This document shows, in pieces, positions 1 to 64,000 of a stretch of 64,000 nucleotides of DNA. Within the stretch, counting starts at the first letter, position 1; every line of letters starts with the position of its first letter. Source of the stretch: Thermogutta terrifontis (GTDB lineage: Bacteria; Planctomycetota; Planctomycetia; Pirellulales; Thermoguttaceae); assembly GCF_002277955.1 (NCBI RefSeq), contig NZ_CP018477.1, positions 1,798,001 through 1,862,000 of the forward strand. Direction: 5' to 3'. The position numbers and the translations under genes were made by a program. Below the pieces are notes generated by a model that saw only the letters and a program-made list of their open reading frames with translations, did not search any database and was not told the DNA's origin.

Positions 1-263
1 GCCCTTCCTGATTAAAAGGAATCATACGATTGGCATCATTCGTAGGGGTGTACAACTCGACACGTCATCCCTTGAGCCACCCTTCGTCCCACAGAGTGAC
101 CAGACGTCCTTGCCAAGGCCCATTGTTCTTGTGCCACAGCGGCCTTCGGTGACACGGACCTGATCAAAAGCATTATTCTCACAAAAAAAAGACAGCGCGG
201 ACAACCCAAAGAGCCTATCGGAAGCGATCTGTCTCTTTTTCCGAAACGAATAAACCACAAACG

Positions 264-279
264 GATGATCGGACTCGAA
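264..279. repeat. 16-bp copy of tRNA-Ala 3' segment, putative att half-site
   Basis: The 16 bases GATGATCGGACTCGAA are identical, in the same orientation, to 2498-2513 inside the tRNA-Ala gene (T-loop into the acceptor stem, antisense strand). Identity ends on both sides of the 16-mer. A tRNA 3' fragment lying about 2.2 kb from the intact tRNA, with an integrase remnant between them, is the usual footprint of tRNA-targeted integration. The att interpretation is inference. The rest of 1-454 shows no convincing gene. Confidence 0.55.
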
Positions 280-454
280 TCAAATTCCGTAAGTGACGCT
301 ACAGATAATACTTCCGACAGGTCCGGCCACTCTGGTGGCACACAATCCGGCACACTTGGCAGGCAATCACGATGCAACAGCCCGCGGGAGAGTACCGACT
401 CGGTCGCATCCTCGGGTAAAAATGAAGGTTATGAAAGTGGACCCTTATATCCCG

Positions 455-1063
455 TCACGTCTCAGTTTTCGGGTAGAGATACTCCAGTTTGATGCGAGCA
501 TCCGCGGTGGTGAATTGCCAGGCAATCCCGGTTTGGCTGGCGTTCCGCCGACTGGCCCAGGCAATGCAGCGCGCTTGCACGGCCTCCTGTGAATCGGCCG
601 GGCTCGGTAAACCCCTGGCGGGTAAGAACGCTCAGCTCCACTTCCGCCACGTTCAGCCAACTGCCGTGTTTCGGCGTGTAAACAAACTCAAGGCGGCGAA
701 CGTACTGACGAGCCCGCTCCGCTGGGAACACCTCGTAAAACACCCCATTCGTGTGCGTGTTCAGGTTGTCACAGATCAGCGTGATCCGCTCACAGTCCGC
801 GTAACGCCCGGCCAAAAGCGCCGACGCCTCCCACGCTTAGTCGCTCTTGGTCCTAAAAACTGACGAACCTTTTCCACCGTCTGCGGCCGGCAGCCGAACG
901 CTTCGGCAATGCGTTAGTCTGTCCAAGCCGGACCGTTCGCGTCCGCCTTCAGCAGAATCTGAGCGCGACGGACCTTACGGCTCGTTGCCTGCAGCTTGCG
1001 AATGACTTCCTGACATTTCTGACGTTCCTCCTCGGTCAGCCGGACAATATACTTCTTTCGCAC
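455..1063 (-). pseudogene. IS630-family transposase remnant
   Basis: This is a broken IS630/Tc1-type DDE transposase. The start is a GTG at 1063 with AAGGAGGG just upstream, giving an N-terminus VRKKYIVRLTEEERQ and a helix-turn-helix region. A stop codon (TAA) then interrupts the frame where TDxRIAEAF is expected near 916. After VEKVRQ a large internal segment is missing. Sequence resumes at about 815 with the C-terminal catalytic signatures ICDNLNTHT and YTPKHGSWLNVAEVE, the latter carrying the last acidic residue. A frameshift follows, and the tail (SQTGIAWQFTTADARIKLE) continues in a third frame to TGA at 455-457. Intact members of the family are about 340-380 residues, so well over a third is lost. 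It cannot encode an active enzyme. No terminal inverted repeats were recognised. Confidence 0.85.
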
Positions 1064-1188
1064 GGCAACCCTCCTTGGCGAAACGGAACGGAAACGACCA
1101 CCGATCCTATCCCATCCCACCCACCCAACAGACTCCCAGAATTTTCCTGTGACGGAAGACTAGTGACGCCACGTGGCCAAGCGACACC

Positions 1189-1246
1189 GGGCACGACAAG
1201 CGTGCCCCTCCGAATCATTTTTCGGAAGGACCCGCTTGTCGGGTCC
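1189..1246. repeat. Paired palindromes GGGCACG/CGTGCCC and GGACCC/GGGTCC, copy 1
   Basis: Two small inverted repeats occur in series: GGGCACG-acaag-CGTGCCC at 1189-1207 and GGACCC-gcttgtc-GGGTCC at 1228-1246. The same two modules recur at 1509-1565 and, in opposite order, at 59900-59972. The region contains no credible gene. The pattern is REP-like, but its function is unknown. Confidence 0.7.
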
Positions 1247-1279
1247 GTTTATCAACGTTCGATGATGAATTGCCTTTCA

Positions 1280-1380
1280 GCGGGGACTGAAGTCCCGCGC
1301 TGAAAGCGGGGCTGAAACCTCGCACTCCATGGAGTGCGGCGATTCATCGCCGCTTTTCGGTGAAGGCTTTAGCCTTCACC
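1280..1380. repeat. Cluster of four consecutive palindromes
   Basis: Within about 100 bases lie an imperfect palindrome GCGGGGACTGAAGTCCCGC (1280-1298), a perfect one CGCACTCCATGGAGTGCG (1321-1338), GCGGCGATTCATCGCCGC (1336-1353) and a 10-bp stem GGTGAAGGCT/AGCCTTCACC (1359-1380). None is followed by a T-run, so they do not look like terminators. They lie in noncoding DNA of the decayed element. Confidence 0.7.
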
Positions 1381-1454
1381 ACCGTGCCCTCGGCCTGGAT
1401 GGAACCAGGGTGACCGGCCGGGCGGCACCCGATCCTGTAATCCACACAATGGAG

Positions 1455-1565
1455 GGACCCGCTCGTCGGGTCCGCTCTTGCAGGTTCGATTATCCATTTC
1501 ATCTCACCGGGCACGACAGGCGTGCCCCTCCGATCCTTTTTCGGACGGACCTGCTTGTCAGGTCC
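1455..1565. repeat. Further GGACC and GGGCACG palindromes, copies 2
   Basis: GGACCC-gctcgtc-GGGTCC lies at 1455-1473. GGGCACG-acagg-CGTGCCC starts at 1509, and GGACCTGCTTGTCAGGTCC occupies 1547-1565. Spacing and order of the last two match copy 1 at 1189-1246. The stems keep pairing while the bases vary (CCC/GGG versus CCT/AGG), which suggests selection for a hairpin. Confidence 0.65.
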
Positions 1566-1660
1566 CTTTTTTCGAGATGGATGGTCTGTTCCATTTCATC
1601 GTGCACGGCAAGGGTTCACGGGTAGGTTCAATTCATGCTCATCAATTGAACGTCGCATTC

Positions 1661-1706
1661 GGTAGGGACAATTCATGAATCGCCCCTAGCAGCGTTACAC
1701 ACATTG
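1661..1706 (+). repeat. AATTCATGAATT palindrome family, copy a
   Basis: The core AGGGACAATTCATGAATCGCCCCT is a near-palindrome, followed by a short tail ending in ACACATTG. It matches the family consensus GGGGCAATTCATGAATTGCCCC plus a tail like TACGACACATTG. It is intergenic. Confidence 0.65.
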
Positions 1707-1723
1707 CGAAAACACATTGGCCC

Positions 1724-1758
1724 GGGCAATTCATGAATTGTTCCCTACGACACGTTGG
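1724..1758 (+). repeat. AATTCATGAATT palindrome family, copy b
   Basis: GGGCAATTCATGAATTGTTCCC with the tail TACGACACGTTG. It is a second copy of the dispersed palindrome only about 40 bp after copy a. 1064-1882 as a whole contains only such palindromic repeats; I see no protein gene in it. Confidence 0.75.
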
Positions 1759-1882
1759 GCCTTTTCGCCCTCACAGCTCCAAACGAAAACTAAGGATCAG
1801 TCAGACGGATGCCGGCTGCTTGGAGATACCTTGGCAAGTGAAGTGACGGCTGTCGCACTGTGGCGTAGAAAGGGAGCATCCT

Positions 1883-2490
1883 ATGGCAAGTGTAGCAAAA
1901 GACGGCAAGGGCTGGCGTATCCAATTTGTGGCGCCGGATGACAATCGAAAAACGCTCTGCCTTGGCCGTGTGGCCAAAAAGACGGCGGAGAGTATCCGCG
2001 TCCACGTGGGGGCGTTGTGGCGGCCTGCATCAGCGGCTTACGGTACAGACAGCCACTGCCACTTCGCTGAATACCATCGGTCTGGCCCTCCAGAAGAAAC
2101 TTGCCAAGGTGGTGCTGGAGTCCTGGCCCAGGTTGTGGCACAACCTGCGGGCAAGCTGCGAAAGCGACCTGGCCCAGGCCTTCCCGCTGGCCGTAATCAC
2201 CAAGTGGCTGGGAAACTCCCCCTCCATCGCGTTACGGCGTTATTTGGACCCCGCGGATGCAGCATATGCCCAGGCTCTCAACTGGATGCCGCCCCATGAA
2301 AGTGGGCAAATGAACACCGGAAGTGTTCAAACGAACAGTCGCACGGAATCCGGTGCGCGGGTGGCAGAAAAAGCAGTGCAGAACATTCCCGCACTGGTTG
2401 ACAAGATAGTGAAAAGCGAATCACAAAACCTGTTCAATCGCCACGTTATGCAACTCGGTGCGCGTCGTAATTTATTGCTGCAAACTAACT
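1883..2490 (+). pseudogene. Tyrosine-type integrase remnant (planctomycete family)
   Basis: The ATG at 1883 (GGGAG a few bases upstream) opens an N-terminus typical of planctomycete phage-type integrases: MASVAKDGKGWRIQF, then RKTLCLGRVAKKTAESI, an arm-type DNA-binding start. Two frameshifts follow near 2010-2060. A further frame carries LNTIGLALQKKLAKV and then jumps to the C-terminal catalytic part, WPRLWHNLRASCESDL and VITKWLGNSPSIALRRYL, which hold the HxLR and GN/H-x-Y-like end of the recombinase. Most of the catalytic domain between these blocks is missing. The open frame runs on to 2555 only because it reads the antisense strand of tRNA-Ala, so the gene proper must end before 2494. It sits directly beside a tRNA, as integrated elements usually do. 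Confidence 0.8.
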
Positions 2491-2493
2491 TAA

Positions 2494-2566
2494 TGGAGAT
2501 GATCGGACTCGAACCGACGACCTCCTGCTTGCAAAGCAGGCGCTCTCCCAACTGAGCTACATCCCC
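2494..2566 (-). tRNA. tRNA-Ala (anticodon TGC)
   Basis: The 73-base gene is read on the minus strand. The acceptor stem GGGGATG pairs with CATCTCC (one G-U). The D-arm GCTCAGTTGGGAGAGC, anticodon stem-loop CCTGC-TTTGCAA-GCAGG with anticodon TGC, T-arm with TTCGAGTCC and discriminator A are all present. CCA is not encoded. It lies 140 bp downstream of tRNA-Ile in the order found in rRNA spacers, but no rRNA is adjacent. Its 3' part is duplicated at 264-279. Confidence 0.97.
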
Positions 2567-2706
2567 ACGCTACCCCAACATGAAATGAGCCAACAAGGAC
2601 CACGTGTAAGCCCCTGTCAGCTTTTTGACGCTCGGCTGATTTTTTTAGTTAGTCAATTGAACACCACAAGAGATTTCGAAGCGGCACGCCACACACAGCG
2701 CCGCAG

Positions 2707-2780
2707 TGCGCGCACCTGGACTCGAACCAGGGACCTCGTCCTTATCAGGGACGCGCTCTAACCAACTGAGCTATGCGCGC
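2707..2780 (-). tRNA. tRNA-Ile (anticodon GAT)
   Basis: The 74-base minus-strand gene has acceptor stem GCGCGCA/TGCGCGC, D-arm GCTCAGTTGGTTAGAGC, anticodon stem-loop CGTCC-CTGATAA-GGACG with anticodon GAT, T-arm CCTGGTTCGAGTCCAGG and discriminator A. CCA is not encoded. It is probably cotranscribed with tRNA-Ala. Upstream on the minus strand, TTGGAG and TAATTA spaced 16 bp form a weak promoter candidate. Confidence 0.97.
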
Positions 2781-3274
2781 GTTTTTCTTCACAATAATTA
2801 ACTAACGAAGCACCTACTCCAAAAACCAAGCTACCCCCGGGCAATCACGCCAATTCTGAGTTTTCCGGACAGGTTCGTCAACATTATCCCAGCCTATCAA
2901 ATTGGGGTTGGCAACCCTTCGGAAAAAGTTTTCTCCGTCTTCGCTGCTCGGTTGAGTCTTTCACCGCTTATCATCAGAGGCGTCCGGCGGCCTCTGATCC
3001 CGGATGCGTGATCCACATCCTCTCCTTCGCGTTTCGCGAGCCTCAAACACGTCGGTCGCGTGCATTTCATTTTCCTATTGTAGCCTTGGCCGGGAGTGTG
3101 TAAAGTCCGGGATAGGCCTTGCCAGTCCGGCCCCCCGGCATGGCCGAGATGCTTGGGAAACTTGGATCAAACGCGGGGTTGAGCGGTTCCCTAGAACACG
3201 ACCGATCTACAAGCCAGAGGTTCCCGTAAACATACGGCTTGGGTGAGAGATACCGATCCGCAAGGAGGTACACA
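2781..3274. other. Intergenic region between tRNA-Ile and the thioredoxin-domain gene
   Basis: No convincing gene is present. A 9-bp inverted repeat ATCAGAGGC/GCCTCTGAT lies at 2972-2998 without a T-run on either strand. The region must hold the divergent promoters of the tRNA pair and of the gene starting at 3275. Confidence 0.5.
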
Positions 3275-5185
3275 ATGACTCTGCGGCAGCGTCCGTTGAT
3301 GCTTTCGAGTCTCACTCTCGCTTTGATGGGAGTTTTGTCCGGGTCTGCCCGGCTCGAGTCGGCCCCTCCCACCGTGGAACAGACACTGCAACTTAAACCG
3401 ATACAGCCAGGAGTGGAGATCGATACCCCCACGAAAGAGGAAATGGCGCAATGTACCGTCGCTGCGGAGAAGATTGGGAAAGATGTGGGCTGGGTTGTCA
3501 AAGACGGTCGTGGCTATGTTCTCCGGCGGTTCCTGGACACAAATGGTGATAATCGGGTGGATACCTGGTGCTATTTCCACAACGGGCTGGAGGTGTATCG
3601 GGATATCGACTCCAACGGGGATGGCAAAGTCGATCAGCATCGGTGGCTGACCACGGCGGGAACCCGTTGGGCGATTGATAGCAACCAGGACGGGGTCATC
3701 GATCGTTGGCAACAGTTATCCCCGGAAGAGCTTGCGGAGGAAGCTGTTCGGTCTCTGGTCACCAACAACCCGGGAAGGTTTCAATCTCTGTTGCTGACCT
3801 CGAGCGAACTTGCTGGACTCGGTCTGAGTGCGGAAACCGAATCCGAGATCAAGAAGCTGCTTGCCCAGGCGGGGGCTCAGTTCGCGGCAGCGGCCACGAA
3901 GGCGTCTTCGCTGGGGGCCGTTAAGTGGGTTCAATTCAGCGGACATCGGCCGGGTGTCGTACCGGCCAGTGCCGATGGACCGAAGACCGATCTGGTCGTT
4001 TATGAAAATGCCCTCGCTTTTGCCGAGACGGACAAGGGCACGGTGCAATTTCTGTTAGGGACGGTGATTCAGGTAGGGTCCACCTGGAAACTGGTCACCG
4101 CTCCGCAGCTCATTGAGGATCAGGCGGTGCTGGCTTCTGCCGCCAATCTCTTTTTCCGTCCGCCTGCCGTGGTGCCTTCCCAGTCCGAGGCGACCGCTGG
4201 GGTTACTGAAGAGATGCAGAAACTGCTCGATGAGCTGGAAAAACTGGAGGCCGCCGCAAAAGAAGCACAAACCCTGGAACAGCAGGCGGCCCTCAACGCC
4301 AAGCGTGCTGATATTCTGGAGGCGTTGGAAGCACAGAGCGAGCGTCCCGAGGACAAGGCGATGTGGATTCGTCAGTTGGCTGACTTTGTGTCGGCGTCTG
4401 TCCAAGCGGGGACGTATCCACAGGGGGCGGAGCGCCTGGCCGCTCTTTATGCCCGGCTCAGTAAGGATCTCGCCAGGCGGGAGCTTGCCGCTTACGTGCG
4501 GTTCCGCCAATTGACAGCCGAGTACTCGCTGGCTCTTCAGGCCCCCGGGGCGAGCTACGACGCTCTGCAGAAGAAATGGGCGGAGAACCTTCAAGAATTC
4601 TTGAAACAATATCCTGATGCGCCTGACGCAGCGAGTGCTCTGATGCAGTTGGCCATCGGAAGAGAGTATCTGGATGACGTGGAAGGGGCGAAATCGCTGT
4701 ATCAAGAAGTTGTGAAGCGGTTTCCCAACGCGCCGGAGGCACCAAAGGCTCAGGGGGCGCTGCGGCGCCTGAGCTCGGAAGGTCAGGTCCTCGAATTCCG
4801 AGGGAAAGACCCGCAAGGTGGTACTGTCGATCTGGCTGCGTATCGTGGAAAGGTGGTGTTGCTCCACTACTGGGCAAGCTGGTGTGAGCCGTGCAAGACC
4901 GACATGGCCATTCTGAAGGACCTGATCACACGCTACGGTGGCAAATTGGCAATTGTGGGGGTCAACGTGGATACCCGACTGGAAGACATGCAGGCCTACC
5001 TGGCGGAAGCCCGATTGAGTTGGCCGCAGATTTACGAACCGGGGGGATTGGAAAGCCGTCCGGCTGTCGAGCTTGGAGTCGTCACATTGCCGCTCATGAT
5101 CCTCTTGGATGATCAGGGACGGGTCGTCAATCGGAATGTCACCGCGGCCGAGCTGGAACGGGAACTCAAGCGGGTCATTAAGTAG
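3275..5185 (+). CDS. Exported thioredoxin-domain (TlpA/AhpC-TSA-like) protein with Asp-rich loops
   Basis: The start at ATG 3275 is set by AAGGAGGT seven bases upstream, giving 636 residues. A hydrophobic N-terminal stretch (about residues 8-27) looks like a signal peptide. Around residues 88, 112 and 135 come three loops of the form D-[ST]-N-x-D-x-x-[VI]-D followed by W, at 23-24-residue spacing, resembling calcium-binding EF-hand or dockerin loops. A long helical middle, with coiled-coil-like Glu/Ala-rich sequence and TPR-like helices near 430-490, leads to a C-terminal thioredoxin fold with the active site WCEPCK (Cys537/Cys540). Later GVVTLPLMILLDDQGR fits the cis-Pro segment of TlpA-type disulfide reductases. 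It is probably an extracytoplasmic thiol-disulfide oxidoreductase. The substrate is unknown, and calcium binding is inferred only from the loop pattern. Confidence 0.8.
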   Translation: MTLRQRPLMLSSLTLALMGVLSGSARLESAPPTVEQTLQLKPIQPGVEIDTPTKEEMAQCTVAAEKIGKDVGWVVKDGRGYVLRRFLDTNGDNRVDTWCYFHNGLEVYRDIDSNGDGKVDQHRWLTTAGTRWAIDSNQDGVIDRWQQLSPEELAEEAVRSLVTNNPGRFQSLLLTSSELAGLGLSAETESEIKKLLAQAGAQFAAAATKASSLGAVKWVQFSGHRPGVVPASADGPKTDLVVYENALAFAETDKGTVQFLLGTVIQVGSTWKLVTAPQLIEDQAVLASAANLFFRPPAVVPSQSEATAGVTEEMQKLLDELEKLEAAAKEAQTLEQQAALNAKRADILEALEAQSERPEDKAMWIRQLADFVSASVQAGTYPQGAERLAALYARLSKDLARRELAAYVRFRQLTAEYSLALQAPGASYDALQKKWAENLQEFLKQYPDAPDAASALMQLAIGREYLDDVEGAKSLYQEVVKRFPNAPEAPKAQGALRRLSSEGQVLEFRGKDPQGGTVDLAAYRGKVVLLHYWASWCEPCKTDMAILKDLITRYGGKLAIVGVNVDTRLEDMQAYLAEARLSWPQIYEPGGLESRPAVELGVVTLPLMILLDDQGRVVNRNVTAAELERELKRVIK

Positions 5186-5319
5186 TGTTTCCGCGCGTTG
5201 GTCGCCGATCGACAAGCACGCACGTCCGCGCTGGCCGAAACTGCCGAGCAGGATAAAATGCGGTAAGTCAGAGAAAACGCAGCGGACGAACATGTGATCT
5301 TCTGCCTGGAGAATAGAGA

Positions 5320-6306
5320 ATGCGACGGGATCCGTATTGGGCGGCCGTTGGTCTTTGCGTACTGTGCAGCATATTTTGGAACGACCTGACGCCGAATAGG
5401 GCAGGGGAGCGAGGGACCACGCCGCCGGTGGTTCAACTCGTTTCTGGCAATGGCCCAGCCACATTTTCGGCTGTCGGAGCTGAGGCACCCGAGCCATCGG
5501 ATCTGGCCGAAGCTGGGTCGTTTCCAGGCGCGAGACGTGCCGGGCCGGAGAGTCTTCGCGAGCGTCTGTGGGCTCGGCGTGAGGCACTTCGCGAGTGGAG
5601 AGATCGTTCGCGGGAAACAATGCGGAACGATTCTCAGAGGTCGTCTGCGCCGGTGGGAGAGCGTGGGGCGGAGTTGCGAAAGCGGCTGGAAGACATTGTT
5701 CAGCAATTGCGGCAGCGAATCGCAGGGAGTTCCCCTGCACCTCGTGCAGAGGGCCTGGGAATGCCGGAAGAACGTTTTCCGCCGACTTTCCAAGCTGCAC
5801 CTGGTGCCGGAAAGTCAGACGCCCCGCAGACTGCGAAGCCAGACCCGTCAAATCAATCCGCCCCCATGGGACCGGAATTGGTGATACCGGGCACCGCACC
5901 GGTCATTCAGTCGGCGCGTTTGGCCGATGGCTCTGGTCCATCGAAACCAGAACAGTCGGCGGCTGGTTCACAAATCCCCGACAAACCGGTTGCTGCTCAA
6001 CCGACGGGGCAAGTCAAACAGTCGGAACCGGCTGCGATGGCCAATTCGGAAGAGAAAGCCGAGTCCAGGTCAGCTCCGCAAAGTGGCTTAGGGGGTTGGT
6101 TTACCGGGATGTCGCAACTCTTTGGTAAGCCCACCCTATCTTCGACCGGCAATGGTAAAGTCAACCCGGGATCATCGGACCAAAAGCGACAGGCAGAGCG
6201 AGAGAATCGGCGAGAGTCGTCTGCGGCCAGACCCCTGGAAAAAAGAAGTCTTGCTGACATCAGGCGGCAGATTCTCACACAGCAGCAGGGCGGTCGGGAG
6301 AAATAA
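5320..6306 (+). CDS. Hypothetical secreted, low-complexity protein
   Basis: The ATG at 5320 (GGAG about eight bases upstream) gives 328 residues. The N-terminus has a short hydrophobic run (WAAVGLCVLCSIFW) that could be a signal peptide or anchor. The rest is rich in Pro, Ala, Ser, Glu, Arg and Gln with no recognisable domain. A charged helical segment (about residues 75-145, repeated RE and LR pairs) could be a coiled coil. The gene follows the thioredoxin-domain gene by 134 bp on the same strand and may be cotranscribed with it. An overlapping 614-residue antisense frame is judged a shadow. I do not recognise a family. Confidence 0.6.
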   Translation: MRRDPYWAAVGLCVLCSIFWNDLTPNRAGERGTTPPVVQLVSGNGPATFSAVGAEAPEPSDLAEAGSFPGARRAGPESLRERLWARREALREWRDRSRETMRNDSQRSSAPVGERGAELRKRLEDIVQQLRQRIAGSSPAPRAEGLGMPEERFPPTFQAAPGAGKSDAPQTAKPDPSNQSAPMGPELVIPGTAPVIQSARLADGSGPSKPEQSAAGSQIPDKPVAAQPTGQVKQSEPAAMANSEEKAESRSAPQSGLGGWFTGMSQLFGKPTLSSTGNGKVNPGSSDQKRQAERENRRESSAARPLEKRSLADIRRQILTQQQGGREK

Positions 6307-6377
6307 TTCTCCAGGAGCAGCGGGTTGTGTATCTGGCGTGTTCTCTCCTCAAGACTCAGAAGCAGGCTCCTTTTGGC

Positions 6378-7133
6378 TCAACTCAGGAGGCGCCCGCCCT
6401 CAACAGGAAGTGAAATGCCTGTGACGTAATCGTTATCGATGAGGAACAATACTGCTGCGGCCACGTGTTCTGGGCGACCCTCACGTTTCAAAAGCGTGCT
6501 CTTAATCGCCTCAATCCGTTCGTGCTCAGCGAGATTTTCCGGCATCATCACCGGACCTGGCAGGATGCAATTGACGCGAACGGCAGGATTTCGGTGAGCC
6601 AGCTCCACGGCGAGGGTTCTGGTCAGGGTGGGAATGCAGCCTTTGGATAGGAAATAAGCGGCATAATTGAGGTAAGGGCGCTTAACGGCCCAGTCACCGA
6701 TTGTGATAATCACGCCTCCCTCTCGCTGGTTGATCATGGCCAGTCCGGCCCGGTAACAGCACCAGAACGTCCCCATCGCGTTGACCTGGAAGTGTCGTAT
6801 CACGTCGTCGGCTTTGAGGGATTCAAGAGGAGTGGGAATCCAAATGGCGGCCGCCGTCACGAGGACATCGATTCGTCCAAAGCGGTCCAGTATTTGATCA
6901 AACATCCTGTCCACGGAAGAAGTATCCGCGAGGTCCGCCTGGAATAATTCCGTGGTGATCCCCGCGGCTGCGCATTCGTCGCGGAATGCCTCCGCGTCCC
7001 GGCGGGACTCCCGGTAGTGGAGCGCCAGCGCATAACCGCGCTCGGCCAGCGCCCGGGCTACCACCTGGCCCACGCGTTTTTTACCGGCCCCAGTCACCAC
7101 TGCGACGCGGGAATTGCGGGGAAAACTTTCCAT
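6378..7133 (-). CDS. SDR-family oxidoreductase (pteridine reductase-like)
   Basis: This is a 251-residue short-chain dehydrogenase/reductase. The start at ATG 7133 is preferred because GAAGGAGG lies just upstream; an in-frame ATG at 7169 lacks such a site. The N-terminal Rossmann motif is VVTGAGKKRVGQVVA, with LHYRES suggesting NADPH preference. D-L-A-D and the NAMGTF region follow, then ITIGD and the catalytic YFLSK (YxxxK). LPGPVMMP and the C-terminal VEGG end are typical of classical SDRs. The TGAGKKRVG pattern and overall length resemble pteridine reductase/FolM-type members, but substrate cannot be fixed from sequence. It lies 78 bp downstream of the Nif3-like gene on the same strand, so the two are probably cotranscribed. 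Confidence 0.85.
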   Translation of the reverse strand: MESFPRNSRVAVVTGAGKKRVGQVVARALAERGYALALHYRESRRDAEAFRDECAAAGITTELFQADLADTSSVDRMFDQILDRFGRIDVLVTAAAIWIPTPLESLKADDVIRHFQVNAMGTFWCCYRAGLAMINQREGGVIITIGDWAVKRPYLNYAAYFLSKGCIPTLTRTLAVELAHRNPAVRVNCILPGPVMMPENLAEHERIEAIKSTLLKREGRPEHVAAAVLFLIDNDYVTGISLPVEGGRLLS

Positions 7134-7211
7134 GGACTGGCCTCCTTCGTTTGTTGGCTTCTCCTGCACTTGGCCCGGATCCTGTGCGCAACCTCTCAGG
7201 CTGAAAGATTT

Positions 7212-8009
7212 TCAAATCCACCGGATCGGGTCACATTCAGCCTGTGATGCCCATATCTCGACTTGCGGAAAGCGCTCTTGGAGGAGATGGGCCAGGTGTT
7301 CCACGCCCAGCCTTTCACTTTGATAATGACCGATCATGCACAACCCAATTTGAAGGAATTCGGCCTCCACACAAGTATGAAAACGGGTTTCACCCAGTAC
7401 AAAGGCCTGACAGCCGGCCTGGTGCGCATCCCTGAGGAGTTCACCAGCCGCTCCGCAACCGATGGCCACCCGTTCTACGGGAAGGCGTGGCGTGCCCGCT
7501 ACGGAAATGTGCTTCAAACCGAAGACGGTCTTCACATACTGGGCAAATTCCAAAAATGGTCGCGGTTCGGGAAGAATTCCTAGACGCCCTGTCCCCAGGG
7601 AAGGCTCCGCGGGCAACGGTCGAAGAGGCCGAATGTCTGTGAGCTTCAACCGCTCCGCCAAAAGTTGATTTATGCCCTGTGCGGCAGAATCGAACGAGGT
7701 ATGAGGTGAAAATACCGCAATCTTTTGAGCGGCCAGTTGCCACAGTATCCAGCCTGACAATGTTTCTGTGGTGATAGCCTTCAAAGGTGTGAAAGGCACC
7801 GGGTGGTGACTAATCACCAGGTCAGCCCCTTTCTCGATTGCTTCAGCCACCGTTCTTGGCGAAAGCGTGAGGCACGTCATGAGCCGACCGACGGCTCGCG
7901 CGGGGTCGCCCAGCAGCAGGCCGGTGTTGTCCCAGCTTTCTGCAAGGTCGGGCGGACAGATCTCCCGGCAGGCACTGCAGAGGTCTGCGACGGTCGGTTG
8001 AGGGGTCAT
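7212..8009 (-). CDS. Nif3-like dinuclear metal centre protein (YbgI/DUF34 family)
   Basis: The protein has 265 residues, in the family range for short Nif3 proteins. Diagnostic motifs are SWDNTGLLLGDP near the N-terminus, the metal-binding ISHHP (about residues 65-70), FSPHTSFD, and near the C-terminus GETRFHTCVEA and IGHYQSE, which complete the dinuclear site. The start ATG at 8009 has GGAG seven to ten bases upstream. Members form toroidal hexamers. Family members have been tied to metal-dependent hydrolase activity and, in E. coli YbgI, to GTP cyclohydrolase-like or DNA-associated roles, but the function is not settled. The SDR gene downstream probably shares its transcript. Confidence 0.9.
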   Translation of the reverse strand: MTPQPTVADLCSACREICPPDLAESWDNTGLLLGDPARAVGRLMTCLTLSPRTVAEAIEKGADLVISHHPVPFTPLKAITTETLSGWILWQLAAQKIAVFSPHTSFDSAAQGINQLLAERLKLTDIRPLRPLPAEPSLGTGRLGILPEPRPFLEFAQYVKTVFGLKHISVAGTPRLPVERVAIGCGAAGELLRDAHQAGCQAFVLGETRFHTCVEAEFLQIGLCMIGHYQSERLGVEHLAHLLQERFPQVEIWASQAECDPIRWI

Positions 8010-8884
8010 AAGGCGGCTCCGTCAGGAAAACCGTAATGCACATGCGGTATTTTTCGTTTAATAAGAGATACGATTTTCGTCCTATTATGTTCCCTCCGGA
8101 AGTATGGGGGCAGATGGACCTAAGGCTGATTCCTGCGTCGCCGCGTGGAAGAATTATCGTCCATTCAGCGGGTAGGCGGGAAGGCTGGGATGGCTATCGG
8201 CGCGCCAGACGGCTCGGTCGCACCAGCTAGATTTCCATTATTGGTCCGATTTTTGTGCGATGAGCCTGGCAGGTGGTCCAGGGGGCATATTGATTTGTGG
8301 AAGCTGCCGCTGTCTGGGGGCGAACGAGGGGGCAAAACCCTGTCCTCGCCGTGTTTTCGCCAATAAGGGACGCCGATCGCGGCAAGGTTTGGAGGTGGAG
8401 GACATTCAGTCCGGAGGCACGCTGCTGTCTCGTGTTTAGCCCGCCGTGGGGGCGATTCATGGATTGCCCCGGCAAGACGTTGGACCTGTTACTTTTCCCG
8501 GATGTTAACGAAAAATCGGGGCAAGTCCGTTGGAAAAACGTGTTGACGCCCAGCCGTGTTGGTGCTAAGTTGCGAATTCGTGTGAAGTTGTGATGCAAAG
8601 TGCCGTTTTTCGGACACGGTTGGCAGATCATCTTCACAACAGGGCGTGACGAAAAGCCTACAATAAAAGTAGGATTTGGCGGATTTTTATCTTAGGGAGC
8701 TTTTTGGCGCGGCTTTTGCATCAGCCTGCCAGACTGCGCGAAATCTCTGCCTTGTGATACAATCGGGGCGCGGACCGTGCCTGTTGGTCAGAGGACGCGT
8801 AGCCGGCGCAGGTTCGTCTGGAAAGCCTGACCCGGAACGAGTACTTCAAGCAAGCAACCAAAGAAAGAATTTCCGTATAAAGCC
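8010..8884. other. Long intergenic region upstream of secA
   Basis: 875 bp between the divergent Nif3-like gene and secA. Several short overlapping open frames exist (for example 8227-8637 on the minus strand), but none has a family signature or a good ribosome site. It holds a copy of the dispersed palindrome (8448-8483) and a candidate secA promoter with TACAAT at 8758-8763. Nothing else was recognised. Confidence 0.5.
8448..8483 (+). repeat. AATTCATGAATT palindrome family, copy c
   Basis: GGGGCGATTCATGGATTGCCCC followed by a tail GGCAAGACGTTGG. It has a mutated centre (CATGGATT) but the flanking GGGGC/GCCCC arms are kept. It is intergenic, upstream of secA. Confidence 0.65.
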
Positions 8885-12586
<3,702 letters not shown>

Positions 12587-12709
12587 GAATATGCCCACGT
12601 GCGGTGATGATCGGGGCACCAGTCGCGGCTTCTCGATCAGACTAAAATGGAATCGAAATTGAGCGGGGTATTTTGATGTGACCACGGTTTGCGGGGAAAG
12701 GAGGCCCCG

Positions 12710-14128
12710 ATGATCTCATTCATGGATCTTGCCTACCTTGCCGGGTTAGGCCTGCTGTCGCCGATCTGGGTTTGGCGACTGTTGAGGCATCCCCAGAAGT
12801 ATCGGCAGGGATGGCGGGCCAAGCTGTGGGGCGACGTGCCTCCGCGAGAAAATGCTCAACCATGCCTGTGGTTCCATGCGGTGAGCGTCGGGGAAGTCAA
12901 TCTCCTGAGACCACTCCTGGTCGAGGTCCAGCGCCGACTCCCGCATGTGGATATTCGACTCAGCACCACAACCCGCAGCGGCTTCGAAGTCGCAAACAAA
13001 AAGTACGCGGAATTGGCCCCCTTTTTTACACCTTTCGATTGGAGCTGGGCTGTTCGCCGCGCCGTGGAGCGTATTCACCCATCGGTGCTCGTTTTGACTG
13101 AGCTCGAGATCTGGCCCCAGCTCATCGCGGAGGCCAAAAACGCCGGCGCCCGGGTTGCCGTGGTTAATGGTCGCCTGAGTGACCGGAGCTTTCGCGGTTA
13201 TCGAGCGGCCATGCCGTTTCTGAGATCAACCTTTCAGAAACTTGATACGGTCGCCGCCCAGGATCAGCGTACAGCCAAGCGATTCATCGCCTTGGGTGTG
13301 CCCCCTGACCGGGTGTTTGTCACGGGATCGTTGAAATTCGACGGCGCCGAGTGTGATCGCGGCAATCCCCACACTCAGTCGCTACGGGAACTGGCGCGGA
13401 TAGCTCGCGACGAAACGGTGTTTCTGGCAGGGAGTACCCAGGAGGGCGAGGAGGCCGCCGCACTGGAGGTGTTTCGGCGATTAGCGCCGACTTTTCCGCA
13501 CCTGCGACTCATCCTCGTGCCACGCCATCCAGAGCGGTTCGACAGTGTCGCCGAGTTGCTTCGCGCAAGTGGTCTGCCGTGGCTGCGACGTTCCGAGCTT
13601 GCTCCGGACCGTTCTCTGCCGGTGCATTGGCCCCATGGACAGCAAACAGAAGCCGAACCGGCGTTCGACCGTCGAAGTCACCTTCACATATCATCTGGGT
13701 CGCCGCGGAGTTGTTCGTTGCGGCCTATCATCCTGGTGGATACCGTGGGAGAATTGAGTGCCTGGTGGGGCCTGGCGGATATCGCGTTTGTGGGAGGAAG
13801 CTTCGGGAACCGAGGGGGCCAGAACATGCTGGAACCGGCTGGCTACGGGGCCGCGGTCAGCTTTGGTCCCAACACGTGGAATTTTCGGGACATTGTGAAA
13901 TCGCTGCTGGAGGCGGAGGCCGCCGTCGTCGTGCACGATGCCCGGGAGCTCGAAGCTTTTGTCCGGCGGTGCCTGGAAGATCCCACTTACGCCAATGAAC
14001 TCGGCCAGCGGGCACAAAATCTGGTTCTTTCGCACCGGGGGGCCACCACAAAAACCTTCGAAATCCTGCGACGCTTGCTGTTTGCGGAAGAAAAGGAAGC
14101 CGGTTTCACACTTCGGCGTTCGGCGTGA
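12710..14128 (+). CDS. waaA: 3-deoxy-D-manno-octulosonic acid transferase (KdtA/WaaA)
   Basis: This 472-residue protein transfers Kdo from CMP-Kdo to lipid A precursor at the inner membrane. ATG 12710 has AAAGGAGG upstream, which excludes the earlier in-frame TTG at 12689. An N-terminal hydrophobic anchor (about residues 5-22) precedes FHAVSVGEVNLLRPL, TTTRSGFEVA and the catalytic region LTELEIWPQLI, whose first Glu is the known base in WaaA. The C-terminal half has FVTGSLKFD, LVPRHPERF, DTVGELSAWWGLADIAFVGGSF and GGQNMLEPA, all typical of the GT30 family. It is the next gene after secA. It implies Kdo-containing lipopolysaccharide and hence a Gram-negative outer membrane. Confidence 0.95.
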   Translation: MISFMDLAYLAGLGLLSPIWVWRLLRHPQKYRQGWRAKLWGDVPPRENAQPCLWFHAVSVGEVNLLRPLLVEVQRRLPHVDIRLSTTTRSGFEVANKKYAELAPFFTPFDWSWAVRRAVERIHPSVLVLTELEIWPQLIAEAKNAGARVAVVNGRLSDRSFRGYRAAMPFLRSTFQKLDTVAAQDQRTAKRFIALGVPPDRVFVTGSLKFDGAECDRGNPHTQSLRELARIARDETVFLAGSTQEGEEAAALEVFRRLAPTFPHLRLILVPRHPERFDSVAELLRASGLPWLRRSELAPDRSLPVHWPHGQQTEAEPAFDRRSHLHISSGSPRSCSLRPIILVDTVGELSAWWGLADIAFVGGSFGNRGGQNMLEPAGYGAAVSFGPNTWNFRDIVKSLLEAEAAVVVHDARELEAFVRRCLEDPTYANELGQRAQNLVLSHRGATTKTFEILRRLLFAEEKEAGFTLRRSA

Positions 14129-14172
14129 AGAAAGGGCAGCAGGGTTGCGGTAGCAAAAACATTTGCGGTCAA

Positions 14173-14586
14173 TCAGCCCACCTTTGACTCGCTCGCTTCG
14201 AATTCCTTGCGGACCTCCTCCGGCACCGGTTGCACCTGTCCAGAACGATCGACAATCGCCAGCGTCACATTCCCGCGGCAAAGAAGGTCTCCATCACGGT
14301 ACAGCAGGTATTCATGTTCAATTTTGTACGCCGTGACGCGTTTGACGATGGTTCGTAATCGCAGGAGGTCGTCGTACCGAGCCGGCTGGTAATAGCGGCA
14401 TTCTGCGTGCACCACGACCACGTACAGCCCCCGTTCTTCCCACTGGCGGTAGTTTCCTCCGGAGGCGCGGAGCAACTCGGTCCGTCCCATCTCGAAATAA
14501 ATGAAAACCCGGCTATGGTGCAAAAACCCCATCGGATCGCACTCGGGATACCGCACCCGGATTTCAATTTCATGTTCCCGAAGCAT
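14173..14586 (-). CDS. Acyl-CoA thioesterase of the YbgC/4HBT hot-dog family
   Basis: The 137-residue single hot-dog protein has the signature VRYPECDPMGFLHHSRVFIY, including the conserved Asp and the Tyr-rich segment, and FEMGRTELLRASGG, as in YbgC and 4-hydroxybenzoyl-CoA thioesterases. Further on, CRYYQPARYDDLLRLRT and KIEHEYLLYR complete the fold. The start at ATG 14586 is preferred because AAGGA lies six to ten bases upstream; an ATG at 14610 in the same frame is possible. It is convergent with the Kdo transferase gene, 44 bp away. YbgC-type enzymes hydrolyse short or long acyl-CoAs and are often linked to envelope lipid turnover. The real substrate is not decided by sequence. Confidence 0.9.
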   Translation of the reverse strand: MLREHEIEIRVRYPECDPMGFLHHSRVFIYFEMGRTELLRASGGNYRQWEERGLYVVVVHAECRYYQPARYDDLLRLRTIVKRVTAYKIEHEYLLYRDGDLLCRGNVTLAIVDRSGQVQPVPEEVRKEFEASESKVG

Positions 14587-14670
14587 GAGCGTTCCTTTTC
14601 GTCCCATCAACAGAGGTGCAATCGTCGCAGCGTACCGAGAGGCGGCTGTCTCGCAAATGGCAGTGGAAGA

Positions 14671-15300
14671 TTACCGCATATCGACGGTAGCCGAAATCGC
14701 CCGGCCAGATTGATCTTCAAGTCGGCACCGGAAAGGCCCATCCTCCGGTCGCCATCCGGGGATCACGAGCATCAGGTTGCCGCGGGCATCGAGTTTGACA
14801 GCAACACGGTACTGCTTTCCGTTGCTTCCTTCGATCAACCAGAAAAACGAGCCACCTCCCGGTGCTGTTCCCCCGCGGAATTGGTAATCCACGCTGAAGC
14901 CCATCATTGTTCCTTCCGGGCCCGTCATCGGCAGGGCCACGGCAGCGGAGAGCTGGACAGGGAGATCGGTCGGGTTGACGGGGCTGATCGGGGAGGCCCT
15001 CGAGGTTTGGCCACCAGAGGGCGGAGAGCCAGACAAAGGCTGGGGTAATGCCGCTGGGGAATTCGCGGCCGCCAGGTCCCCTGCTGGACCAGCAGGTGTC
15101 ACCGCGGATTGTGGGGGTGGCGGAGCAATTTGCGGGGTTGTTTCACCTGTCACGCCCGATGTGTGACTGGCGATCGCCGGCGGCGGGGACGGCTTTTGCG
15201 GTGTCACGCGAAAGGCCGAGTCGTCCGCACCCTTCATGCATCCGTCTGCAAGCCCCAGCAGGCTGACAGCAAGGTAAAGCCAGTTCTTCTTTACTGACAT
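14671..15300 (-). CDS. Putative lipoprotein, proline-rich
   Basis: The frame stays open upstream to 15414, but MSVKKNWLYLAVSLLGLADGC at 15300 is a typical lipoprotein signal: two Lys, a hydrophobic core and a Cys at residue 21. The lipobox ADGC is unusual, with Asp at -2. Residues 25-110 are Pro/Ala/Ser/Thr-rich and probably an extended linker. The C-terminal ~90 residues form a compact domain with MGFSVDYQFRGG, FFWLIEGSNGKQYRV and MLVIPGWRPEDGPFRC, perhaps a small beta-sandwich. I do not recognise a family. Its neighbour downstream on the same strand is the thioesterase gene, 84 bp away. Confidence 0.65.
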   Translation of the reverse strand: MSVKKNWLYLAVSLLGLADGCMKGADDSAFRVTPQKPSPPPAIASHTSGVTGETTPQIAPPPPQSAVTPAGPAGDLAAANSPAALPQPLSGSPPSGGQTSRASPISPVNPTDLPVQLSAAVALPMTGPEGTMMGFSVDYQFRGGTAPGGGSFFWLIEGSNGKQYRVAVKLDARGNLMLVIPGWRPEDGPFRCRLEDQSGRAISATVDMR

Positions 15301-15676
15301 GGTCAGCACCATTCGCGCTTGTGCCAGAGTAAAGGAACGGCCGACAGCCACTTTTATCAAAGGTTGGCGTAACATTCCGGCCACGATTTCAGTGTACGTC
15401 GATTCGGACGCCATTGGTATTCGGATGATACGCGATGCTGGAGATCAAACAGCTTGGGTGCGACTGGGGCTGGAAAGTCTCGCACGGCAGCGAAAGAAAA
15501 CCGCCTGAAATTTTGAACAATGTGCCAGGCGAAAGCAAAAGGCGATCGAAATTGCCGAACCACTTTCCTGGCAATGAGTTGCGTCTTTTTCCGGGCAGAC
15601 CGGCCGTGGGGACTCGAAAAACGTGTCGCACGCAGGTCACCATTTGATCGGCACTTACAACGACCAGGTTCGGGGC

Positions 15677-15704
15677 TTGACATCGGCCAGGATCGCGGTA
15701 AACT
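15677..15704 (+). promoter_or_regulatory. Candidate sigma-70-type promoter
   Basis: A perfect TTGACA at 15677-15682, a 16-bp spacer and TAAACT at 15699-15704 point toward nrdJ. A transcript from here would have a 5' leader of about 450 nt before the nrdJ start. This is a sequence match only. Confidence 0.45.
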
Positions 15705-16041
15705 CTTACGCTATGTTGTGCATGCATTGACCATTGAATACAATAGATAGTGGCGAGATTACTTTGGCTTCGGCTATTACCCGCGGATGTTTGCTTTCCC
15801 CCCACAGGATGGGGTGATGCAACGAAGCTGATTGACCCAGGGGAGGCTGCGGCGTTTTGGATGAATTGGAACTGGATAGGATGGGTGGGCTCCGGATATG
15901 TGAGCGATCTTTTCAAACTGCGTAAGAATTGACACCGGAGCCGCATCGGTTGACTGGCAGGGCTTTTTGGCTGAAAGGTGCTCTCATCCGTGAAAGCAGT
16001 TTTCGGTGACCAATCGGTGGGGTTGAAGAGGCCGAGGGGAC

Positions 16042-16094
16042 AGTGTACATTAGTACACTTGCATGCACGGACTCAACATACAAGTGTGTGGTTG
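16042..16094 (+). promoter_or_regulatory. Inverted repeats upstream of nrdJ, possible operator
   Basis: AGTGTAC-ATTA-GTACACT (16042-16059) is a perfect 7-bp inverted repeat. Overlapping it, ACACTTG and CAAGTGT, 19 bases apart, form a second perfect 7-bp inverted repeat. The half-site order (GTGT...ACAC) is the reverse of the classical NrdR box, so identity of the regulator is unknown. Confidence 0.4.
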
Positions 16095-16168
16095 TGCGGC
16101 GGCTGGCCGGAATCGCTCGGTGCGACCGCGAGGTATCAGGAAAACCCAAGCATCAGGAGGTGACTGCG

Positions 16169-19159
16169 ATGGCACAGGAAAATCACGCTGCCCTTTCGCA
16201 TAACTCGGTCGTCGAAAACAATGCACCAGTTCGGCCGGGGATTCGCGGGATCAGGATTGATCCTGTCTTTTGCCCTCCCGACGTTTCATCGCCGTTCGAT
16301 ACCGTCAAATGGACGCGTCGGACCGCTGTCATCAAAAGTGACACGGGAGGGGTCCATTTTGAACAGCCGGATTGTGAAGTGCCAGAGACGTGGAGCCAGC
16401 TGGCCACGAACATTGTCGCCAGCAAGTATTTTTACGGAGAGCTCGGCACGCCGCAGCGGGAATCCAGCGTACGGCAACTGATCCACCGTGTGTGCCGCAC
16501 GATTGCCGATTGGGGAATCGCGGACGGGTATTTCGCCTCAGCGGAAGATGGAGAGCGGTTCTATCGCGAACTGGTCTGGTTGTGCCTGCATCAGTACGCG
16601 GCTTTTAACTCCCCGGTCTGGTTCAACGTGGGACTGTACCATCAGTACGGAATTAAGGGGGCCACATGCAACTGGCGATGGGATGCCAAAGAGGGCAGGG
16701 CTGTGCAGCCGGAAAACCCCTACGAGTATCCTCAGTCTTCCGCCTGCTTTATCCAAAGTGTGCAGGACAATATGGAAGACATCATGGAGCTGGCCCGAAG
16801 CGAAGCCATGCTTTTTAAGTTCGGCTCCGGAACGGGGACCGACCTCTCCACCCTCCGATCGTGTCGGGAAAAGCTCTCAGGCGGTGGCAAGCCCTCGGGG
16901 CCGCTTTCCTTCATGCGGGTGTACGATCAAATCGCCGCTGTGGTGAAAAGCGGAGGAAAAACCCGGCGAGCGGCGAAGATGCAGTCCCTCAAGGTGACGC
17001 ATCCGGACATCCTGGAATTCATCGAGTGCAAGGCCAAGGAGGAGAAGAAGGCACGCATCCTCATTCAGAACGGCTATACACCCGAGGAGGCCTACAGCTC
17101 GGTGCTTTTCCAGAATGCCAATTTGTCGGTCCGCGTCACTGATGAATTTATGGAAGCGGTGGAGGCAGACCGGGAATGGGTCACCCATTGGGTGACCGAT
17201 CCGACTCGCGAAGGTCCTCGCTACCGGGCGCGGGAGTTGATGCAAAAGATGGCCGAATCTGCCTGGAGCTGTGGTGACCCCGGCGTCCAGTACGACACCA
17301 CTATCAATCGCTGGAACACCTGCCCGAATTCGGGCCGAATCAATGCCTCGAATCCCTGTTCCGAGTACATGTTCCTCGACGATACGGCGTGCAATCTGGC
17401 CAGCATCAACCTCATGAAGTTCCGGCGCGAGGATGGCACGTTTGACGCCGATCGTTTCGTCGCAGCCTGCCGGGTTATCTTCATCGCCCAGGAAATTCTC
17501 GTTGATCACTCGAGCTATCCAACGGCGAAGATCGCCAGGAACAGCCATCTGTTCCGACCGATCGGTTTGGGTTATTCCAACCTGGGCAGTCTGATTATGG
17601 CATCTGGCCTGCCCTATGATTCGGACGAAGCCCGCGGGCTGTGCGGTGCCATCACGGCCCTCATGCACGGGGCAGCCTGTCGGACGAGCACAGAATTGGC
17701 GGCGGCCGTGGGGCCGTTTGCGGAATTCGAGAAAAACCGGGAGCCGATGCTGCGGGTGATGGAACGCCACTGGGAAAAGGTGGAGGAGCTGGAACACGCT
17801 CCGGAATACCTCAAGAACGCCGCCCGAAAACTGTGGGATGAGGTTCTTGCCAACGGCAGGCGGTATGGATTCCGCAACGCGCAAATGACGGTGCTTGCGC
17901 CCACAGGCACGATCAGCTTCATGATGGATTGCGACACAACCGGTATCGAGCCGGATTTCGCGCTGGTTAAATACAAGCAACTGGCTGGTGGTGGCACATT
18001 GAAGATCGTCAATCAGACCGTTCCCCTGGCTCTGAAGACTCTGGGCTACTCAGAAGAACAGATCCGCGAGATCGTGGCGTTTATCGATAAGCACGACACC
18101 ATCGAAGGGGCCCCTCATTTGAAGGCCGAACACCTGCCCGTTTTCGACTGTGCCACTCCACCACCAGGTGGGAAGCGGTACATCCACTGGAAGGCGCACA
18201 TTCTGATGATGGCGGCCGCCCAGCCGTTCCTTTCGGGAGCAATCTCCAAGACCGTCAACATGCCCCGCGATGTGAAGCCCGAGGACATCGCCAACGCGTA
18301 CATGGAAGGTTGGCGGTTGGGACTGAAAGCTCTGGCGGTCTATCGAGACGGCTCCAAGGAAGTGCAGCCGCTGGTCTCGAAGGCGTCTACCGAAAAAACC
18401 ACGCAAGCGGTGCCGGCACCTCGGCGCGAACGGCTGCCCGACACACGACGATCCATCACCCACAAATTCTCGGTCAACGGACATGAGGGCTACATTACGG
18501 TGGGGCTTTATCCGGATGGTCGTCCGGGCGAGCTCTTCATCACCATGGCCAAAGAAGGGAGCACCATCGGTGGGTTGATGGATTGCTTCGGGACGGCGGT
18601 ATCGATGAGCCTCCAGTATGGTGTGCCGCTGGAAGTGTACGTCAACAAGTTTTCCTACACCCGGTTTGAGCCGATGGGCTTCACAACGAATCCGGAAATC
18701 CGGACTGCGACGAGTATCGTCGATTACATCTTTCGCTGGCTGGGCATGACATTTCTTCCCGGCTATAGAGAAAAGCTCAAAAGTTCCCAGCACGTTTTGG
18801 AACGGCTGACACCTGCTCCGGAACCCGCGACGGGTGGGAGTAACGGGGCTTCTAAGGCGGAAGCACCATCAACGTCCGGGGGTGGAGAACGGCGGAGTGA
18901 CCCCTGGGAGTCGCTGGGCGGACCACTTCCCGAGCGGCTGGCCTCCCTCGCGGCGACGCTGACACAGCCTTCGTCCGCCGGCAACGGGCAGCTTCATGGC
19001 GCCAAGCCGGCTGTGCAACCTGCGGCAACGGCGACGCTGGAGAGCTATCTTCCGTTCCAGGACGACGGGCCTCCGTGCGATCTGTGCGGTGCCATCACCC
19101 GCCGGGCCGGCTCTTGCCACGTTTGTCCAAACTGTGGGCACAGCTTGGGCTGCTCGTGA
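16169..19159 (+). CDS. nrdJ: Adenosylcobalamin-dependent (class II) ribonucleoside-diphosphate reductase
   Basis: This 996-residue enzyme reduces ribonucleotides to deoxyribonucleotides using adenosylcobalamin radicals. ATG 16169, eight bases after AGGAGGTG, is chosen over the open frame reaching back to 16043. Motifs in order: FNSPVWFNVG, SACFIQSV, FKFGSGTGTDLS, LKVTHPDILEFIECKA, CNPSGRINASNPCSEY-type active-site region (NPCSEYMFLDDTACNLAS near residue 396), LAPTGTISFMMDCDTTGIEP and KTVNMP. The C-terminus holds paired cysteines, CDLC and CHVCPNCGHSLGC (about 970-996), serving as zinc site or redox shuttle. No small subunit gene is near, as expected for class II. The enzyme is oxygen-independent but requires B12. 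Confidence 0.97.
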   Translation: MAQENHAALSHNSVVENNAPVRPGIRGIRIDPVFCPPDVSSPFDTVKWTRRTAVIKSDTGGVHFEQPDCEVPETWSQLATNIVASKYFYGELGTPQRESSVRQLIHRVCRTIADWGIADGYFASAEDGERFYRELVWLCLHQYAAFNSPVWFNVGLYHQYGIKGATCNWRWDAKEGRAVQPENPYEYPQSSACFIQSVQDNMEDIMELARSEAMLFKFGSGTGTDLSTLRSCREKLSGGGKPSGPLSFMRVYDQIAAVVKSGGKTRRAAKMQSLKVTHPDILEFIECKAKEEKKARILIQNGYTPEEAYSSVLFQNANLSVRVTDEFMEAVEADREWVTHWVTDPTREGPRYRARELMQKMAESAWSCGDPGVQYDTTINRWNTCPNSGRINASNPCSEYMFLDDTACNLASINLMKFRREDGTFDADRFVAACRVIFIAQEILVDHSSYPTAKIARNSHLFRPIGLGYSNLGSLIMASGLPYDSDEARGLCGAITALMHGAACRTSTELAAAVGPFAEFEKNREPMLRVMERHWEKVEELEHAPEYLKNAARKLWDEVLANGRRYGFRNAQMTVLAPTGTISFMMDCDTTGIEPDFALVKYKQLAGGGTLKIVNQTVPLALKTLGYSEEQIREIVAFIDKHDTIEGAPHLKAEHLPVFDCATPPPGGKRYIHWKAHILMMAAAQPFLSGAISKTVNMPRDVKPEDIANAYMEGWRLGLKALAVYRDGSKEVQPLVSKASTEKTTQAVPAPRRERLPDTRRSITHKFSVNGHEGYITVGLYPDGRPGELFITMAKEGSTIGGLMDCFGTAVSMSLQYGVPLEVYVNKFSYTRFEPMGFTTNPEIRTATSIVDYIFRWLGMTFLPGYREKLKSSQHVLERLTPAPEPATGGSNGASKAEAPSTSGGGERRSDPWESLGGPLPERLASLAATLTQPSSAGNGQLHGAKPAVQPAATATLESYLPFQDDGPPCDLCGAITRRAGSCHVCPNCGHSLGCS

Positions 19160-19262
19160 CAAGGTTCGTGTGAGAAGGTTCCTGGTGTGTGCCTCGACCG
19201 CATGGTGAGGTCACCCGGGCCTGATAATCCGGCCAGGTGACTGTTGCTGTTCCCAAAATCGG

Positions 19263-19304
19263 CCCTGGCAGGTAGTCCGCCGGATTTTACCTGCCAGGGT
19301 TTTC
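19263..19304 (+). terminator. Rho-independent terminator after nrdJ
   Basis: CCCTGGCAGGTA (19263-19274) pairs perfectly with TACCTGCCAGGG (19288-19299), 12 bp, followed by TTTT. It lies between convergent nrdJ and fhs. The T-run favours the plus strand, but the stem could serve both. Confidence 0.85.
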
Positions 19305-19351
19305 ACATGGATCATCGACATCTGCACGAGGCGATGGTCGATGACGCGGCT

Positions 19352-21124
19352 TCAGAAAAGCCCGGTCACACGGCCTGTCTTTACATCCACGTCGATCCGC
19401 CGGAACGCCGGGTCCGAGCCTGTTCCTGGCATGAGCGAGATTTCACCGGCCATCGGGCAGAGAAACCGGGCGCCCCCGTAGACAAGAATGTCCTTAATGG
19501 GAAGGGTCCAGCCCTTGGGAGCTCCTTTGATGGTCGGATCGTGCGTGAGGCTGAGGTGCGTCTTGACCATCATCGTGGCAAAATCCCGGTATTTGGGGTT
19601 ATTTTCGAATTCCTTAAGTTTGGCTTCTGCCTCGCGGGAGTACTCCACACCATCGGCGCCGTACACCTCGCGGGCGATTTTCTCAATCCGTTCACTCAGG
19701 GGTGTGTCATCCTCATACAGATAGCGGAAAGAGACGGGCTGTTCACAGGCATCCAGGACGGCGTCAGCCAGTTCCAGCGCTCCTTCTCCACCGTACCGCC
19801 AGTGATTGGACACGGCGACCCTCGCACCACTTTGTTCGGCAATTCGACGCAGCAGCCGGATTTCCGCGGGGGTATCGGTTGGGAAAACGTTGATGGCCAC
19901 CACCGGGTGAACGCCCGACTTCTTCACGATATTGATATGGTGGAGGAGATTGGCGGCTCCCGCTTCGAGCCACGCTAAGTTCTCTTCGAAATATTCCTTG
20001 GGGATCGGTCGGCCGGGAGGGCAGGGCGGGGCTCCTGCTGTCACTCCATGGTGTTTCAATCCCCGTATTGTCGCTGTGATGACCGAGACATGGGGGACTT
20101 TGCCTAGGTATCGGCACTTGACATTCCAGAATTTTTCGAAGCCGATGTCCGCTCCAAATCCCGATTCGGTGATGTGATAGTCCGCCAGTTTCAGGCAGAT
20201 TTGATCGCCGATCACACTGGACTGCCCGATCGCGATATTGGCAAACGGACCAGCGTGTACAAAACAGGGCTGGCCCTCGATGGTTTGAATGAGGTTTGGA
20301 TTAATAGCGCTGCGCAACCAGGCGGTCATGGCCCCGGCCACCTCCAGGTCTTCGCACGTGATGGGACGATCCTTTTTATCGTAGGCCACGATGATCTGCC
20401 CGATACGCTGGCGAAGATCCTCGAGGCTTCGGGCCACGGCAAGGATAGCCATGACCTCGGAAGAGCTTGCGATCTGAAAGCGGCTCTGCATCATGTAGCC
20501 GTCCATCCGGCCGCCGATGCCGATGATGATATTGCGGAGCGCCTGGGCGCAGAAATCGATGACCCATCCCATTTCCACGCGGGTGGGATCGATGTTCAAG
20601 CGTCTCAGTCCCACTTTAGCCAGTCGCTCGTCGTCGTAATTGCGCTCGTGCTGGAGTCGCGCCGTAAGGGCCACCATCGCCAGATTGTGGGCATTCATGA
20701 CCGCGTTGATATCCCCGGTCAATCCCAAAGAAAACTCCGCGAGGGGGATGACCTGGGAGAGTCCCCCTCCGGCAGCCGAACCTTTAATGTTCATTGTGGG
20801 CCCTCCCGAAGGTTGGCGGATGCACGCGGTGACCCGCTTTTTCCGTCGGCCCAGTCCCTGGAGCAGCCCGATGGTGGTAGTGGATTTGCCTTCCCCGAGC
20901 GGTGTGGGGGTGATGCCTGTCACCTCGATGAACTTTCCGTCGGGGGCATCACGCAGTCGCTCCATGACTTTAAGGTAATCCACTTTGGCAATGTAATGGC
21001 CATAGGGTAGAAGCTCTTCCTTCGTCAGGCCCAGCTCTTCGCCGAGCTGGTAACACGTTTTCATCCGCGATTCGGCCTCCAGAGCGATTTCCCAATCGGG
21101 ATGTTCAGTCGGATCAAGCGGCAT
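19352..21124 (-). CDS. fhs: Formate-tetrahydrofolate ligase
   Basis: The 590-residue enzyme joins formate to tetrahydrofolate using ATP, giving 10-formyl-THF. ATG 21124 after GGGAGG is chosen; the frame open to 21499 overlaps purN and has no family match. Typical motifs: the P-loop [14 protein letters not shown] (about residue 70), [55 protein letters not shown] and a C-terminal [15 protein letters not shown]. It has the usual family length near 560-590. It follows purN by 77 bp on the same strand. PurN consumes 10-formyl-THF, so the pair forms a formate-to-purine module. Confidence 0.97.
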
Positions 21125-21201
21125 AGACACCCTCCCAGTTGAGCTCCCGAGATACAAATTGGAGTTGCATTTTCGGTGAAAGCAGAAAAAAGGCAGGGCG
21201 A

Positions 21202-21873
21202 TCACAATTCGAAATCCACATCCTTGGGAGGCAGAATCTTCACCTTGCGGCCCTCCACCTGCACCCGGCCTTCGGCAATCAGCGTGATTGCCTCCGGATA
21301 GGCCTTGCATTCTTCCTGGAATACCCGAGCCGCCAGAGTTTCGGGCGTATCGTCGTCGAGCACAGGTACCACTCTTTGCAAAATGATGGGGCCGTGATCG
21401 TAGAGGTTGTCCGCAAAGTGGACGGTACACCCGGTGATTTTCGCCCCGTAGTCCAGCACCGCCTGATGGACACGCAGGCCATAGAATCCCTGACCGCAAA
21501 ACGCCGGGATGAGAGCGGGGTGAATGTTAACCACCCGGTTTTCAAAGTCGGGAGGGATGACGAGTCTTTTCAGGAATCCGCCCATCACAACAAGTTTCAC
21601 GTTTTGTCGTCGGCAATGATCAAAAATCTCCTCACTGAACGGCTGAGGGTCGCGGTACTTGTTCCAATCCACCACGATCGCGGGGATCTGTGCAGCCGCT
21701 GCGTGTTGCAGACCGCCCGCCTGGGGATTGCTGGATATGACAAGCCTGAAGTCCACGGGAAGCTTTCCCTCTTTCTTTTTTTCGATGAGATTCTTGAGAG
21801 TTGTACCCGCTCCCGAAATAAGCACCGCGATAGGAAGTAGCTTTTCGGATTTAGACGTTCCTTTGACTGGCAT
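21202..21873 (-). CDS. purN: Phosphoribosylglycinamide formyltransferase
   Basis: PurN transfers a formyl group from 10-formyl-THF to GAR in purine synthesis. ATG 21873 after GAGGAGG gives 223 residues; the upstream ATG at 21915 lacks a good site. Motifs: [14 protein letters not shown] (phosphate-binding loop), [30 protein letters not shown] (catalytic Asn and His) and [17 protein letters not shown] with the catalytic Asp. GAGTTLKN replaces the commoner [20 protein letters not shown] replaces the usual F-x-G-x-H-A loop in somewhat altered form. fhs lies directly downstream. Confidence 0.95.
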
Positions 21874-22478
21874 TCTGTTGCCTCCTCGGAAGGGTCCGTA
21901 AACGGTTGTTTCCAAATAAAAATTACTCTAAAGGAGTTGCAGGCAAACGTAAAGCATTGATCGAGAAGACTAGCGGTCATTCCGGTTTACACGGATCCGG
22001 GCGACGGTGTCGCACCTGTCGCTTGATGTCCGTCGATAACAGAGCCTGTCAGTTAGTATGGATCTCACCTAATATCGCAGCAGTCGTCGGGTGAATATTC
22101 GTGGTTGGGGTGAAAAAAGTCGGTCGTTCTGCCCCCTGAGGGCACCAGCGACTCCGGTAGGGGAATTCATGAATTGCCCCTACGACACATGGAACATAAA
22201 GAGTAACGTTCGACCGTGCCCCCGGCGTTGGCCGGGGCGGCCGCGACATGTGTCAAAACTGACCCTTCGCTTCTTTTCGCGTGATATCCCGAAAGGAGTC
22301 TCCGCTGTCTGTGCTCTCTGTCCCGCCTCCCGGTCTCGAATTGGGTAGATTCTGCTCTATTGGTAAGTGGACAACCTGCTAAACGAGGGTATACTGAATG
22401 CGGCTTTGCGACCATCATTGCTCTGTTGGTGGGGTTGTGAATTTTGTGCAGACTTCGGCAGCAGGGAGAAACCACGCG
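21874..22478. other. Intergenic region between purN and the ceramidase-like pair
   Basis: About 600 bp between divergent genes. It contains one copy of the dispersed palindrome (22157-22192). No convincing gene, terminator or riboswitch was seen. Confidence 0.5.
22157..22192 (+). repeat. AATTCATGAATT palindrome family, copy d
   Basis: GTAGGGGAATTCATGAATTGCCCCTAC with tail GACACATGG. It is one of the best-preserved copies; the left arm has lost one C. It is intergenic. Confidence 0.8.
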
Positions 22479-23861
22479 ATGGTGCAGTCGATCGTTCCGC
22501 GTTTGGTCCTGGTTCTATGTTGCTGTCTCGGATTCTTGGAACCAGGGTGGGGAAGGGGAGAGGAGATCCCGCACACCAGCGAATGGAGGTTGGCCACGTT
22601 TCGGTGCGACGTGACTCCACCCATTAATGGTCGTCACCCACTCATCTGGCTGGTGCCCGTCAAAGAAGTGGAAACACCGTTGGAAGCGCGCGGGGTCGTT
22701 CTGGATGATGGTCATTCCCGCTACGTGCTATGTGCCGTGGACTGGTGCGGCCTGTGCAATTCGAGCTACCGACAGTTTCAGGAGAAGATCGCCAGTGCTT
22801 TGGGCGTCCCTCCTTCCCATGTGGCTGTGCAGACCGTTCATCAGCATACTGCTCCATACACAAATGGGGACGCCCAAAAGATTCTCGACCAAGCCGGGGC
22901 TACACTTCCCTACGTGGACTTTGCTTTTATGGAAGCAGTAACGGACAAGCTGGCCGCGGAAGTCAAAGCTGCGATCCAGCGACTCGAACCGTTCAACGAG
23001 GTAGGATTCGGCTCGGCGATCGTGGAGCAGGTGGCCTCCAATCGGCGGGCATGGACCCCCGAGGGGAAGCTTGTGGTCCGGTACAGCGCCTGTAAGGATC
23101 CACAAATTCGGGCGCTTCCCGAAGGGTTAATCGATCCATATGTGCGGACGGTCACTTTCGCTCGGGATGGGAAACCGCTTGTCCGGCTGCATTATTACGC
23201 CACACATCCGCAAAGCTTTTACGGAGATCCCCGAGCCAGCGCCGATGTCCCCGGCTTTGCCCGCAGCCGACTTGAGCAGGAAGAGAATGTGATGCAGATC
23301 TACTTCACCGGGTGTGCCGGAAATATCACGATGGGGAAGTACAATGACGGCACGCGGGAGGCCCGTGAACAGCTCGTTGAACGCCTTTACCGAGCGATGA
23401 GCGAGGCTTCCAAGAACACCCGGTATGAGCGTGTCCACCGGCTCAACTGGCGAGTTGAGCCGTTTTGCCCGATTCCACGGTCTGACTCAGGCTACACGGA
23501 AGCCGATCTGCGAGCCCGCGTCAGTCAGAAAGATTTAGACCCTGTGCAGAGAATTCGCGCTGCAGGAGGACTGGCGTTTCTCGCCCGGGCAAAGCAACCT
23601 TTCTTCGCTCAGCTTCTGGAAATCAACGACGGCGCGATCTTGAATTTGCCCGGGGAATGTTTCGTCGAGTATCAGCTCTACGCTCAGTCGTTACGACCGA
23701 ATCGCTTCGTCGCGGTGGCAGCCTATGGCGATCTTGCGCCCGGATACATCTGTACAGCCAAGGCGTACGAAGAAGGTGGATATGAGCCCACCGCGACGTT
23801 CCTCGACCCGAAAAGCGAAGAAGTGTTGAAAAACGTAATCGCTAAGCTGCTGCAGAACTAG
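22479..23861 (+). CDS. Exported neutral/alkaline ceramidase-like protein (N-terminal domain type), first copy
   Basis: ATG 22479 gives a 460-residue protein with a signal peptide (VPRLVLVLCCCLGFLEPGWG); an earlier in-frame start at 22398 would bury the signal. The fold matches the catalytic N-terminal domain of neutral ceramidases only loosely. TVHQHTAPY stands where the zinc-binding SHTHSGP motif is expected, LHYYATHPQSFYGD resembles the second His motif, and YFTGCAGNITMG corresponds to the Gly/Asn-rich loop. The C-terminal domain of classical ~650-700-residue ceramidases is absent. It is 15 bp upstream of a second family member. Planctomycetes carry many such proteins of unknown substrate; activity on ceramide should not be assumed. 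Confidence 0.7.
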   Translation: MVQSIVPRLVLVLCCCLGFLEPGWGRGEEIPHTSEWRLATFRCDVTPPINGRHPLIWLVPVKEVETPLEARGVVLDDGHSRYVLCAVDWCGLCNSSYRQFQEKIASALGVPPSHVAVQTVHQHTAPYTNGDAQKILDQAGATLPYVDFAFMEAVTDKLAAEVKAAIQRLEPFNEVGFGSAIVEQVASNRRAWTPEGKLVVRYSACKDPQIRALPEGLIDPYVRTVTFARDGKPLVRLHYYATHPQSFYGDPRASADVPGFARSRLEQEENVMQIYFTGCAGNITMGKYNDGTREAREQLVERLYRAMSEASKNTRYERVHRLNWRVEPFCPIPRSDSGYTEADLRARVSQKDLDPVQRIRAAGGLAFLARAKQPFFAQLLEINDGAILNLPGECFVEYQLYAQSLRPNRFVAVAAYGDLAPGYICTAKAYEEGGYEPTATFLDPKSEEVLKNVIAKLLQN

Positions 23862-23876
23862 AAAGGAGTGGCTCTC

Positions 23877-25283
23877 ATGAGGCTGGCGTGTGTACTCGTG
23901 CTGAGTGTCTGTCTGGACCTGTGTGCGGGGATGCTCCCCGCCCAGGAGTTTGCCGTGGGTGTTGCGCGAGTGAAGATCACTCCAGAGAAACCCATCCGGA
24001 TGTCGGGATATGCATCCCGGAACAAGCCCTCAGTGGGCGTTCTTCAGGATCTCTGGGCGAAATGCCTGGCCATCCGCGATGCAGAAGGCCACCGAATCGT
24101 CATCCTGACCACCGACCTGATCGGCTATAACAACGAATTTTCGACGGAGCTTTTTACCCGGGCCAAGGAGAAATATGGGTTAAATCGCGAAGAAATCCTG
24201 TTAACGTGCTCCCACACCCATAGTGGTCCGGTTGTGGGTAAAAATCTCCGTGTGATGTATCAATTTTCGCCGGAAGAAGCGGAAACCATCCGTGAATACA
24301 CGACTCAATTGCTGGACAAGCTGGTGATGGTCATTGGGCAGGCCCTGGAAAACCTTCAGCCGGCCCAGTTGAGTGTGGGGCACGGGAAGGTGGGATTCGC
24401 CGTTAATCGTCGGGAAAAGCGCGGCGACACGGTCGTTCTGGGGGTCAATCCGGAAGGGCCTGTGGATCACGATGTGCCGGTGATCAAAGTCACCGCCCCA
24501 GACGGCGCGTTGCGTGCGGTGCTGTTCGGATATGCTTGTCACTGCACGACAATTGGTGGCAATACAGGCGAGGATTTTTACAAAATTCATGGTGATTATG
24601 CGGGAGTTGCCCAGGCAAAGATTGAAGAGGCACATCCCGGCGTGACGGCCATGTTCACGATCCTCTGCGGAGGTGATCAAAATCCAAATCCCCGCGGGGA
24701 GATCGCGTATGTGCGGCAGCACGGAGAGGCTCTGGCGGGCGAGGTTGAACGGGTGCTGGCTGGGCCCATGAAGGCTGTTCGCGGACCGCTCCAGTCGGTC
24801 GTTGATGTGGCTGAGTTGGAACTCCGTCCCCACACCCGGGAGCAATTCGAGCAGGAGCTGGAAAAGGCGCTTGCAGCCAAGGATGTGTATCGCGAGCGGA
24901 GAGCTCGCCGGATGCTTGAGCTTTATGATGCCGGCACGCCCATCCGTACGGTGGCTGTTCCGATTCAAGCCGTTCGCTTTGATCAAACCCTCACGCTCGT
25001 GGCGATCGGCGGTGAGGTGTGCGTGGAGTATGCCCTGCGGCTGAAAAAAGAGTTTCCTCAGGAAGATTTGGTGGTTATTGGCTATGCCAACGACGTCATG
25101 TGCTATATTCCGTCGAAAAACGTGTTATTGGGTGGTGGATACGAGCCTGAGTATAGTATGATCTACTATGGAATGCCGGGACCATTTGCGGAAAATGTGG
25201 AAGAGACGCTCATAGCGGCTCTCCACCGGTTGCTGGGGAGACTGGGACTCCAGCCTGCCACCCATCAGGCCCGAGCGGAGTAA
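23877..25283 (+). CDS. Exported neutral/alkaline ceramidase-like protein, second copy
   Basis: ATG 23877 (AAGGAG nine bases upstream) gives 468 residues with a signal peptide ending near LPAQEF. The family motifs are better kept than in the preceding gene: VARVKITPEKPIRMSGYASR at the N-terminus, LTTDLIGYN, the zinc motif CSHTHSGPVVG, GYACHCTTIGG and FTILCGGDQNPNPRG. YANDVMCYIP and GGYEPEYSMIYYG close the domain. It lacks the C-terminal immunoglobulin-like domain of full ceramidases. It is almost certainly cotranscribed with the upstream copy. It may be an amidase acting on a lipid or another N-acyl compound outside the cytoplasm. The substrate is unknown. Confidence 0.82.
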   Translation: MRLACVLVLSVCLDLCAGMLPAQEFAVGVARVKITPEKPIRMSGYASRNKPSVGVLQDLWAKCLAIRDAEGHRIVILTTDLIGYNNEFSTELFTRAKEKYGLNREEILLTCSHTHSGPVVGKNLRVMYQFSPEEAETIREYTTQLLDKLVMVIGQALENLQPAQLSVGHGKVGFAVNRREKRGDTVVLGVNPEGPVDHDVPVIKVTAPDGALRAVLFGYACHCTTIGGNTGEDFYKIHGDYAGVAQAKIEEAHPGVTAMFTILCGGDQNPNPRGEIAYVRQHGEALAGEVERVLAGPMKAVRGPLQSVVDVAELELRPHTREQFEQELEKALAAKDVYRERRARRMLELYDAGTPIRTVAVPIQAVRFDQTLTLVAIGGEVCVEYALRLKKEFPQEDLVVIGYANDVMCYIPSKNVLLGGGYEPEYSMIYYGMPGPFAENVEETLIAALHRLLGRLGLQPATHQARAE

Positions 25284-25519
25284 CCTCGCCCAGCCAACCG
25301 GCGGGCCCCACGCAGCGGACGGGAAAATCGCGAGAGGGCTCGCCTATTGTAATATTTCGGGCGATTTCCTTTTACCCGGGTTTCCAACCACGGAACTTTG
25401 CACAAAGAATTGTCCACCACGGCAGACTTTGGGACGATTCCCATGCCGCTGGATCGAGTCTTAGATTCATCCGGCCGGTTTTAAGTCCCCACGTCGTTTC
25501 GTCGTCACAATTGTGGTCC

Positions 25520-28312
25520 ATGCGGGCACTGTCATCGTACCCTCTCCTGTTTGCTGTTTTAGCACTTGTGGCCACGGCCCCCACTGCTTGGGCAGGCGTG
25601 GTCGTACTCGTGAATAAACTGGAGTCGGAAGCCCAGGTGGAAATCTGGCACGGGACCTCCGATCCACGCACGTTTCGGATACCCAGCGGGGGCCTGGTCC
25701 CGGTCTTTGCCACGACGTCTCCCGTTGTCAAAGTCAGGGCGGGTTCTTCTGCCCTGGAAGAGCGTGTGGAACTGAACACGATTTATGAACTGGCGTTACG
25801 CGGTGAGTCGATCGTCCTGCGGCAGGTGCATGTGGGGAATCTTCGCCCCGGAGTATGGATTGCGCCTTCCCAAAAGATCGATCAGCGGAGGGTAACAATC
25901 CCCGTGGCCCTGTTTGTAGATGAGGAACAACCAGCCGTCCGGGAGGTGTGGGAGCCTCGACTTCGCAGACAGGTGGAGGAGGCCTCGAGGTTTGTCGAAT
26001 GGTTTTGCGGGGTTCGTTTTGAGATTGTTACGGTGGGGACGTGGACGTCGGATAATACCGTTCAGTCGGTGGAATCGCTGCTGGACGATTTTCGCCGCAA
26101 GGTGAGGCCAGACGGCGTCCTTCTCGTCCTTGGGGTGAGCAGCCAGCTTCGCGTGGCCGGTAACGGTGAGTTTCATTATCCGCTTGCGCTCTTCGAGCCC
26201 CATTTGGTGATACCGGACGTGCAACAGACATACACGGCACAGATGCAGTTGATGACGTTGATTCACAGTTTCGGACATTTCTTGGGGGCCGTGGACGTCA
26301 CCGATGTCCCCAGCGTGATGAATCCCGCCCAGAAAACTCTGCACGCGGAAAAAGATAAACCCGACTATTTTGATCCCCTGAACACGCTGGTGATGAATCT
26401 TGTTGCCGATGAGCTGGCGTTTCGAAATGTTCGCCAAATTAGGGAGTTGTCTTCTTCCACGCGGAATTACCTTCTGGCTATATACCGCTACCTTGGGTAC
26501 CGCAGTCGGCGACCGGATGCGCAGCGTCTCCTGGCACGTTTTGAAGAAACTCCGGTTCAGTATGAGCGCTTTGTCGCGGAGTGGACTGATGGTTCTTTGC
26601 TTACGGGGCCTGAAATTCTGGGTTGGGGCGACCCCAGCGATGTGCCGGAATTGGCAGGCCGAAAACTGTTCGCAGATGACATCCGCGTCCGCTGGATTGT
26701 GGACACCCAAGCTGGCCCGGAGACGGTGCCCGCCGAGGGCTTTGTCGAGTTTGTAGGTGGCGATCGGTTGCCGGGGAAAGTGGTGAGTGCCCGACCCGCC
26801 GAGATCAAAGACAACCGGACTTGGCCGGCTCGGCTCAGTGTTTATCCCTATTCGCGTGTTTACTGGCCTGATGGACAGTTCCAGGATCATGTGGACGTGT
26901 TCGCGACGGCGGTAAAACGAGTGGTTTGGAAATCCGTGGAGAAGGAGTATCAACCCGGCTGGGCCTTTCTGGCAGACGGACGCCGGATTCGCTATCGGGC
27001 GGTTCAATGGACGGAAAAAGGCGTTCGTCTCCTCACTGACGAGGGAATCCAGCAATTGGCCTTCGATGAATTGGCCGAACTCCATCTGCCTGGCCTGGAT
27101 CCTTGGGAGAGCGTCATCCGTGCCCGGGTGGGGCTGATCACCGAACCCGATGATATTCTGATGGAGATCGACTGCGCGGACGGGATGCGGGTGACGACGT
27201 CGCTCAAGCGATTTGTGCCGCGGGCACGGGGCGACAAGAGTGTTCCCGATAATTGGTACCACATGGTGCAACCACCGTGGAGCGTGCAACCTTTGTGGAT
27301 TCCATATCGAGCGGTTGTATGGCGAAGATTCTACGGCCCCGGCGAAGTGCCTTTAACGCGTCTGCAGGAGCTGAGTTATCAAGAGGCAAGTACGTTGGGT
27401 GGACGATGGGGCTATCATCTGGATGCGAACCTCCTGGGTCGCCCTCTTCACAGCGCTGGACGGCTCTATGGGTGGGGACTCGGAGTGACTTCGGGGACTC
27501 AGATTGCTTATCCCCTCCATCCGTGGGTGAGTAGTGTCCGCGTTCAATTGGGGATTGATTCTGAAGCGGGCGATGGTGGGTGCATTCGGGGAGAGGTGGC
27601 ACTCACCGGTGCCACCACGGAAACTCTCGCTCGTTCTCCTGTGCTGGTTGGCTCCCGCCAAGTCTTCGAGCCGGGCGAGATTTCTCTTGCCGGAAAGAAT
27701 CTACAAAACGCGCAGCTCGTCCTGAAAGTGGACGAAGCAGAAGACGGTCGGCCCCCCGCTGCGGATCCATGGAATATTCGAGACCTGGCTAACTGGCTTG
27801 AGCCAACTCTGGTGGTTGATACGGAAAAACTTCTTCCCGAAGTCCGTCGGCGGCAAATGTCGCTTTTTCCTTGCTGGGAAGGATGGCGGATTGTCGCACC
27901 GGAAACAGATGCCCTCCAGGGCCCGCAGGTTGTGAGCTATCTCGATCAATCGGGAAACCCTGCGGAATTTCGCTGGTTGCACGTTTTTCGCGGTCAATTC
28001 GCTATCGAGCGAACGATCTTGTTGGCAGCCGATGGACAAACCCTGGAAGTCTTGGTCTGCCGACCTCCAGGAACCTCTGCAGTGCGGCTGGAAGCTCTCG
28101 CGGACGGCCAATCGCTAGGTGACATCACTGTTCCCGAGCGGGGTGGGGGTGCACTCCCGGAGCCTTTCCGGGTGGATATTTCCCAATTCAAAGGCCGGAA
28201 AGTGACGATTCAGATTTCCCTTCGAACCGAATCACCTGCTCAAGAAGCGCGATGCGAGTGGTATCTCCTCCGCGTGATTCGCGCCATCTCTGGAAACACT
28301 GTTCAGCGATGA
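25520..28312 (+). CDS. Large secreted protein with damaged metzincin-like domain and NPCBM-like C-terminus
   Basis: ATG 25520 gives 930 residues with a clear signal peptide (SSYPLLFAVLALVATAPTAWA). Residues about 110-270 look like a zincin: VTIPVALFVDEE, long helices and IHSFGHFLGAVDVTDVPSVM. This matches HExxHxxGxxH/D plus a Met-turn (SVMNP), but the catalytic Glu is Ser (HSFGH, His249-His253). It is therefore probably not a working protease. The middle third (about 390-590) has beta-rich repeats with PYSRVYWPDG and LYWP-like strands. Around residues 640-720, YGWGLGVTSGTQIAYPL and VQLGIDSEAGDGG resemble the NPCBM carbohydrate-binding module. It may be a surface carbohydrate-binding or scaffolding protein. 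It follows the ceramidase-like pair by 236 bp. Confidence 0.7.
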   Translation: MRALSSYPLLFAVLALVATAPTAWAGVVVLVNKLESEAQVEIWHGTSDPRTFRIPSGGLVPVFATTSPVVKVRAGSSALEERVELNTIYELALRGESIVLRQVHVGNLRPGVWIAPSQKIDQRRVTIPVALFVDEEQPAVREVWEPRLRRQVEEASRFVEWFCGVRFEIVTVGTWTSDNTVQSVESLLDDFRRKVRPDGVLLVLGVSSQLRVAGNGEFHYPLALFEPHLVIPDVQQTYTAQMQLMTLIHSFGHFLGAVDVTDVPSVMNPAQKTLHAEKDKPDYFDPLNTLVMNLVADELAFRNVRQIRELSSSTRNYLLAIYRYLGYRSRRPDAQRLLARFEETPVQYERFVAEWTDGSLLTGPEILGWGDPSDVPELAGRKLFADDIRVRWIVDTQAGPETVPAEGFVEFVGGDRLPGKVVSARPAEIKDNRTWPARLSVYPYSRVYWPDGQFQDHVDVFATAVKRVVWKSVEKEYQPGWAFLADGRRIRYRAVQWTEKGVRLLTDEGIQQLAFDELAELHLPGLDPWESVIRARVGLITEPDDILMEIDCADGMRVTTSLKRFVPRARGDKSVPDNWYHMVQPPWSVQPLWIPYRAVVWRRFYGPGEVPLTRLQELSYQEASTLGGRWGYHLDANLLGRPLHSAGRLYGWGLGVTSGTQIAYPLHPWVSSVRVQLGIDSEAGDGGCIRGEVALTGATTETLARSPVLVGSRQVFEPGEISLAGKNLQNAQLVLKVDEAEDGRPPAADPWNIRDLANWLEPTLVVDTEKLLPEVRRRQMSLFPCWEGWRIVAPETDALQGPQVVSYLDQSGNPAEFRWLHVFRGQFAIERTILLAADGQTLEVLVCRPPGTSAVRLEALADGQSLGDITVPERGGGALPEPFRVDISQFKGRKVTIQISLRTESPAQEARCEWYLLRVIRAISGNTVQR

Positions 28313-28371
28313 GAACCCGCTTGGGGATTTTCGCCTGATTCAAGAAGTGGCAAGCGGCATTCGAGACACCC

Positions 28372-29352
28372 TCATACATGATTCCGCAGAGCCAATTCCT
28401 TCGGGTGTGGCGAGAGATAGACCTGATTGAGAAGATACTCAATCTGAAGCCGTCTGGCGTAATGGGCGATCAGCGTGATCGGAACGATGAGCGGAACAAT
28501 CCCGTGACGATATTCGTCAATGGCCTCCAAGATCTCTTTCCGGACATCTTCGGGAAGGTCCTTTTTGAAAAAGCCGAGCATGTGTTGGAGAACATTGCAG
28601 TTCTTGGCGGGGGTGGCCAGCCGCTTTAAAGCGGTCATGAATTCCGCCTCATACTGAAACCTCAATTCCGTGCGGGAGAACTCTTTTGCCCGGGCAACGA
28701 GTTGACCCAGGGACTTGTAATGCTGAGGCGAATGGGCCAGAAGAAGGTACTTGTGAGCGGTGTGAAAATCCACGAGGTCCTGGAGTGTCCAGCGCGACGC
28801 CCAAAGTGTTTTGAGGCGGTGAAAAGCAAAAATCCGCGTGATCCAGTTTTCTCGAAGTCGAGGGTCATGGAGCCGGCCCTCCTCTTCTACGGGCAGGTAG
28901 GGCATTTTCTCGAGGAGGACATCGGCGAAGATTCCGCGAGAGGTTCCCGCCGGCTGGCCTTCCGGCTTGTAAACCTTGACGCGTTCCATTCCGCAACTGG
29001 GGGAATTCTTTTTCAGCACGTATCCGCAGATATCCGCGTCGATCAGATCCTTGATACGCCGAGCCGCAAATCGCCGCATGACGTTCGTCAGATCTCGATC
29101 CTCGCTCGGCATGATCAGGGCGACCTCTTTTCCCCGCCACTCTAAACGCAAAGTGGGGCGGGGAACACCGAGGCCAATCTCGACCTCCGGACATACCGGA
29201 ACCCATTCAACGTACCGCCCCAGCGTCTGGGTGAGAAAAGGATCATGCTTGTGGGTACCGTCGTACCGCACGAGTTGTCCCAGGAGGCAGGCAGAAATGC
29301 CGACCCGAATAGGAGCATCTGTTTCCCAGGGACGGGAGCCAGTGTGTTTCAT
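28372..29352 (-). CDS. DUF523-DUF1722 fusion protein (YbgA-like C-terminus)
   Basis: ATG 29352 with AAGGA upstream gives 326 residues; an ATG at 29370 is an alternative. The N-terminal half is DUF523, with IRVGISACLLGQLVRYDGTHK, WVPVCPEVEIGLGVPR and KKNSPSCGMERVKVY, which carry conserved cysteines (SACLLG, PVCPE, SPSCG). The C-terminal half is DUF1722, with FHTAHKYLLLAHSPQHYKSLG and LQHMLGFFKKDLPEDVRKE. The fusion occurs widely in bacteria, often near photolyase or thiol-related genes. Its function is not established. The cysteines suggest metal or Fe-S binding, which is inference. It is convergent with the secreted protein gene at 25520. Confidence 0.9.
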   Translation of the reverse strand: MKHTGSRPWETDAPIRVGISACLLGQLVRYDGTHKHDPFLTQTLGRYVEWVPVCPEVEIGLGVPRPTLRLEWRGKEVALIMPSEDRDLTNVMRRFAARRIKDLIDADICGYVLKKNSPSCGMERVKVYKPEGQPAGTSRGIFADVLLEKMPYLPVEEEGRLHDPRLRENWITRIFAFHRLKTLWASRWTLQDLVDFHTAHKYLLLAHSPQHYKSLGQLVARAKEFSRTELRFQYEAEFMTALKRLATPAKNCNVLQHMLGFFKKDLPEDVRKEILEAIDEYRHGIVPLIVPITLIAHYARRLQIEYLLNQVYLSPHPKELALRNHV

Positions 29353-29801
29353 GCCGATTGTCCTTCTCATTTCGATGGCAAAAGCAGGTACCCAAGCTGG
29401 CGAAATTTTTAGTTGCTGGCCATTTTATTCTTCGGTCGCAATCTGGCCAGGCCCTGACTGGTTGCCAATTTTCCTTTACCGCTGGGAAGACACGCGGACC
29501 TCGGCAAGGCCTTATGCTGAGGCGGCATTTAACCCGGGCGGGCCGGCTTGCAAGTTCCACCTTCCCACGTCGGATAGTCGACTTTCCCGAACGAGCTACG
29601 TCCGCTTGTTTCGGTTCGTTGTTGTTGGAGATAGGGGCAATTCACGAATTGCCCCTCCGACACATTGAGCCATTAGCCTTTCACGAGTCGTTACAAGAAA
29701 GTGGGGATGGCTCAGGGCCAGACCAGACAAGATTTGCCGAGGGACAGCCTCGCAACCTGTGGCGATCGAATACGCGGAGTCAGTGGGCGCACGGAGGGCG
29801 A
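29353..29801. other. Intergenic region downstream of the HDOD gene
   Basis: 449 bp with no credible gene. A dispersed palindrome copy lies at 29632-29667. No T-tailed hairpin was seen. Confidence 0.5.
29632..29667 (+). repeat. AATTCATGAATT palindrome family, copy e
   Basis: AGGGGCAATTCACGAATTGCCCCT with tail CCGACACATTG. The stem is intact except at its centre. It is intergenic. Confidence 0.8.
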
Positions 29802-31481
29802 TTAGTAGATTTCGATGCTTTTAACGACGCCCCCACCACAGGCGCCAGATCCAAAAAGACACCGCTGCGCAGCGACCAGAAGATCTTCAGGTGGAAAATT
29901 GGGCGCGGGGGTTGCCACATAGGAGACACCCACGCGAAGCCGGACCGGTACGTTCCAGGACGCCGCAAAGACCGAGCGGAGCTGTCGCATCACTTCGTGG
30001 GCGTAGGTCACGGCCAGTTCACGTTCGCAGTCAGGCAAGATCCACGCACAGCCGGCATCTCCATACGGCCACGTGACACTGCCCGGGTGTTCCAACGCCT
30101 GGCAGGCCTTGGATAACACGTTTTGCAGGGTATCGAGCACTCCCGGGCCGAGGTGCACGACCAAATCACTCAGTTCAAGATAATCAACCAGCACCAGGCT
30201 CAGGCCACAACGGTTCGTGCGGCACCAGGTCACGGCATTCCTCAAGGTACCCAGCAAACCGGGGTCGCTGCCAGGCGATATGACGTCGTGTTTTTCGAGA
30301 CCTTCCTGGCTTTCCAGCCGGAAACCCCGGTGAGTTTCGGAAAGTTTACGGTGGTCCGGGCCGCTGGTCCAACGTTTCTCGGGGGTTGCAATTGTCGAGT
30401 TTTTTTCGGAGACACATGCTGCGTTCTCCGGAGCCCGCTCAATGTAGAGATTCAGTGTCCGTTCGAGCTCGTCGTCTTCCATGGAGCGAGTCCTCGGTTC
30501 GGCGGCAGATGTCCCCACAGGGCGAAGCAGGACCCCAGCCACCGCTTCGGCTTCGCGGGCTAGAGCGTTGTGGGCACGGGCAAGGATTTTTTCCACACTT
30601 TCGCCCGCCGGCAGGCGGAGGGAAAGAACTTCGCCCAGTTGCAACACCTTCATATGGATTTGTCTGAGCAGGTCGTCCGGCTTGACAACCGTTTGACCGT
30701 CGCCCAGCGACTCCACACCCAGTTGCCAGGTGGGCCAGACATCGCTCCGACCCTCCGCCAGCAGCATCGCTGCGGACTCCGCGACTTCCAAAATGGTCCG
30801 CCGGGTCCGAATTTCGGCCATCACCGGGGAAGTTGACGCGGCTTGCGAAATCAGGGCGTCGGCTATGCTGGTGGGCATTCCCCAATGTCGGAGAAGGGCC
30901 GCGGAGACATCACGGTGGTCGAACCCGAAGACATCGCGCTCCCGTCGATAAAGGTCCTCTCGCTGTTCGAGCACCTTCTCTACAAATCGCTGAAAAGGCG
31001 AACCCAGCGCCTGGATGAAGACCAGCAGGCCAAGGTCCTGTAATAGGCCGGCCAGAAAGCATTCATCGCTGGATCGATGTCGGAGATGTTCGCTGAGTTC
31101 CCGGGCGGCCACGGCCTTCGTCAGACTCCGGCGCCAGTAGTAGGCAAGAACCCTAGCCTCCAGACCGTGAAACAGTTTTGGCGGAAGACTGAACCCCAGC
31201 ACGAGCAGCTTGAGGGGTTTTGCGCCCAAAAAGGCGAGGGCCTGCCCTAAATCACCAATCGGTTGAGCCGGGCCATAAAGCGAGCTGTTGACCACCTTCA
31301 GAATTTTCGTCGCCAGCGCGGGGTCCTTCTCGATACACTCTCGGAGAATAGCGGCGTCCACGTCGGGACGCTCCACCAATTCGAGGACCTTGAGAGCGAC
31401 CGCGGGCAGGGTGTAGAGATTGCCTGCGATCGCTGCGAGCTTCTGGGCTGTTTTCGAGCCTGCCACATCAAGCTGTGACAT
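29802..31481 (-). CDS. HDOD-domain signalling protein with degenerate GGDEF-like C-terminus
   Basis: ATG 31481 after GGAAGGA gives 559 residues. Residues about 15-225 form an HDOD domain: LYTLPAVALKVLELV, CIEKDPALATKILKVVNSSLYG, LGQALAFLGAKPLKLLVLGFS and FLAGLLQDLGLLVF, followed by FGFDHRDVSAALLRHWGMP. As usual for HDOD, no complete HD phosphodiesterase site is seen. A linker leads to a C-terminal ~150-residue GGDEF-like fold (GLSLVLVDYLELSDLVVHLG at its start), in which the GGDEF loop reads YGDAGCAW. It should not make cyclic di-GMP, but could bind nucleotides or act as a scaffold. It probably senses or transmits a stress or motility signal; the partner is unknown. Confidence 0.85.
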   Translation of the reverse strand: MSQLDVAGSKTAQKLAAIAGNLYTLPAVALKVLELVERPDVDAAILRECIEKDPALATKILKVVNSSLYGPAQPIGDLGQALAFLGAKPLKLLVLGFSLPPKLFHGLEARVLAYYWRRSLTKAVAARELSEHLRHRSSDECFLAGLLQDLGLLVFIQALGSPFQRFVEKVLEQREDLYRRERDVFGFDHRDVSAALLRHWGMPTSIADALISQAASTSPVMAEIRTRRTILEVAESAAMLLAEGRSDVWPTWQLGVESLGDGQTVVKPDDLLRQIHMKVLQLGEVLSLRLPAGESVEKILARAHNALAREAEAVAGVLLRPVGTSAAEPRTRSMEDDELERTLNLYIERAPENAACVSEKNSTIATPEKRWTSGPDHRKLSETHRGFRLESQEGLEKHDVISPGSDPGLLGTLRNAVTWCRTNRCGLSLVLVDYLELSDLVVHLGPGVLDTLQNVLSKACQALEHPGSVTWPYGDAGCAWILPDCERELAVTYAHEVMRQLRSVFAASWNVPVRLRVGVSYVATPAPNFPPEDLLVAAQRCLFGSGACGGGVVKSIEIY

Positions 31482-31880
31482 ACTGCGGTTCCTTCCCTGT
31501 GTCATCCGCGCGCCCCAAAAGTTTGGTCCTGTGCTGAAAAATTCCCCGCTGGTTTTTGATTCATCCACCAAGAAAGCCGTCACGTGGCGATGGACCGTCC
31601 TCGCCCGCATGAAACCCCCAATTGTTAAAAGCGTCAAAGTTCAATCGGTCGGATCTCTCGGAACGTGATACCATTTCCAAAAAGAATAATTCGCCTCCGA
31701 GTGGGAATCCGCTCGACAGGGATGGTGAAATGACCCCCCATTGAAAAGTGTAGCTTGAGGTATTGCATGAGTCGGTTGAGAATGGGGTTACTTTTGTCCG
31801 TCTTGGGGGAATACTTCTTTAGCGTTTGGCCGCAACTTCAGGTTGAGAGCCCCCGGCTTTTGCAAGCAGCGAAAAAGGCT
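31482..31880. other. Intergenic region between divergent HDOD and TIM-barrel genes
   Basis: 399 bp with no convincing gene if the downstream start is at 31881. The downstream frame is open back to 31755 and could supply an alternative, hydrophobic N-terminus. No repeat or terminator was recognised. Confidence 0.4.
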
Positions 31881-32723
31881 ATGAAACTTGGTGTCTTCAT
31901 GAAGATTTTCGTCCGCCCGCGGTGGCAGGATTCTCTCGACGTCATTGCCGAGCTCAGAATCGGCTGGATTCATTTCACTCTCCAGCCGATTTTGGGAGAG
32001 GCCCTGCCCCAGGAGGTGGACGCCCGGACGATTGATCAGATTCACCGGGAACTGAGCGCGCGAGATCTGAGAATTGCAACGTTTTCGGGGACGTTTAATA
32101 TGGCTCATCCCGATGAAGGTTATCGGGGCGAGTATCTCAGGCGATTGGCGACGGTGTGTTCCGTGTGCCGAGATCTGGGTGGAACAGCCGTGGCCCTGTG
32201 CTCCGGAACCCGCGATCGTCACGACATGTGGAAAGCTCATCCGGATAACCAGACGCCCCAAGCATGGGACGACATGTCACGAACAATGGAGCAGGCCCTT
32301 TCGCTGGCCGACCGGTACCAGGTGATCCTGGCCTTTGAGCCGGAAACAAATAATGTGGTGGATTCTCCTCAAAAGGCACAACGGCTGTTGGAACAATTCC
32401 AGCATCCGAGGTTGCGGGTGATTTTGGATCCCGTCAATATTCTGCCCGAAGCTGGCCCCATCGATCGAAACCACTTCCTGGAGGAGGCCATTAAGTTGTT
32501 AGCGCCCTCCGTTGTGGCGGCCCATGCAAAGGACGTTGTCCGGACCGGGATGGCCACGGGACCCGGGAAACCGCTCGTGAACTATTCCCGTTATTTAAGA
32601 TTACTGCATGATCACGGATTCGATGGGCCACTTCTGATCCATAGCGTGGCGGAGGACGATGTCCCCCGAGTGATCGCCTTTCTTCGAGGAACGGCCGCGG
32701 AGCAGAAGATCAACCTCGAATGA
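31881..32723 (+). CDS. Sugar phosphate isomerase/epimerase-like TIM-barrel protein
   Basis: ATG 31881 gives 280 residues, typical of the AP-endonuclease-2/xylose isomerase-like TIM family. The frame opens at 31755 with a hydrophobic stretch, so a longer exported form cannot be ruled out. Motifs: MKLGVFMKIFVRPRW, IATFSGTFNMAHPD, GGTAVALCSGTRD, ILAFEPETNNVVDS (metal-ligand Glu), RVILDPVNILPEAGP (Asp) and VVAAHAKDV (His). These match the divalent-metal site of the family. Such proteins isomerise or epimerise sugars or inositols, or act as their hydrolases. The substrate is unknown. It is divergent from the HDOD gene and convergent with the sigma-54 activator gene. Confidence 0.85.
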   Translation: MKLGVFMKIFVRPRWQDSLDVIAELRIGWIHFTLQPILGEALPQEVDARTIDQIHRELSARDLRIATFSGTFNMAHPDEGYRGEYLRRLATVCSVCRDLGGTAVALCSGTRDRHDMWKAHPDNQTPQAWDDMSRTMEQALSLADRYQVILAFEPETNNVVDSPQKAQRLLEQFQHPRLRVILDPVNILPEAGPIDRNHFLEEAIKLLAPSVVAAHAKDVVRTGMATGPGKPLVNYSRYLRLLHDHGFDGPLLIHSVAEDDVPRVIAFLRGTAAEQKINLE

Positions 32724-32845
32724 GTTCCGGACGAATTGCGAGGTGGAAAAGCAAACCCCACCTAATTGAATAGTGGGTGAGCCCATTATCTCGGCGCTGG
32801 CATTTTTTCGGATTTGTGTGAACTTGTGAACCGAGGGTGAGAGGC

Positions 32846-34816
32846 TCAGCCGGTGTCGGGATCTTCATCGCCTTGCTGCTCGCCACGAGGAACACGAATC
32901 CCTAGTTGGCGCATCTTTCGATAGAGGTTGGCCCGATGGAGTCCCAGTTGGCGTGCCGCCAGCGTGACGTTGTTTTGTGTAGATTCGATGGTCCGACGAA
33001 TGTAAGCGATTTGAAATTGCTTGGTGGCCTCGCGGAGCTTCAGCCCGGGAGCGATTCCCTGCAACGGCATGACCTCACGGCGGAGTTCACCCGTCAAGCC
33101 GAGATCTGCGACTTCGATTTGGGAATGCGGGCAAAGATAGGCAATTCGCTCCATGGCATTTCGCAGTTCTCGAACATTTCCAGGCCAGGAGTACTGGAGG
33201 AGAAACTGTTTCGCTTCCGGCGAGAGTTCGGGCACGGGTCGCCGCGCTTTGGCGGAGAATTCCCGGAGGAAGTGCTCGGCCAGAAGGATGATATCTTCGC
33301 CGCGATCGCGGAGGGCAGGAATCTGTAAGGTCACCGTGTTGAGCCGGTAAAACAGATCCTCGCGAAAACGTCCTTCCTTCACCCATTGGTGAAGGTCACG
33401 ATTGGTGGCAGCGATGACCCGGGCATGCACCGGGATCAGGCGGGTTCCTCCCACCCGGGTCACCATTTTTTCTTCCAGAACGCGCAACAACTTGGCCTGC
33501 GCCGCCGGACTGAGTTCGGCGACTTCGTCCAGAAAAATCGTCCCATTATGGGCAAGCTCGAATTTGCCGGGACGGCTTTCATGGGCATCGGTAAACGCTC
33601 CTTTCTCATGGCCGAAAAGTTCGCTTTCCGCGAGGCTTTCCGGAATGGCCGCACAATTGACGGCAATAAAGGGATGCTCACGGCGTTCGCCCAGATAGTG
33701 AATCAGTTGGGCGACAACTTCTTTTCCGGTACCATTTTCTCCCAAGATCAACACGGGAAGGTCCGTCTCGGCCAGTCGGTCGATTTCCCGCCGCAGACGC
33801 AGGATCCCGGGAGAGCGCCCCACCAATTGGATTCGACCGGCCATTTCGTCCACGATCTGCCGCCGCGTCAGCAAAACCTGCTCGTAATCGCGGACGCTTT
33901 CCAGGGCAGCCGCCGCCTGCTCCGCGAGGTCTAAAAGAGACTCTTCGTCTTCTTCTGTGAACTCACCGTTTTTCTTGTTCATGACCTCAAACACGCCCAG
34001 GATTCTTCCTGCCCGTGTTTTCAAAGGTACACACAGGAGGTTTTCCGTGTGGTAACCGAGCTGGCTGTCCACACGCCGATCGATGGCTCGCTGCTCGGGT
34101 GACTCCCGTGCCACACGCATTGGTCTGCCCGTATTGAGAACCCGTCCCGCGATGCCCGCGTCGTCCGGTATTCGCAATTCATCCTCCACGCCGAGAGCGG
34201 GCCGACCGATGAGAAGTCGAGCTTGACGGTCCCAAAGGAAAATGGTGGCGCGATCTGCGTGGAGGAACTCGGCCGCCGTTTGGGCAATTTCCGTGAGCAG
34301 CGGCCGGAGTTGTCGCACCTGTGACCATCGCTGGGTGATACGCAGGAGCGTTTCCTGCTTCTTCAACTCTTCCGCGATGCGCTCGCGCTGGCTGACAAAC
34401 CCGACGGCAGCGGCGAGGGTCTCGGCGACTTCCCGCATTGTGTCCAGAACGGCTGTTGTGGGGAGTGGCTGCGGAAACCTGGCCACCAGCCAAACGACTG
34501 CCGGGCGATCGACTGGGATAGGAAGAGCGCACCAGGATCCATTGATCCAGGGCTCGCTACGGTCGGCAAGACTGGCCCATCGGTGCTGATGTTTATCATC
34601 GGCGTGTCCGGATTCCGAGATCCAGCCGCAGGTGTGACGTTTTGGATCGATGCTCAGAAGCCCCACGAAATCAGCTCCGAGCGCCACCCGGAGAGTGGGG
34701 GTTTGGGCCTGGAGATAGGTGCGGGTCTCGTTTGCATCGCATGCCGCGATTAAGATCTCGCGCAGCAATCGCTCACTTGTCGAAGTCAACGAAAAATCAG
34801 TCTGTTGGACATTCAC
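32846..34816 (-). CDS. Sigma-54-dependent activator with GAF sensor domains
   Basis: GTG 34816, seven bases after AAAAGGAG, is chosen; the GTG at 34825 is too close to that site. The 656-residue protein has one or two N-terminal GAF-type sensor regions (about 15-310, with FLWDRQARLLIGRPALGV and VPLKTRAGRILGVFEVMNK). A sigma-54 AAA+ domain follows: Walker A GENGTGKE (about 357), ELFGHEKGAFTDA (about 406), Walker B TIFLDEVAELS, RVGGTRLIPVHARVIAATNRDL and REDLFYRLN. A Fis-type HTH ends the protein (NNVTLAARQLGLHRANLYRKM). The sigma-54 contact loop is GAFTDA rather than GAFTGA, a variant known in working activators. No receiver domain is present, so a small ligand or redox signal is likely. The target genes are unknown. 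Confidence 0.95.
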   Translation of the reverse strand: MNVQQTDFSLTSTSERLLREILIAACDANETRTYLQAQTPTLRVALGADFVGLLSIDPKRHTCGWISESGHADDKHQHRWASLADRSEPWINGSWCALPIPVDRPAVVWLVARFPQPLPTTAVLDTMREVAETLAAAVGFVSQRERIAEELKKQETLLRITQRWSQVRQLRPLLTEIAQTAAEFLHADRATIFLWDRQARLLIGRPALGVEDELRIPDDAGIAGRVLNTGRPMRVARESPEQRAIDRRVDSQLGYHTENLLCVPLKTRAGRILGVFEVMNKKNGEFTEEDEESLLDLAEQAAAALESVRDYEQVLLTRRQIVDEMAGRIQLVGRSPGILRLRREIDRLAETDLPVLILGENGTGKEVVAQLIHYLGERREHPFIAVNCAAIPESLAESELFGHEKGAFTDAHESRPGKFELAHNGTIFLDEVAELSPAAQAKLLRVLEEKMVTRVGGTRLIPVHARVIAATNRDLHQWVKEGRFREDLFYRLNTVTLQIPALRDRGEDIILLAEHFLREFSAKARRPVPELSPEAKQFLLQYSWPGNVRELRNAMERIAYLCPHSQIEVADLGLTGELRREVMPLQGIAPGLKLREATKQFQIAYIRRTIESTQNNVTLAARQLGLHRANLYRKMRQLGIRVPRGEQQGDEDPDTG

Positions 34817-35233
34817 CGGAATCACTCCTTTTACCGCGCCGCATCCTTCACGAGATTCTCCGTTCGATACGAGAAAGGAACGGGGACTAGCGGGTAATCC
34901 TCCACGGCTAGCCTATTGTATCGCGCTGGGCAGGTTGTTCCTAGAACCGCATTGTCCGCAGTTCATTACTCGACAACGTGGACAGAACTTCAATTGCACC
35001 TCACGATGACGTACGACACATTGTGGGATGTTCCAAACGTGTCAGCCAAAGACCGGTTCAGCCAGCCAAGTCGGACCACTGTGTCGGCGACCTTCTACGT
35101 TAGCGACGGTCCATGGTAATTTATCTTACAGGAGTGTCTCAGAAACAAGCTGGTGCGTGCGGAATGAAAAGTGACAATAACTCGCCGATTCGTTTCGTAA
35201 CGAGCATGTTCTTGGAATCGGGAGAGGTTCTTC
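34817..35233. other. Intergenic region upstream of the macro-domain gene
   Basis: 417 bp between divergent genes with no convincing coding frame. A decayed fragment of the dispersed palindrome family (34991-35025) is its only recognisable content. Confidence 0.45.
34991..35025 (+). repeat. AATTCATGAATT palindrome family, decayed copy i
   Basis: CAATTGCACCT followed after a gap by TACGACACATTG, the family tail. The left arm of the palindrome is missing, so this is a weak member. Confidence 0.4.
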
Positions 35234-35806
35234 ATGACGGCCAAATATGAAATTGGGAATTGTGTGCTGGAGTTAGTGGAAGGAGATATCACCGAACAGC
35301 GTGTGGATGCGATCGTCAATGCCGCCAACAGTCGATTGGCAGGTGGAGGCGGAGTCGACGGGGCCATCCATCGCAAAGGGGGGCCCGAAATCATGGCCGA
35401 AACCCGGGCGAAGTACCCGCACGGTTGTCCGACGGGGTCAGCGGTTATTTCAGGTGCCGGCCGGCTCCCCGCGAAATTTGTCATCCATGCGGTGGGACCC
35501 ATTTATCGCGATGGTCAGCACGGGGAGCCAGAACTGCTCGCCAGCGCCTACCGTCGGTCACTGGAGCTCGCCGTGGAGCATGATTGTCGCTCCGTGGCGT
35601 TTCCCGCCCTCAGTGCTGGTGCCTACGGTTATCCGTTGGCAGAAGCTGCCCGTGTGGCACTCAGTACGGTAATCGACTTTCTCAAAAACCATGGGAAACC
35701 CGCCCTGGTGCGTTTCGTGCTCTTCGGAACACCGGCTTACGAGGCCTTTGTGAAAGTGCTTCAAGAACTGGTCGGTGCGGACCGGGTGGTTGTCGAATCC
35801 GGATGA
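35234..35806 (+). CDS. Macro-domain protein (YmdB-type ADP-ribose/O-acetyl-ADP-ribose hydrolase)
   Basis: ATG 35234 gives 190 residues, the usual length of a single macro domain. Family motifs: [59 protein letters not shown] and [19 protein letters not shown]. The Asn of VNAAN and the [10 protein letters not shown] stretch correspond to residues that bind and hydrolyse ADP-ribose esters in YmdB/MacroD enzymes. It probably deacylates O-acetyl-ADP-ribose or removes ADP-ribose from proteins or nucleic acid ends. No toxin partner (DarT-like) is seen beside it, so an antitoxin role is unsupported. It is convergent with the GspF-like gene. Confidence 0.95.
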
Positions 35807-35848
35807 GCAGGCGATATCGGCGGACTGGTTATCACGGTAACTTTCAAG

Positions 35849-36889
35849 TCACTGGGGGATGGCGCTGTAAATTTGCCCCACGTAAAACATGGCCAGCCGG
35901 AAAATCATGAAAATGATAATTGCCGCGATCAGAAGGGTGACCATTACAGCACCAACCACACTGAGGACCTTCATAGCCCGACTCGCGCGCTCCATGCCGA
36001 GGCGGCTGAGCCTTTCCAGGACCTCGTCCAGTTTACCGCTCTCCTCCCCCACGCGGAATGCATCAAGCCAGTCCACCGGGAACAACCCGGTGCTTTCGAA
36101 GATTCGAGACAGGGAATGTCCGGCCTGGATTGACGCCCATACAGGACGCCGGAGCGCGGTGAACGCGGGATGCTCCGCGGCCTGAAGGGCTAAATCCACC
36201 GCAACTCTCACGTCCAGCGATGATCGCGAAGTGATGGAAAGTGCCCAGGTGAACCGTGCCAGGGCCAGTGTGCGGGCAATATCCCCCAGGATGGGCAACA
36301 AATCCACGAGCATCTGGATCGGCCTGGTCCAGAGCAGGCCGCGTCGGGAAGCCCAGATGAGGACCGCGATCCCCGCCGCGCAACTTCCCACAATCGTCAG
36401 GTAGATGAGGAGACCCCTCTCGCCGACCAACCCAAAGCCGAGCGGATCCAGCACCATGTCGCCCCTCTTGCCGATTTCGCCCATGATCCAGATGAGAAAC
36501 CCGATCACAATGATGGCAAAGGTGAGTTCAAAGAGGGGCCAAACGAGGAGCGACCAGAACCTGCGCCGTCTGGCAATTTCTTCCTCGTAATATTTTGCGA
36601 GAAGGCGAAAAGCCTCGGGCAATTTGCCGGTCTCTTCCCCAATCCGCACTATTTGCAGAAAAAGTCGGGGAAAAAAATCTTCGGTGAGGACCAGTGCGTC
36701 GGCCAAGGCGTAACCCTTATTGACTGCTTCCGCGATCAGTCGCATCGCGCGGCGGTAGGCGCCGCGACTAGCGCGTTCCGCTTCCCGCCGACAAATGGTT
36801 CGGAGGTCCACCCCGGCTTCAATCTGGGTTGCGAAGCGATGGCAAAGCTGTACGAGCTGACGTTTGGTGATTCGGCTACTGAGGAGCAT
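35849..36889 (-). CDS. Type II secretion/type IV pilus inner-membrane protein (GspF/PilC family), orphan
   Basis: The 346-residue protein has the two related cytoplasmic T2SSF domains. The first includes FATQIEAGVDLRTICRREAE and VRIGEETGKLPEAFRLLAKYYEEE; the second includes FTWALSITSRSSLDVRVAVDLA and FRVGEESGKLDEVLERLS. Transmembrane segments lie near residues 115-138, 165-185 and 315-342. It recruits the ATPase and organises pseudopilus or pilus assembly at the inner membrane. No GspE, GspG or PilT gene is next to it. Planctomycetes often scatter these genes, so its partners are probably elsewhere. The ribosome site at ATG 36889 is weak. Confidence 0.9.
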   Translation of the reverse strand: MLLSSRITKRQLVQLCHRFATQIEAGVDLRTICRREAERASRGAYRRAMRLIAEAVNKGYALADALVLTEDFFPRLFLQIVRIGEETGKLPEAFRLLAKYYEEEIARRRRFWSLLVWPLFELTFAIIVIGFLIWIMGEIGKRGDMVLDPLGFGLVGERGLLIYLTIVGSCAAGIAVLIWASRRGLLWTRPIQMLVDLLPILGDIARTLALARFTWALSITSRSSLDVRVAVDLALQAAEHPAFTALRRPVWASIQAGHSLSRIFESTGLFPVDWLDAFRVGEESGKLDEVLERLSRLGMERASRAMKVLSVVGAVMVTLLIAAIIIFMIFRLAMFYVGQIYSAIPQ

Positions 36890-37497
36890 GGATTGCCTGT
36901 GAAAGTTGCCTGCTGAGCGCTATCTTCCCGACAGACCTAAGGTATCTGGCGGCGGCCGGTAGACTTGATCGGTGACTGGGAACGCCATACAAAGGCGACA
37001 TCAACACTCCCCGTCGCGCTCTTCCAAAGACTTGTCTCCGCGTTCGTGCCGAGCGTTTTGAGACACTCAATCAAGGACGCTTATTGCGTCATCTTACGCC
37101 TGATTGGCCGTTTCTGCAAACGTCCGTTGGCCGGGCGTATCCGCTTGTTTTTGTTAGGACCTGCGATAGGTCGAAGTCTCAATGTGTTGTGGGGCCAATT
37201 CATGAATTGCGTCTCCTGGTGCATTCCGCGTTCCATGTGGCATCCTGCGACGCGAGATCGATTTATCGCCCCTGCCAGCATCCCAGTTACTTTGTGCCAA
37301 TCAAAAGGAGCGAGGACGTCGTCAATCAAGGGCCGAAGTCGGGTGTCCTTCCGATACCCGGGGTGGAAGTGGGGAGAACCCCGTTTCCGCCGGTCCTTGA
37401 CGGCCCAAACCGGGTGCCGTAAAAGTGAAAGGTTACGGTTCGGTGAGCCCGAAATTGTACACTAACGCGCTGATCATTAACATTCGAGGACCCACCC
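36890..37497. other. Intergenic region upstream of serA
   Basis: 608 bp between divergent genes. It carries a dispersed palindrome copy in inverse orientation (37177-37217). No gene, T-tailed hairpin or known riboswitch was recognised. Confidence 0.5.
37177..37217 (-). repeat. AATTCATGAATT palindrome family, copy f (inverted)
   Basis: On the minus strand it reads as the core CAATTCATGAATTG followed by GCCCCACAACACATTG, so the ACACATTG tail lies on the left side of the plus strand. It shows that the family has a defined polarity. It is intergenic. Confidence 0.7.
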
Positions 37498-39138
37498 ATG
37501 GTTAAAGTTGTCGTGCTCGATCCGATTTCCCCCGAGGGTCTTAAGCTCCTGGAATCGGCAGGAATGATCGAATACGAAGTCCGCACGGGTCTAAAGGGTG
37601 AAGACCTTCGCAAGACCCTCGCCGAATTCGATGGCGCGATCTGCCGCAGTGGGGTCAAGATCACCGCCGACGCGCTGGAGGGCAACAAGCGATTAAAGGT
37701 GATCGTTCGGGCAGGGGTGGGGACTGACAATATCGATACAGCAGCGGCAACACGCCAGGGTATCATCGTGATGAACACTCCGGGTGGCAACACAATCGCC
37801 ACTGCGGAACACACCATGGCGCTGATGCTTGCCCTCTCCCGCAATATCTTCCCCGCGTACAAAAGCCTGCTGGAGGGAAAATGGGAACGCCATCAATTCA
37901 TGGGAACCGAGTTGTGTGGCAAGACCCTGGGCATCATCGGGCTGGGCCGCGTCGGTCAGGCTGTGGCTGAACGGGCTCTCGCTTTCAAAATGAAGGTCCT
38001 GGGGTATGATCCGTTTCTGCCGGAGCACCGGGCGCGGGAATTGGGCATTCGTACCTGTCGAACTCTGGAAGACCTGTTCCCGGAGGTGGACTACCTCACG
38101 GTGCACACGCCGCTTAATGAACAGACACGCAACATGATTGATCGGCCGCAAATTCAGATGATGAAAAAGGGGGTGCGGATCATCAACTGTGCGCGCGGAG
38201 GCATCATCAACGAAGACGCATTGCTGGAAGGGCTGGAGAGCGGTCATATCGGCGGTGTCGCTCTCGACGTCTTTACGAAGGAACCTTGCACCAATAGTCC
38301 GCTCTTCGGAAAACCGAATGTGCTGTGCACACCCCATCTGGGAGCCAGCACCGAGGAAGCCCAAACGAACGTGGCTATCGAGGCGTGCGAGTTGCTCGTT
38401 GATTTCTTCACCACGGGCGCCGTGCGGAATTCCGTCAACATGGCCCCCCTCGATCCGAAGACCCTGGAAGGGCTGCGAGGGTATTTGGACCTTGTGTACC
38501 GTTTAGGTCTTCTGATGGCGCAGATTGACCGCGAGCCACCAACCCGCTGCAAGATCCGCTATCAGGGGGAAGTGGCCAATCGCGACACTCGCCTGCTTTC
38601 GGCGGCGTTTGCTGCGGGACTTCTGCAGCATGCCCTGGAACAGTCAGTCAATCTGGTCAACGCTCCCGTCCTGCTCCAGCAACGCGGAATTGAGCTTGCC
38701 GAAGAGCGGACCACGGACATCGGCGATTTCGCGTCTCAAGTGACGGTGGAAGTCTTTCGGAATGACAAGTCCGCCCTGGCGGCCGGCGCGCTGTTCGGCA
38801 AATCGCTGCCTCGCCTTGTTCAGAAAGGCGCGTTCAGGCTGGAAAGCCCCCTCGAGGGGACGATGCTCATCATGTATCACCGGGATGTCCCGGGAGTGAT
38901 CGGGCGGGTCGGAGAAATCTTCGGTCGCCATAACGTCAATATCGCATTCCTCTCGCTGGGCCGGGCCGAAAACAAACCGGGCGGTGAGGCAATTGGCGTT
39001 CTGGCCCTCGACAGCTATCCCCCGGCGGAGGCTATCGCCGAGATTCTCAAGTTGGAACCGATCCATCGGGCAACAGTGGTCGTTTTGCCTCCGCGTGGGG
39101 AGCTTCCCCCCTGGTTGGGCGTTGGCATGCCCAAATGA
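37498..39138 (+). CDS. serA: D-3-phosphoglycerate dehydrogenase
   Basis: SerA oxidises 3-phosphoglycerate to 3-phosphohydroxypyruvate with NAD, the first step of serine synthesis. The 546 residues match the long (Bacillus/Mycobacterium-type) class. The substrate-binding part has VIVRAGVGTDNIDTAAA. The NAD fold has GKTLGIIGLGRVGQAVAERA, and the catalytic region has CARGGIINEDAL and the His of LCTPHLGASTEEAQ. An intervening domain (about 320-450) and a C-terminal ACT domain (EGTMLIMYHRDVPGVIGRVG) follow; the latter normally mediates serine feedback. ATG 37498 lies seven bases after GAGGA. The next gene is a small conserved-looking protein on the same strand. Confidence 0.97.
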   Translation: MVKVVVLDPISPEGLKLLESAGMIEYEVRTGLKGEDLRKTLAEFDGAICRSGVKITADALEGNKRLKVIVRAGVGTDNIDTAAATRQGIIVMNTPGGNTIATAEHTMALMLALSRNIFPAYKSLLEGKWERHQFMGTELCGKTLGIIGLGRVGQAVAERALAFKMKVLGYDPFLPEHRARELGIRTCRTLEDLFPEVDYLTVHTPLNEQTRNMIDRPQIQMMKKGVRIINCARGGIINEDALLEGLESGHIGGVALDVFTKEPCTNSPLFGKPNVLCTPHLGASTEEAQTNVAIEACELLVDFFTTGAVRNSVNMAPLDPKTLEGLRGYLDLVYRLGLLMAQIDREPPTRCKIRYQGEVANRDTRLLSAAFAAGLLQHALEQSVNLVNAPVLLQQRGIELAEERTTDIGDFASQVTVEVFRNDKSALAAGALFGKSLPRLVQKGAFRLESPLEGTMLIMYHRDVPGVIGRVGEIFGRHNVNIAFLSLGRAENKPGGEAIGVLALDSYPPAEAIAEILKLEPIHRATVVVLPPRGELPPWLGVGMPK

Positions 39139-39307
39139 CGGTCCATTTGGGGCCCGCAAGCGGCAATACGGGACGGAGTTTGCATCTCTCTACAGGTGAG
39201 CTATTCTACTAATGCCGGTCATACCGGACCGGCTTTTAAACTTTTGGTCCGAGGGGAATTGCTGTCGATTCTTAGGGATGAGCTGATTTTCAATGCGAGG
39301 ACCCGCC

Positions 39308-39580
39308 ATGAATCCCGATGCCATTTCCCCAGACAGCGCAATTTCCCAACCTTCCGAGGAAGGGCCGGTCCAGGTGTTCGTGGACAGACGCAAAAATCCG
39401 CACGGAGCGCCTCCCGATGGTAGGGAAAGGCGCCAGTTTGGCAATTCATACGCTGACCTCTCTCCGGAAGCCCGCGAGCTGGGGCAAGCCATCGACGCCT
39501 ACAAGTTGCGGCATCACCGCCGATTTATCAACTACGAAGAGCTCTTGGCAGTGATCAAGTCGCTGGGCTACCACAAATAG
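39308..39580 (+). CDS. Small hypothetical protein
   Basis: ATG 39308 after GAGGACC gives 90 residues. The protein is charged and acidic-basic mixed. Its first ~25 residues are Pro/Ser-rich and its C-terminal ~50 residues form likely helices (YADLSPEARELGQAIDAYKL, RRFINYEELLAVIKSLGY). No signal peptide, membrane segment or cysteine is present. It lies 169 bp after serA on the same strand. The regular codon use and ribosome site favour a real gene. I recognise no family. The DAYKLRHHRRFIN segment suggests a nucleic-acid- or regulator-binding helix, which is speculative. Confidence 0.6.
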   Translation: MNPDAISPDSAISQPSEEGPVQVFVDRRKNPHGAPPDGRERRQFGNSYADLSPEARELGQAIDAYKLRHHRRFINYEELLAVIKSLGYHK

Positions 39581-39905
39581 CCCTGCTTGGCCCTCTTGTG
39601 GCGCCCGGATACCATCTTGTCACTCTGCCACTGCTGTCTCGGAATCTTCCACCGTATTGTGGTGATTTACGCCTACCCGCTGGGCTATCTCGCCGGGGGT
39701 TTCTTCTCTTCTTGTCCGGGACTACGTTAAAGCTGGTGTCAGCTTTAGGACGCGCGATTCCATTGCCTCAGGCGTCGGCCTGGAATTCCTAAACTTCTCA
39801 AAAAAGCTATAGTTTGGGGAAGGGCCATCAAAGGCTGCGAGGCCTTTTCGCGCGACACTGTCGAAATGCCAGCGAAGCGGTTCGTTTCAGGAGAGTTCGA
39901 GAACA
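39581..39905. other. Intergenic region upstream of galU
   Basis: 325 bp without a gene. A perfect 8-bp hairpin TAAAGCTG-gtgt-CAGCTTTA lies at 39728-39747, without a T-run. TATAGT near 39810 is a possible -10 for galU. Confidence 0.45.
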
Positions 39906-40817
39906 ATGTCAAATGCAACTGTTGATCTTGCTGTTGTGCCCGTAGCAGGACGGGGCACCCGGCTGCTCCCACTCACCAAGAGTCAGCCCAAAGAGATGTT
40001 GCCTGTCGGCCGCAAGCCGGTCGTGCAGTATGTGGTGGAGGAACTTGTTCGGTGTGGAATCAAACGGTTTTTGTTCATCACGGGGCCGGGCAAAACCGCT
40101 ATTGAAAACCACTTCGACCTTAACCCGGAACTGATCCAGATGCTCCGGGAAACCGGGAAGGAAGAACTCCTCAAGGAGTTGTCGTTCGAGCGGGCGGAGG
40201 TGGATTATTTCTACACCAGGCAAAGGCGACAACTGGGGTTGGGCCATGCCGTATTATGTTCCGCACCCATGGTCAAGGACCAGCCGTTTGTCGTGGCCCT
40301 CGGAGATTCGATCATAGGTCTCCAGGCCCAATCGGATGTGGTGCGGCGAATGATCACGCTTTTCGAGGCGGAATCGGCGGACGCGGTCATCGCGTTTGAA
40401 ACGGTCCCCCGCGAGGACGTGGTCCATTATGGAATTGCGCAGCCCGTGGGGAATGATTTGGAAAATGGAAAGGAATACTTTCGGCTGGCGGGGATTATCG
40501 AAAAGCCGACCCCGGAGGATGCACCAAGCTGTTTGGCGGTGGCGGCACGGTACGTCTTTCGACCAGCAATTTTCGACCATCTTCGCCGAACGCCCCCCGG
40601 CAAGGGTGAAGAAATCCAACTTACGGATGCCATCCAGCGAATGATTGAAGCGGGAGGGAAAGTTCTTGGCATTCGTCTCCCGCCGCAGGAACGGCGGTTC
40701 GACATCGGCAATTTCGATAGTTATTTCCGGGCGTTTTTGGAGTTCGCTTTGGCCGACGAGGAATGCGGACCAGGATTGCGACAATTCCTGAAACGATTAC
40801 TCGAAGGTCAAGAATAA
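39906..40817 (+). CDS. galU: UTP-glucose-1-phosphate uridylyltransferase
   Basis: GalU makes UDP-glucose from UTP and glucose-1-phosphate. The 303 residues include the nucleotide-binding start [25 protein letters not shown] (a GxGTRxLPxTK-type signature), [45 protein letters not shown] (metal-binding Asp), [13 protein letters not shown] and [18 protein letters not shown] 39906 is preceded by GGAGAG. The gene is followed at 19 bp by a GHMP kinase, suggesting cotranscription and a joint role in making a UDP-sugar. [10 protein letters not shown] has Val where Ala-Gly is commoner, a minor change. Confidence 0.95.
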
Positions 40818-40836
40818 ACCGGGGCGGGGCAGGGGA

Positions 40837-41877
40837 GTGAGTGACTTTACGGGGACGGTGTTGGAGATGATCATTATCAAACGTCGCGCTTACGCTCGGG
40901 CGGGTCTGCTGGGAAATCCCTCAGACGGTTATTACGGAAAGACCATCTCCGTGATTGTGCGGAATTTTTACGCCGAGGCCGTGCTATATGAGTGGGACCA
41001 GGTGGAGCTGGTTCTCAGCCAGGAAGACCGCAGTCGGTTTGACAGTGTCTATGATCTGGCGCGAGACGTCCGCCTCCACGGGTACTATGGTGGGATCCGC
41101 CTGGTGAAGGCCACGATCAAGAAGTTCGTCGAGTACTGCCAGGCACAAGGGATCAAACTCCATGAAAGGAATTTCTCCATCCGTTACCACAGCACGATAC
41201 CGCGACAGGTGGGGCTTGCGGGATCCAGCGCCATCATCGTGGCCGTGCTGAGGTGTTTGATGGATTTCTACGGTGTGCAGATCCCGCAGCGGGTGCAACC
41301 ATCGCTGGCCCTCGCCGTGGAAACCGAGGAGCTCGGCATTGCTGGGGGACTACAGGACCGCGTCATTCAGGTTTATGAAGGGCTCGTATTCATGGATTTC
41401 AGCCGTGACAAAATGGAGAACATTCACGGCTACACCTGCGGCGTCTACGAACCGCTGGATCTCGACTACCTCCCGCCGCTCTATCTGGCCTACAACACGG
41501 CCATCGCCGAGCCCACGGAGGTCATTCATAACGATCTTCGCGGTCGTTACCTCCGCGGAGAGCCTGCCGTGGTGGAGGCCATGCAGAAATTCGCGGACCT
41601 CGCACAGCAGGGACGCCAGGCCCTGCTGGAAAGGGATTGGCTGACCTTCGGAAAGCTGATGGATGCCAATTTCGATCTCCGTCGTTCGATATTGCGCTTG
41701 GCACCCGAGCACATCGAGATGGTCGAACGCGCTCGCAGTGTAGGAGTTCCGGCCAAATTTGCCGGTTCAGGTGGCGCCATTGTCGGACTCTGTCCTGATG
41801 ATGCCACGTTCCAGAAACTCAAGACGGAGATGGCAGCCATCCACTGCGAGGTCATCCGACCACACGTCAGACCGTGA
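40837..41877 (+). CDS. GHMP-family sugar kinase, glucuronokinase-like
   Basis: The frame allows GTG 40837 (346 residues) or ATG 40867 (336). The latter begins [24 protein letters not shown], which closely resembles the start of plant glucuronokinases from my knowledge of that family. GHMP hallmarks follow: [18 protein letters not shown] (ATP-binding P-x(3)-GLGSS-type loop), [19 protein letters not shown] and the C-terminal [16 protein letters not shown]. Such kinases phosphorylate a sugar at C1; glucuronate, galactose-like or related sugars are possible. With galU immediately upstream, the pair could convert a free sugar acid to a sugar-1-phosphate and then to a UDP-sugar. Substrate is inference. 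Confidence 0.8.
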
Positions 41878-42328
41878 CGGAGTTACTCGTTCTTCCCGTT
41901 GTTGGTGGCTGATTGCGGACCGGGGTTTTATACCACACGAAGGAGCAGGGCTGACCCATCCCCGTATTTGTAAAAAACTACGACATGCCACGGGCACCAT
42001 GGGTTTTGGGGCCGATTCATGAATCGCGTCGGCCCAGCGTATTTTGCGCGGCTGCCGTAACCGGGCGAGAGTTTCAATCCATTTCAATCCATCGGCGTGA
42101 ATTGTCGCGATAACACATCGAGATTGCGGCATCTTCCGCAACTCTCTCACAAAATGGGGGGATAGGGCCGGAGCAATGACATTGCCGACGGTGCGCGTCC
42201 TGCGGGCAGCAACGGGTTCTCGTAACACTCCCGGGTTTTTGCGACGATAACGAGGAGGACGAGCGGCGGTCGGAATGCCGTGCGCGAATTGTGGTACGCT
42301 GTGCGGAAAGAACACGGGGACTGCGAAG
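41878..42328. other. Intergenic region upstream of the Cys-rich gene
   Basis: 451 bp with no convincing gene. It contains a diverged palindrome copy (42008-42035) and a short tandem duplication TTTCAATCCA at about 42073-42092. Confidence 0.45.
42008..42035. repeat. AATTCATGAATT palindrome family, diverged copy g
   Basis: GGGGCCGATTCATGAATCGCGTCGGCCC keeps the ATTCATGAAT centre and GC-rich arms, but with an insertion in the right arm and no clear tail. Confidence 0.55.
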
Positions 42329-42727
42329 ATGCGTTTCCTGCAGAGTTTCATTTTTTTAGTGGGTTTTGCAGTTCTCACGGCTACGCCGACGTGGGCGCAA
42401 TCCGCTGCCAAACATCTGGGCGCTCCTGCGTGCTGTGCACCCTCCTATGGCATGCTCGCTTACCAGCAGGGGTGCTGCGAATTTACCCCAAGCTGCTGTA
42501 GCCAGGTTTGGGCAGGCTACTGCGAGTTGAAAACACTCCGGGCATGTCACCGGTGGGGAGTGGCAAGGCCCATTGGCGGTTGGGAATGCGTTGGTCCGTG
42601 TGGCTGTGGTCCGGTTTCCGTTAACCAGTATGGGGGAAAGGCAAGCGAGGCACAGGGGACTTATGTCGAATTCCACCAGGGGGGTGTGACTGGTGGAAGG
42701 ATCGCGCCTGTTCAGGTGAGCGAATGA
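42329..42727 (+). CDS. Small secreted cysteine-rich protein
   Basis: ATG 42329 gives 132 residues with a signal peptide (FLQSFIFLVGFAVLTATPTWAQ). The mature part is about 110 residues with eleven cysteines, several paired: ACCAPS, GCCEF, SCCSQ, then GYC, ACH and ECVGPCGCG. The C-terminal ~30 residues lack Cys and are Gly-rich. The density of Cys suggests a disulfide-bonded or metal-binding exported protein. The YECVGPC-like Cys cluster is reminiscent of the small Cys-rich surface proteins of planctomycetes, but no family is assigned. A strong terminator follows at 42840. The start at 42275 in the same frame would hide the signal peptide. Confidence 0.7.
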   Translation: MRFLQSFIFLVGFAVLTATPTWAQSAAKHLGAPACCAPSYGMLAYQQGCCEFTPSCCSQVWAGYCELKTLRACHRWGVARPIGGWECVGPCGCGPVSVNQYGGKASEAQGTYVEFHQGGVTGGRIAPVQVSE

Positions 42728-42839
42728 TGCAGCAGAACCTAAAAACTTTTTTCGCTGGAGAGAGATACGGCAGTAGCCGATACAGATAATAACCTGCCGG
42801 GAGGCGGGATGCCTGCCGATGTCCCCGATTTCAGGATGA

Positions 42840-42883
42840 AGATCATGGCAGATCGATGGACCGGTCTGCCATGATCTTTTTTC
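42840..42883 (+). terminator. Rho-independent terminator
   Basis: AGATCATGGCAGA (42840-42852) pairs with TCTGCCATGATCT (42865-42877), 13 perfect base pairs, followed by a T-run. It ends the Cys-rich gene transcript. The convergent addA-like gene ends at 42916. Confidence 0.92.
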
Positions 42884-42915
42884 TTGAGGTTTACCAACGG
42901 TTTTCTGTGCCTCCT

Positions 42916-45900
42916 CTAAACAACGCGAATGACCTCTCCCAGTTGCGTGAATACCAAACGTGCTGAGACGCGTTCTTCCGGCACGTGCAACCAGCGAGCG
43001 GCCGCTTCCCGATACAGAATGAGCTGCGGCCGATAAAACTCGACTCGTGCCTCTCGCTGGTCCGTTGTGATATCGTCGGTCTTGAAGTCGATCACATCAG
43101 CCGCGATGGGTTGATCACCATCGAAAAGAACGACAATCCGGTCGAATTGACCGCGGCAGAAAGTTCCGGACACATCGACGACGAAAGGCTGTTCCAAAAA
43201 AACCTCCCATCGTGGATGGGTCAACTCGCCGGCACCCTGCGTAGGCAGGTTGTTTGCCGACGGGTTGTTCGCTGGCAATGGCACTGCCTGGTATTCGGCA
43301 AGACTGAGTGCCAGCTTGACCTGCGGCCTGGAGAGCATTTCCAGGAACTCGCTGTAGAGCGTCTCAAAGGTTTGGGACAGCTCCGGATACGGGGCCAGTG
43401 TTTTTCGCAATTCCTCTGGCGGGGGCACTCCTTGTTGATCCAGCCAGCGAATCCGGGAAAACCACATGTGCCAAACACTTCCCCTTGCCAGGGATTGGAC
43501 CGGTTGAAATCGCAGCACGACGTCCGCGGAAAGCCCTGTTCCTTCCAGTTCGTGGGGCGTCCTCCACGGGGTCGAGCGGCGAAGACGCCCGAGCCGGGTT
43601 CTCATGTGCGAAAGAACAGGACTTGTCTCCTGCTCCGCCGGTGGAGGGGATACGCTGCTCGGGCACCGTTTGAACCAGTCACGCTGGCCGTGCTCGAACA
43701 GAATATCGCCCGGTGTTTGGGGAGGATCCGTGCGCAGCCCATTCCACACGATGCTGGCCAGTGTTTTCGGAGGCCCCGAGCGGCCCGAGCCCGGAGGCGA
43801 CACGAAGATGTACAGACCGTGAATTGCCCGTGTCATGGCCACGTACAGCAGTGAAAAATCCTCCTCCACACATCGCTGTTGGAATGCATAGTAGCGCTCA
43901 ACCAGGTCGGATTCAAAAACCTTGGCCTTAATGAGCTCCTGGTTGAGACCCCGGAAGACCCAATCGATAGGCTTACCAGGAGCTGGTCGAGTGTAGACAA
44001 GCTGACCCGTGCGGCGGCCGACTGGCTCATCCAGGTCGGGAAGGAAGACGGCGTCAAATTGCAGGCCCTTGGCGCCGTGAACTGTCATCACGCGGATGCG
44101 GGTGAGTTGCGGGTCGGCCACCTGTTGATGTTCCAGCCATCTGATAAAATCATCCGCCCTGAGCGTCCTTTGCTCGTCATACGCATGCGCCAGCTCTACG
44201 AGTTTTTCCAGCCACAAATGTTCTTCGCGGGGGGTGTGTTCGCTGATGGCATCGGCGAACTCGCGGATCACCTTCCCGTACCCTTCGTCCAGCAGCCGTT
44301 CCCGCAGTCGACGAGACGTTTCGACCGACCTTTCAAGCCGGGTCGGTATATCCCACCGGGGAAACTCGTCCCAGCCCAGTAGGGAGGCCAAAGGTGAATG
44401 GCCCAGCCGGAAGGCGGCCGCGGTATCGCCGGGATGATCGGCAATCCGCAAAACATTCAGAACCAACTGGACCGAAACGGCAGTCGTGACGGGATTGCGT
44501 CCCTCCTGACTGACCTCAAACCCAGCCCCCCGCAGGGCCGCAACGATCGGATCGATTGCGGCGTTCTTGCGAACGAGGACTCCAATGGTGGGCTTGCTGG
44601 AGGCCTGATAGACCTCTTCAATCCATTTCACCAGAATGGGATCTTCAAGAGTTACGTCCTCGTCATTGGTTTGATCTTCCTCCGACTGACCGGCTTTTTG
44701 ACGCACCACGACGCAGCAGTAACCGGGGTACTCCACACGCGTGGTGTGGTGCGTACTGAACCGGGAGACCCAGGTTTCCGCAGCTCGCCGCCAGAAAGGA
44801 AGGTTATCCCCGCGAGTAATCACGGGGTTCTCCGTAAGTGTGGAAAAGACATCGTTAACAACGTCCACAATAACCGGGCTCGACCGCCAGGTGATGTCCA
44901 GATTTTGGACATCTACCTCGGGTAACTCGGATTCAATCCGTGCGAAGATTTCCGGTTCACTTCCCCGCCAGCCATAAATGGATTGCTTCACGTCCCCAAC
45001 GCAGAAAAACGAGCCGTCTTGCGACCGGCAAATCTCCTCCGCAAACGGCGCTAAAACGGCCCACTGGACAGTGGACGTGTCCTGGAATTCGTCCAGAAGC
45101 AGATGGCGGATTCGCCAGCCGAGCCTCCGCTGCCAGAGGGAAAGCCCAGCGGAGCCGGTGGTCTGCACGTAGTCCCGCAGCAGCCGTGCTACGTCGCTGA
45201 AACGAAGTGTCCCCCGCTCGCGGATGGCCGCCGTATAGTGTTGGTGGAATTCGTGGAGGAGTTCGTAAGTGGCGAGTGTCTGCTCCACAAGCCTGTTGAG
45301 GATGACCGCCTTCGCATGATCGACCAGAGGCTGATAGGCTATTTTTAGCTCGGGGGGAATTTCTACCCGTTTGTACCGGTTTTCTCCGACAGCAACCTTT
45401 GCAGCGATCCCGCGTTTCAGGAACTCTTCCCAGTTTTCGCTGGAAGCCCGCTCAAGATCTGCCTTCAGGGCGTCGAGCAGTGACGTGCTATAATCGCGGC
45501 CAGAGACTTTTCTAAGCTGGGCCAACACGTTCGTGAGCTCACTGGAAGAGAGTGTCGGCCGTTTGGGAACGGCCTGCCAGGCCGTCGGTTCCGCTTCCAG
45601 AAACACGTTTTCGTAGTAGGCCGCGATGATATCACGAAGCTGGGTAGTGATTGTGCGGACCGCTTGCCCTTTGAAGAGGAACTGCATCCACTGACGCACT
45701 CGGTCCCGCTGGTGAAGGATTTCTGCGAGGATGATCCGATTGGTGCGTTCCGTTTCGGCTCCTTCGTCGATCTGCCAATCTGGCCAGAGACCTAGCTCAA
45801 AATTCAGCGCTTGTGCCGCGCGAACGAAAAAACTGTCCAGCGTGCGAATTTGGACGTGGTGAAAGTACTTGATGATTTTTCGGAGCATGGCAAGGCATTC

Positions 45901-46176
45901 CTGCGGAGTAACACTCACGCCGGTTGCCTTGCTCAATTCCTCGCACTGTTGGCTATCCTGAGCGGCTTTTGCCAGCCGCGACATCAGCCGATCGAGGATC
46001 TCCCCAGCCGCTTTTCTGCTGAACGTGGTGGCAAGGATGCTTTCTATCGGAGTTCCGGCGAACAGAATCGCAAGCAAGCGATTGGTAAGTTGATAGGTTT
46101 TTCCGGACCCGGCGCTCGCCCGAATGATCACATTCTTCGGAGCCGTCGCCAGTCCACCGCCGCCTTTTTTTGCCAT
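42916..46176 (-). CDS. addA: AddA-like UvrD-family helicase with C-terminal nuclease
   Basis: ATG 46176 (MAKKGGGGL) gives 1086 residues. Superfamily 1A helicase motifs run in order: ASAGSGKTYQLTNR (Walker A), ATTFSRKAAGEIL, LLLDEFQDTSTVQW (motif II), FCVGDVKQSIYGWRG (III), MTVHGAKGLQFDAVFLPD (V) and YVAMTRAIHGLYIF (VI). The C-terminal ~150 residues carry a PD-(D/E)xK nuclease: FCRGQFDRIV, ADVIDFKTDD and YRPQLILYREAAARW. This matches AddA/RecB-type exonucleases that process double-strand breaks. The AddB partner is not adjacent. The start lies 42 bp after the glycoside hydrolase stop, on the same strand. The frame upstream to 46329 overlaps that gene and has no family content. Confidence 0.9.
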   Translation of the reverse strand: MAKKGGGGLATAPKNVIIRASAGSGKTYQLTNRLLAILFAGTPIESILATTFSRKAAGEILDRLMSRLAKAAQDSQQCEELSKATGVSVTPQECLAMLRKIIKYFHHVQIRTLDSFFVRAAQALNFELGLWPDWQIDEGAETERTNRIILAEILHQRDRVRQWMQFLFKGQAVRTITTQLRDIIAAYYENVFLEAEPTAWQAVPKRPTLSSSELTNVLAQLRKVSGRDYSTSLLDALKADLERASSENWEEFLKRGIAAKVAVGENRYKRVEIPPELKIAYQPLVDHAKAVILNRLVEQTLATYELLHEFHQHYTAAIRERGTLRFSDVARLLRDYVQTTGSAGLSLWQRRLGWRIRHLLLDEFQDTSTVQWAVLAPFAEEICRSQDGSFFCVGDVKQSIYGWRGSEPEIFARIESELPEVDVQNLDITWRSSPVIVDVVNDVFSTLTENPVITRGDNLPFWRRAAETWVSRFSTHHTTRVEYPGYCCVVVRQKAGQSEEDQTNDEDVTLEDPILVKWIEEVYQASSKPTIGVLVRKNAAIDPIVAALRGAGFEVSQEGRNPVTTAVSVQLVLNVLRIADHPGDTAAAFRLGHSPLASLLGWDEFPRWDIPTRLERSVETSRRLRERLLDEGYGKVIREFADAISEHTPREEHLWLEKLVELAHAYDEQRTLRADDFIRWLEHQQVADPQLTRIRVMTVHGAKGLQFDAVFLPDLDEPVGRRTGQLVYTRPAPGKPIDWVFRGLNQELIKAKVFESDLVERYYAFQQRCVEEDFSLLYVAMTRAIHGLYIFVSPPGSGRSGPPKTLASIVWNGLRTDPPQTPGDILFEHGQRDWFKRCPSSVSPPPAEQETSPVLSHMRTRLGRLRRSTPWRTPHELEGTGLSADVVLRFQPVQSLARGSVWHMWFSRIRWLDQQGVPPPEELRKTLAPYPELSQTFETLYSEFLEMLSRPQVKLALSLAEYQAVPLPANNPSANNLPTQGAGELTHPRWEVFLEQPFVVDVSGTFCRGQFDRIVVLFDGDQPIAADVIDFKTDDITTDQREARVEFYRPQLILYREAAARWLHVPEERVSARLVFTQLGEVIRVV

Positions 46177-46217
46177 AGGTTCACTGCCCGTGTGAGTGTC
46201 GAAGCAGAAAAAAGGTC

Positions 46218-48926
46218 TCAAAGGCCTTCTCGAACAAGATAGACCGGTTCGTCGTCCAGCGTCAATTCCGACAGGGCAAGGTGATTGCCCATCAAGTCGA
46301 AGACCTCGTAGCGTGCTGGCACGTGCCACTTTAGAGGCTTTTTAGCCCACAGAATGACAACCTCTCGCCCTCGGCTGCGGAAACGATACACCTGGAGGGA
46401 GGGGTGCCACGATTCTTTTCCCTGGAATACCAAATCGGGGCCGAGGAACTGCGCCAGGGAGGCCTGAGCGGCATACATTTTCCGCGCACATCCGCCGTAC
46501 TCGAAAAAGATATTTCCGGCGGTATTCTCGTTGAGCGGACCGCAGGTTCCCGCGTGATAGAAGATCTTCGTCACTCCTGCAGATCCCATCACGGCAGCGA
46601 ATTTGACCAGATCGATGGAGGCCCGCCACTCGCTGGGGCGCAGGCTCCGGTTCATGGCCTCGTCCCCCACCCGAAATGGAAGGGACGGTGGATCATCATC
46701 CGCGTAGCAGCCGATCTCGGTGACCCAGATTGGTTTGCTTGCAAAACCTGCCTGACGCATCATGTCCCGGCAGCGAAGAAAGGCTTCTTCGTAAGCGTCC
46801 GGCGATCCGCGGTGCGGATAAAGATGGAGATTCATCACGTCGCACCAGGCAAGGCCACCGGCTTCAATGAAATCGCGAACCCAGCGGGATTCGGGCGGGG
46901 CAGCGATCCCACCCACGACCAAACAATTCGGATGGACCTCTTTTATTGCCTGGTACGCTGATCGCAGTAAATCGATGTAGTCGGAAACATGCCACCCGTA
47001 GGAATTGGGCAGGGCGTAACTTGTGAACAGCGGTTCGTTGAGGATTTCAATACAGCGCACACGGTCTCGGTAGTGCGTCACGGCGGCGCGGACATAAGCC
47101 CCAAAGGCTGAGATGTCTTTGGGCTTCTGAGCGACCACGAGACGTTCCTTGAGGTAGGAATTCGACTGGGCTTCTTGTGCGATGCGCTCCAAATCGGCGG
47201 CCGCAGCCCACGGAGTGGCAGGGAAGGGGAGGAGCATGAGGACCTCTCCGTTAAGTGCCAGCACACGGTGGATTTGCTGGTCCGGAATGGAAAAATCAAA
47301 CGGAGCGGCAGAGTCAGGTTGGACAAGCCGCCACTGACAGGACCAATCCCGCCACCACCTCAAGCCGGCCTGATGGGCCAGCGGAATTAGGAAATCCACG
47401 GGGAAGGCGTGATTCATTCCGAAGACGCTATCCTGTTCGCGATATGGTTCGATAAGTGCCGCCCGCAACACCTGACTGGGTGCCCCTTCCGGCTGCCAGG
47501 TGATGCGGTAGAAGCCCTTCTTACCGACGAGGAGGCCATCGAAGACCTTTTCCACGCGTGTGTCGGGTGGGATTTCCACAGCCACGGTTTCCGTGTGAAC
47601 TGTTCGGTCGCGGTAATCATCGATCAAGAGCTTTCCGCGCAGTTGCTGAGTTTTTGAATCGGCATTGTAGGCCCGCAGCCGAAGGGTCAAACCTCGGTCG
47701 GGGGCTGTGAAAATGTTACCCGGCTGATCGGTCACCATGCACGACTCGACCAGTCGAGCGGGGGCATAGGGGAGCGAACTTTCTTGAGAAGACAGGCATC
47801 GGAATTGAACGGCATCAATCCAGAGAGTTGTATCCTCGTCAGAATTGCTCGCATCCAGCCCAATGGCGCCATAGGCGAACGCGCCTTCGGCTGTAAAGCG
47901 GACACTCAACCGTTGCCATTCACTTCCCGCTTGAAGATTCCACGTTCTTGTGCGCTCATCCTGTTTGATCTGCAGTATAACGGGAACGGCGGAGCGGTTT
48001 GCCTTGACCGCTGCCGAGAACTCGTAGGTTTTCCCGGGTTCGAGTGGCACCCAGCCTTCATGGGCGACGAGAATGCGTCGAAGTTCCGTGACCGAGGGAT
48101 CAAAATAGTCGAAGTAGGTGAGCAAACGGTTCTCGCGGGAAACCGTCAGCTTCCAGCTTCGGCGCCCGTGATATGCCTGTGATTCGTCAAGCTCACCTTC
48201 CAGACGAAAAAGATTTGCTGCCCAGGATGTTCTGCCCTGGCCGAGACTTCCCCAACCGAAACCTCCCAGTTCAAAACTGCTGTTGGGAAGGAAATTCTGA
48301 TCGACGCTCGCAGCAAGCTGCGGAAGTCTCCGCGGTCGGAAATCTGGAACCGGAGTCAACTCCACATCGTCCAACCAGAGTGTGCCGGTGCTTTGAAAGT
48401 AAATTTGAAACCGACTCTCCTCGGCCGGGAGGTCGGTTGTGGCGCGAAAATAGAACTCGAACGATTCCCACTCGCTCGTGGGCGAAAAGATTTCCTGCAG
48501 GCCGGTGGGAGTCCAGTTGCGATAGTTGACCAGTGCGACGGAGACACTTCCCGCGACAAGCTCCTCAGCCCTGGCCCGCAGCCGCAGCCGGTACCATTGT
48601 CCACGTTTCACCGATACGACATTGAGCTGGCAAAGCATGGCGTGGCTGTCGGGGAAGCCGCCTTCGAATTTTGTGCACGTGAGTCGCGCCACGTAACCGC
48701 CCTCAGACAAGGGTACCCGTTCCAAGCGCTGAACAATCGTCCCTCGGCCGGCCGTTCTCCATCCGTCTGGAACGCCGTCACCATCGCTATCCTGTTCGAA
48801 AGAGCCGTTGAATACGCTCTCCATTGCCAGAAGCGAAGACGCTTGCCAGCCTGCAAGTCCGACAAGGATCACCAGGACGTACCATGTCCGGAAGGTCGAA
48901 GCTCGGTCACGATGCCGCGCCACCAT
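46218..48926 (-). CDS. Exported glycoside hydrolase (clan GH-A, GH39-like) with carbohydrate-binding modules
   Basis: ATG 48926 after GGAGGG gives 902 residues. A signal-anchor or signal peptide lies around residues 12-35. Two CBM4/9-like jelly-roll regions follow: about 38-200 (NGSFEQDSDGDGVPDGW) and about 215-370 (PNSSFELGGFGWGS). After a beta-rich linker, a TIM barrel from about 490 carries CIEILNEPLF with the acid/base Glu near residue 631 and WVTEIGCY with the nucleophile near 737, about 106 apart as in clan GH-A. The barrel also has the MNLHLYPHRG loop. A small C-terminal beta domain ends the protein. GH39 (xylosidase/iduronidase-like) is the closest guess; the glycan is unknown. It is cotranscribed with addA and pcm by spacing. 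Confidence 0.8.
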   Translation of the reverse strand: MVARHRDRASTFRTWYVLVILVGLAGWQASSLLAMESVFNGSFEQDSDGDGVPDGWRTAGRGTIVQRLERVPLSEGGYVARLTCTKFEGGFPDSHAMLCQLNVVSVKRGQWYRLRLRARAEELVAGSVSVALVNYRNWTPTGLQEIFSPTSEWESFEFYFRATTDLPAEESRFQIYFQSTGTLWLDDVELTPVPDFRPRRLPQLAASVDQNFLPNSSFELGGFGWGSLGQGRTSWAANLFRLEGELDESQAYHGRRSWKLTVSRENRLLTYFDYFDPSVTELRRILVAHEGWVPLEPGKTYEFSAAVKANRSAVPVILQIKQDERTRTWNLQAGSEWQRLSVRFTAEGAFAYGAIGLDASNSDEDTTLWIDAVQFRCLSSQESSLPYAPARLVESCMVTDQPGNIFTAPDRGLTLRLRAYNADSKTQQLRGKLLIDDYRDRTVHTETVAVEIPPDTRVEKVFDGLLVGKKGFYRITWQPEGAPSQVLRAALIEPYREQDSVFGMNHAFPVDFLIPLAHQAGLRWWRDWSCQWRLVQPDSAAPFDFSIPDQQIHRVLALNGEVLMLLPFPATPWAAAADLERIAQEAQSNSYLKERLVVAQKPKDISAFGAYVRAAVTHYRDRVRCIEILNEPLFTSYALPNSYGWHVSDYIDLLRSAYQAIKEVHPNCLVVGGIAAPPESRWVRDFIEAGGLAWCDVMNLHLYPHRGSPDAYEEAFLRCRDMMRQAGFASKPIWVTEIGCYADDDPPSLPFRVGDEAMNRSLRPSEWRASIDLVKFAAVMGSAGVTKIFYHAGTCGPLNENTAGNIFFEYGGCARKMYAAQASLAQFLGPDLVFQGKESWHPSLQVYRFRSRGREVVILWAKKPLKWHVPARYEVFDLMGNHLALSELTLDDEPVYLVREGL

Positions 48927-49049
48927 GAGTACCCTCCGTTTTCTTCGTGTGCTGACGGGCAATTGTCGCGAACCCGAGAGTCCGGCAAGGTGTGAGAGTT
49001 TGTTCCCAAGAACCTATGGGTCCACGCACCGGGAAGGCACGGAAAACGA

Positions 49050-50012
49050 TCATCGCGGCCGCCGCTGGGCTTCGCCCGTCATGGGGACAAACAGGACCGG
49101 TGCCACGCTCTCGCGACGAATGGAACCATCCGGCTGTTTCTCGATCACGAGGAGCTGTTGTTCAACACGACCCACGGGAATCACGAGCCGTCCGCCCACC
49201 GCAAGCTGGTCCAAGAGGGGTTGCGGTACATGATCAGGCGCCGCTGCCACGATGATGACATCGAACGGAGCCTTTTCCGGCCAGCCGCGGTAACCGTCAC
49301 CGGTCTTGACGACCACATTCGTGTAGCCGAGACGTTTGAGACGCTCGGCCGCCTCCCTGGCCAGTGGTTCCACAATTTCGATGCTGTACACTTCCCGACA
49401 CAATTCAGCGAGAATCGCCGCCTGATAACCTGAGCCCGTTCCAATGTCCAAAGCTCGGTGGTGCGACTGGGGTCGCGCCAACTGCGTCATGAGTGCGACG
49501 ATATACGGCTGAGAAATGGTTTGATGGTAGCCGATGGGCAGGGGATGGTCGTCGTAGGCCTCTACGATGACGTCCTCCGGTACAAACTCGTGCCGCGGAA
49601 TGCGGCCCATCACATGGAGAACCCGCGGGTCGCTGATGTCACGGGAACGCAGTTGAAATTGGACCATTTTCTGCCGAGCCAGGCGAAAAGCCTCCGGTTC
49701 AGGCGGAAAAACGGGATGGCACGGTCCCGGCTTCAGCTCGGATGTTTCCTTCTGGCCGCCCGCGGTGGAGCTTTTCCCGTGTGTCGCCGATTGGTGCGGA
49801 TGGGATTCCGCAGGTTGTTCCGATGCTCCTCCCGAGGAGTCATGACTTGCATCCATCCAGGTCATTGCCGGCTCAGAATCTGACACTAATTCAATTTGTT
49901 CAATTTGCTGCGGTGGAAAGAAAACGGCTCTCAGGACACCCCCCGCCGTCAGGATGATTCCTGCGATCACGACGCCATATACGGTAAATCGCCCGACCGA
50001 TCTGTCCAGCAT
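49050..50012 (-). CDS. pcm: Protein-L-isoaspartate O-methyltransferase with N-terminal membrane anchor
   Basis: ATG 50012, five bases after GGAGG, gives 320 residues. PCMTs are usually about 210-220. The extra N-terminus has a hydrophobic helix (VYGVVIAGIILTAGGVLRAVFF, about residues 11-33) and a ~60-residue Ser/Gly/His linker. The catalytic domain starts near 110, with RLARQKMVQFQLRSRDISDP, VPEDVIVEAYDDHPLPIGY, QTISQPYIVALMTQL and the SAM-binding ALDIGTGSGYQAAILAEL. VKTGDGYRGWPEKAPFDVI and a C-terminal RLVIPVG follow. It repairs isoaspartyl residues by methylation. Whether the domain faces the cytoplasm (where SAM is) or outside is unclear; a membrane-tethered cytoplasmic enzyme is the simplest view. 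Confidence 0.9.
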   Translation of the reverse strand: MLDRSVGRFTVYGVVIAGIILTAGGVLRAVFFPPQQIEQIELVSDSEPAMTWMDASHDSSGGASEQPAESHPHQSATHGKSSTAGGQKETSELKPGPCHPVFPPEPEAFRLARQKMVQFQLRSRDISDPRVLHVMGRIPRHEFVPEDVIVEAYDDHPLPIGYHQTISQPYIVALMTQLARPQSHHRALDIGTGSGYQAAILAELCREVYSIEIVEPLAREAAERLKRLGYTNVVVKTGDGYRGWPEKAPFDVIIVAAAPDHVPQPLLDQLAVGGRLVIPVGRVEQQLLVIEKQPDGSIRRESVAPVLFVPMTGEAQRRPR

Positions 50013-50180
50013 GGCGATCCTCCCAGCTGGACTTGGAAGCCACCACCCACCACTTTTCGAAGCATCACCTGGCCCCGCCGTGGCTTTCGCATTCACCCGG
50101 CTAACGTGGTCGCCAAATACCCTTCACCGCGACGGGGCCCCGGATCGCATTTCGGGCAGAACGCGGTTCTGCCAAGTGCT

Positions 50181-51689
50181 TCACACTTTGTCCGCTGTAG
50201 GACAAACGAAGGGTGGTCGATATTCCCGCGTCGTCAGCGCCGTCGCTTCCGGTGAATCCGGGAAGATTTCCTTCTCGGGGTCGAACTTTAACAGCGGTCC
50301 CATGGAGATGGGATACTTCTTCAAATCGACGCCGTTGTCCACGAGATGTCGGAGCGTCCGTTCCAGCGTCGCAATATTGTCATCCAGGCTTTTGACGTTG
50401 GCCAGCACGCGTTTGGCTTCCTCGGGTGAAACCTTGTTGTTTTCACCCAGGTAGTACGAGATGTTGCCCAGATGACTGATGGCCGCCGAAAGGTGCCCCT
50501 CCCACGCGTCGGAATTGAGATCTTTGGGGTTGCGGCTGAGGCAGGCGTCGATAAAGTTGGCGAAGTGATTGCCGGCTCCTTTGAATTCCTTGATCGGCTT
50601 CTTGTTTTTGTCATAGGCCACGCAGTGGGTGTACGTCCGCTGGACGAGATATCCATCGGACCCATAAAAGATTACGCCGATCTTGTTCTCGGCAATTCCC
50701 TGGAAGAAGAAGTTGATTTCTTCGTCGGCAGAGTTGGCCACTGACAGACCACGAGTTTCAAAGACGATGCACTTGTCGCCGTAGTCGTAAATGGAGACCT
50801 CGGTGTTGGCGGTATCGCCAGCATCGACGTAGTTATCGTCGTTCCGCTCCGCCTGGTACCCCAGACGGCCCCCGTAGGAAATCACGCTGATTGGATGACT
50901 GTTAATTCCGAGTCCCCAGCGCGCGATGTCCGTCTGGTGAGGCCCCTGGTTGCCCAGATCGCCGTTACCGTACAATCGCTGCCAGTGCCAATCATAATGG
51001 AAATTCGGTCGCGTGCACCGCGGGGTGGTGTAAGGCGCTGGACCGCTCCAGAGATTGAAGTCCACTTCAGGTGGGATAGGATAATCCCCTTTCGGACCGA
51101 TGGATTTCCGCCGCTTGTAGCACAGCCCGCGAGCAAATTTCACCTCTCCTATGCCCCCGGAGTGAAGAAATGCCATCGCTTCCCGAATTGCCGGATTCGA
51201 GCGGCACTGCGTCCCTACCTGGCAAATCCGCTTGTACTTTTTCGCCGCTGCTACCAGCGCTGCACCCTCTGCGATGTCATGGCAAATGGGTTTTTCGATG
51301 TAAGCATCCTTCCCGGCCTGCATCGCCCATACTCCGCAGAGGGCATGCCAGTGGTTCGGCGTGGCCGTGCTGATGGCATCGACCGCCTTATCGTCCAGGG
51401 CTTCACGAAGGTCGCGCACGAATTTGGGACGGAAACCCTTGGCCTTGAAGATCTGCTCGACGCGGCCCTGACCGACTTTCTCATCGGCGTCCACGATGTA
51501 CAGGATTCGCACACGTGGATCGCTGAGGAAAGCGTCGATGTGCTCACCTCCCCGACCGCGAACCCCAATGATGGCGAGCCCGATTTTTTCGTTGGCTCCT
51601 TCAGCTCTCACAAATGTGGGAACAGCCCAGGCCGAAGCAAGTGCCCCCAACGAGGTCCCAATAAACGCACGACGAGTCACACGGTTCAT
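50181..51689 (-). CDS. Tat-exported Gfo/Idh/MocA-family oxidoreductase
   Basis: ATG 51689, eight bases after GGAAGGA, gives 502 residues with a twin-arginine signal MNRVTRRAFIGTSLGALASAW. The NAD(P)-binding domain has GLAIIGVRGRGGEHIDAFL, with a glycine-rich loop, then VDADEKVGQGRVEQIF, AVDAISTATPNHWHALC and AGKDAYIEKPICHDIAEG; EKP is the family signature with the catalytic-type Lys. The C-terminal part (NFHYDWHWQRLYGNGDLGNQG and later) matches the planctomycete-abundant subfamily of about 430-500 residues. Many such proteins in planctomycetes are thought to act on sugars outside the cytoplasm with tightly bound cofactor. Substrate unknown. It lies in the holA-to-addA run. Confidence 0.92.
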   Translation of the reverse strand: MNRVTRRAFIGTSLGALASAWAVPTFVRAEGANEKIGLAIIGVRGRGGEHIDAFLSDPRVRILYIVDADEKVGQGRVEQIFKAKGFRPKFVRDLREALDDKAVDAISTATPNHWHALCGVWAMQAGKDAYIEKPICHDIAEGAALVAAAKKYKRICQVGTQCRSNPAIREAMAFLHSGGIGEVKFARGLCYKRRKSIGPKGDYPIPPEVDFNLWSGPAPYTTPRCTRPNFHYDWHWQRLYGNGDLGNQGPHQTDIARWGLGINSHPISVISYGGRLGYQAERNDDNYVDAGDTANTEVSIYDYGDKCIVFETRGLSVANSADEEINFFFQGIAENKIGVIFYGSDGYLVQRTYTHCVAYDKNKKPIKEFKGAGNHFANFIDACLSRNPKDLNSDAWEGHLSAAISHLGNISYYLGENNKVSPEEAKRVLANVKSLDDNIATLERTLRHLVDNGVDLKKYPISMGPLLKFDPEKEIFPDSPEATALTTREYRPPFVCPTADKV

Positions 51690-51875
51690 AGCGCTGATCC
51701 TTCCTCGATCACAACCGATCAAAACATTTCTGGGGGAGCGACGAACGTATCGCGACGCCTTGGCATTCCGGATGCCTTTTCTAAAAGCTCAAGTCTACTC
51801 GTTTTGAGGGCCTGTGTCTAGAAAGCGACACCCTGAAATAACTCCACGAGGAGACCGCGTGGGGCTGACTCCGCG

Positions 51876-52937
51876 TCACACGGGAGCTGCCCGGCCGTCC
51901 GCGGTTTCGGGATGTCCCAATACAACAATGAGCCGTTCCAGCACGATCCTGGGGTCAGTTGCAAGACCCCCTTTCATGGCGGCATCTGCCATGCGGAGCC
52001 AATGGACAAGCCGCGCGGCACGGTGGCGGCCCAACCGACGGAGCCGCATTTCTTCATCTTTCAAGGCAAATGCAGGCACGCCTGATTCCGAGAGCGCCCC
52101 CTGAAGTGTCACGCGAGGTTGACCGGGGACGGGATGCAGATAGCGATGGGTGGCCAGGGTGTAGCGTCGGAGCGTGCCGGCCATCATTCCCAGAATCCCC
52201 AGAGGTGTTTCTCCGGCTTCGAGCAGCCGGTGGACCTCGGTCAGTGCGGCAGCTGTCTTTCCCTCCAGCGCTGCGTGAATGATTTCCCACACCGTCTTCG
52301 TCCGCCACGTGCCCGTCAGTTCCCGCACCATCTCTGTGGTGATGGTTTTCTTTCCCAACCCGGCCAATTTCCGCAATTCCTGGTCAACCAGACCGGAGAC
52401 GGGCCCCACCGATTCCAGGAGGAGTTCCGCAGCCTCGGACTCTAATGTCAGCCCATATTGCTGCCTCCCCCATTTCCTGATCCACGCTACGAGTTCCGGA
52501 CGCTTTTTCTTGCTGAAAGAGCACTCGACGGCCACGCCCTTTTCCGCAACGAGCTTGGCGAGTCGCGTTTGTGGCGACCACTGGTGCACAGAGATCGCAA
52601 GGATGTTTCGGCGGGAACTCTCGCTCACCCATTTTTCGAGTTCCGCCCGGTGCCGAGTCACAAAATTATCAGCCTGAGTAACGATCACCACGCGGGGATG
52701 CGTGGTGAACATGCTGACCGTGACCAGTTCACGATAGACGTCTGCCCAGGTTACGTCATCTCCACAAAACTCTGAAAGATTGAGCTCATCCTCTGGTTGG
52801 GGCAGCCAGACCTTCCGAAGCTTTTGCAGGGTGAGTGTATGGAGATATTCATCATCTCCGTAAGTCACCCAGATAAAGCTCTCCGGGACGTTCTCCTGCA
52901 GGAGAAATTCGAGGGCAGAGAGAACTGAGGGTCGCAT
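51876..52937 (-). CDS. holA: DNA polymerase III, delta subunit
   Basis: ATG 52937 is taken; a TTG two codons earlier is also open, and neither has a clear ribosome site. The 353-residue protein matches HolA in length and layout: an N-terminal ATPase-like fold lacking a P-loop (ESFIWVTYGDDEYLHTLTLQKLR), a mid domain with RVVIVTQADNFVTRHRAELEKWV and LAISVHQWSPQTRLAKLV, and a C-terminal collar domain with LLLESVGPVSGLVDQELRKL and ETPLGILGMMAGTLRRY. Delta opens the beta clamp in the clamp-loader complex. The neighbours eda upstream and the Gfo/Idh gene downstream are functionally unrelated. Confidence 0.88.
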   Translation of the reverse strand: MRPSVLSALEFLLQENVPESFIWVTYGDDEYLHTLTLQKLRKVWLPQPEDELNLSEFCGDDVTWADVYRELVTVSMFTTHPRVVIVTQADNFVTRHRAELEKWVSESSRRNILAISVHQWSPQTRLAKLVAEKGVAVECSFSKKKRPELVAWIRKWGRQQYGLTLESEAAELLLESVGPVSGLVDQELRKLAGLGKKTITTEMVRELTGTWRTKTVWEIIHAALEGKTAAALTEVHRLLEAGETPLGILGMMAGTLRRYTLATHRYLHPVPGQPRVTLQGALSESGVPAFALKDEEMRLRRLGRHRAARLVHWLRMADAAMKGGLATDPRIVLERLIVVLGHPETADGRAAPV

Positions 52938-53044
52938 ATGCAATCGTTCAAGTAGTCAAGAACGGGTATCTGCTGGTCTGGCCAAGTTCAGCTTAGGCCC
53001 ACGGTTTCGTAAAGAATTGTTCTGCAGACGCAGAGCAGATCCAT

Positions 53045-53701
53045 TTATCCTCGTTGCGCGCTCTCGCTGCGGGCCTGTCTCACAATCTCCACGAACTGTC
53101 GCGCCAGCGACTCAATTTCTCCCAGATTGCCCGCGCGAACGAGTTGGGGGCGAACGAGAGCGGTCCCCACCCCCAAAGCGCAGGCTCCCGCCCGAATGAA
53201 ATCAGCGGCCGTATCCAGGTCCACACCCCCGGTCGGCATGAGTCGAATGGAAGGGAGAGGACCATGAATCGCCTTGAAATACGCTGGCCCGCCCACGTCC
53301 GCGGGAAAGACTTTCACGATGTCTGCCCCCGCCTGCCAGGCGGTCAAAATCTCTGTGGGAGTGAATGCCCCAGGGAAAACAAGTTTCCCATAGCGCTTAC
53401 ACATTTCAATCACTGCCACGTTGAGTGTTGGACTGACGATGAATTCCGCCCCCGAAAGAATTGCGATGCGGGCGGTTTCAGGATCAAGGACCGTTCCAGC
53501 GCCAAGCACGATCCGATCCCCCAACCGGCTCGCGACCGATTCCAGCACTCGGTGTGCCTGGGGCACGGTGAAGGTCACCTCTATAGCGATGACACCGCCG
53601 GCGGCTAACCGTTCCGCCACGTCCGCCAGGACGTCCCCGCGATCAGATCGCATCACTGCCACCACGCCGCAATCGAGAATTCGCGTCAGCACCGCCGACA
53701 T
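53045..53701 (-). CDS. eda: KDPG/KHG aldolase
   Basis: ATG 53701, seven bases after AAGGAG, gives 218 residues, the typical Eda length. The enzyme splits 2-keto-3-deoxy-6-phosphogluconate (and 4-hydroxy-2-oxoglutarate). Motifs: GVVAVMRSD, GVIAIEVTFTVPQAHRVLES (catalytic Glu), VLGAGTVLDPETARIAILSGAEF, FIVSPTLNVAVIEMCKRYGK, VFPGAFTPTEILTAWQAGADIVKVFPAD with the Schiff-base Lys, and LPSIRLMPTGGVDLDTAADFIRAG. It is the first gene of the minus-strand run down to addA. No edd gene is near, so the source of substrate (uronate or gluconate routes) is elsewhere. Confidence 0.95.
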   Translation of the reverse strand: MSAVLTRILDCGVVAVMRSDRGDVLADVAERLAAGGVIAIEVTFTVPQAHRVLESVASRLGDRIVLGAGTVLDPETARIAILSGAEFIVSPTLNVAVIEMCKRYGKLVFPGAFTPTEILTAWQAGADIVKVFPADVGGPAYFKAIHGPLPSIRLMPTGGVDLDTAADFIRAGACALGVGTALVRPQLVRAGNLGEIESLARQFVEIVRQARSESAQRG

Positions 53702-54076
53702 ATATGGCTCCTTATCATCCGTTGTACTCGTCTGTACTCAGCCCTATTCGACTTAGGCCGTGTCTCCAATGATCGTTGAGCATAGCCCTTGTTGAGCATC
53801 CATGTCAACAAGCCGCGTTTTGGCACGGGGACAAGCCGAAGTGGTGGGCAACTAACGCACACGACGCCGAGAATCTCGTCTTGGTGTGAAACCGCTCGCG
53901 CAGCACCTGACACGCTGGCAGCCTGAAATACGGTACAATTCAGATGAGGCTCGTAATGGCCCCGATTTACCGTGATCCTGGTGGGAGGGAAGCAGGCGAG
54001 GCGCCCACCGCTGCGAACCGGCGCTCCATGAGCTGCAGCAGGCATTCCGAATATTTTGCCCAATTTGGTGTTGCTT
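53702..54076. other. Intergenic region between eda and the small membrane protein gene
   Basis: 375 bp between divergent genes. Short overlapping frames exist but none has a family signature. No repeat or terminator was seen. Confidence 0.4.
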
Positions 54077-54334
54077 ATGCTTCAGACCTTTCAACTCATT
54101 GTGACTCTTTTGCCGTGGCTGGCGGCGCTCGTTGCCTTGATCGCGGTGGGGATCTACGTTCTGCAAAAACTTCGGCGGGAAGTGACCGGCGACGACGTGT
54201 TGGACCGTGGGGATACACTTCTCGACTTGGAACGCTTGAAAAGAGAGGGCCGATTGAGCGATGCCGAATACCGGGCAATTGCGGAAAGGTTGAAGAATTC
54301 GGTCCAAGGCCGGGGAAAAGTGGTTCAGAAATGA
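54077..54334 (+). CDS. Small membrane protein with SHOCT-like C-terminus
   Basis: ATG 54077 gives 85 residues (a TTG at 54056 is possible). Residues about 5-32 form one hydrophobic helix (IVTLLPWLAALVALIAVGIY). The C-terminal ~35 residues read DLERLKREGRLSDAEYRAIAERL, the hallmark of the SHOCT/short C-terminal oligomerisation domain. Such proteins are single-pass membrane proteins often coupled to larger partners or stress responses. It lies 278 bp upstream of clpX on the same strand. The function is unknown. Confidence 0.75.
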   Translation: MLQTFQLIVTLLPWLAALVALIAVGIYVLQKLRREVTGDDVLDRGDTLLDLERLKREGRLSDAEYRAIAERLKNSVQGRGKVVQK

Positions 54335-54612
54335 AACTCATAAATTGGTCACCCTGCTCATAGGGGGGATGAGATCAACATTAAGTGTGTGAATATTTTC
54401 GGGGAGTGCCCGACGTTCTGATTAGTCAAATAACATCCATTGTCCGCCTTGCGTACCCGATTTGGCGACCGGATAGCCGATGACCAATGAATGTCAGGGG
54501 GACACCTGGAGCGTTGGGCCCGGCACAGAACAATCGGAGGAGCGGTGTCCTGTCGCGAGTGGTGCGAGGTCGGGTCTGGAGTCCATAAGAATTGCCGTAA
54601 TCACCGGGGATC

Positions 54613-55920
54613 ATGAGCATGCCAACAGGACGGGACTTCACCTCGGGTCGACGAAATGCCAGTGCGAGCAAAAAGAGCGCGTTCTGTTCCTTTTGCCGCA
54701 AAAGCTATCGGGACGTCGGCCCCCTCGTGGAGGGGCCCGGTGATGTCTACATCTGTGGCGACTGTATCGATCTTTGCCAGTCGATCCTGGAGCAGGAGCG
54801 GCGCCGCACCGGGACAGCGCGGCCTCTTTTTGCCCGGGTCCCCACACCGCGCGAAATCGTGGCCAAGCTCGATGAGTTTGTCGTTGGGCAGGAGGAAGCG
54901 AAAAAAGTCCTTGCGGTGGCGGTGTACACGCACTACCGCCGACTGATGCATCGCGGGACGTCGGACGTAATGATTGATAAGTCCAACATTCTCCTCATCG
55001 GTCCGACGGGATCAGGGAAAACACTCCTCGCGCAAACGCTGGCCAAGCTCCTCGATGTTCCCTTCGCCATCGGGGACGCGACGACGCTTACCGAAGCAGG
55101 TTATGTGGGAGAGGACGTGGAAAATTTGCTCCTCAAGTTGCTTCACGCGGCAGATTTTGACATTGAGGCGGCTCAGCGGGGAATCGTATACATCGACGAA
55201 ATCGACAAAATCCGCAAAACCAGCCACAACCTTTCAATCACGCGTGACGTGTCAGGGGAGGGAGTGCAGCAGGCCCTGCTCAAGATGCTGGAAGGGACGA
55301 TCTCCAATGTGCCCCCGCAAGGCGGCCGCAAGCATCCCGAACAGCAGTACATCCAGGTCGATACGACAAATATTCTTTTCATCTGCGGTGGCACATTTGT
55401 AGGGCTGGAAGAAATCATCGCCCGCCGGCTGGGGAAACGATCCATCGGATTTGCCTCCGGAGTCCCGGGCCAGCAGGGGGGATTGTCGGAAGACGAGCTC
55501 CGGCGCGAATATCTCCTGTCACACGTAACAAGCGAAGACCTGGTGGAGTTCGGAATGATTCCGGAATTCATCGGTCGGCTACCGGTGGTGACGGCTCTTC
55601 GTCCGCTGGATGTTCCGGCCATGGTCCGGGTGCTGACCGAACCGAAAAACGCCCTCGTCAAGCAGTATCAGGAGCTTTTCGCCATGGAGAACGCCGAGCT
55701 GGAGTTCACCGACGAAGCCCTCCAGCTCATTGCCAAGAAAGCCTACGAGAAGGGTACCGGCGCCCGCGGTTTACGCTCGATCGTCGAAGGCATCATGCTG
55801 GATGCCTTGTACTCTCTTCCCGATCAGCCGCCCGGCTACCGCTACATTGTGGACGTCGACGTCGTGGAGGGGCGGAAGCCACTTCTGGGACATCCCGTGG
55901 CAAGGCAGAAGACGGCCTGA
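54613..55920 (+). CDS. clpX: ATP-dependent Clp protease ATP-binding subunit ClpX
   Basis: ClpX unfolds substrates and feeds ClpP. The 435 residues contain the N-terminal zinc-binding domain [12 protein letters not shown] ... [29 protein letters not shown], Walker [39 protein letters not shown] (GYVG pore loop), Walker [36 protein letters not shown] and sensor-2 [12 protein letters not shown]. The N-terminal ~15 residues before the zinc domain are Arg/Ser-rich. ATG 54613 or 54619 could be the start. clpP is not adjacent in this window, unlike in many bacteria. Confidence 0.97.
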
Positions 55921-55999
55921 GAACGCCGTCAGGTTGGTCGCCGCTTTTTAACTGGTGGGCCGCTGTCTGGCGTAACGAAGGCTATCCTCTCTTGACGGT

Positions 56000-57115
56000 T
56001 TAAACCTGCCTGACCATTCGACGCAGGACCTCAATGCCGCGCTCAATGACCTCATCTGGTGCGGCATAGGAAATGCGGAAGTGGGTATCACGCCGGCTGA
56101 ACACTTTACCGGGGATGATCAGCAGGTGGTGTTTTTCTATTGCTTCCATGACGAATTCTGTAGCAGTTCCCCGGGGCGCTTTTGGAAAGGCATAGAAGGC
56201 CCCGCGAGGTGTAACCAGTTCATAGAGGTCGCGGAGCCCCTCAACGACCAGATCGCGCTTTCGCCGATAGGCGGCAAAATAGGCCGACATATCCACATCC
56301 AAAGCCGTTAAAGCCGCCCACTGAAATGGTTGCGGCGCACAGACGAAGCTGTACTGCTGGAGCTTGAGCATTTGCTGGATGATCGCGCTTGGCCCATGCG
56401 CGACTCCTACCCGCCACCCCGGCATTCCGTGGCTTTTACTGAACCCTTCCACGACGATCGTGGAGGGATTGAACTGGGCGGGGGAAACGAACGGCTGGTC
56501 ATAGCAGAAATCGCGATAAATCTCGTCACTCAAGAGCACGATCCCACGCCTCTGCGTCAAATCGGCGAGATCTCGAAGCTCTTGCTCGCTTGCCACAACG
56601 CCGGTTGGATTGGCCGGACTATTCACGATAACCATTTTTGTCCGCGGGGATAGAGCGGCTTCTACTCGGCTGACGTCGATCCGAAAATCCGGATATGTGT
56701 CCACCACCACAGGCACTCCTCCCGCGATGTGGATGAGCGCCTCGTACATAACAAAATACGGGTCAAAGATGATGACCTCTTCGCCTGGGTTCACCAGCGA
56801 TAGGATGGCCAGCACCAGACCACCGCTGGTCCCACTTGTCACGAACACCTCGCGGTCCGGATGTCCATAGCGCCGAGCGATGAGCTCCTGCAACTTCTCC
56901 CGCAGGGGTTCGATCCCCTGGGTTACCGAATACCCGTTTTTTCCCGTTCGAATGGCTTCAATCGCAGCCTGCTTGACCGTCTCGGGGACATCGAAGTCGG
57001 GCTGTCCAATTGAGAGATTGATAGGATTCTTCAAACGAGCGCCCAGTTCAAAAACCTTACGAATCCCGGACGCATCAAACTGACGCATACGGTGGGCGAT
57101 CCAGGAGTCGAGCAT
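56000..57115 (-). CDS. Class I/II pyridoxal-phosphate aminotransferase
   Basis: ATG 57115, eight bases after GAGG, gives 371 residues. The fold type I aminotransferase motifs are INLSIGQPDFDVPETVK, GYSVTQGIEPLREKL, FVTSGTSGGLVLAILSLVNPG, VNSPANPTGVV, DEIYRDFCY and VVEGFSKSHGMPGWRVG with the PLP Lys. The C-terminal RISYAAPDEVIERGIEVLRRM holds the substrate carboxylate Arg. It resembles aspartate/aromatic/N-succinyldiaminopimelate-type aminotransferases of the I-gamma group; the exact amino acid pair cannot be given. It is convergent with clpX. Confidence 0.92.
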   Translation of the reverse strand: MLDSWIAHRMRQFDASGIRKVFELGARLKNPINLSIGQPDFDVPETVKQAAIEAIRTGKNGYSVTQGIEPLREKLQELIARRYGHPDREVFVTSGTSGGLVLAILSLVNPGEEVIIFDPYFVMYEALIHIAGGVPVVVDTYPDFRIDVSRVEAALSPRTKMVIVNSPANPTGVVASEQELRDLADLTQRRGIVLLSDEIYRDFCYDQPFVSPAQFNPSTIVVEGFSKSHGMPGWRVGVAHGPSAIIQQMLKLQQYSFVCAPQPFQWAALTALDVDMSAYFAAYRRKRDLVVEGLRDLYELVTPRGAFYAFPKAPRGTATEFVMEAIEKHHLLIIPGKVFSRRDTHFRISYAAPDEVIERGIEVLRRMVRQV

Positions 57116-57475
57116 AAGCCGTGCCTCTATCCACCAAAAGGGAAAACCCGGTTGACATGCAAACTCTGTATGTTACCACCACGCAGCTTGGCTCACTACG
57201 CTCCCCGTGTGGCAATTTCTATTTGGACGTAGGGGCGATTTATGAGTTGCCCTTGCGACACATTAGCGGCGTGACGTCTCCCAGGCGTTTATAAAAGCTC
57301 GGGATAGGTCGGCTTGCGTTACCCTATTCGGAGCGGGTGAGTGTCGATCAGTGTTGGAAAAAAAACGATGCGACGGGCCAACTCATTGGCATCGCTAGGA
57401 GTGGCGGTCAGCTGTCTCGCGTGGCTGACAGTCTCAAGTTTCTGTGCGGGAAGGTGTTCGGGAGAAGCGGGTGGA
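57116..57475. other. Intergenic region upstream of the aminotransferase
   Basis: 360 bp with no convincing gene. It holds one dispersed palindrome copy (57230-57265). Confidence 0.45.
57230..57265 (+). repeat. AATTCATGAATT palindrome family, copy h
   Basis: TAGGGGCGATTTATGAGTTGCCCTTG with tail GCGACACATTAG. The arms pair except at the centre. It is intergenic. Confidence 0.7.
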
Positions 57476-58774
57476 CTATCTCACCCGGCACTGGAACCGA
57501 ATGATGCCGCCTTCTCCGGGTGGCAGTGGTTCGGTCAAACGCCACTGGAGGGTCAACGAACCTGCCTCGTTGGGCTGGACGGAGAATTCCACCGCCTTGC
57601 TCGCCTGCGACGATCCATCGACGTACTCCAATCGCGTGGAGAGATTGTCGATGATGAGGAGGTCTGTAATCGGGACTGTGCCCACGTTGTCGAATCGGAG
57701 CGTGAAATCAACCGTCTCGCCAGGGAGCGCGGTTGCCGTCGATGCGACTTTGACCAGTCGCAGTTTGCTTTCGCCATAACGGCTCTGCACCCGATAGAGG
57801 CTGTGCACCCGGCTCACGCCGACTTCCTCAGACGCGGCACGGCCGTCCACCACCACCTGGACCTGGGAATCGGCGGTCCAAGCGACGGCGGCCTGGACAC
57901 TCTGGGCCAGTGTGGGCATTTCGTCGGCCACCATCTGGCCTTTGACGATCAAGCTGAAATTCTCGTAAGGCTTGAAAGCGTCGGAGAAGCCACGCGGTCC
58001 CAGTGCCTGAGAGACGGCTCCATCGCGCTGGCCACTCTGGAAGATCGCCAGACCGCGACGTTGCACCTCTGCCCGGGCCTGGTAGTTTTGCGTTCCCATT
58101 CCCACGGATTGGACTTCTTCGATACGAGCCATGTGGGTCGGGGTGGAAACCCCCATCACTTTTTCTGCCTGTTCATCCGCCCGCAGGCCCACCACCTGGC
58201 GGACCGAAGCGAAACGTGGGCTGTAAATGAACACCCGATTAAAGGGCTGGACGCGGCTTTTGCCGTCAGCCGTTTGAAACCTTGCCACGGTATCCTCGGG
58301 GTTAATTCCGGTCACACCGTTCTCGGCGAGTCCGGCAAACGGGGGTAAGTCGCCCCCATCTGCCAGAAACTCGTCCTGCGGCCAGGGACCAGCAATACCG
58401 GGGGGAGTCCACGCACCGGTTACCACACCCGGTGGTGTCCCACGAGGAAGCACATTTCCTTGCGCATCCACGTAAATCGGTCCCTGGATTGGGGGAGGAA
58501 CCGACGGCGCAGCCACCGTCAGCGGGGAACCTCGGTCAGAAGCTTCCGCAGCTCCTACCGTCGACGAATTTGCGGAGCCGACATCTCCGCCAGAATAGGC
58601 CACCTGCTGGACTGGATTGAAAACCGAATTTGCGGCGAGTTGGGCCGTCTTGGCGTCGGGGGAGGGCAGGGGAGGACGTCCAGCAACCTGAGCGGTGTCT
58701 TGCGACACGGTTCTGCAAGAGCAGAAAATGAGCGTGCAAATCGCGATTAACAGTAATCGTAGCCAAGGCGACAT
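57476..58774 (-). CDS. DUF11-domain lipoprotein
   Basis: ATG 58774 after GGGGAG gives 432 residues with a lipoprotein signal (LRLLLIAICTLIFCSC). Residues about 25-150 are low-complexity, Pro/Ala-rich. Then comes a mixed region (about 150-330) with RVQPFNRVFIYSPRFASVRQV and AQSVQAAVAWTADSQVQVVVD. The C-terminal ~110 residues form a DUF11/conserved-repeat Ig-like domain: LRLVKVASTATALPGETVDF, RFDNVGTVPITDLLIIDNLS and LQWRLTEPLPPGEGG. DUF11 domains are common in surface proteins. Its start is 35 bp after the stop of the upstream member of the same cluster, so cotranscription is likely. It probably acts in the envelope; the function is unknown. Confidence 0.75.
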   Translation of the reverse strand: MSPWLRLLLIAICTLIFCSCRTVSQDTAQVAGRPPLPSPDAKTAQLAANSVFNPVQQVAYSGGDVGSANSSTVGAAEASDRGSPLTVAAPSVPPPIQGPIYVDAQGNVLPRGTPPGVVTGAWTPPGIAGPWPQDEFLADGGDLPPFAGLAENGVTGINPEDTVARFQTADGKSRVQPFNRVFIYSPRFASVRQVVGLRADEQAEKVMGVSTPTHMARIEEVQSVGMGTQNYQARAEVQRRGLAIFQSGQRDGAVSQALGPRGFSDAFKPYENFSLIVKGQMVADEMPTLAQSVQAAVAWTADSQVQVVVDGRAASEEVGVSRVHSLYRVQSRYGESKLRLVKVASTATALPGETVDFTLRFDNVGTVPITDLLIIDNLSTRLEYVDGSSQASKAVEFSVQPNEAGSLTLQWRLTEPLPPGEGGIIRFQCRVR

Positions 58775-58809
58775 GCCTGTCTCCCCGTCAGTCCGATTGA
58801 CGCTCCCAT

Positions 58810-59631
58810 TCATGGACGACGGCCCTCCGGTGTCGGCTGTGGTAGCGTGGCCGGGGAATTCCGCGATGGAGGACCAGGCAACACCTTCACCTTGGGTGGG
58901 AAAACAACCAGGGGCGGTGAGCCAAACAAAAAGGCCGGGTCGGATTCCTCTTCCGGAAGCGGAATGCGACCGCCCAGCCGTACAATCACCAGCGGACGCC
59001 CCAGCGCATCTGCCACCGCCAGAGGATCCTGGTCGGGACGTACTTCGAACCAGAGTTGGCCGCTGTTTCCCTCCGCTACGGGAAGTGCCTGCTGCGGATC
59101 CTCCAAATAGATAACTCGGGTGACATATTTCCCCGCCGTGGCCAGCCGCAAGTCGTCGGGATGCAGCTCCACGATGATCGGAAAATGACGTTCCTGCCCC
59201 GGTGGCGGATAGAGCCGATCAATCACCTCCAGGGAAGGGAAAAGTTCAACGCCCTCAGCCTGAGGAATGCCTGCGACCTTTAACCGGTAAACGCGACCGA
59301 CCAGCAACCCCACGGTGACGGGGAGATTGTGGAACTCGGTGAAGCCGTTCCTATCCGCGAAGGCGATTTGTAAGCCGTGTGGACCGCGAATTTCCACCGG
59401 CTGAAAATAATTGGCCACCGGCCCGGGCCCTGCCGCTCGGGTGGCCCCCACCAGCCCCGGCGGCGCTTGAATTGAAAAAACTGGTTGCGAGCCGGTCGTC
59501 TGAGCGGAGGCGACGCCCCAGAATGGGGCAATTACCAGGCAGCAGACCCACCCCATCACCAGGAGAGCGACGATAGTCGGGCTCCGGTGGCTGAACCGGG
59601 GGGGACGTGTGCCTGTATGAACCGCCTGCAC
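58810..59631 (-). CDS. Exported protein, paralogue of the lipoprotein at 60149-61303
   Basis: The start is GTG 59631, seven bases after GGAGAGG, giving 273 residues. A signal peptide is present (VALLVMGWVCCLVIAPFWGVASA). The central region (about residues 90-215) aligns in order with the lipoprotein encoded upstream: YRLKVAGIPQAEGVELFPSL versus YRLKLTNIPGRPGVELYPTL, YVTRVIYLEDP versus FVTKVVYLPDP, and LVIVRLGGR versus LAIIRMGNR. It is therefore a real family, apparently specific to this lineage. The C-terminal ~50 residues are Pro-rich. It is followed closely by the DUF11 lipoprotein gene. No known domain was recognised. Confidence 0.75.
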   Translation of the reverse strand: MQAVHTGTRPPRFSHRSPTIVALLVMGWVCCLVIAPFWGVASAQTTGSQPVFSIQAPPGLVGATRAAGPGPVANYFQPVEIRGPHGLQIAFADRNGFTEFHNLPVTVGLLVGRVYRLKVAGIPQAEGVELFPSLEVIDRLYPPPGQERHFPIIVELHPDDLRLATAGKYVTRVIYLEDPQQALPVAEGNSGQLWFEVRPDQDPLAVADALGRPLVIVRLGGRIPLPEEESDPAFLFGSPPLVVFPPKVKVLPGPPSRNSPATLPQPTPEGRRP

Positions 59632-59899
59632 GGTCAGACCTCTCCGTTGTTGGACATTCGCGGCAGAACTGTTTTGACCGGATTCACCCTTAAAGTCGGC
59701 AAAAGTGGAGCCTTTCCATCAACAAATTTGCGTCCATCGCGAGTGTCCTCTCATCTCGTCCAATTGCCATGCGTCTTGAAAAGTTCCGGTTGTTCAACCT
59801 CAGAAGCACCTGAGTCATCACCACCTGTGTGCTCCTAGAAACAGGCACGGACCTGGACAGCGCCTTGGGCAGGGGCGAGTTTCAGCCCGGAGGCCGGAG

Positions 59900-59972
59900 G
59901 GACCTGCTTGTCAGGTCCGCCTGTCAACGTTGGATGCTCCATTCCGTGTCGGTGGGCACGACGAGCGTGCCC
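59900..59972. repeat. Paired palindromes GGACCT/AGGTCC and GGGCACG/CGTGCCC, copy 3
   Basis: GGACCTGCTTGTCAGGTCC lies at 59900-59918 and GGGCACG-acgag-CGTGCCC at 59954-59972, with TGTCAACGTTGGA between them. The same two modules occur at 1189-1246 in the opposite order and with a different spacing, so they move or duplicate as separate units. Confidence 0.7.
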
Positions 59973-60059
59973 CTCCGGTTCGACGGACGCCGGGGAAGGC
60001 GCCACCGACAGGCCCAAGTTTCACGCCAAGCGAGCGTCCGGGTGGCATCCGACTGCCAA

Positions 60060-60093
60060 CAAAAAACCCGTCGTGCCGGACGGGCACGACGGG
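60060..60093 (-). terminator. Rho-independent terminator of the 60149-61303 gene
   Basis: On the minus strand CCCGTCGTGCCC-gtcc-GGCACGACGGG (11-bp stem) is followed by TTTTTTGTT. It lies about 55 bp downstream of the lipoprotein stop codon. It separates that gene from the paralogue at 58810-59631. Confidence 0.88.
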
Positions 60094-60148
60094 CTGGTGC
60101 TTCCCGTCGGAGGATAATCAAAGGGTGTGCGTGAAGGGCTGTGCCGGG

Positions 60149-61303
60149 TTACTGCTGAGGGGGGCTGCTCGCCGTGGAGCCGTTCGCGTCTACGCCGGGA
60201 TCGACGTACATGGGCTGATCAACCGGTTGCCCCGTGGCATCGATCACCTCATGCCCATAAGAGTGCGGTTGCCGGAAAATGGTCATACCCGGTGTTGTCT
60301 GTTCATGGATATAGGCGTGATTGGCGGGTTTCGGGTAGTTAATTCCCGGAGACTGCTTGACATCAATCCGCACTTTTTGGGTAGGATGCGGGATGTGGAC
60401 GAATGTGTGATTCCGCATCACGTGTTTCTGGAGACCGGCTGGACCTCCCAGCGGCACATGGGGTGGTCCTGGTAGACCGATGGGTGTGCCACTCATGGGC
60501 ATGCCGTATTGAGGCCCCGTCACGCCCGAAATGTAGTTCATCGGGACTGTGCCGCCCCCGGCCATTGCAGGACCAGCGGCGAACGGGGTCCCCTGGAGGC
60601 CCATTCCGTTGGCCTGACCACCCGCAGGAACGACGTCCTGTCCGACGCTTGCCACATCCCCGGGCACCTGAAGGTCGCGGTTTCCCATGCGGATGATCGC
60701 AAGGATCGACCCGCGGCGATCGGCCTCGACGATCGGGTCCACTCCTGGATCCAACCGGGTGCTCACAAGGGTTTCTGCCCCTGCAACGGCAAGCTCCTGA
60801 TAGTTGGGATCAGGGAGGTAAACCACCTTGGTGACAAAATTCCCGCTCAGGACCTGATCGAAGTCCTCATCCGTGAACTGCACGGGAATCGCATTGTGGG
60901 CGATGAATGCCTCGGTCCGCGGCATTGCGGGGGCCACTTCCAACGTGGGATACAACTCAACGCCCGGCCGACCGGGAATATTTGTCAACTTCAACCGATA
61001 AATGGCGCCTTGCGGAAAGTTGTACCGCCCCGGGCAAACCAGGGGTTCCGAGTCAAATGCGCCGGGTGCAGAAACGTCCCAGGTGACCTGCATTCCTTCT
61101 GGACCAATAAAGTTAATCTGTGAGACCGGCACTTGCGCCGGCATCAGCATAGGGGCGTACGGTGGCTGGACGCCAGGACCCGGGCCTCCCACCCCAGGAC
61201 CCATTTCCATAAGTTGCTGGGTAGGCGGAAGGTTTTGTTGGAACGGGCCCTTGCAACCTGCAACGACCGCTAACACCACACAAAGGGCAGCTCCGCATCT
61301 CAT
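60149..61303 (-). CDS. Lipoprotein, paralogue of the exported protein at 58810-59631
   Basis: ATG 61303 after GAGGGGG gives 384 residues. The signal MRCGAALCVVLAVVAGC ends in a good lipobox (VAGC). After a Pro/Gly/Met-rich linker (about 20-60), the conserved family domain runs about 60-230: INFIGPEGMQVTWDVS, YRLKLTNIPGRPGVELYPTL, FVTKVVYLPDPNYQEL, LVSTRLDPGVDPIVEADRRG and LAIIRMGNRDLQ. The last ~120 residues are Gly/Pro/Met/His-rich, with several His-containing turns (RNHTFVHIPHP, NHAYIH). It is exported and probably attached to the outer membrane. I know no function. The strong conservation of short motifs between the two paralogues suggests a shared role, perhaps as envelope-assembly or extracellular-matrix subunits. 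Confidence 0.78.
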   Translation of the reverse strand: MRCGAALCVVLAVVAGCKGPFQQNLPPTQQLMEMGPGVGGPGPGVQPPYAPMLMPAQVPVSQINFIGPEGMQVTWDVSAPGAFDSEPLVCPGRYNFPQGAIYRLKLTNIPGRPGVELYPTLEVAPAMPRTEAFIAHNAIPVQFTDEDFDQVLSGNFVTKVVYLPDPNYQELAVAGAETLVSTRLDPGVDPIVEADRRGSILAIIRMGNRDLQVPGDVASVGQDVVPAGGQANGMGLQGTPFAAGPAMAGGGTVPMNYISGVTGPQYGMPMSGTPIGLPGPPHVPLGGPAGLQKHVMRNHTFVHIPHPTQKVRIDVKQSPGINYPKPANHAYIHEQTTPGMTIFRQPHSYGHEVIDATGQPVDQPMYVDPGVDANGSTASSPPQQ

Positions 61304-61744
61304 CGGGTTATCCCCCTCACACACCAGGATGTCGGTGATCCCGTAACTGCTCGTTCCTCTCGATGGTGACCCGCGCTGAGCGACAATAATTGACGACTCT
61401 CCGCATTCGGTAGGGCCACGCAGGGTCCACAGCCGGATGCTTTCAACGCGGTCTTCCTGAGGGTATTCTTCGACAGCCCCGCGCGGTTCTCTTTGGTAAA
61501 TCCGGCAAATGCGTCACATTGCGCATACCAGAGCCGATGCGCAGCATGTATACTTTGGCCAAATTTGCTCACTTAACGACACATTAGCCAGATTATCGCC
61601 CTTGTCGTTTCGCAGCTCCGACGGGAGGAGCCCGCATAACAACAGTCGATTGGGGAAGCGAGAAGCTGACGGAATCGGATTGGAGTCATCCGGTTCGCGC
61701 ACGCGCGGCCAGGTTCCACCGGGCGAGGAATTGCGACATCCTTT
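61304..61744. other. Intergenic region upstream of the lipoprotein
   Basis: 441 bp between the lipoprotein start and the end of pdxA, both on the minus strand. No gene, repeat or terminator was recognised. It must contain the promoter of the lipoprotein gene. Confidence 0.45.
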
Positions 61745-62806
61745 TTATGCTGTGCCGGAGGGCGATCTACTCTGACGCCGGTGCCGTGCGAGAAGGGCGG
61801 CCACGCGAATGGCCTCGATCAGGCTTCCCGGGTTGGCTTTCCCTTGCCCGGCGATGTCGAATGCCGTCCCGTGCGCCACACTGGTCCGGATGATGGGGAG
61901 TCCCGCCGTGATGTTGACTGCCCGGTGCATGCCCAACAATTTGAGCGTAATATGGCCCTGATCGTGATACATGGCCACCACCCCGTCGAACCGGCCATCA
62001 CGCGCCTGCACCATCAGGGCGTCGGCGGCGACCGGACCTTCCACGGGAAGTCCCTCGTCCTGGGCACGACGCACCGCGGGTGTAATGAGGAGGTTTTCTT
62101 CATTGCCGAATAGACCGTTTTCGCCAGCATGGGGATTGAGAGCACACACTCCAATCCGTGGCGCGCCGTTTTTCAGACACCGGGTCAAATCGTAGATGAG
62201 GCGGATCTTGTTGAGGATGGCCTCAGCCGTAAGATGGCGAAAGATTTCCTTCATCGCCATGTGCAGGGTGACGTGCACGATTGCCAGCCCAGCCGGCCCC
62301 TTCAGCGGTGCCCCTGGCCCGAGGTAGAGCACCATCCCTACCTGACTGACGCCGCACAGCTCGGCGAGAAGCTCGGTATGTCCTGGATAGCGATGCCCCG
62401 CTGCGTGAAGGGCCTCCTTGTTGATCGGAGCCGTCACGAGAGCATCGACCTTCTCGGCGAGCGCCAGTTCTGTGCCAAGCAAGATCGCTTCGTAGGCGGC
62501 CTGACCGGCTTTAGGATCGATGCGACCCATTTGCACAGCCGGTGCCCGATCGCTGCCCGGTGGAATACAAACCAGAGTTTCCGGTGAGGGTTGGGCTCGC
62601 GCGGGTTCGTCACAGCAGGTGATTTGAAGCTGCAAGCGTCGCAGTGCCGCTGCCCGTCGGAGAAACTCCGAATACCCGACCACCACCGGCCGACACACTT
62701 CGTGAACGGTCGGATCGGACCACGCAGCCGCGACAATTTCCGGACCGATGCCAGCCGGATCCCCCGTCGTGATGGCGATGATCGGTCGTTCGTCAATCGG
62801 GCTCAT
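61745..62806 (-). CDS. pdxA: 4-hydroxythreonine-4-phosphate dehydrogenase
   Basis: ATG 62806 after GGGGGAGGG gives 353 residues. PdxA oxidises 4-phosphohydroxy-threonine in the long pathway to pyridoxal phosphate. Motifs: IIAITTGDPAGIGPEIVAAAW at the N-terminus, LVTAPINKEALHAAGHRYPGHTELLAEL (metal-binding His), VTLHMAMKEIFRHLT, RIGVCALNPHAGENGLFGNEE, EGPVAADALM, VVAMYHDQGHITLKLLG with the second metal His, and TSVAHGTAFDIAGQGKANP. The frame upstream to 62863 has no family content. Related PdxA2 enzymes act on D-threonate or erythronate 4-phosphate, so the B6 role is probable, not certain. Confidence 0.93.
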   Translation of the reverse strand: MSPIDERPIIAITTGDPAGIGPEIVAAAWSDPTVHEVCRPVVVGYSEFLRRAAALRRLQLQITCCDEPARAQPSPETLVCIPPGSDRAPAVQMGRIDPKAGQAAYEAILLGTELALAEKVDALVTAPINKEALHAAGHRYPGHTELLAELCGVSQVGMVLYLGPGAPLKGPAGLAIVHVTLHMAMKEIFRHLTAEAILNKIRLIYDLTRCLKNGAPRIGVCALNPHAGENGLFGNEENLLITPAVRRAQDEGLPVEGPVAADALMVQARDGRFDGVVAMYHDQGHITLKLLGMHRAVNITAGLPIIRTSVAHGTAFDIAGQGKANPGSLIEAIRVAALLARHRRQSRSPSGTA

Positions 62807-63154
62807 GATACCCTCCCCCGGCTCCTCGATGCCGGACAGCCTCTCATGGCGATCTTCCCACATTTCTGCCCCTCATTTTATCATGGCAAGTAGCAAAGAG
62901 TGATCAAAGGGCGGCAACACAGGATGAAAAATCGGTCAAAAAACCCGCGGTGATTGGCGACCACTGAGAAAACGGGGCTATTTCCGACTCCCTGAAAGCG
63001 CGTGCCTCTGACCAAGACAGTATTTCCCTATATTGGCGGTGCCGTCTTCTGTTTTTGGCTGATGTTTTTAGCTGGGTATTTTTGGTTGAAACAGAAAGCA
63101 TTGACCACCGCCCTGCTTTCTCCTGATTGAGTTCTTTAGCGGAGGATTGATGCC
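62807..63154. other. Intergenic region between pdxA and dtd
   Basis: 348 bp between divergent genes. It is relatively AT-rich near dtd. No gene or known regulatory motif was seen. Confidence 0.45.
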
Positions 63155-63637
63155 ATGAGAGCGTGTATCCAGCGCGTCCAGTGGGCGCGAGTAAAAGTCA
63201 ATACGGAAATTGTGGGCGAAATAAAGAAAGGGATCCTTGTACTTTTAGGTGTTGCCGTCGGAGACACCGAAAAAGAAACAAAACTGATTGCTGACAAAGT
63301 GGCTCAATTACGAATATTTGAGGATGCACAAGGCAAAATGAATCGGTCCCTGGCCGAGGTGGGAGGGGCCGTTCTTGTAGTCAGCCAGTTCACACTGCTG
63401 GCGGATTGCCGCAAAGGACGTCGTCCCAGTTTCACAAAGGCCGCGCCGCCCGAGGATGCCGAAAAACTGGTGGATCAGTTTGTGCAGATCCTGCGGGAGT
63501 ATGGCCTGCCGGTCGCGACTGGACGCTTTCGCGAACACATGGAGGTGGAACTGCTCAATGATGGTCCCGTGACAATCCTCCTGGATAGCGATGAATTGAG
63601 CCGTCCCCGAAGGGCCGGGCCGGGTGTGGTAGAATGA
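63155..63637 (+). CDS. dtd: D-aminoacyl-tRNA deacylase
   Basis: Dtd removes D-amino acids (and glycine mischarged on tRNA-Ala) from tRNA. The 160 residues are slightly above the usual ~145-150. Motifs: [51 protein letters not shown], the active-site [17 protein letters not shown] with the conserved cross-subunit-type Ser-Gln, and [20 protein letters not shown], in which the usual cis-Gly-Pro motif region appears as NDGPVT. ATG 63155 is near GGAGGA. An out-of-frame ATG lies six bases upstream but gives only two codons. The CvpA-like gene follows 49 bp later. Confidence 0.96.
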
Positions 63638-63647
63638 CTGAGAGGGC

Positions 63648-63664
63648 TGAAGCGAATCGCTTCA
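63648..63664. promoter_or_regulatory. Palindrome between dtd and the CvpA-like gene
   Basis: TGAAGCGA-a-TCGCTTCA is a perfect 8-bp inverted repeat with a single central base. It lacks a T-run, so an operator or mRNA hairpin is more likely than a terminator. Its regulator is unknown. Confidence 0.4.
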
Positions 63665-63686
63665 CGGTTAAAGGAGGGAAGAAGCG

Positions 63687-64000
63687 GTGATAGGCGGGAT
63701 TCCTATTTATGATCTGGTGATTGGCCTCATTCTTTTATGGACGACGGTCTACGGAGCAATACGCGGATTCGCCTGGCAGGTGGCCTCGTTGAGCTCACTT
63801 GTCGTCAGCGCCTGGGCAGCCGTGCGATGGAGTCCCTCCGTTGCGCCCCATCTCAGCCGCCAGGAACCATGGAATCGTTATCTCGCGATGTTGCTCATTT
63901 TCGTCGTGTGCTCGCTGATCATCTGGCTTGTGTTCCGTTATGTGGCCAAGTGGATTCAGCGGGTGCGATTGGAGGGGTTTGACCGGCAAATGGGGGCTTT
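63687..64000 (+). CDS. CvpA-family membrane protein, 5' part only
   Basis: GTG 63687, seven bases after AAAGGAGGG, opens a frame that runs off the window end (about 104 residues seen). The translation starts MIGGIPIYDLVIGLILLWTT with VYGAIRGFAWQVASLSSLVV, matching the CvpA pattern of an N-terminal helix followed by a conserved RGF. A second membrane segment lies at about residues 71-88 (MLLIFVVCSLIIWLVF). CvpA proteins are integral inner-membrane proteins linked to colicin V export and envelope homeostasis. Full identity needs the missing C-terminus. It follows dtd by 49 bp and may be cotranscribed. Confidence 0.8.
   Translation, partial: MIGGIPIYDLVIGLILLWTTVYGAIRGFAWQVASLSSLVVSAWAAVRWSPSVAPHLSRQEPWNRYLAMLLIFVVCSLIIWLVFRYVAKWIQRVRLEGFDRQMGA

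Follow-up and report, generated by a model that had tools for sequence, protein, structure and literature searches.

A GalU-like nucleotidyltransferase and a glucuronokinase-like GHMP kinase form a recurrent gene pair in Thermogutta terrifontis and other bacteria: a candidate route for glucuronate salvage

The genome of Thermogutta terrifontis R1 is one contig of 4,810,751 bp, of which we analysed a stretch of 64,000 nucleotides (bases 1798001-1862000, hereafter the window). Two neighbouring genes on its forward strand are the subject of this study. The upstream gene (39906..40817, + strand) encodes a galU-like nucleotidyltransferase of 303 amino acids (P0002), a proposed UDP-glucuronate pyrophosphorylase, and the downstream gene (40867..41877, + strand) a glucuronokinase-like GHMP kinase of 336 amino acids (P0001). 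A first-pass annotation had read positions 39906-41877 as galU followed by a GHMP kinase; indeed, both open reading frames lie there on the + strand and their Pfam domains score above the cut-offs. The kinase probably starts at the ATG at 40867 rather than at the GTG at 40837 of the longest reading frame, because the family alignment begins at this ATG. The gap between the galU stop and the kinase start is 49 bp with the ATG and 19 bp with the GTG. At related loci, for example L006 and L057, the ends of the two genes overlap or almost abut, which is what one operon would show. The closest locus, in a Thermogutta MAG, matches at 98% over 203 kinase residues, and among the relatives examined this MAG alone shares the upstream serA gene and the downstream genes. 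Besides the kinase and GalU, no gene family was present in more than five of 33 compared stretches, where small clusters look incidental.

The kinase carries two Pfam domains and no other, GHMP_kinases_N (50.9 bits, cut-off 22.3) and GHMP_kinases_C (33.1 bits, cut-off 21), together with all three GHMP motifs. Its features, all on the + strand, are a sugar-site motif at residues 11-24 (14 residues, 40897..40938), the GHMP ATP loop, already noticed in the first-pass annotation, at residues 112-124 (13 residues, 41200..41238), the catalytic-Asp segment GLQDRV at residues 161-166, with D164 (41347..41364), and the third GHMP motif, GSGG, at residues 300-303 (41764..41775). Two other GHMP proteins of the genome exceed the Pfam cut-off, and each also passes the cut-off of its own family: a galactokinase (377.5 bits versus 226.65) and IspE (206.8 versus 138.7).

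Several named identities for the kinase were tried and rejected. It scored 57.4 bits against the curated cut-off of 600 for D-glycero-D-manno-heptose 7-phosphate kinase HddA (NF049969), 46.2 bits against 163.05 for mevalonate kinase (TIGR00549), and 28.6 bits against 443 for galactokinase (PRK03817), having GNPSD where galactokinases have GEHTD; for shikimate kinase, the score was also far below the curated cut-off. Placement in a known bacterial family had been raised as one possible objection to a glucuronokinase-like assignment, and the kinase falls outside both the curated heptose-phosphate and the curated mevalonate families. The nearest solved structures by sequence are heptose kinases, at no more than 53 bits (66.5 bits with a profile), and no relative found in the PDB carries the name glucuronokinase. 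A model of the kinase, with a mean pLDDT of 86.4 and low confidence at residues 19-21 and 70-74, best matched the galactose-bound galactokinase 1pie (Z 33.2, 2.2 A, 312 aligned residues), tied, within one Z unit, with the heptokinase WcbL 4usk (Z 32.6, 2.5 A, 313 aligned residues). The kinase thus shares its fold and the three GHMP motifs with galactokinase, HddA/WcbL and fucokinase (FKP), but differs from them by other sugar-site residues and by a low identity, 16-22% when aligned by structure. In FKP, too, an anomeric kinase is coupled to a pyrophosphorylase.

For the comparison with plants we used a sequence of Arabidopsis GlcAK1 (At3g01640) that is an approximate query and not a database record; the kinase was 45% identical to this approximate sequence over 326 amino acids (271 bits). 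When run against all rows of the family, the approximate sequence scored 273.0 bits with the window kinase, 285.6, 283.0 and 280.9 bits with those of L115, L019 and L128, and 27.5 bits with hddA, and gave no match to galK, ispE or thrB. Because the kinases of L115, L019 and L128 match it slightly better than the window kinase does, the approximate plant sequence is no copy of the window. The plant match, made with an approximate sequence, may be regarded as a strong lead to the identity of the kinase.

A tree was built from 61 rows, with a single entry for genes met at more than one locus; the partial or split kinases of L011, L028 and L083 were left out and one internal stop was taken out of the extended L016 row. 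An insertion suspected in the kinase of genome G367 turned out to be merely a run of N. Groups A and B and the approximate plant row fell together on one side of a branch (97/88), away from galK, hddA, ispE and thrB, with the plant row sitting among the bacterial relatives inside the A/B clade. Group D came next to A/B and the plant row (50 rows jointly, 98/99), and group C further out. The plant row was placed between L027 and the other A/B rows (97/84 and 98/88 at the flanking forks); however, its branch is long and its exact position is unsure, because the tree program flagged long branches, the plant row included. The phylogeny with the plant enzyme that had been called for, made with one approximate sequence on a long branch, tentatively puts the kinase on the plant side and apart from galK, hddA, ispE and thrB.

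The motif noted earlier at the start of the kinase is present, and its pattern, an R before G-N-P-[S/T]-D, is conserved in 41/41 group A/B rows, 8/8 of group D, 6/6 of group C and the approximate plant row; the Glu-His of the galactokinase GEHTD is Asn-Pro in every family row. The stretch aligned with kinase residues 11-24 presumably contacts the sugar in galactokinase. D164, which we take from galactokinase to be the catalytic base, is invariant (41/41 A/B, 8/8 D and 6/6 C rows, and both galactokinases). R165, beside it, and R272 are conserved across groups A/B and D and in the plant row, but not in group C or galactokinase; these two arginines are candidates for holding a carboxylate. With L027 set aside because its start is truncated, the other 40 of 41 A/B rows share 42 identical residues with the approximate plant row.

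The partner P0002 contains an NTP_transferase domain (PF00483, 98.3 bits, cut-off 21.2) and otherwise only PF12804; the Pfam scan found in it no PF01704 domain (UDP-sugar pyrophosphorylase/UDPGP family), to which we take the UDP-sugar pyrophosphorylase (USP) of plants to belong. Its nucleotide-binding signature spans residues 15-31 (17 residues, 39948..39998, + strand), within which G15, G17, T18, R19, K29, E30 and M31 are invariant in alignment A2. The catalytic, nucleotide-binding and metal-binding motifs are intact, the roles of single nucleotide- and metal-binding residues being assigned on our own assumption. From its fold and motifs, P0002 is predicted to work like a sugar-1-phosphate uridylyltransferase: its model (mean pLDDT 75.5) is closer to solved GalU (Z 31.1) than to RmlA (Z 24.7). 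P0002 shares fold, length and catalytic motifs with bacterial GalU, but it scores 278.6 bits with the NCBIfam galU model TIGR01099, under the equivalog cut-off of 326.8, it co-occurs with the kinase, and it has GNF.SY, found in nearly the same form in most group A partners, where E. coli GalU has GNKLGY. None of the differences seen from E. coli GalU can be attributed to the choice of sugar. The GalU-type partners in Rufibacter and at L061 exceed the GalU cut-off (352.5 and 345.7 versus 326.8). In two other genomes (G303 and G300; loci L089 and L090) the kinase-adjacent GalU has AARGIR or AAQGIR for AGRGTR, which recalls E. coli GalF (AGLGMH); with a degenerate motif akin to that of GalF, these proteins may be weak or regulatory.

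Within the genome, P0002 is the sole full-length GalU-type match (the next scores 49.3 bits). A PF01704 protein was found in 21/22 genomes tested. We considered whether the PF01704 enzyme of T. terrifontis could be a housekeeping UDP-glucose pyrophosphorylase and rejected this: the genome's only PF01704 protein, encoded away from the locus, looks like a UDP-GlcNAc pyrophosphorylase. The genome also encodes a UDP-glucose 6-dehydrogenase-like protein (TIGR03026, 460.6 bits versus 189.8; TuaD, 495.1 versus 700, thus below the cut-off) whose closest named PDB relatives are UDP-glucose dehydrogenases, and a second dehydrogenase that resembles the UDP-ManNAc type.

The adjacency of galU and kinase, first seen at this single locus, is repeated in many genomes, with either gene first. 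At 10 of the 11 loci L001-L011, galU immediately precedes the kinase on its strand; the remaining one, L001, cannot be judged, its stretch starting 50 bp before the kinase. In a class sample of 118 genomes (GalU E <= 1e-30, kinase E <= 1e-20), GalU and the kinase were each found in 12/118 genomes, and in the same 12, an agreement that holds among the 32 of the 118 genomes listed for both. The pair lay within 1.5 kb in 10/12, and on different contigs with clear flanks in the other two (G343 and G389). The naive chance of two identical 12-genome sets is about 1e-16, a figure that ignores kinship and linkage and so shows only that the agreement is not random; linkage accounts for most of the co-occurrence of kinase and GalU.

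Across a phylum sample, the kinase was matched (E <= 1e-20) in 30/294 genomes, 16 with members of groups A/B, eight of D and six of C. Among the 16 A/B genomes, a GalU-type gene adjoins the kinase in nine (six upstream, three downstream) and lies elsewhere in four, in one of them as a partial gene; it was not found in three (G010, G284 and G041). In the phylum of a Balneolaceae MAG, kinase matches (E <= 1e-40) occurred in 10/296 genomes and a GalU-type gene in the flanks of 9/10 of these kinases (five upstream, four downstream), the flanks of L130 being the one set without it. The reversed order, kinase and then GalU-type gene, was seen on a plasmid of Rufibacter tibetensis (Bacteroidota) and also at L021, L026, L027, L128, L129, L131 and L132, which include other planctomycetes. 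Because both gene orders occur and the pair persists when unlinked, we argue that the two genes function jointly. The Rufibacter plasmid (L074, NZ_CP012644.1) was typed as mobilizable, and such plasmids may help explain the patchy spread of the pair. A search of viral contigs with the bacterial alignment and the approximate plant sequence found no relative of the kinase; phage records held one match, at 22.9% identity, in an unannotated record.

In plants, the glucuronate route is fed from myo-inositol oxygenase. This enzyme gave no match in 28 genomes, but control genomes were also silent, hence its absence does not follow. According to passages of PMC3659416, plants convert glucuronate to glucuronate-1-phosphate and then to UDP-glucuronate, the second step being catalysed by USP. 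The kinase family and the proposed two-step chemistry would be the same in T. terrifontis as in the plant pair of GlcAK1 and USP, whereas the second enzyme differs, a GalU-like NTP_transferase taking the place of USP. A close parallel in arrangement comes from zebrafish (DrGKUP), as far as the published description (passages of PMC3938481) allows the two to be likened: a bacterial-type nucleotidyltransferase is tied to a glucuronokinase, the nucleotidyltransferase first, but in one fused protein rather than two genes. The C-terminal half of the fish protein is a glucuronokinase that was active on glucuronate but on none of eight further sugars tried; its N-terminal half, a domain of about 260 amino acids that resembles bacterial nucleotidyltransferases, had very low measured activity, whereas the T. 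terrifontis partner has 303 amino acids and is of GalU type. We found no characterised bacterial glucuronokinase in the open-licence PMC literature, which fits the earlier statement that no bacterial pathway of this type had been characterised; yet passages of PMC8571626 list glucuronokinase among the functions predicted for algal-associated bacterial communities, so that bacterial genes have already been given this label. The Arabidopsis enzyme is referred to in passages of PMC6888640 and PMC6604206.

The reading we favour, and hold to be somewhat better than an even guess, is that the two genes form a glucuronate salvage pair in which the GalU-like enzyme acts on glucuronate-1-phosphate; that the kinase is a glucuronokinase we consider likely. 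What we observed are the two genes, the families they belong to, their intact catalytic motifs and their close association in many genomes; what each enzyme acts on, where glucuronate comes from and what the UDP-sugar is used for are inferred. The kinase would phosphorylate D-glucuronate at C1 with ATP to give glucuronate-1-phosphate (EC 2.7.1.43 type), and the GalU-like enzyme would convert this with UTP into UDP-glucuronate and pyrophosphate; in essence, this would be the route of plants and fish with a different kind of pyrophosphorylase. Glucuronate could come from the degradation of polysaccharides that bear it, such as xanthan. A metabolic reconstruction of T. terrifontis indeed predicts glucuronate release from xanthan followed by breakdown via the uronate-isomerase route; its passages on glucuronate give it this catabolic fate and describe no salvage, and glucuronokinase, GalU and pyrophosphorylase are absent as terms from its main text (PMC5673643). 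The cell therefore probably has a supply of glucuronate, for which salvage and catabolism would compete. Since the UDP-glucose 6-dehydrogenase of the genome would otherwise make UDP-glucuronate from UDP-glucose, the pair would add a recycling route to this one, like that of plants. The first-pass annotation had proposed a candidate route by which glucuronate, or a sugar like it, is salvaged to a UDP-sugar; at the level of sequence this proposal is supported, the curated families not being matched and the link to GalU being recurrent.

The main rival keeps the glucuronokinase and changes the role of its partner: GalU would make ordinary UDP-glucose for UDP-glucose dehydrogenase and another pyrophosphorylase would take glucuronate-1-phosphate, both genes feeding one pool of UDP-glucuronate from two sides. 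P0002 is the only full-length GalU-type gene of the genome and has intact catalytic motifs, its model is nearest to solved UDP-glucose pyrophosphorylases, nothing found in its sequence points to a preference for glucuronate-1-phosphate, the Rufibacter and L061 partners pass the NCBI GalU cut-off, and a UDP-glucose dehydrogenase-like gene is present. Against this, 106 of the 118 class genomes have no GalU match at E <= 1e-30, which implies that it is not the general housekeeping enzyme in this class, and GalU was found only together with the kinase. We judge this rival to be rather unlikely. That the kinase acts on galacturonate, another uronate or another acidic derivative, with GalU making the matching UDP-sugar, we judge unlikely as well: the sequence does not reveal the substrate, groups C and D show divergence in the wider family, and release of galacturonate is predicted for T. 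terrifontis as well (passages of PMC5673643), but the fish enzyme does not accept galacturonate and the galacturonokinase of plants has a very different sequence (passages of PMC3938481).

A neutral sugar such as galactose, arabinose or a heptose, which with GalU would give an Isselbacher-type route to a UDP-sugar, seems improbable. The structural model matches galactokinase and heptokinase equally, and the published galT candidate of the species is doubtful (passages of PMC5673643); the genome has, however, its separate galactokinase, the Glu-His of GEHTD is replaced in all family rows, and the heptose-kinase score is far below its cut-off. Finally, the two genes could be chance or purely positional neighbours with unrelated functions. 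The unit comprises only two genes, in surroundings shared with the Thermogutta MAG alone, but the pairing recurs in both orders and the genes co-occur when unlinked; the counts refute chance, and we give this explanation hardly any credence.

If the glucuronate salvage pair is confirmed, recycling of glucuronate to UDP-glucuronate would reach beyond plants and lower animals, and a function would be found for the Rufibacter kinase, named merely 'GHMP kinase' by NCBI, and for a lineage of GalU. As the chemistry is known from fish and plants, the novelty would be the bacterial two-gene form, which would here supply a heat-stable two-enzyme route from glucuronate to UDP-glucuronate and a functional partner enzyme against which the almost inactive pyrophosphorylase domain of fish could be compared. 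A confirmed pair would also suggest that the eukaryotic glucuronokinase is of bacterial origin. We also entertain, tentatively and as somewhat doubtful, a broader scenario: the bacterial two-gene cassette would be widespread but patchy, with at least two independent arrangements, the plant and the fused fish/animal glucuronokinases would stem from bacterial stock, and GalU would be a dedicated UDP-glucuronate pyrophosphorylase, a specificity not described in the literature we found.

Other arrangements were met in the wider family. At L070 (8495-10263), a group D kinase is directly followed by a short nucleotidyltransferase (9520-10263) from a different family, with AglF as its best NCBIfam match (81.9 bits versus 400); its 247 amino acids are about the length of the N-terminal domain of the fish fusion. 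At L069 (1139-6643), a group D kinase has as neighbours a SIS-like sugar isomerase (recognised by eye), a TIM barrel resembling xylose isomerase and an oxidoreductase of the Gfo/Idh/MocA type, a neighbourhood that looks more like sugar catabolism. In six planctomycete genomes (L037-L042; for example L072:3131-5055), a variant of GalU that shares 50-53% identity with P0002, and is incomplete in L039 and L040, immediately precedes a distant GHMP kinase with 28-32% identity, in which GNPTD is present and R165 and R272 are absent. This sister cassette possibly follows the same logic for another sugar.
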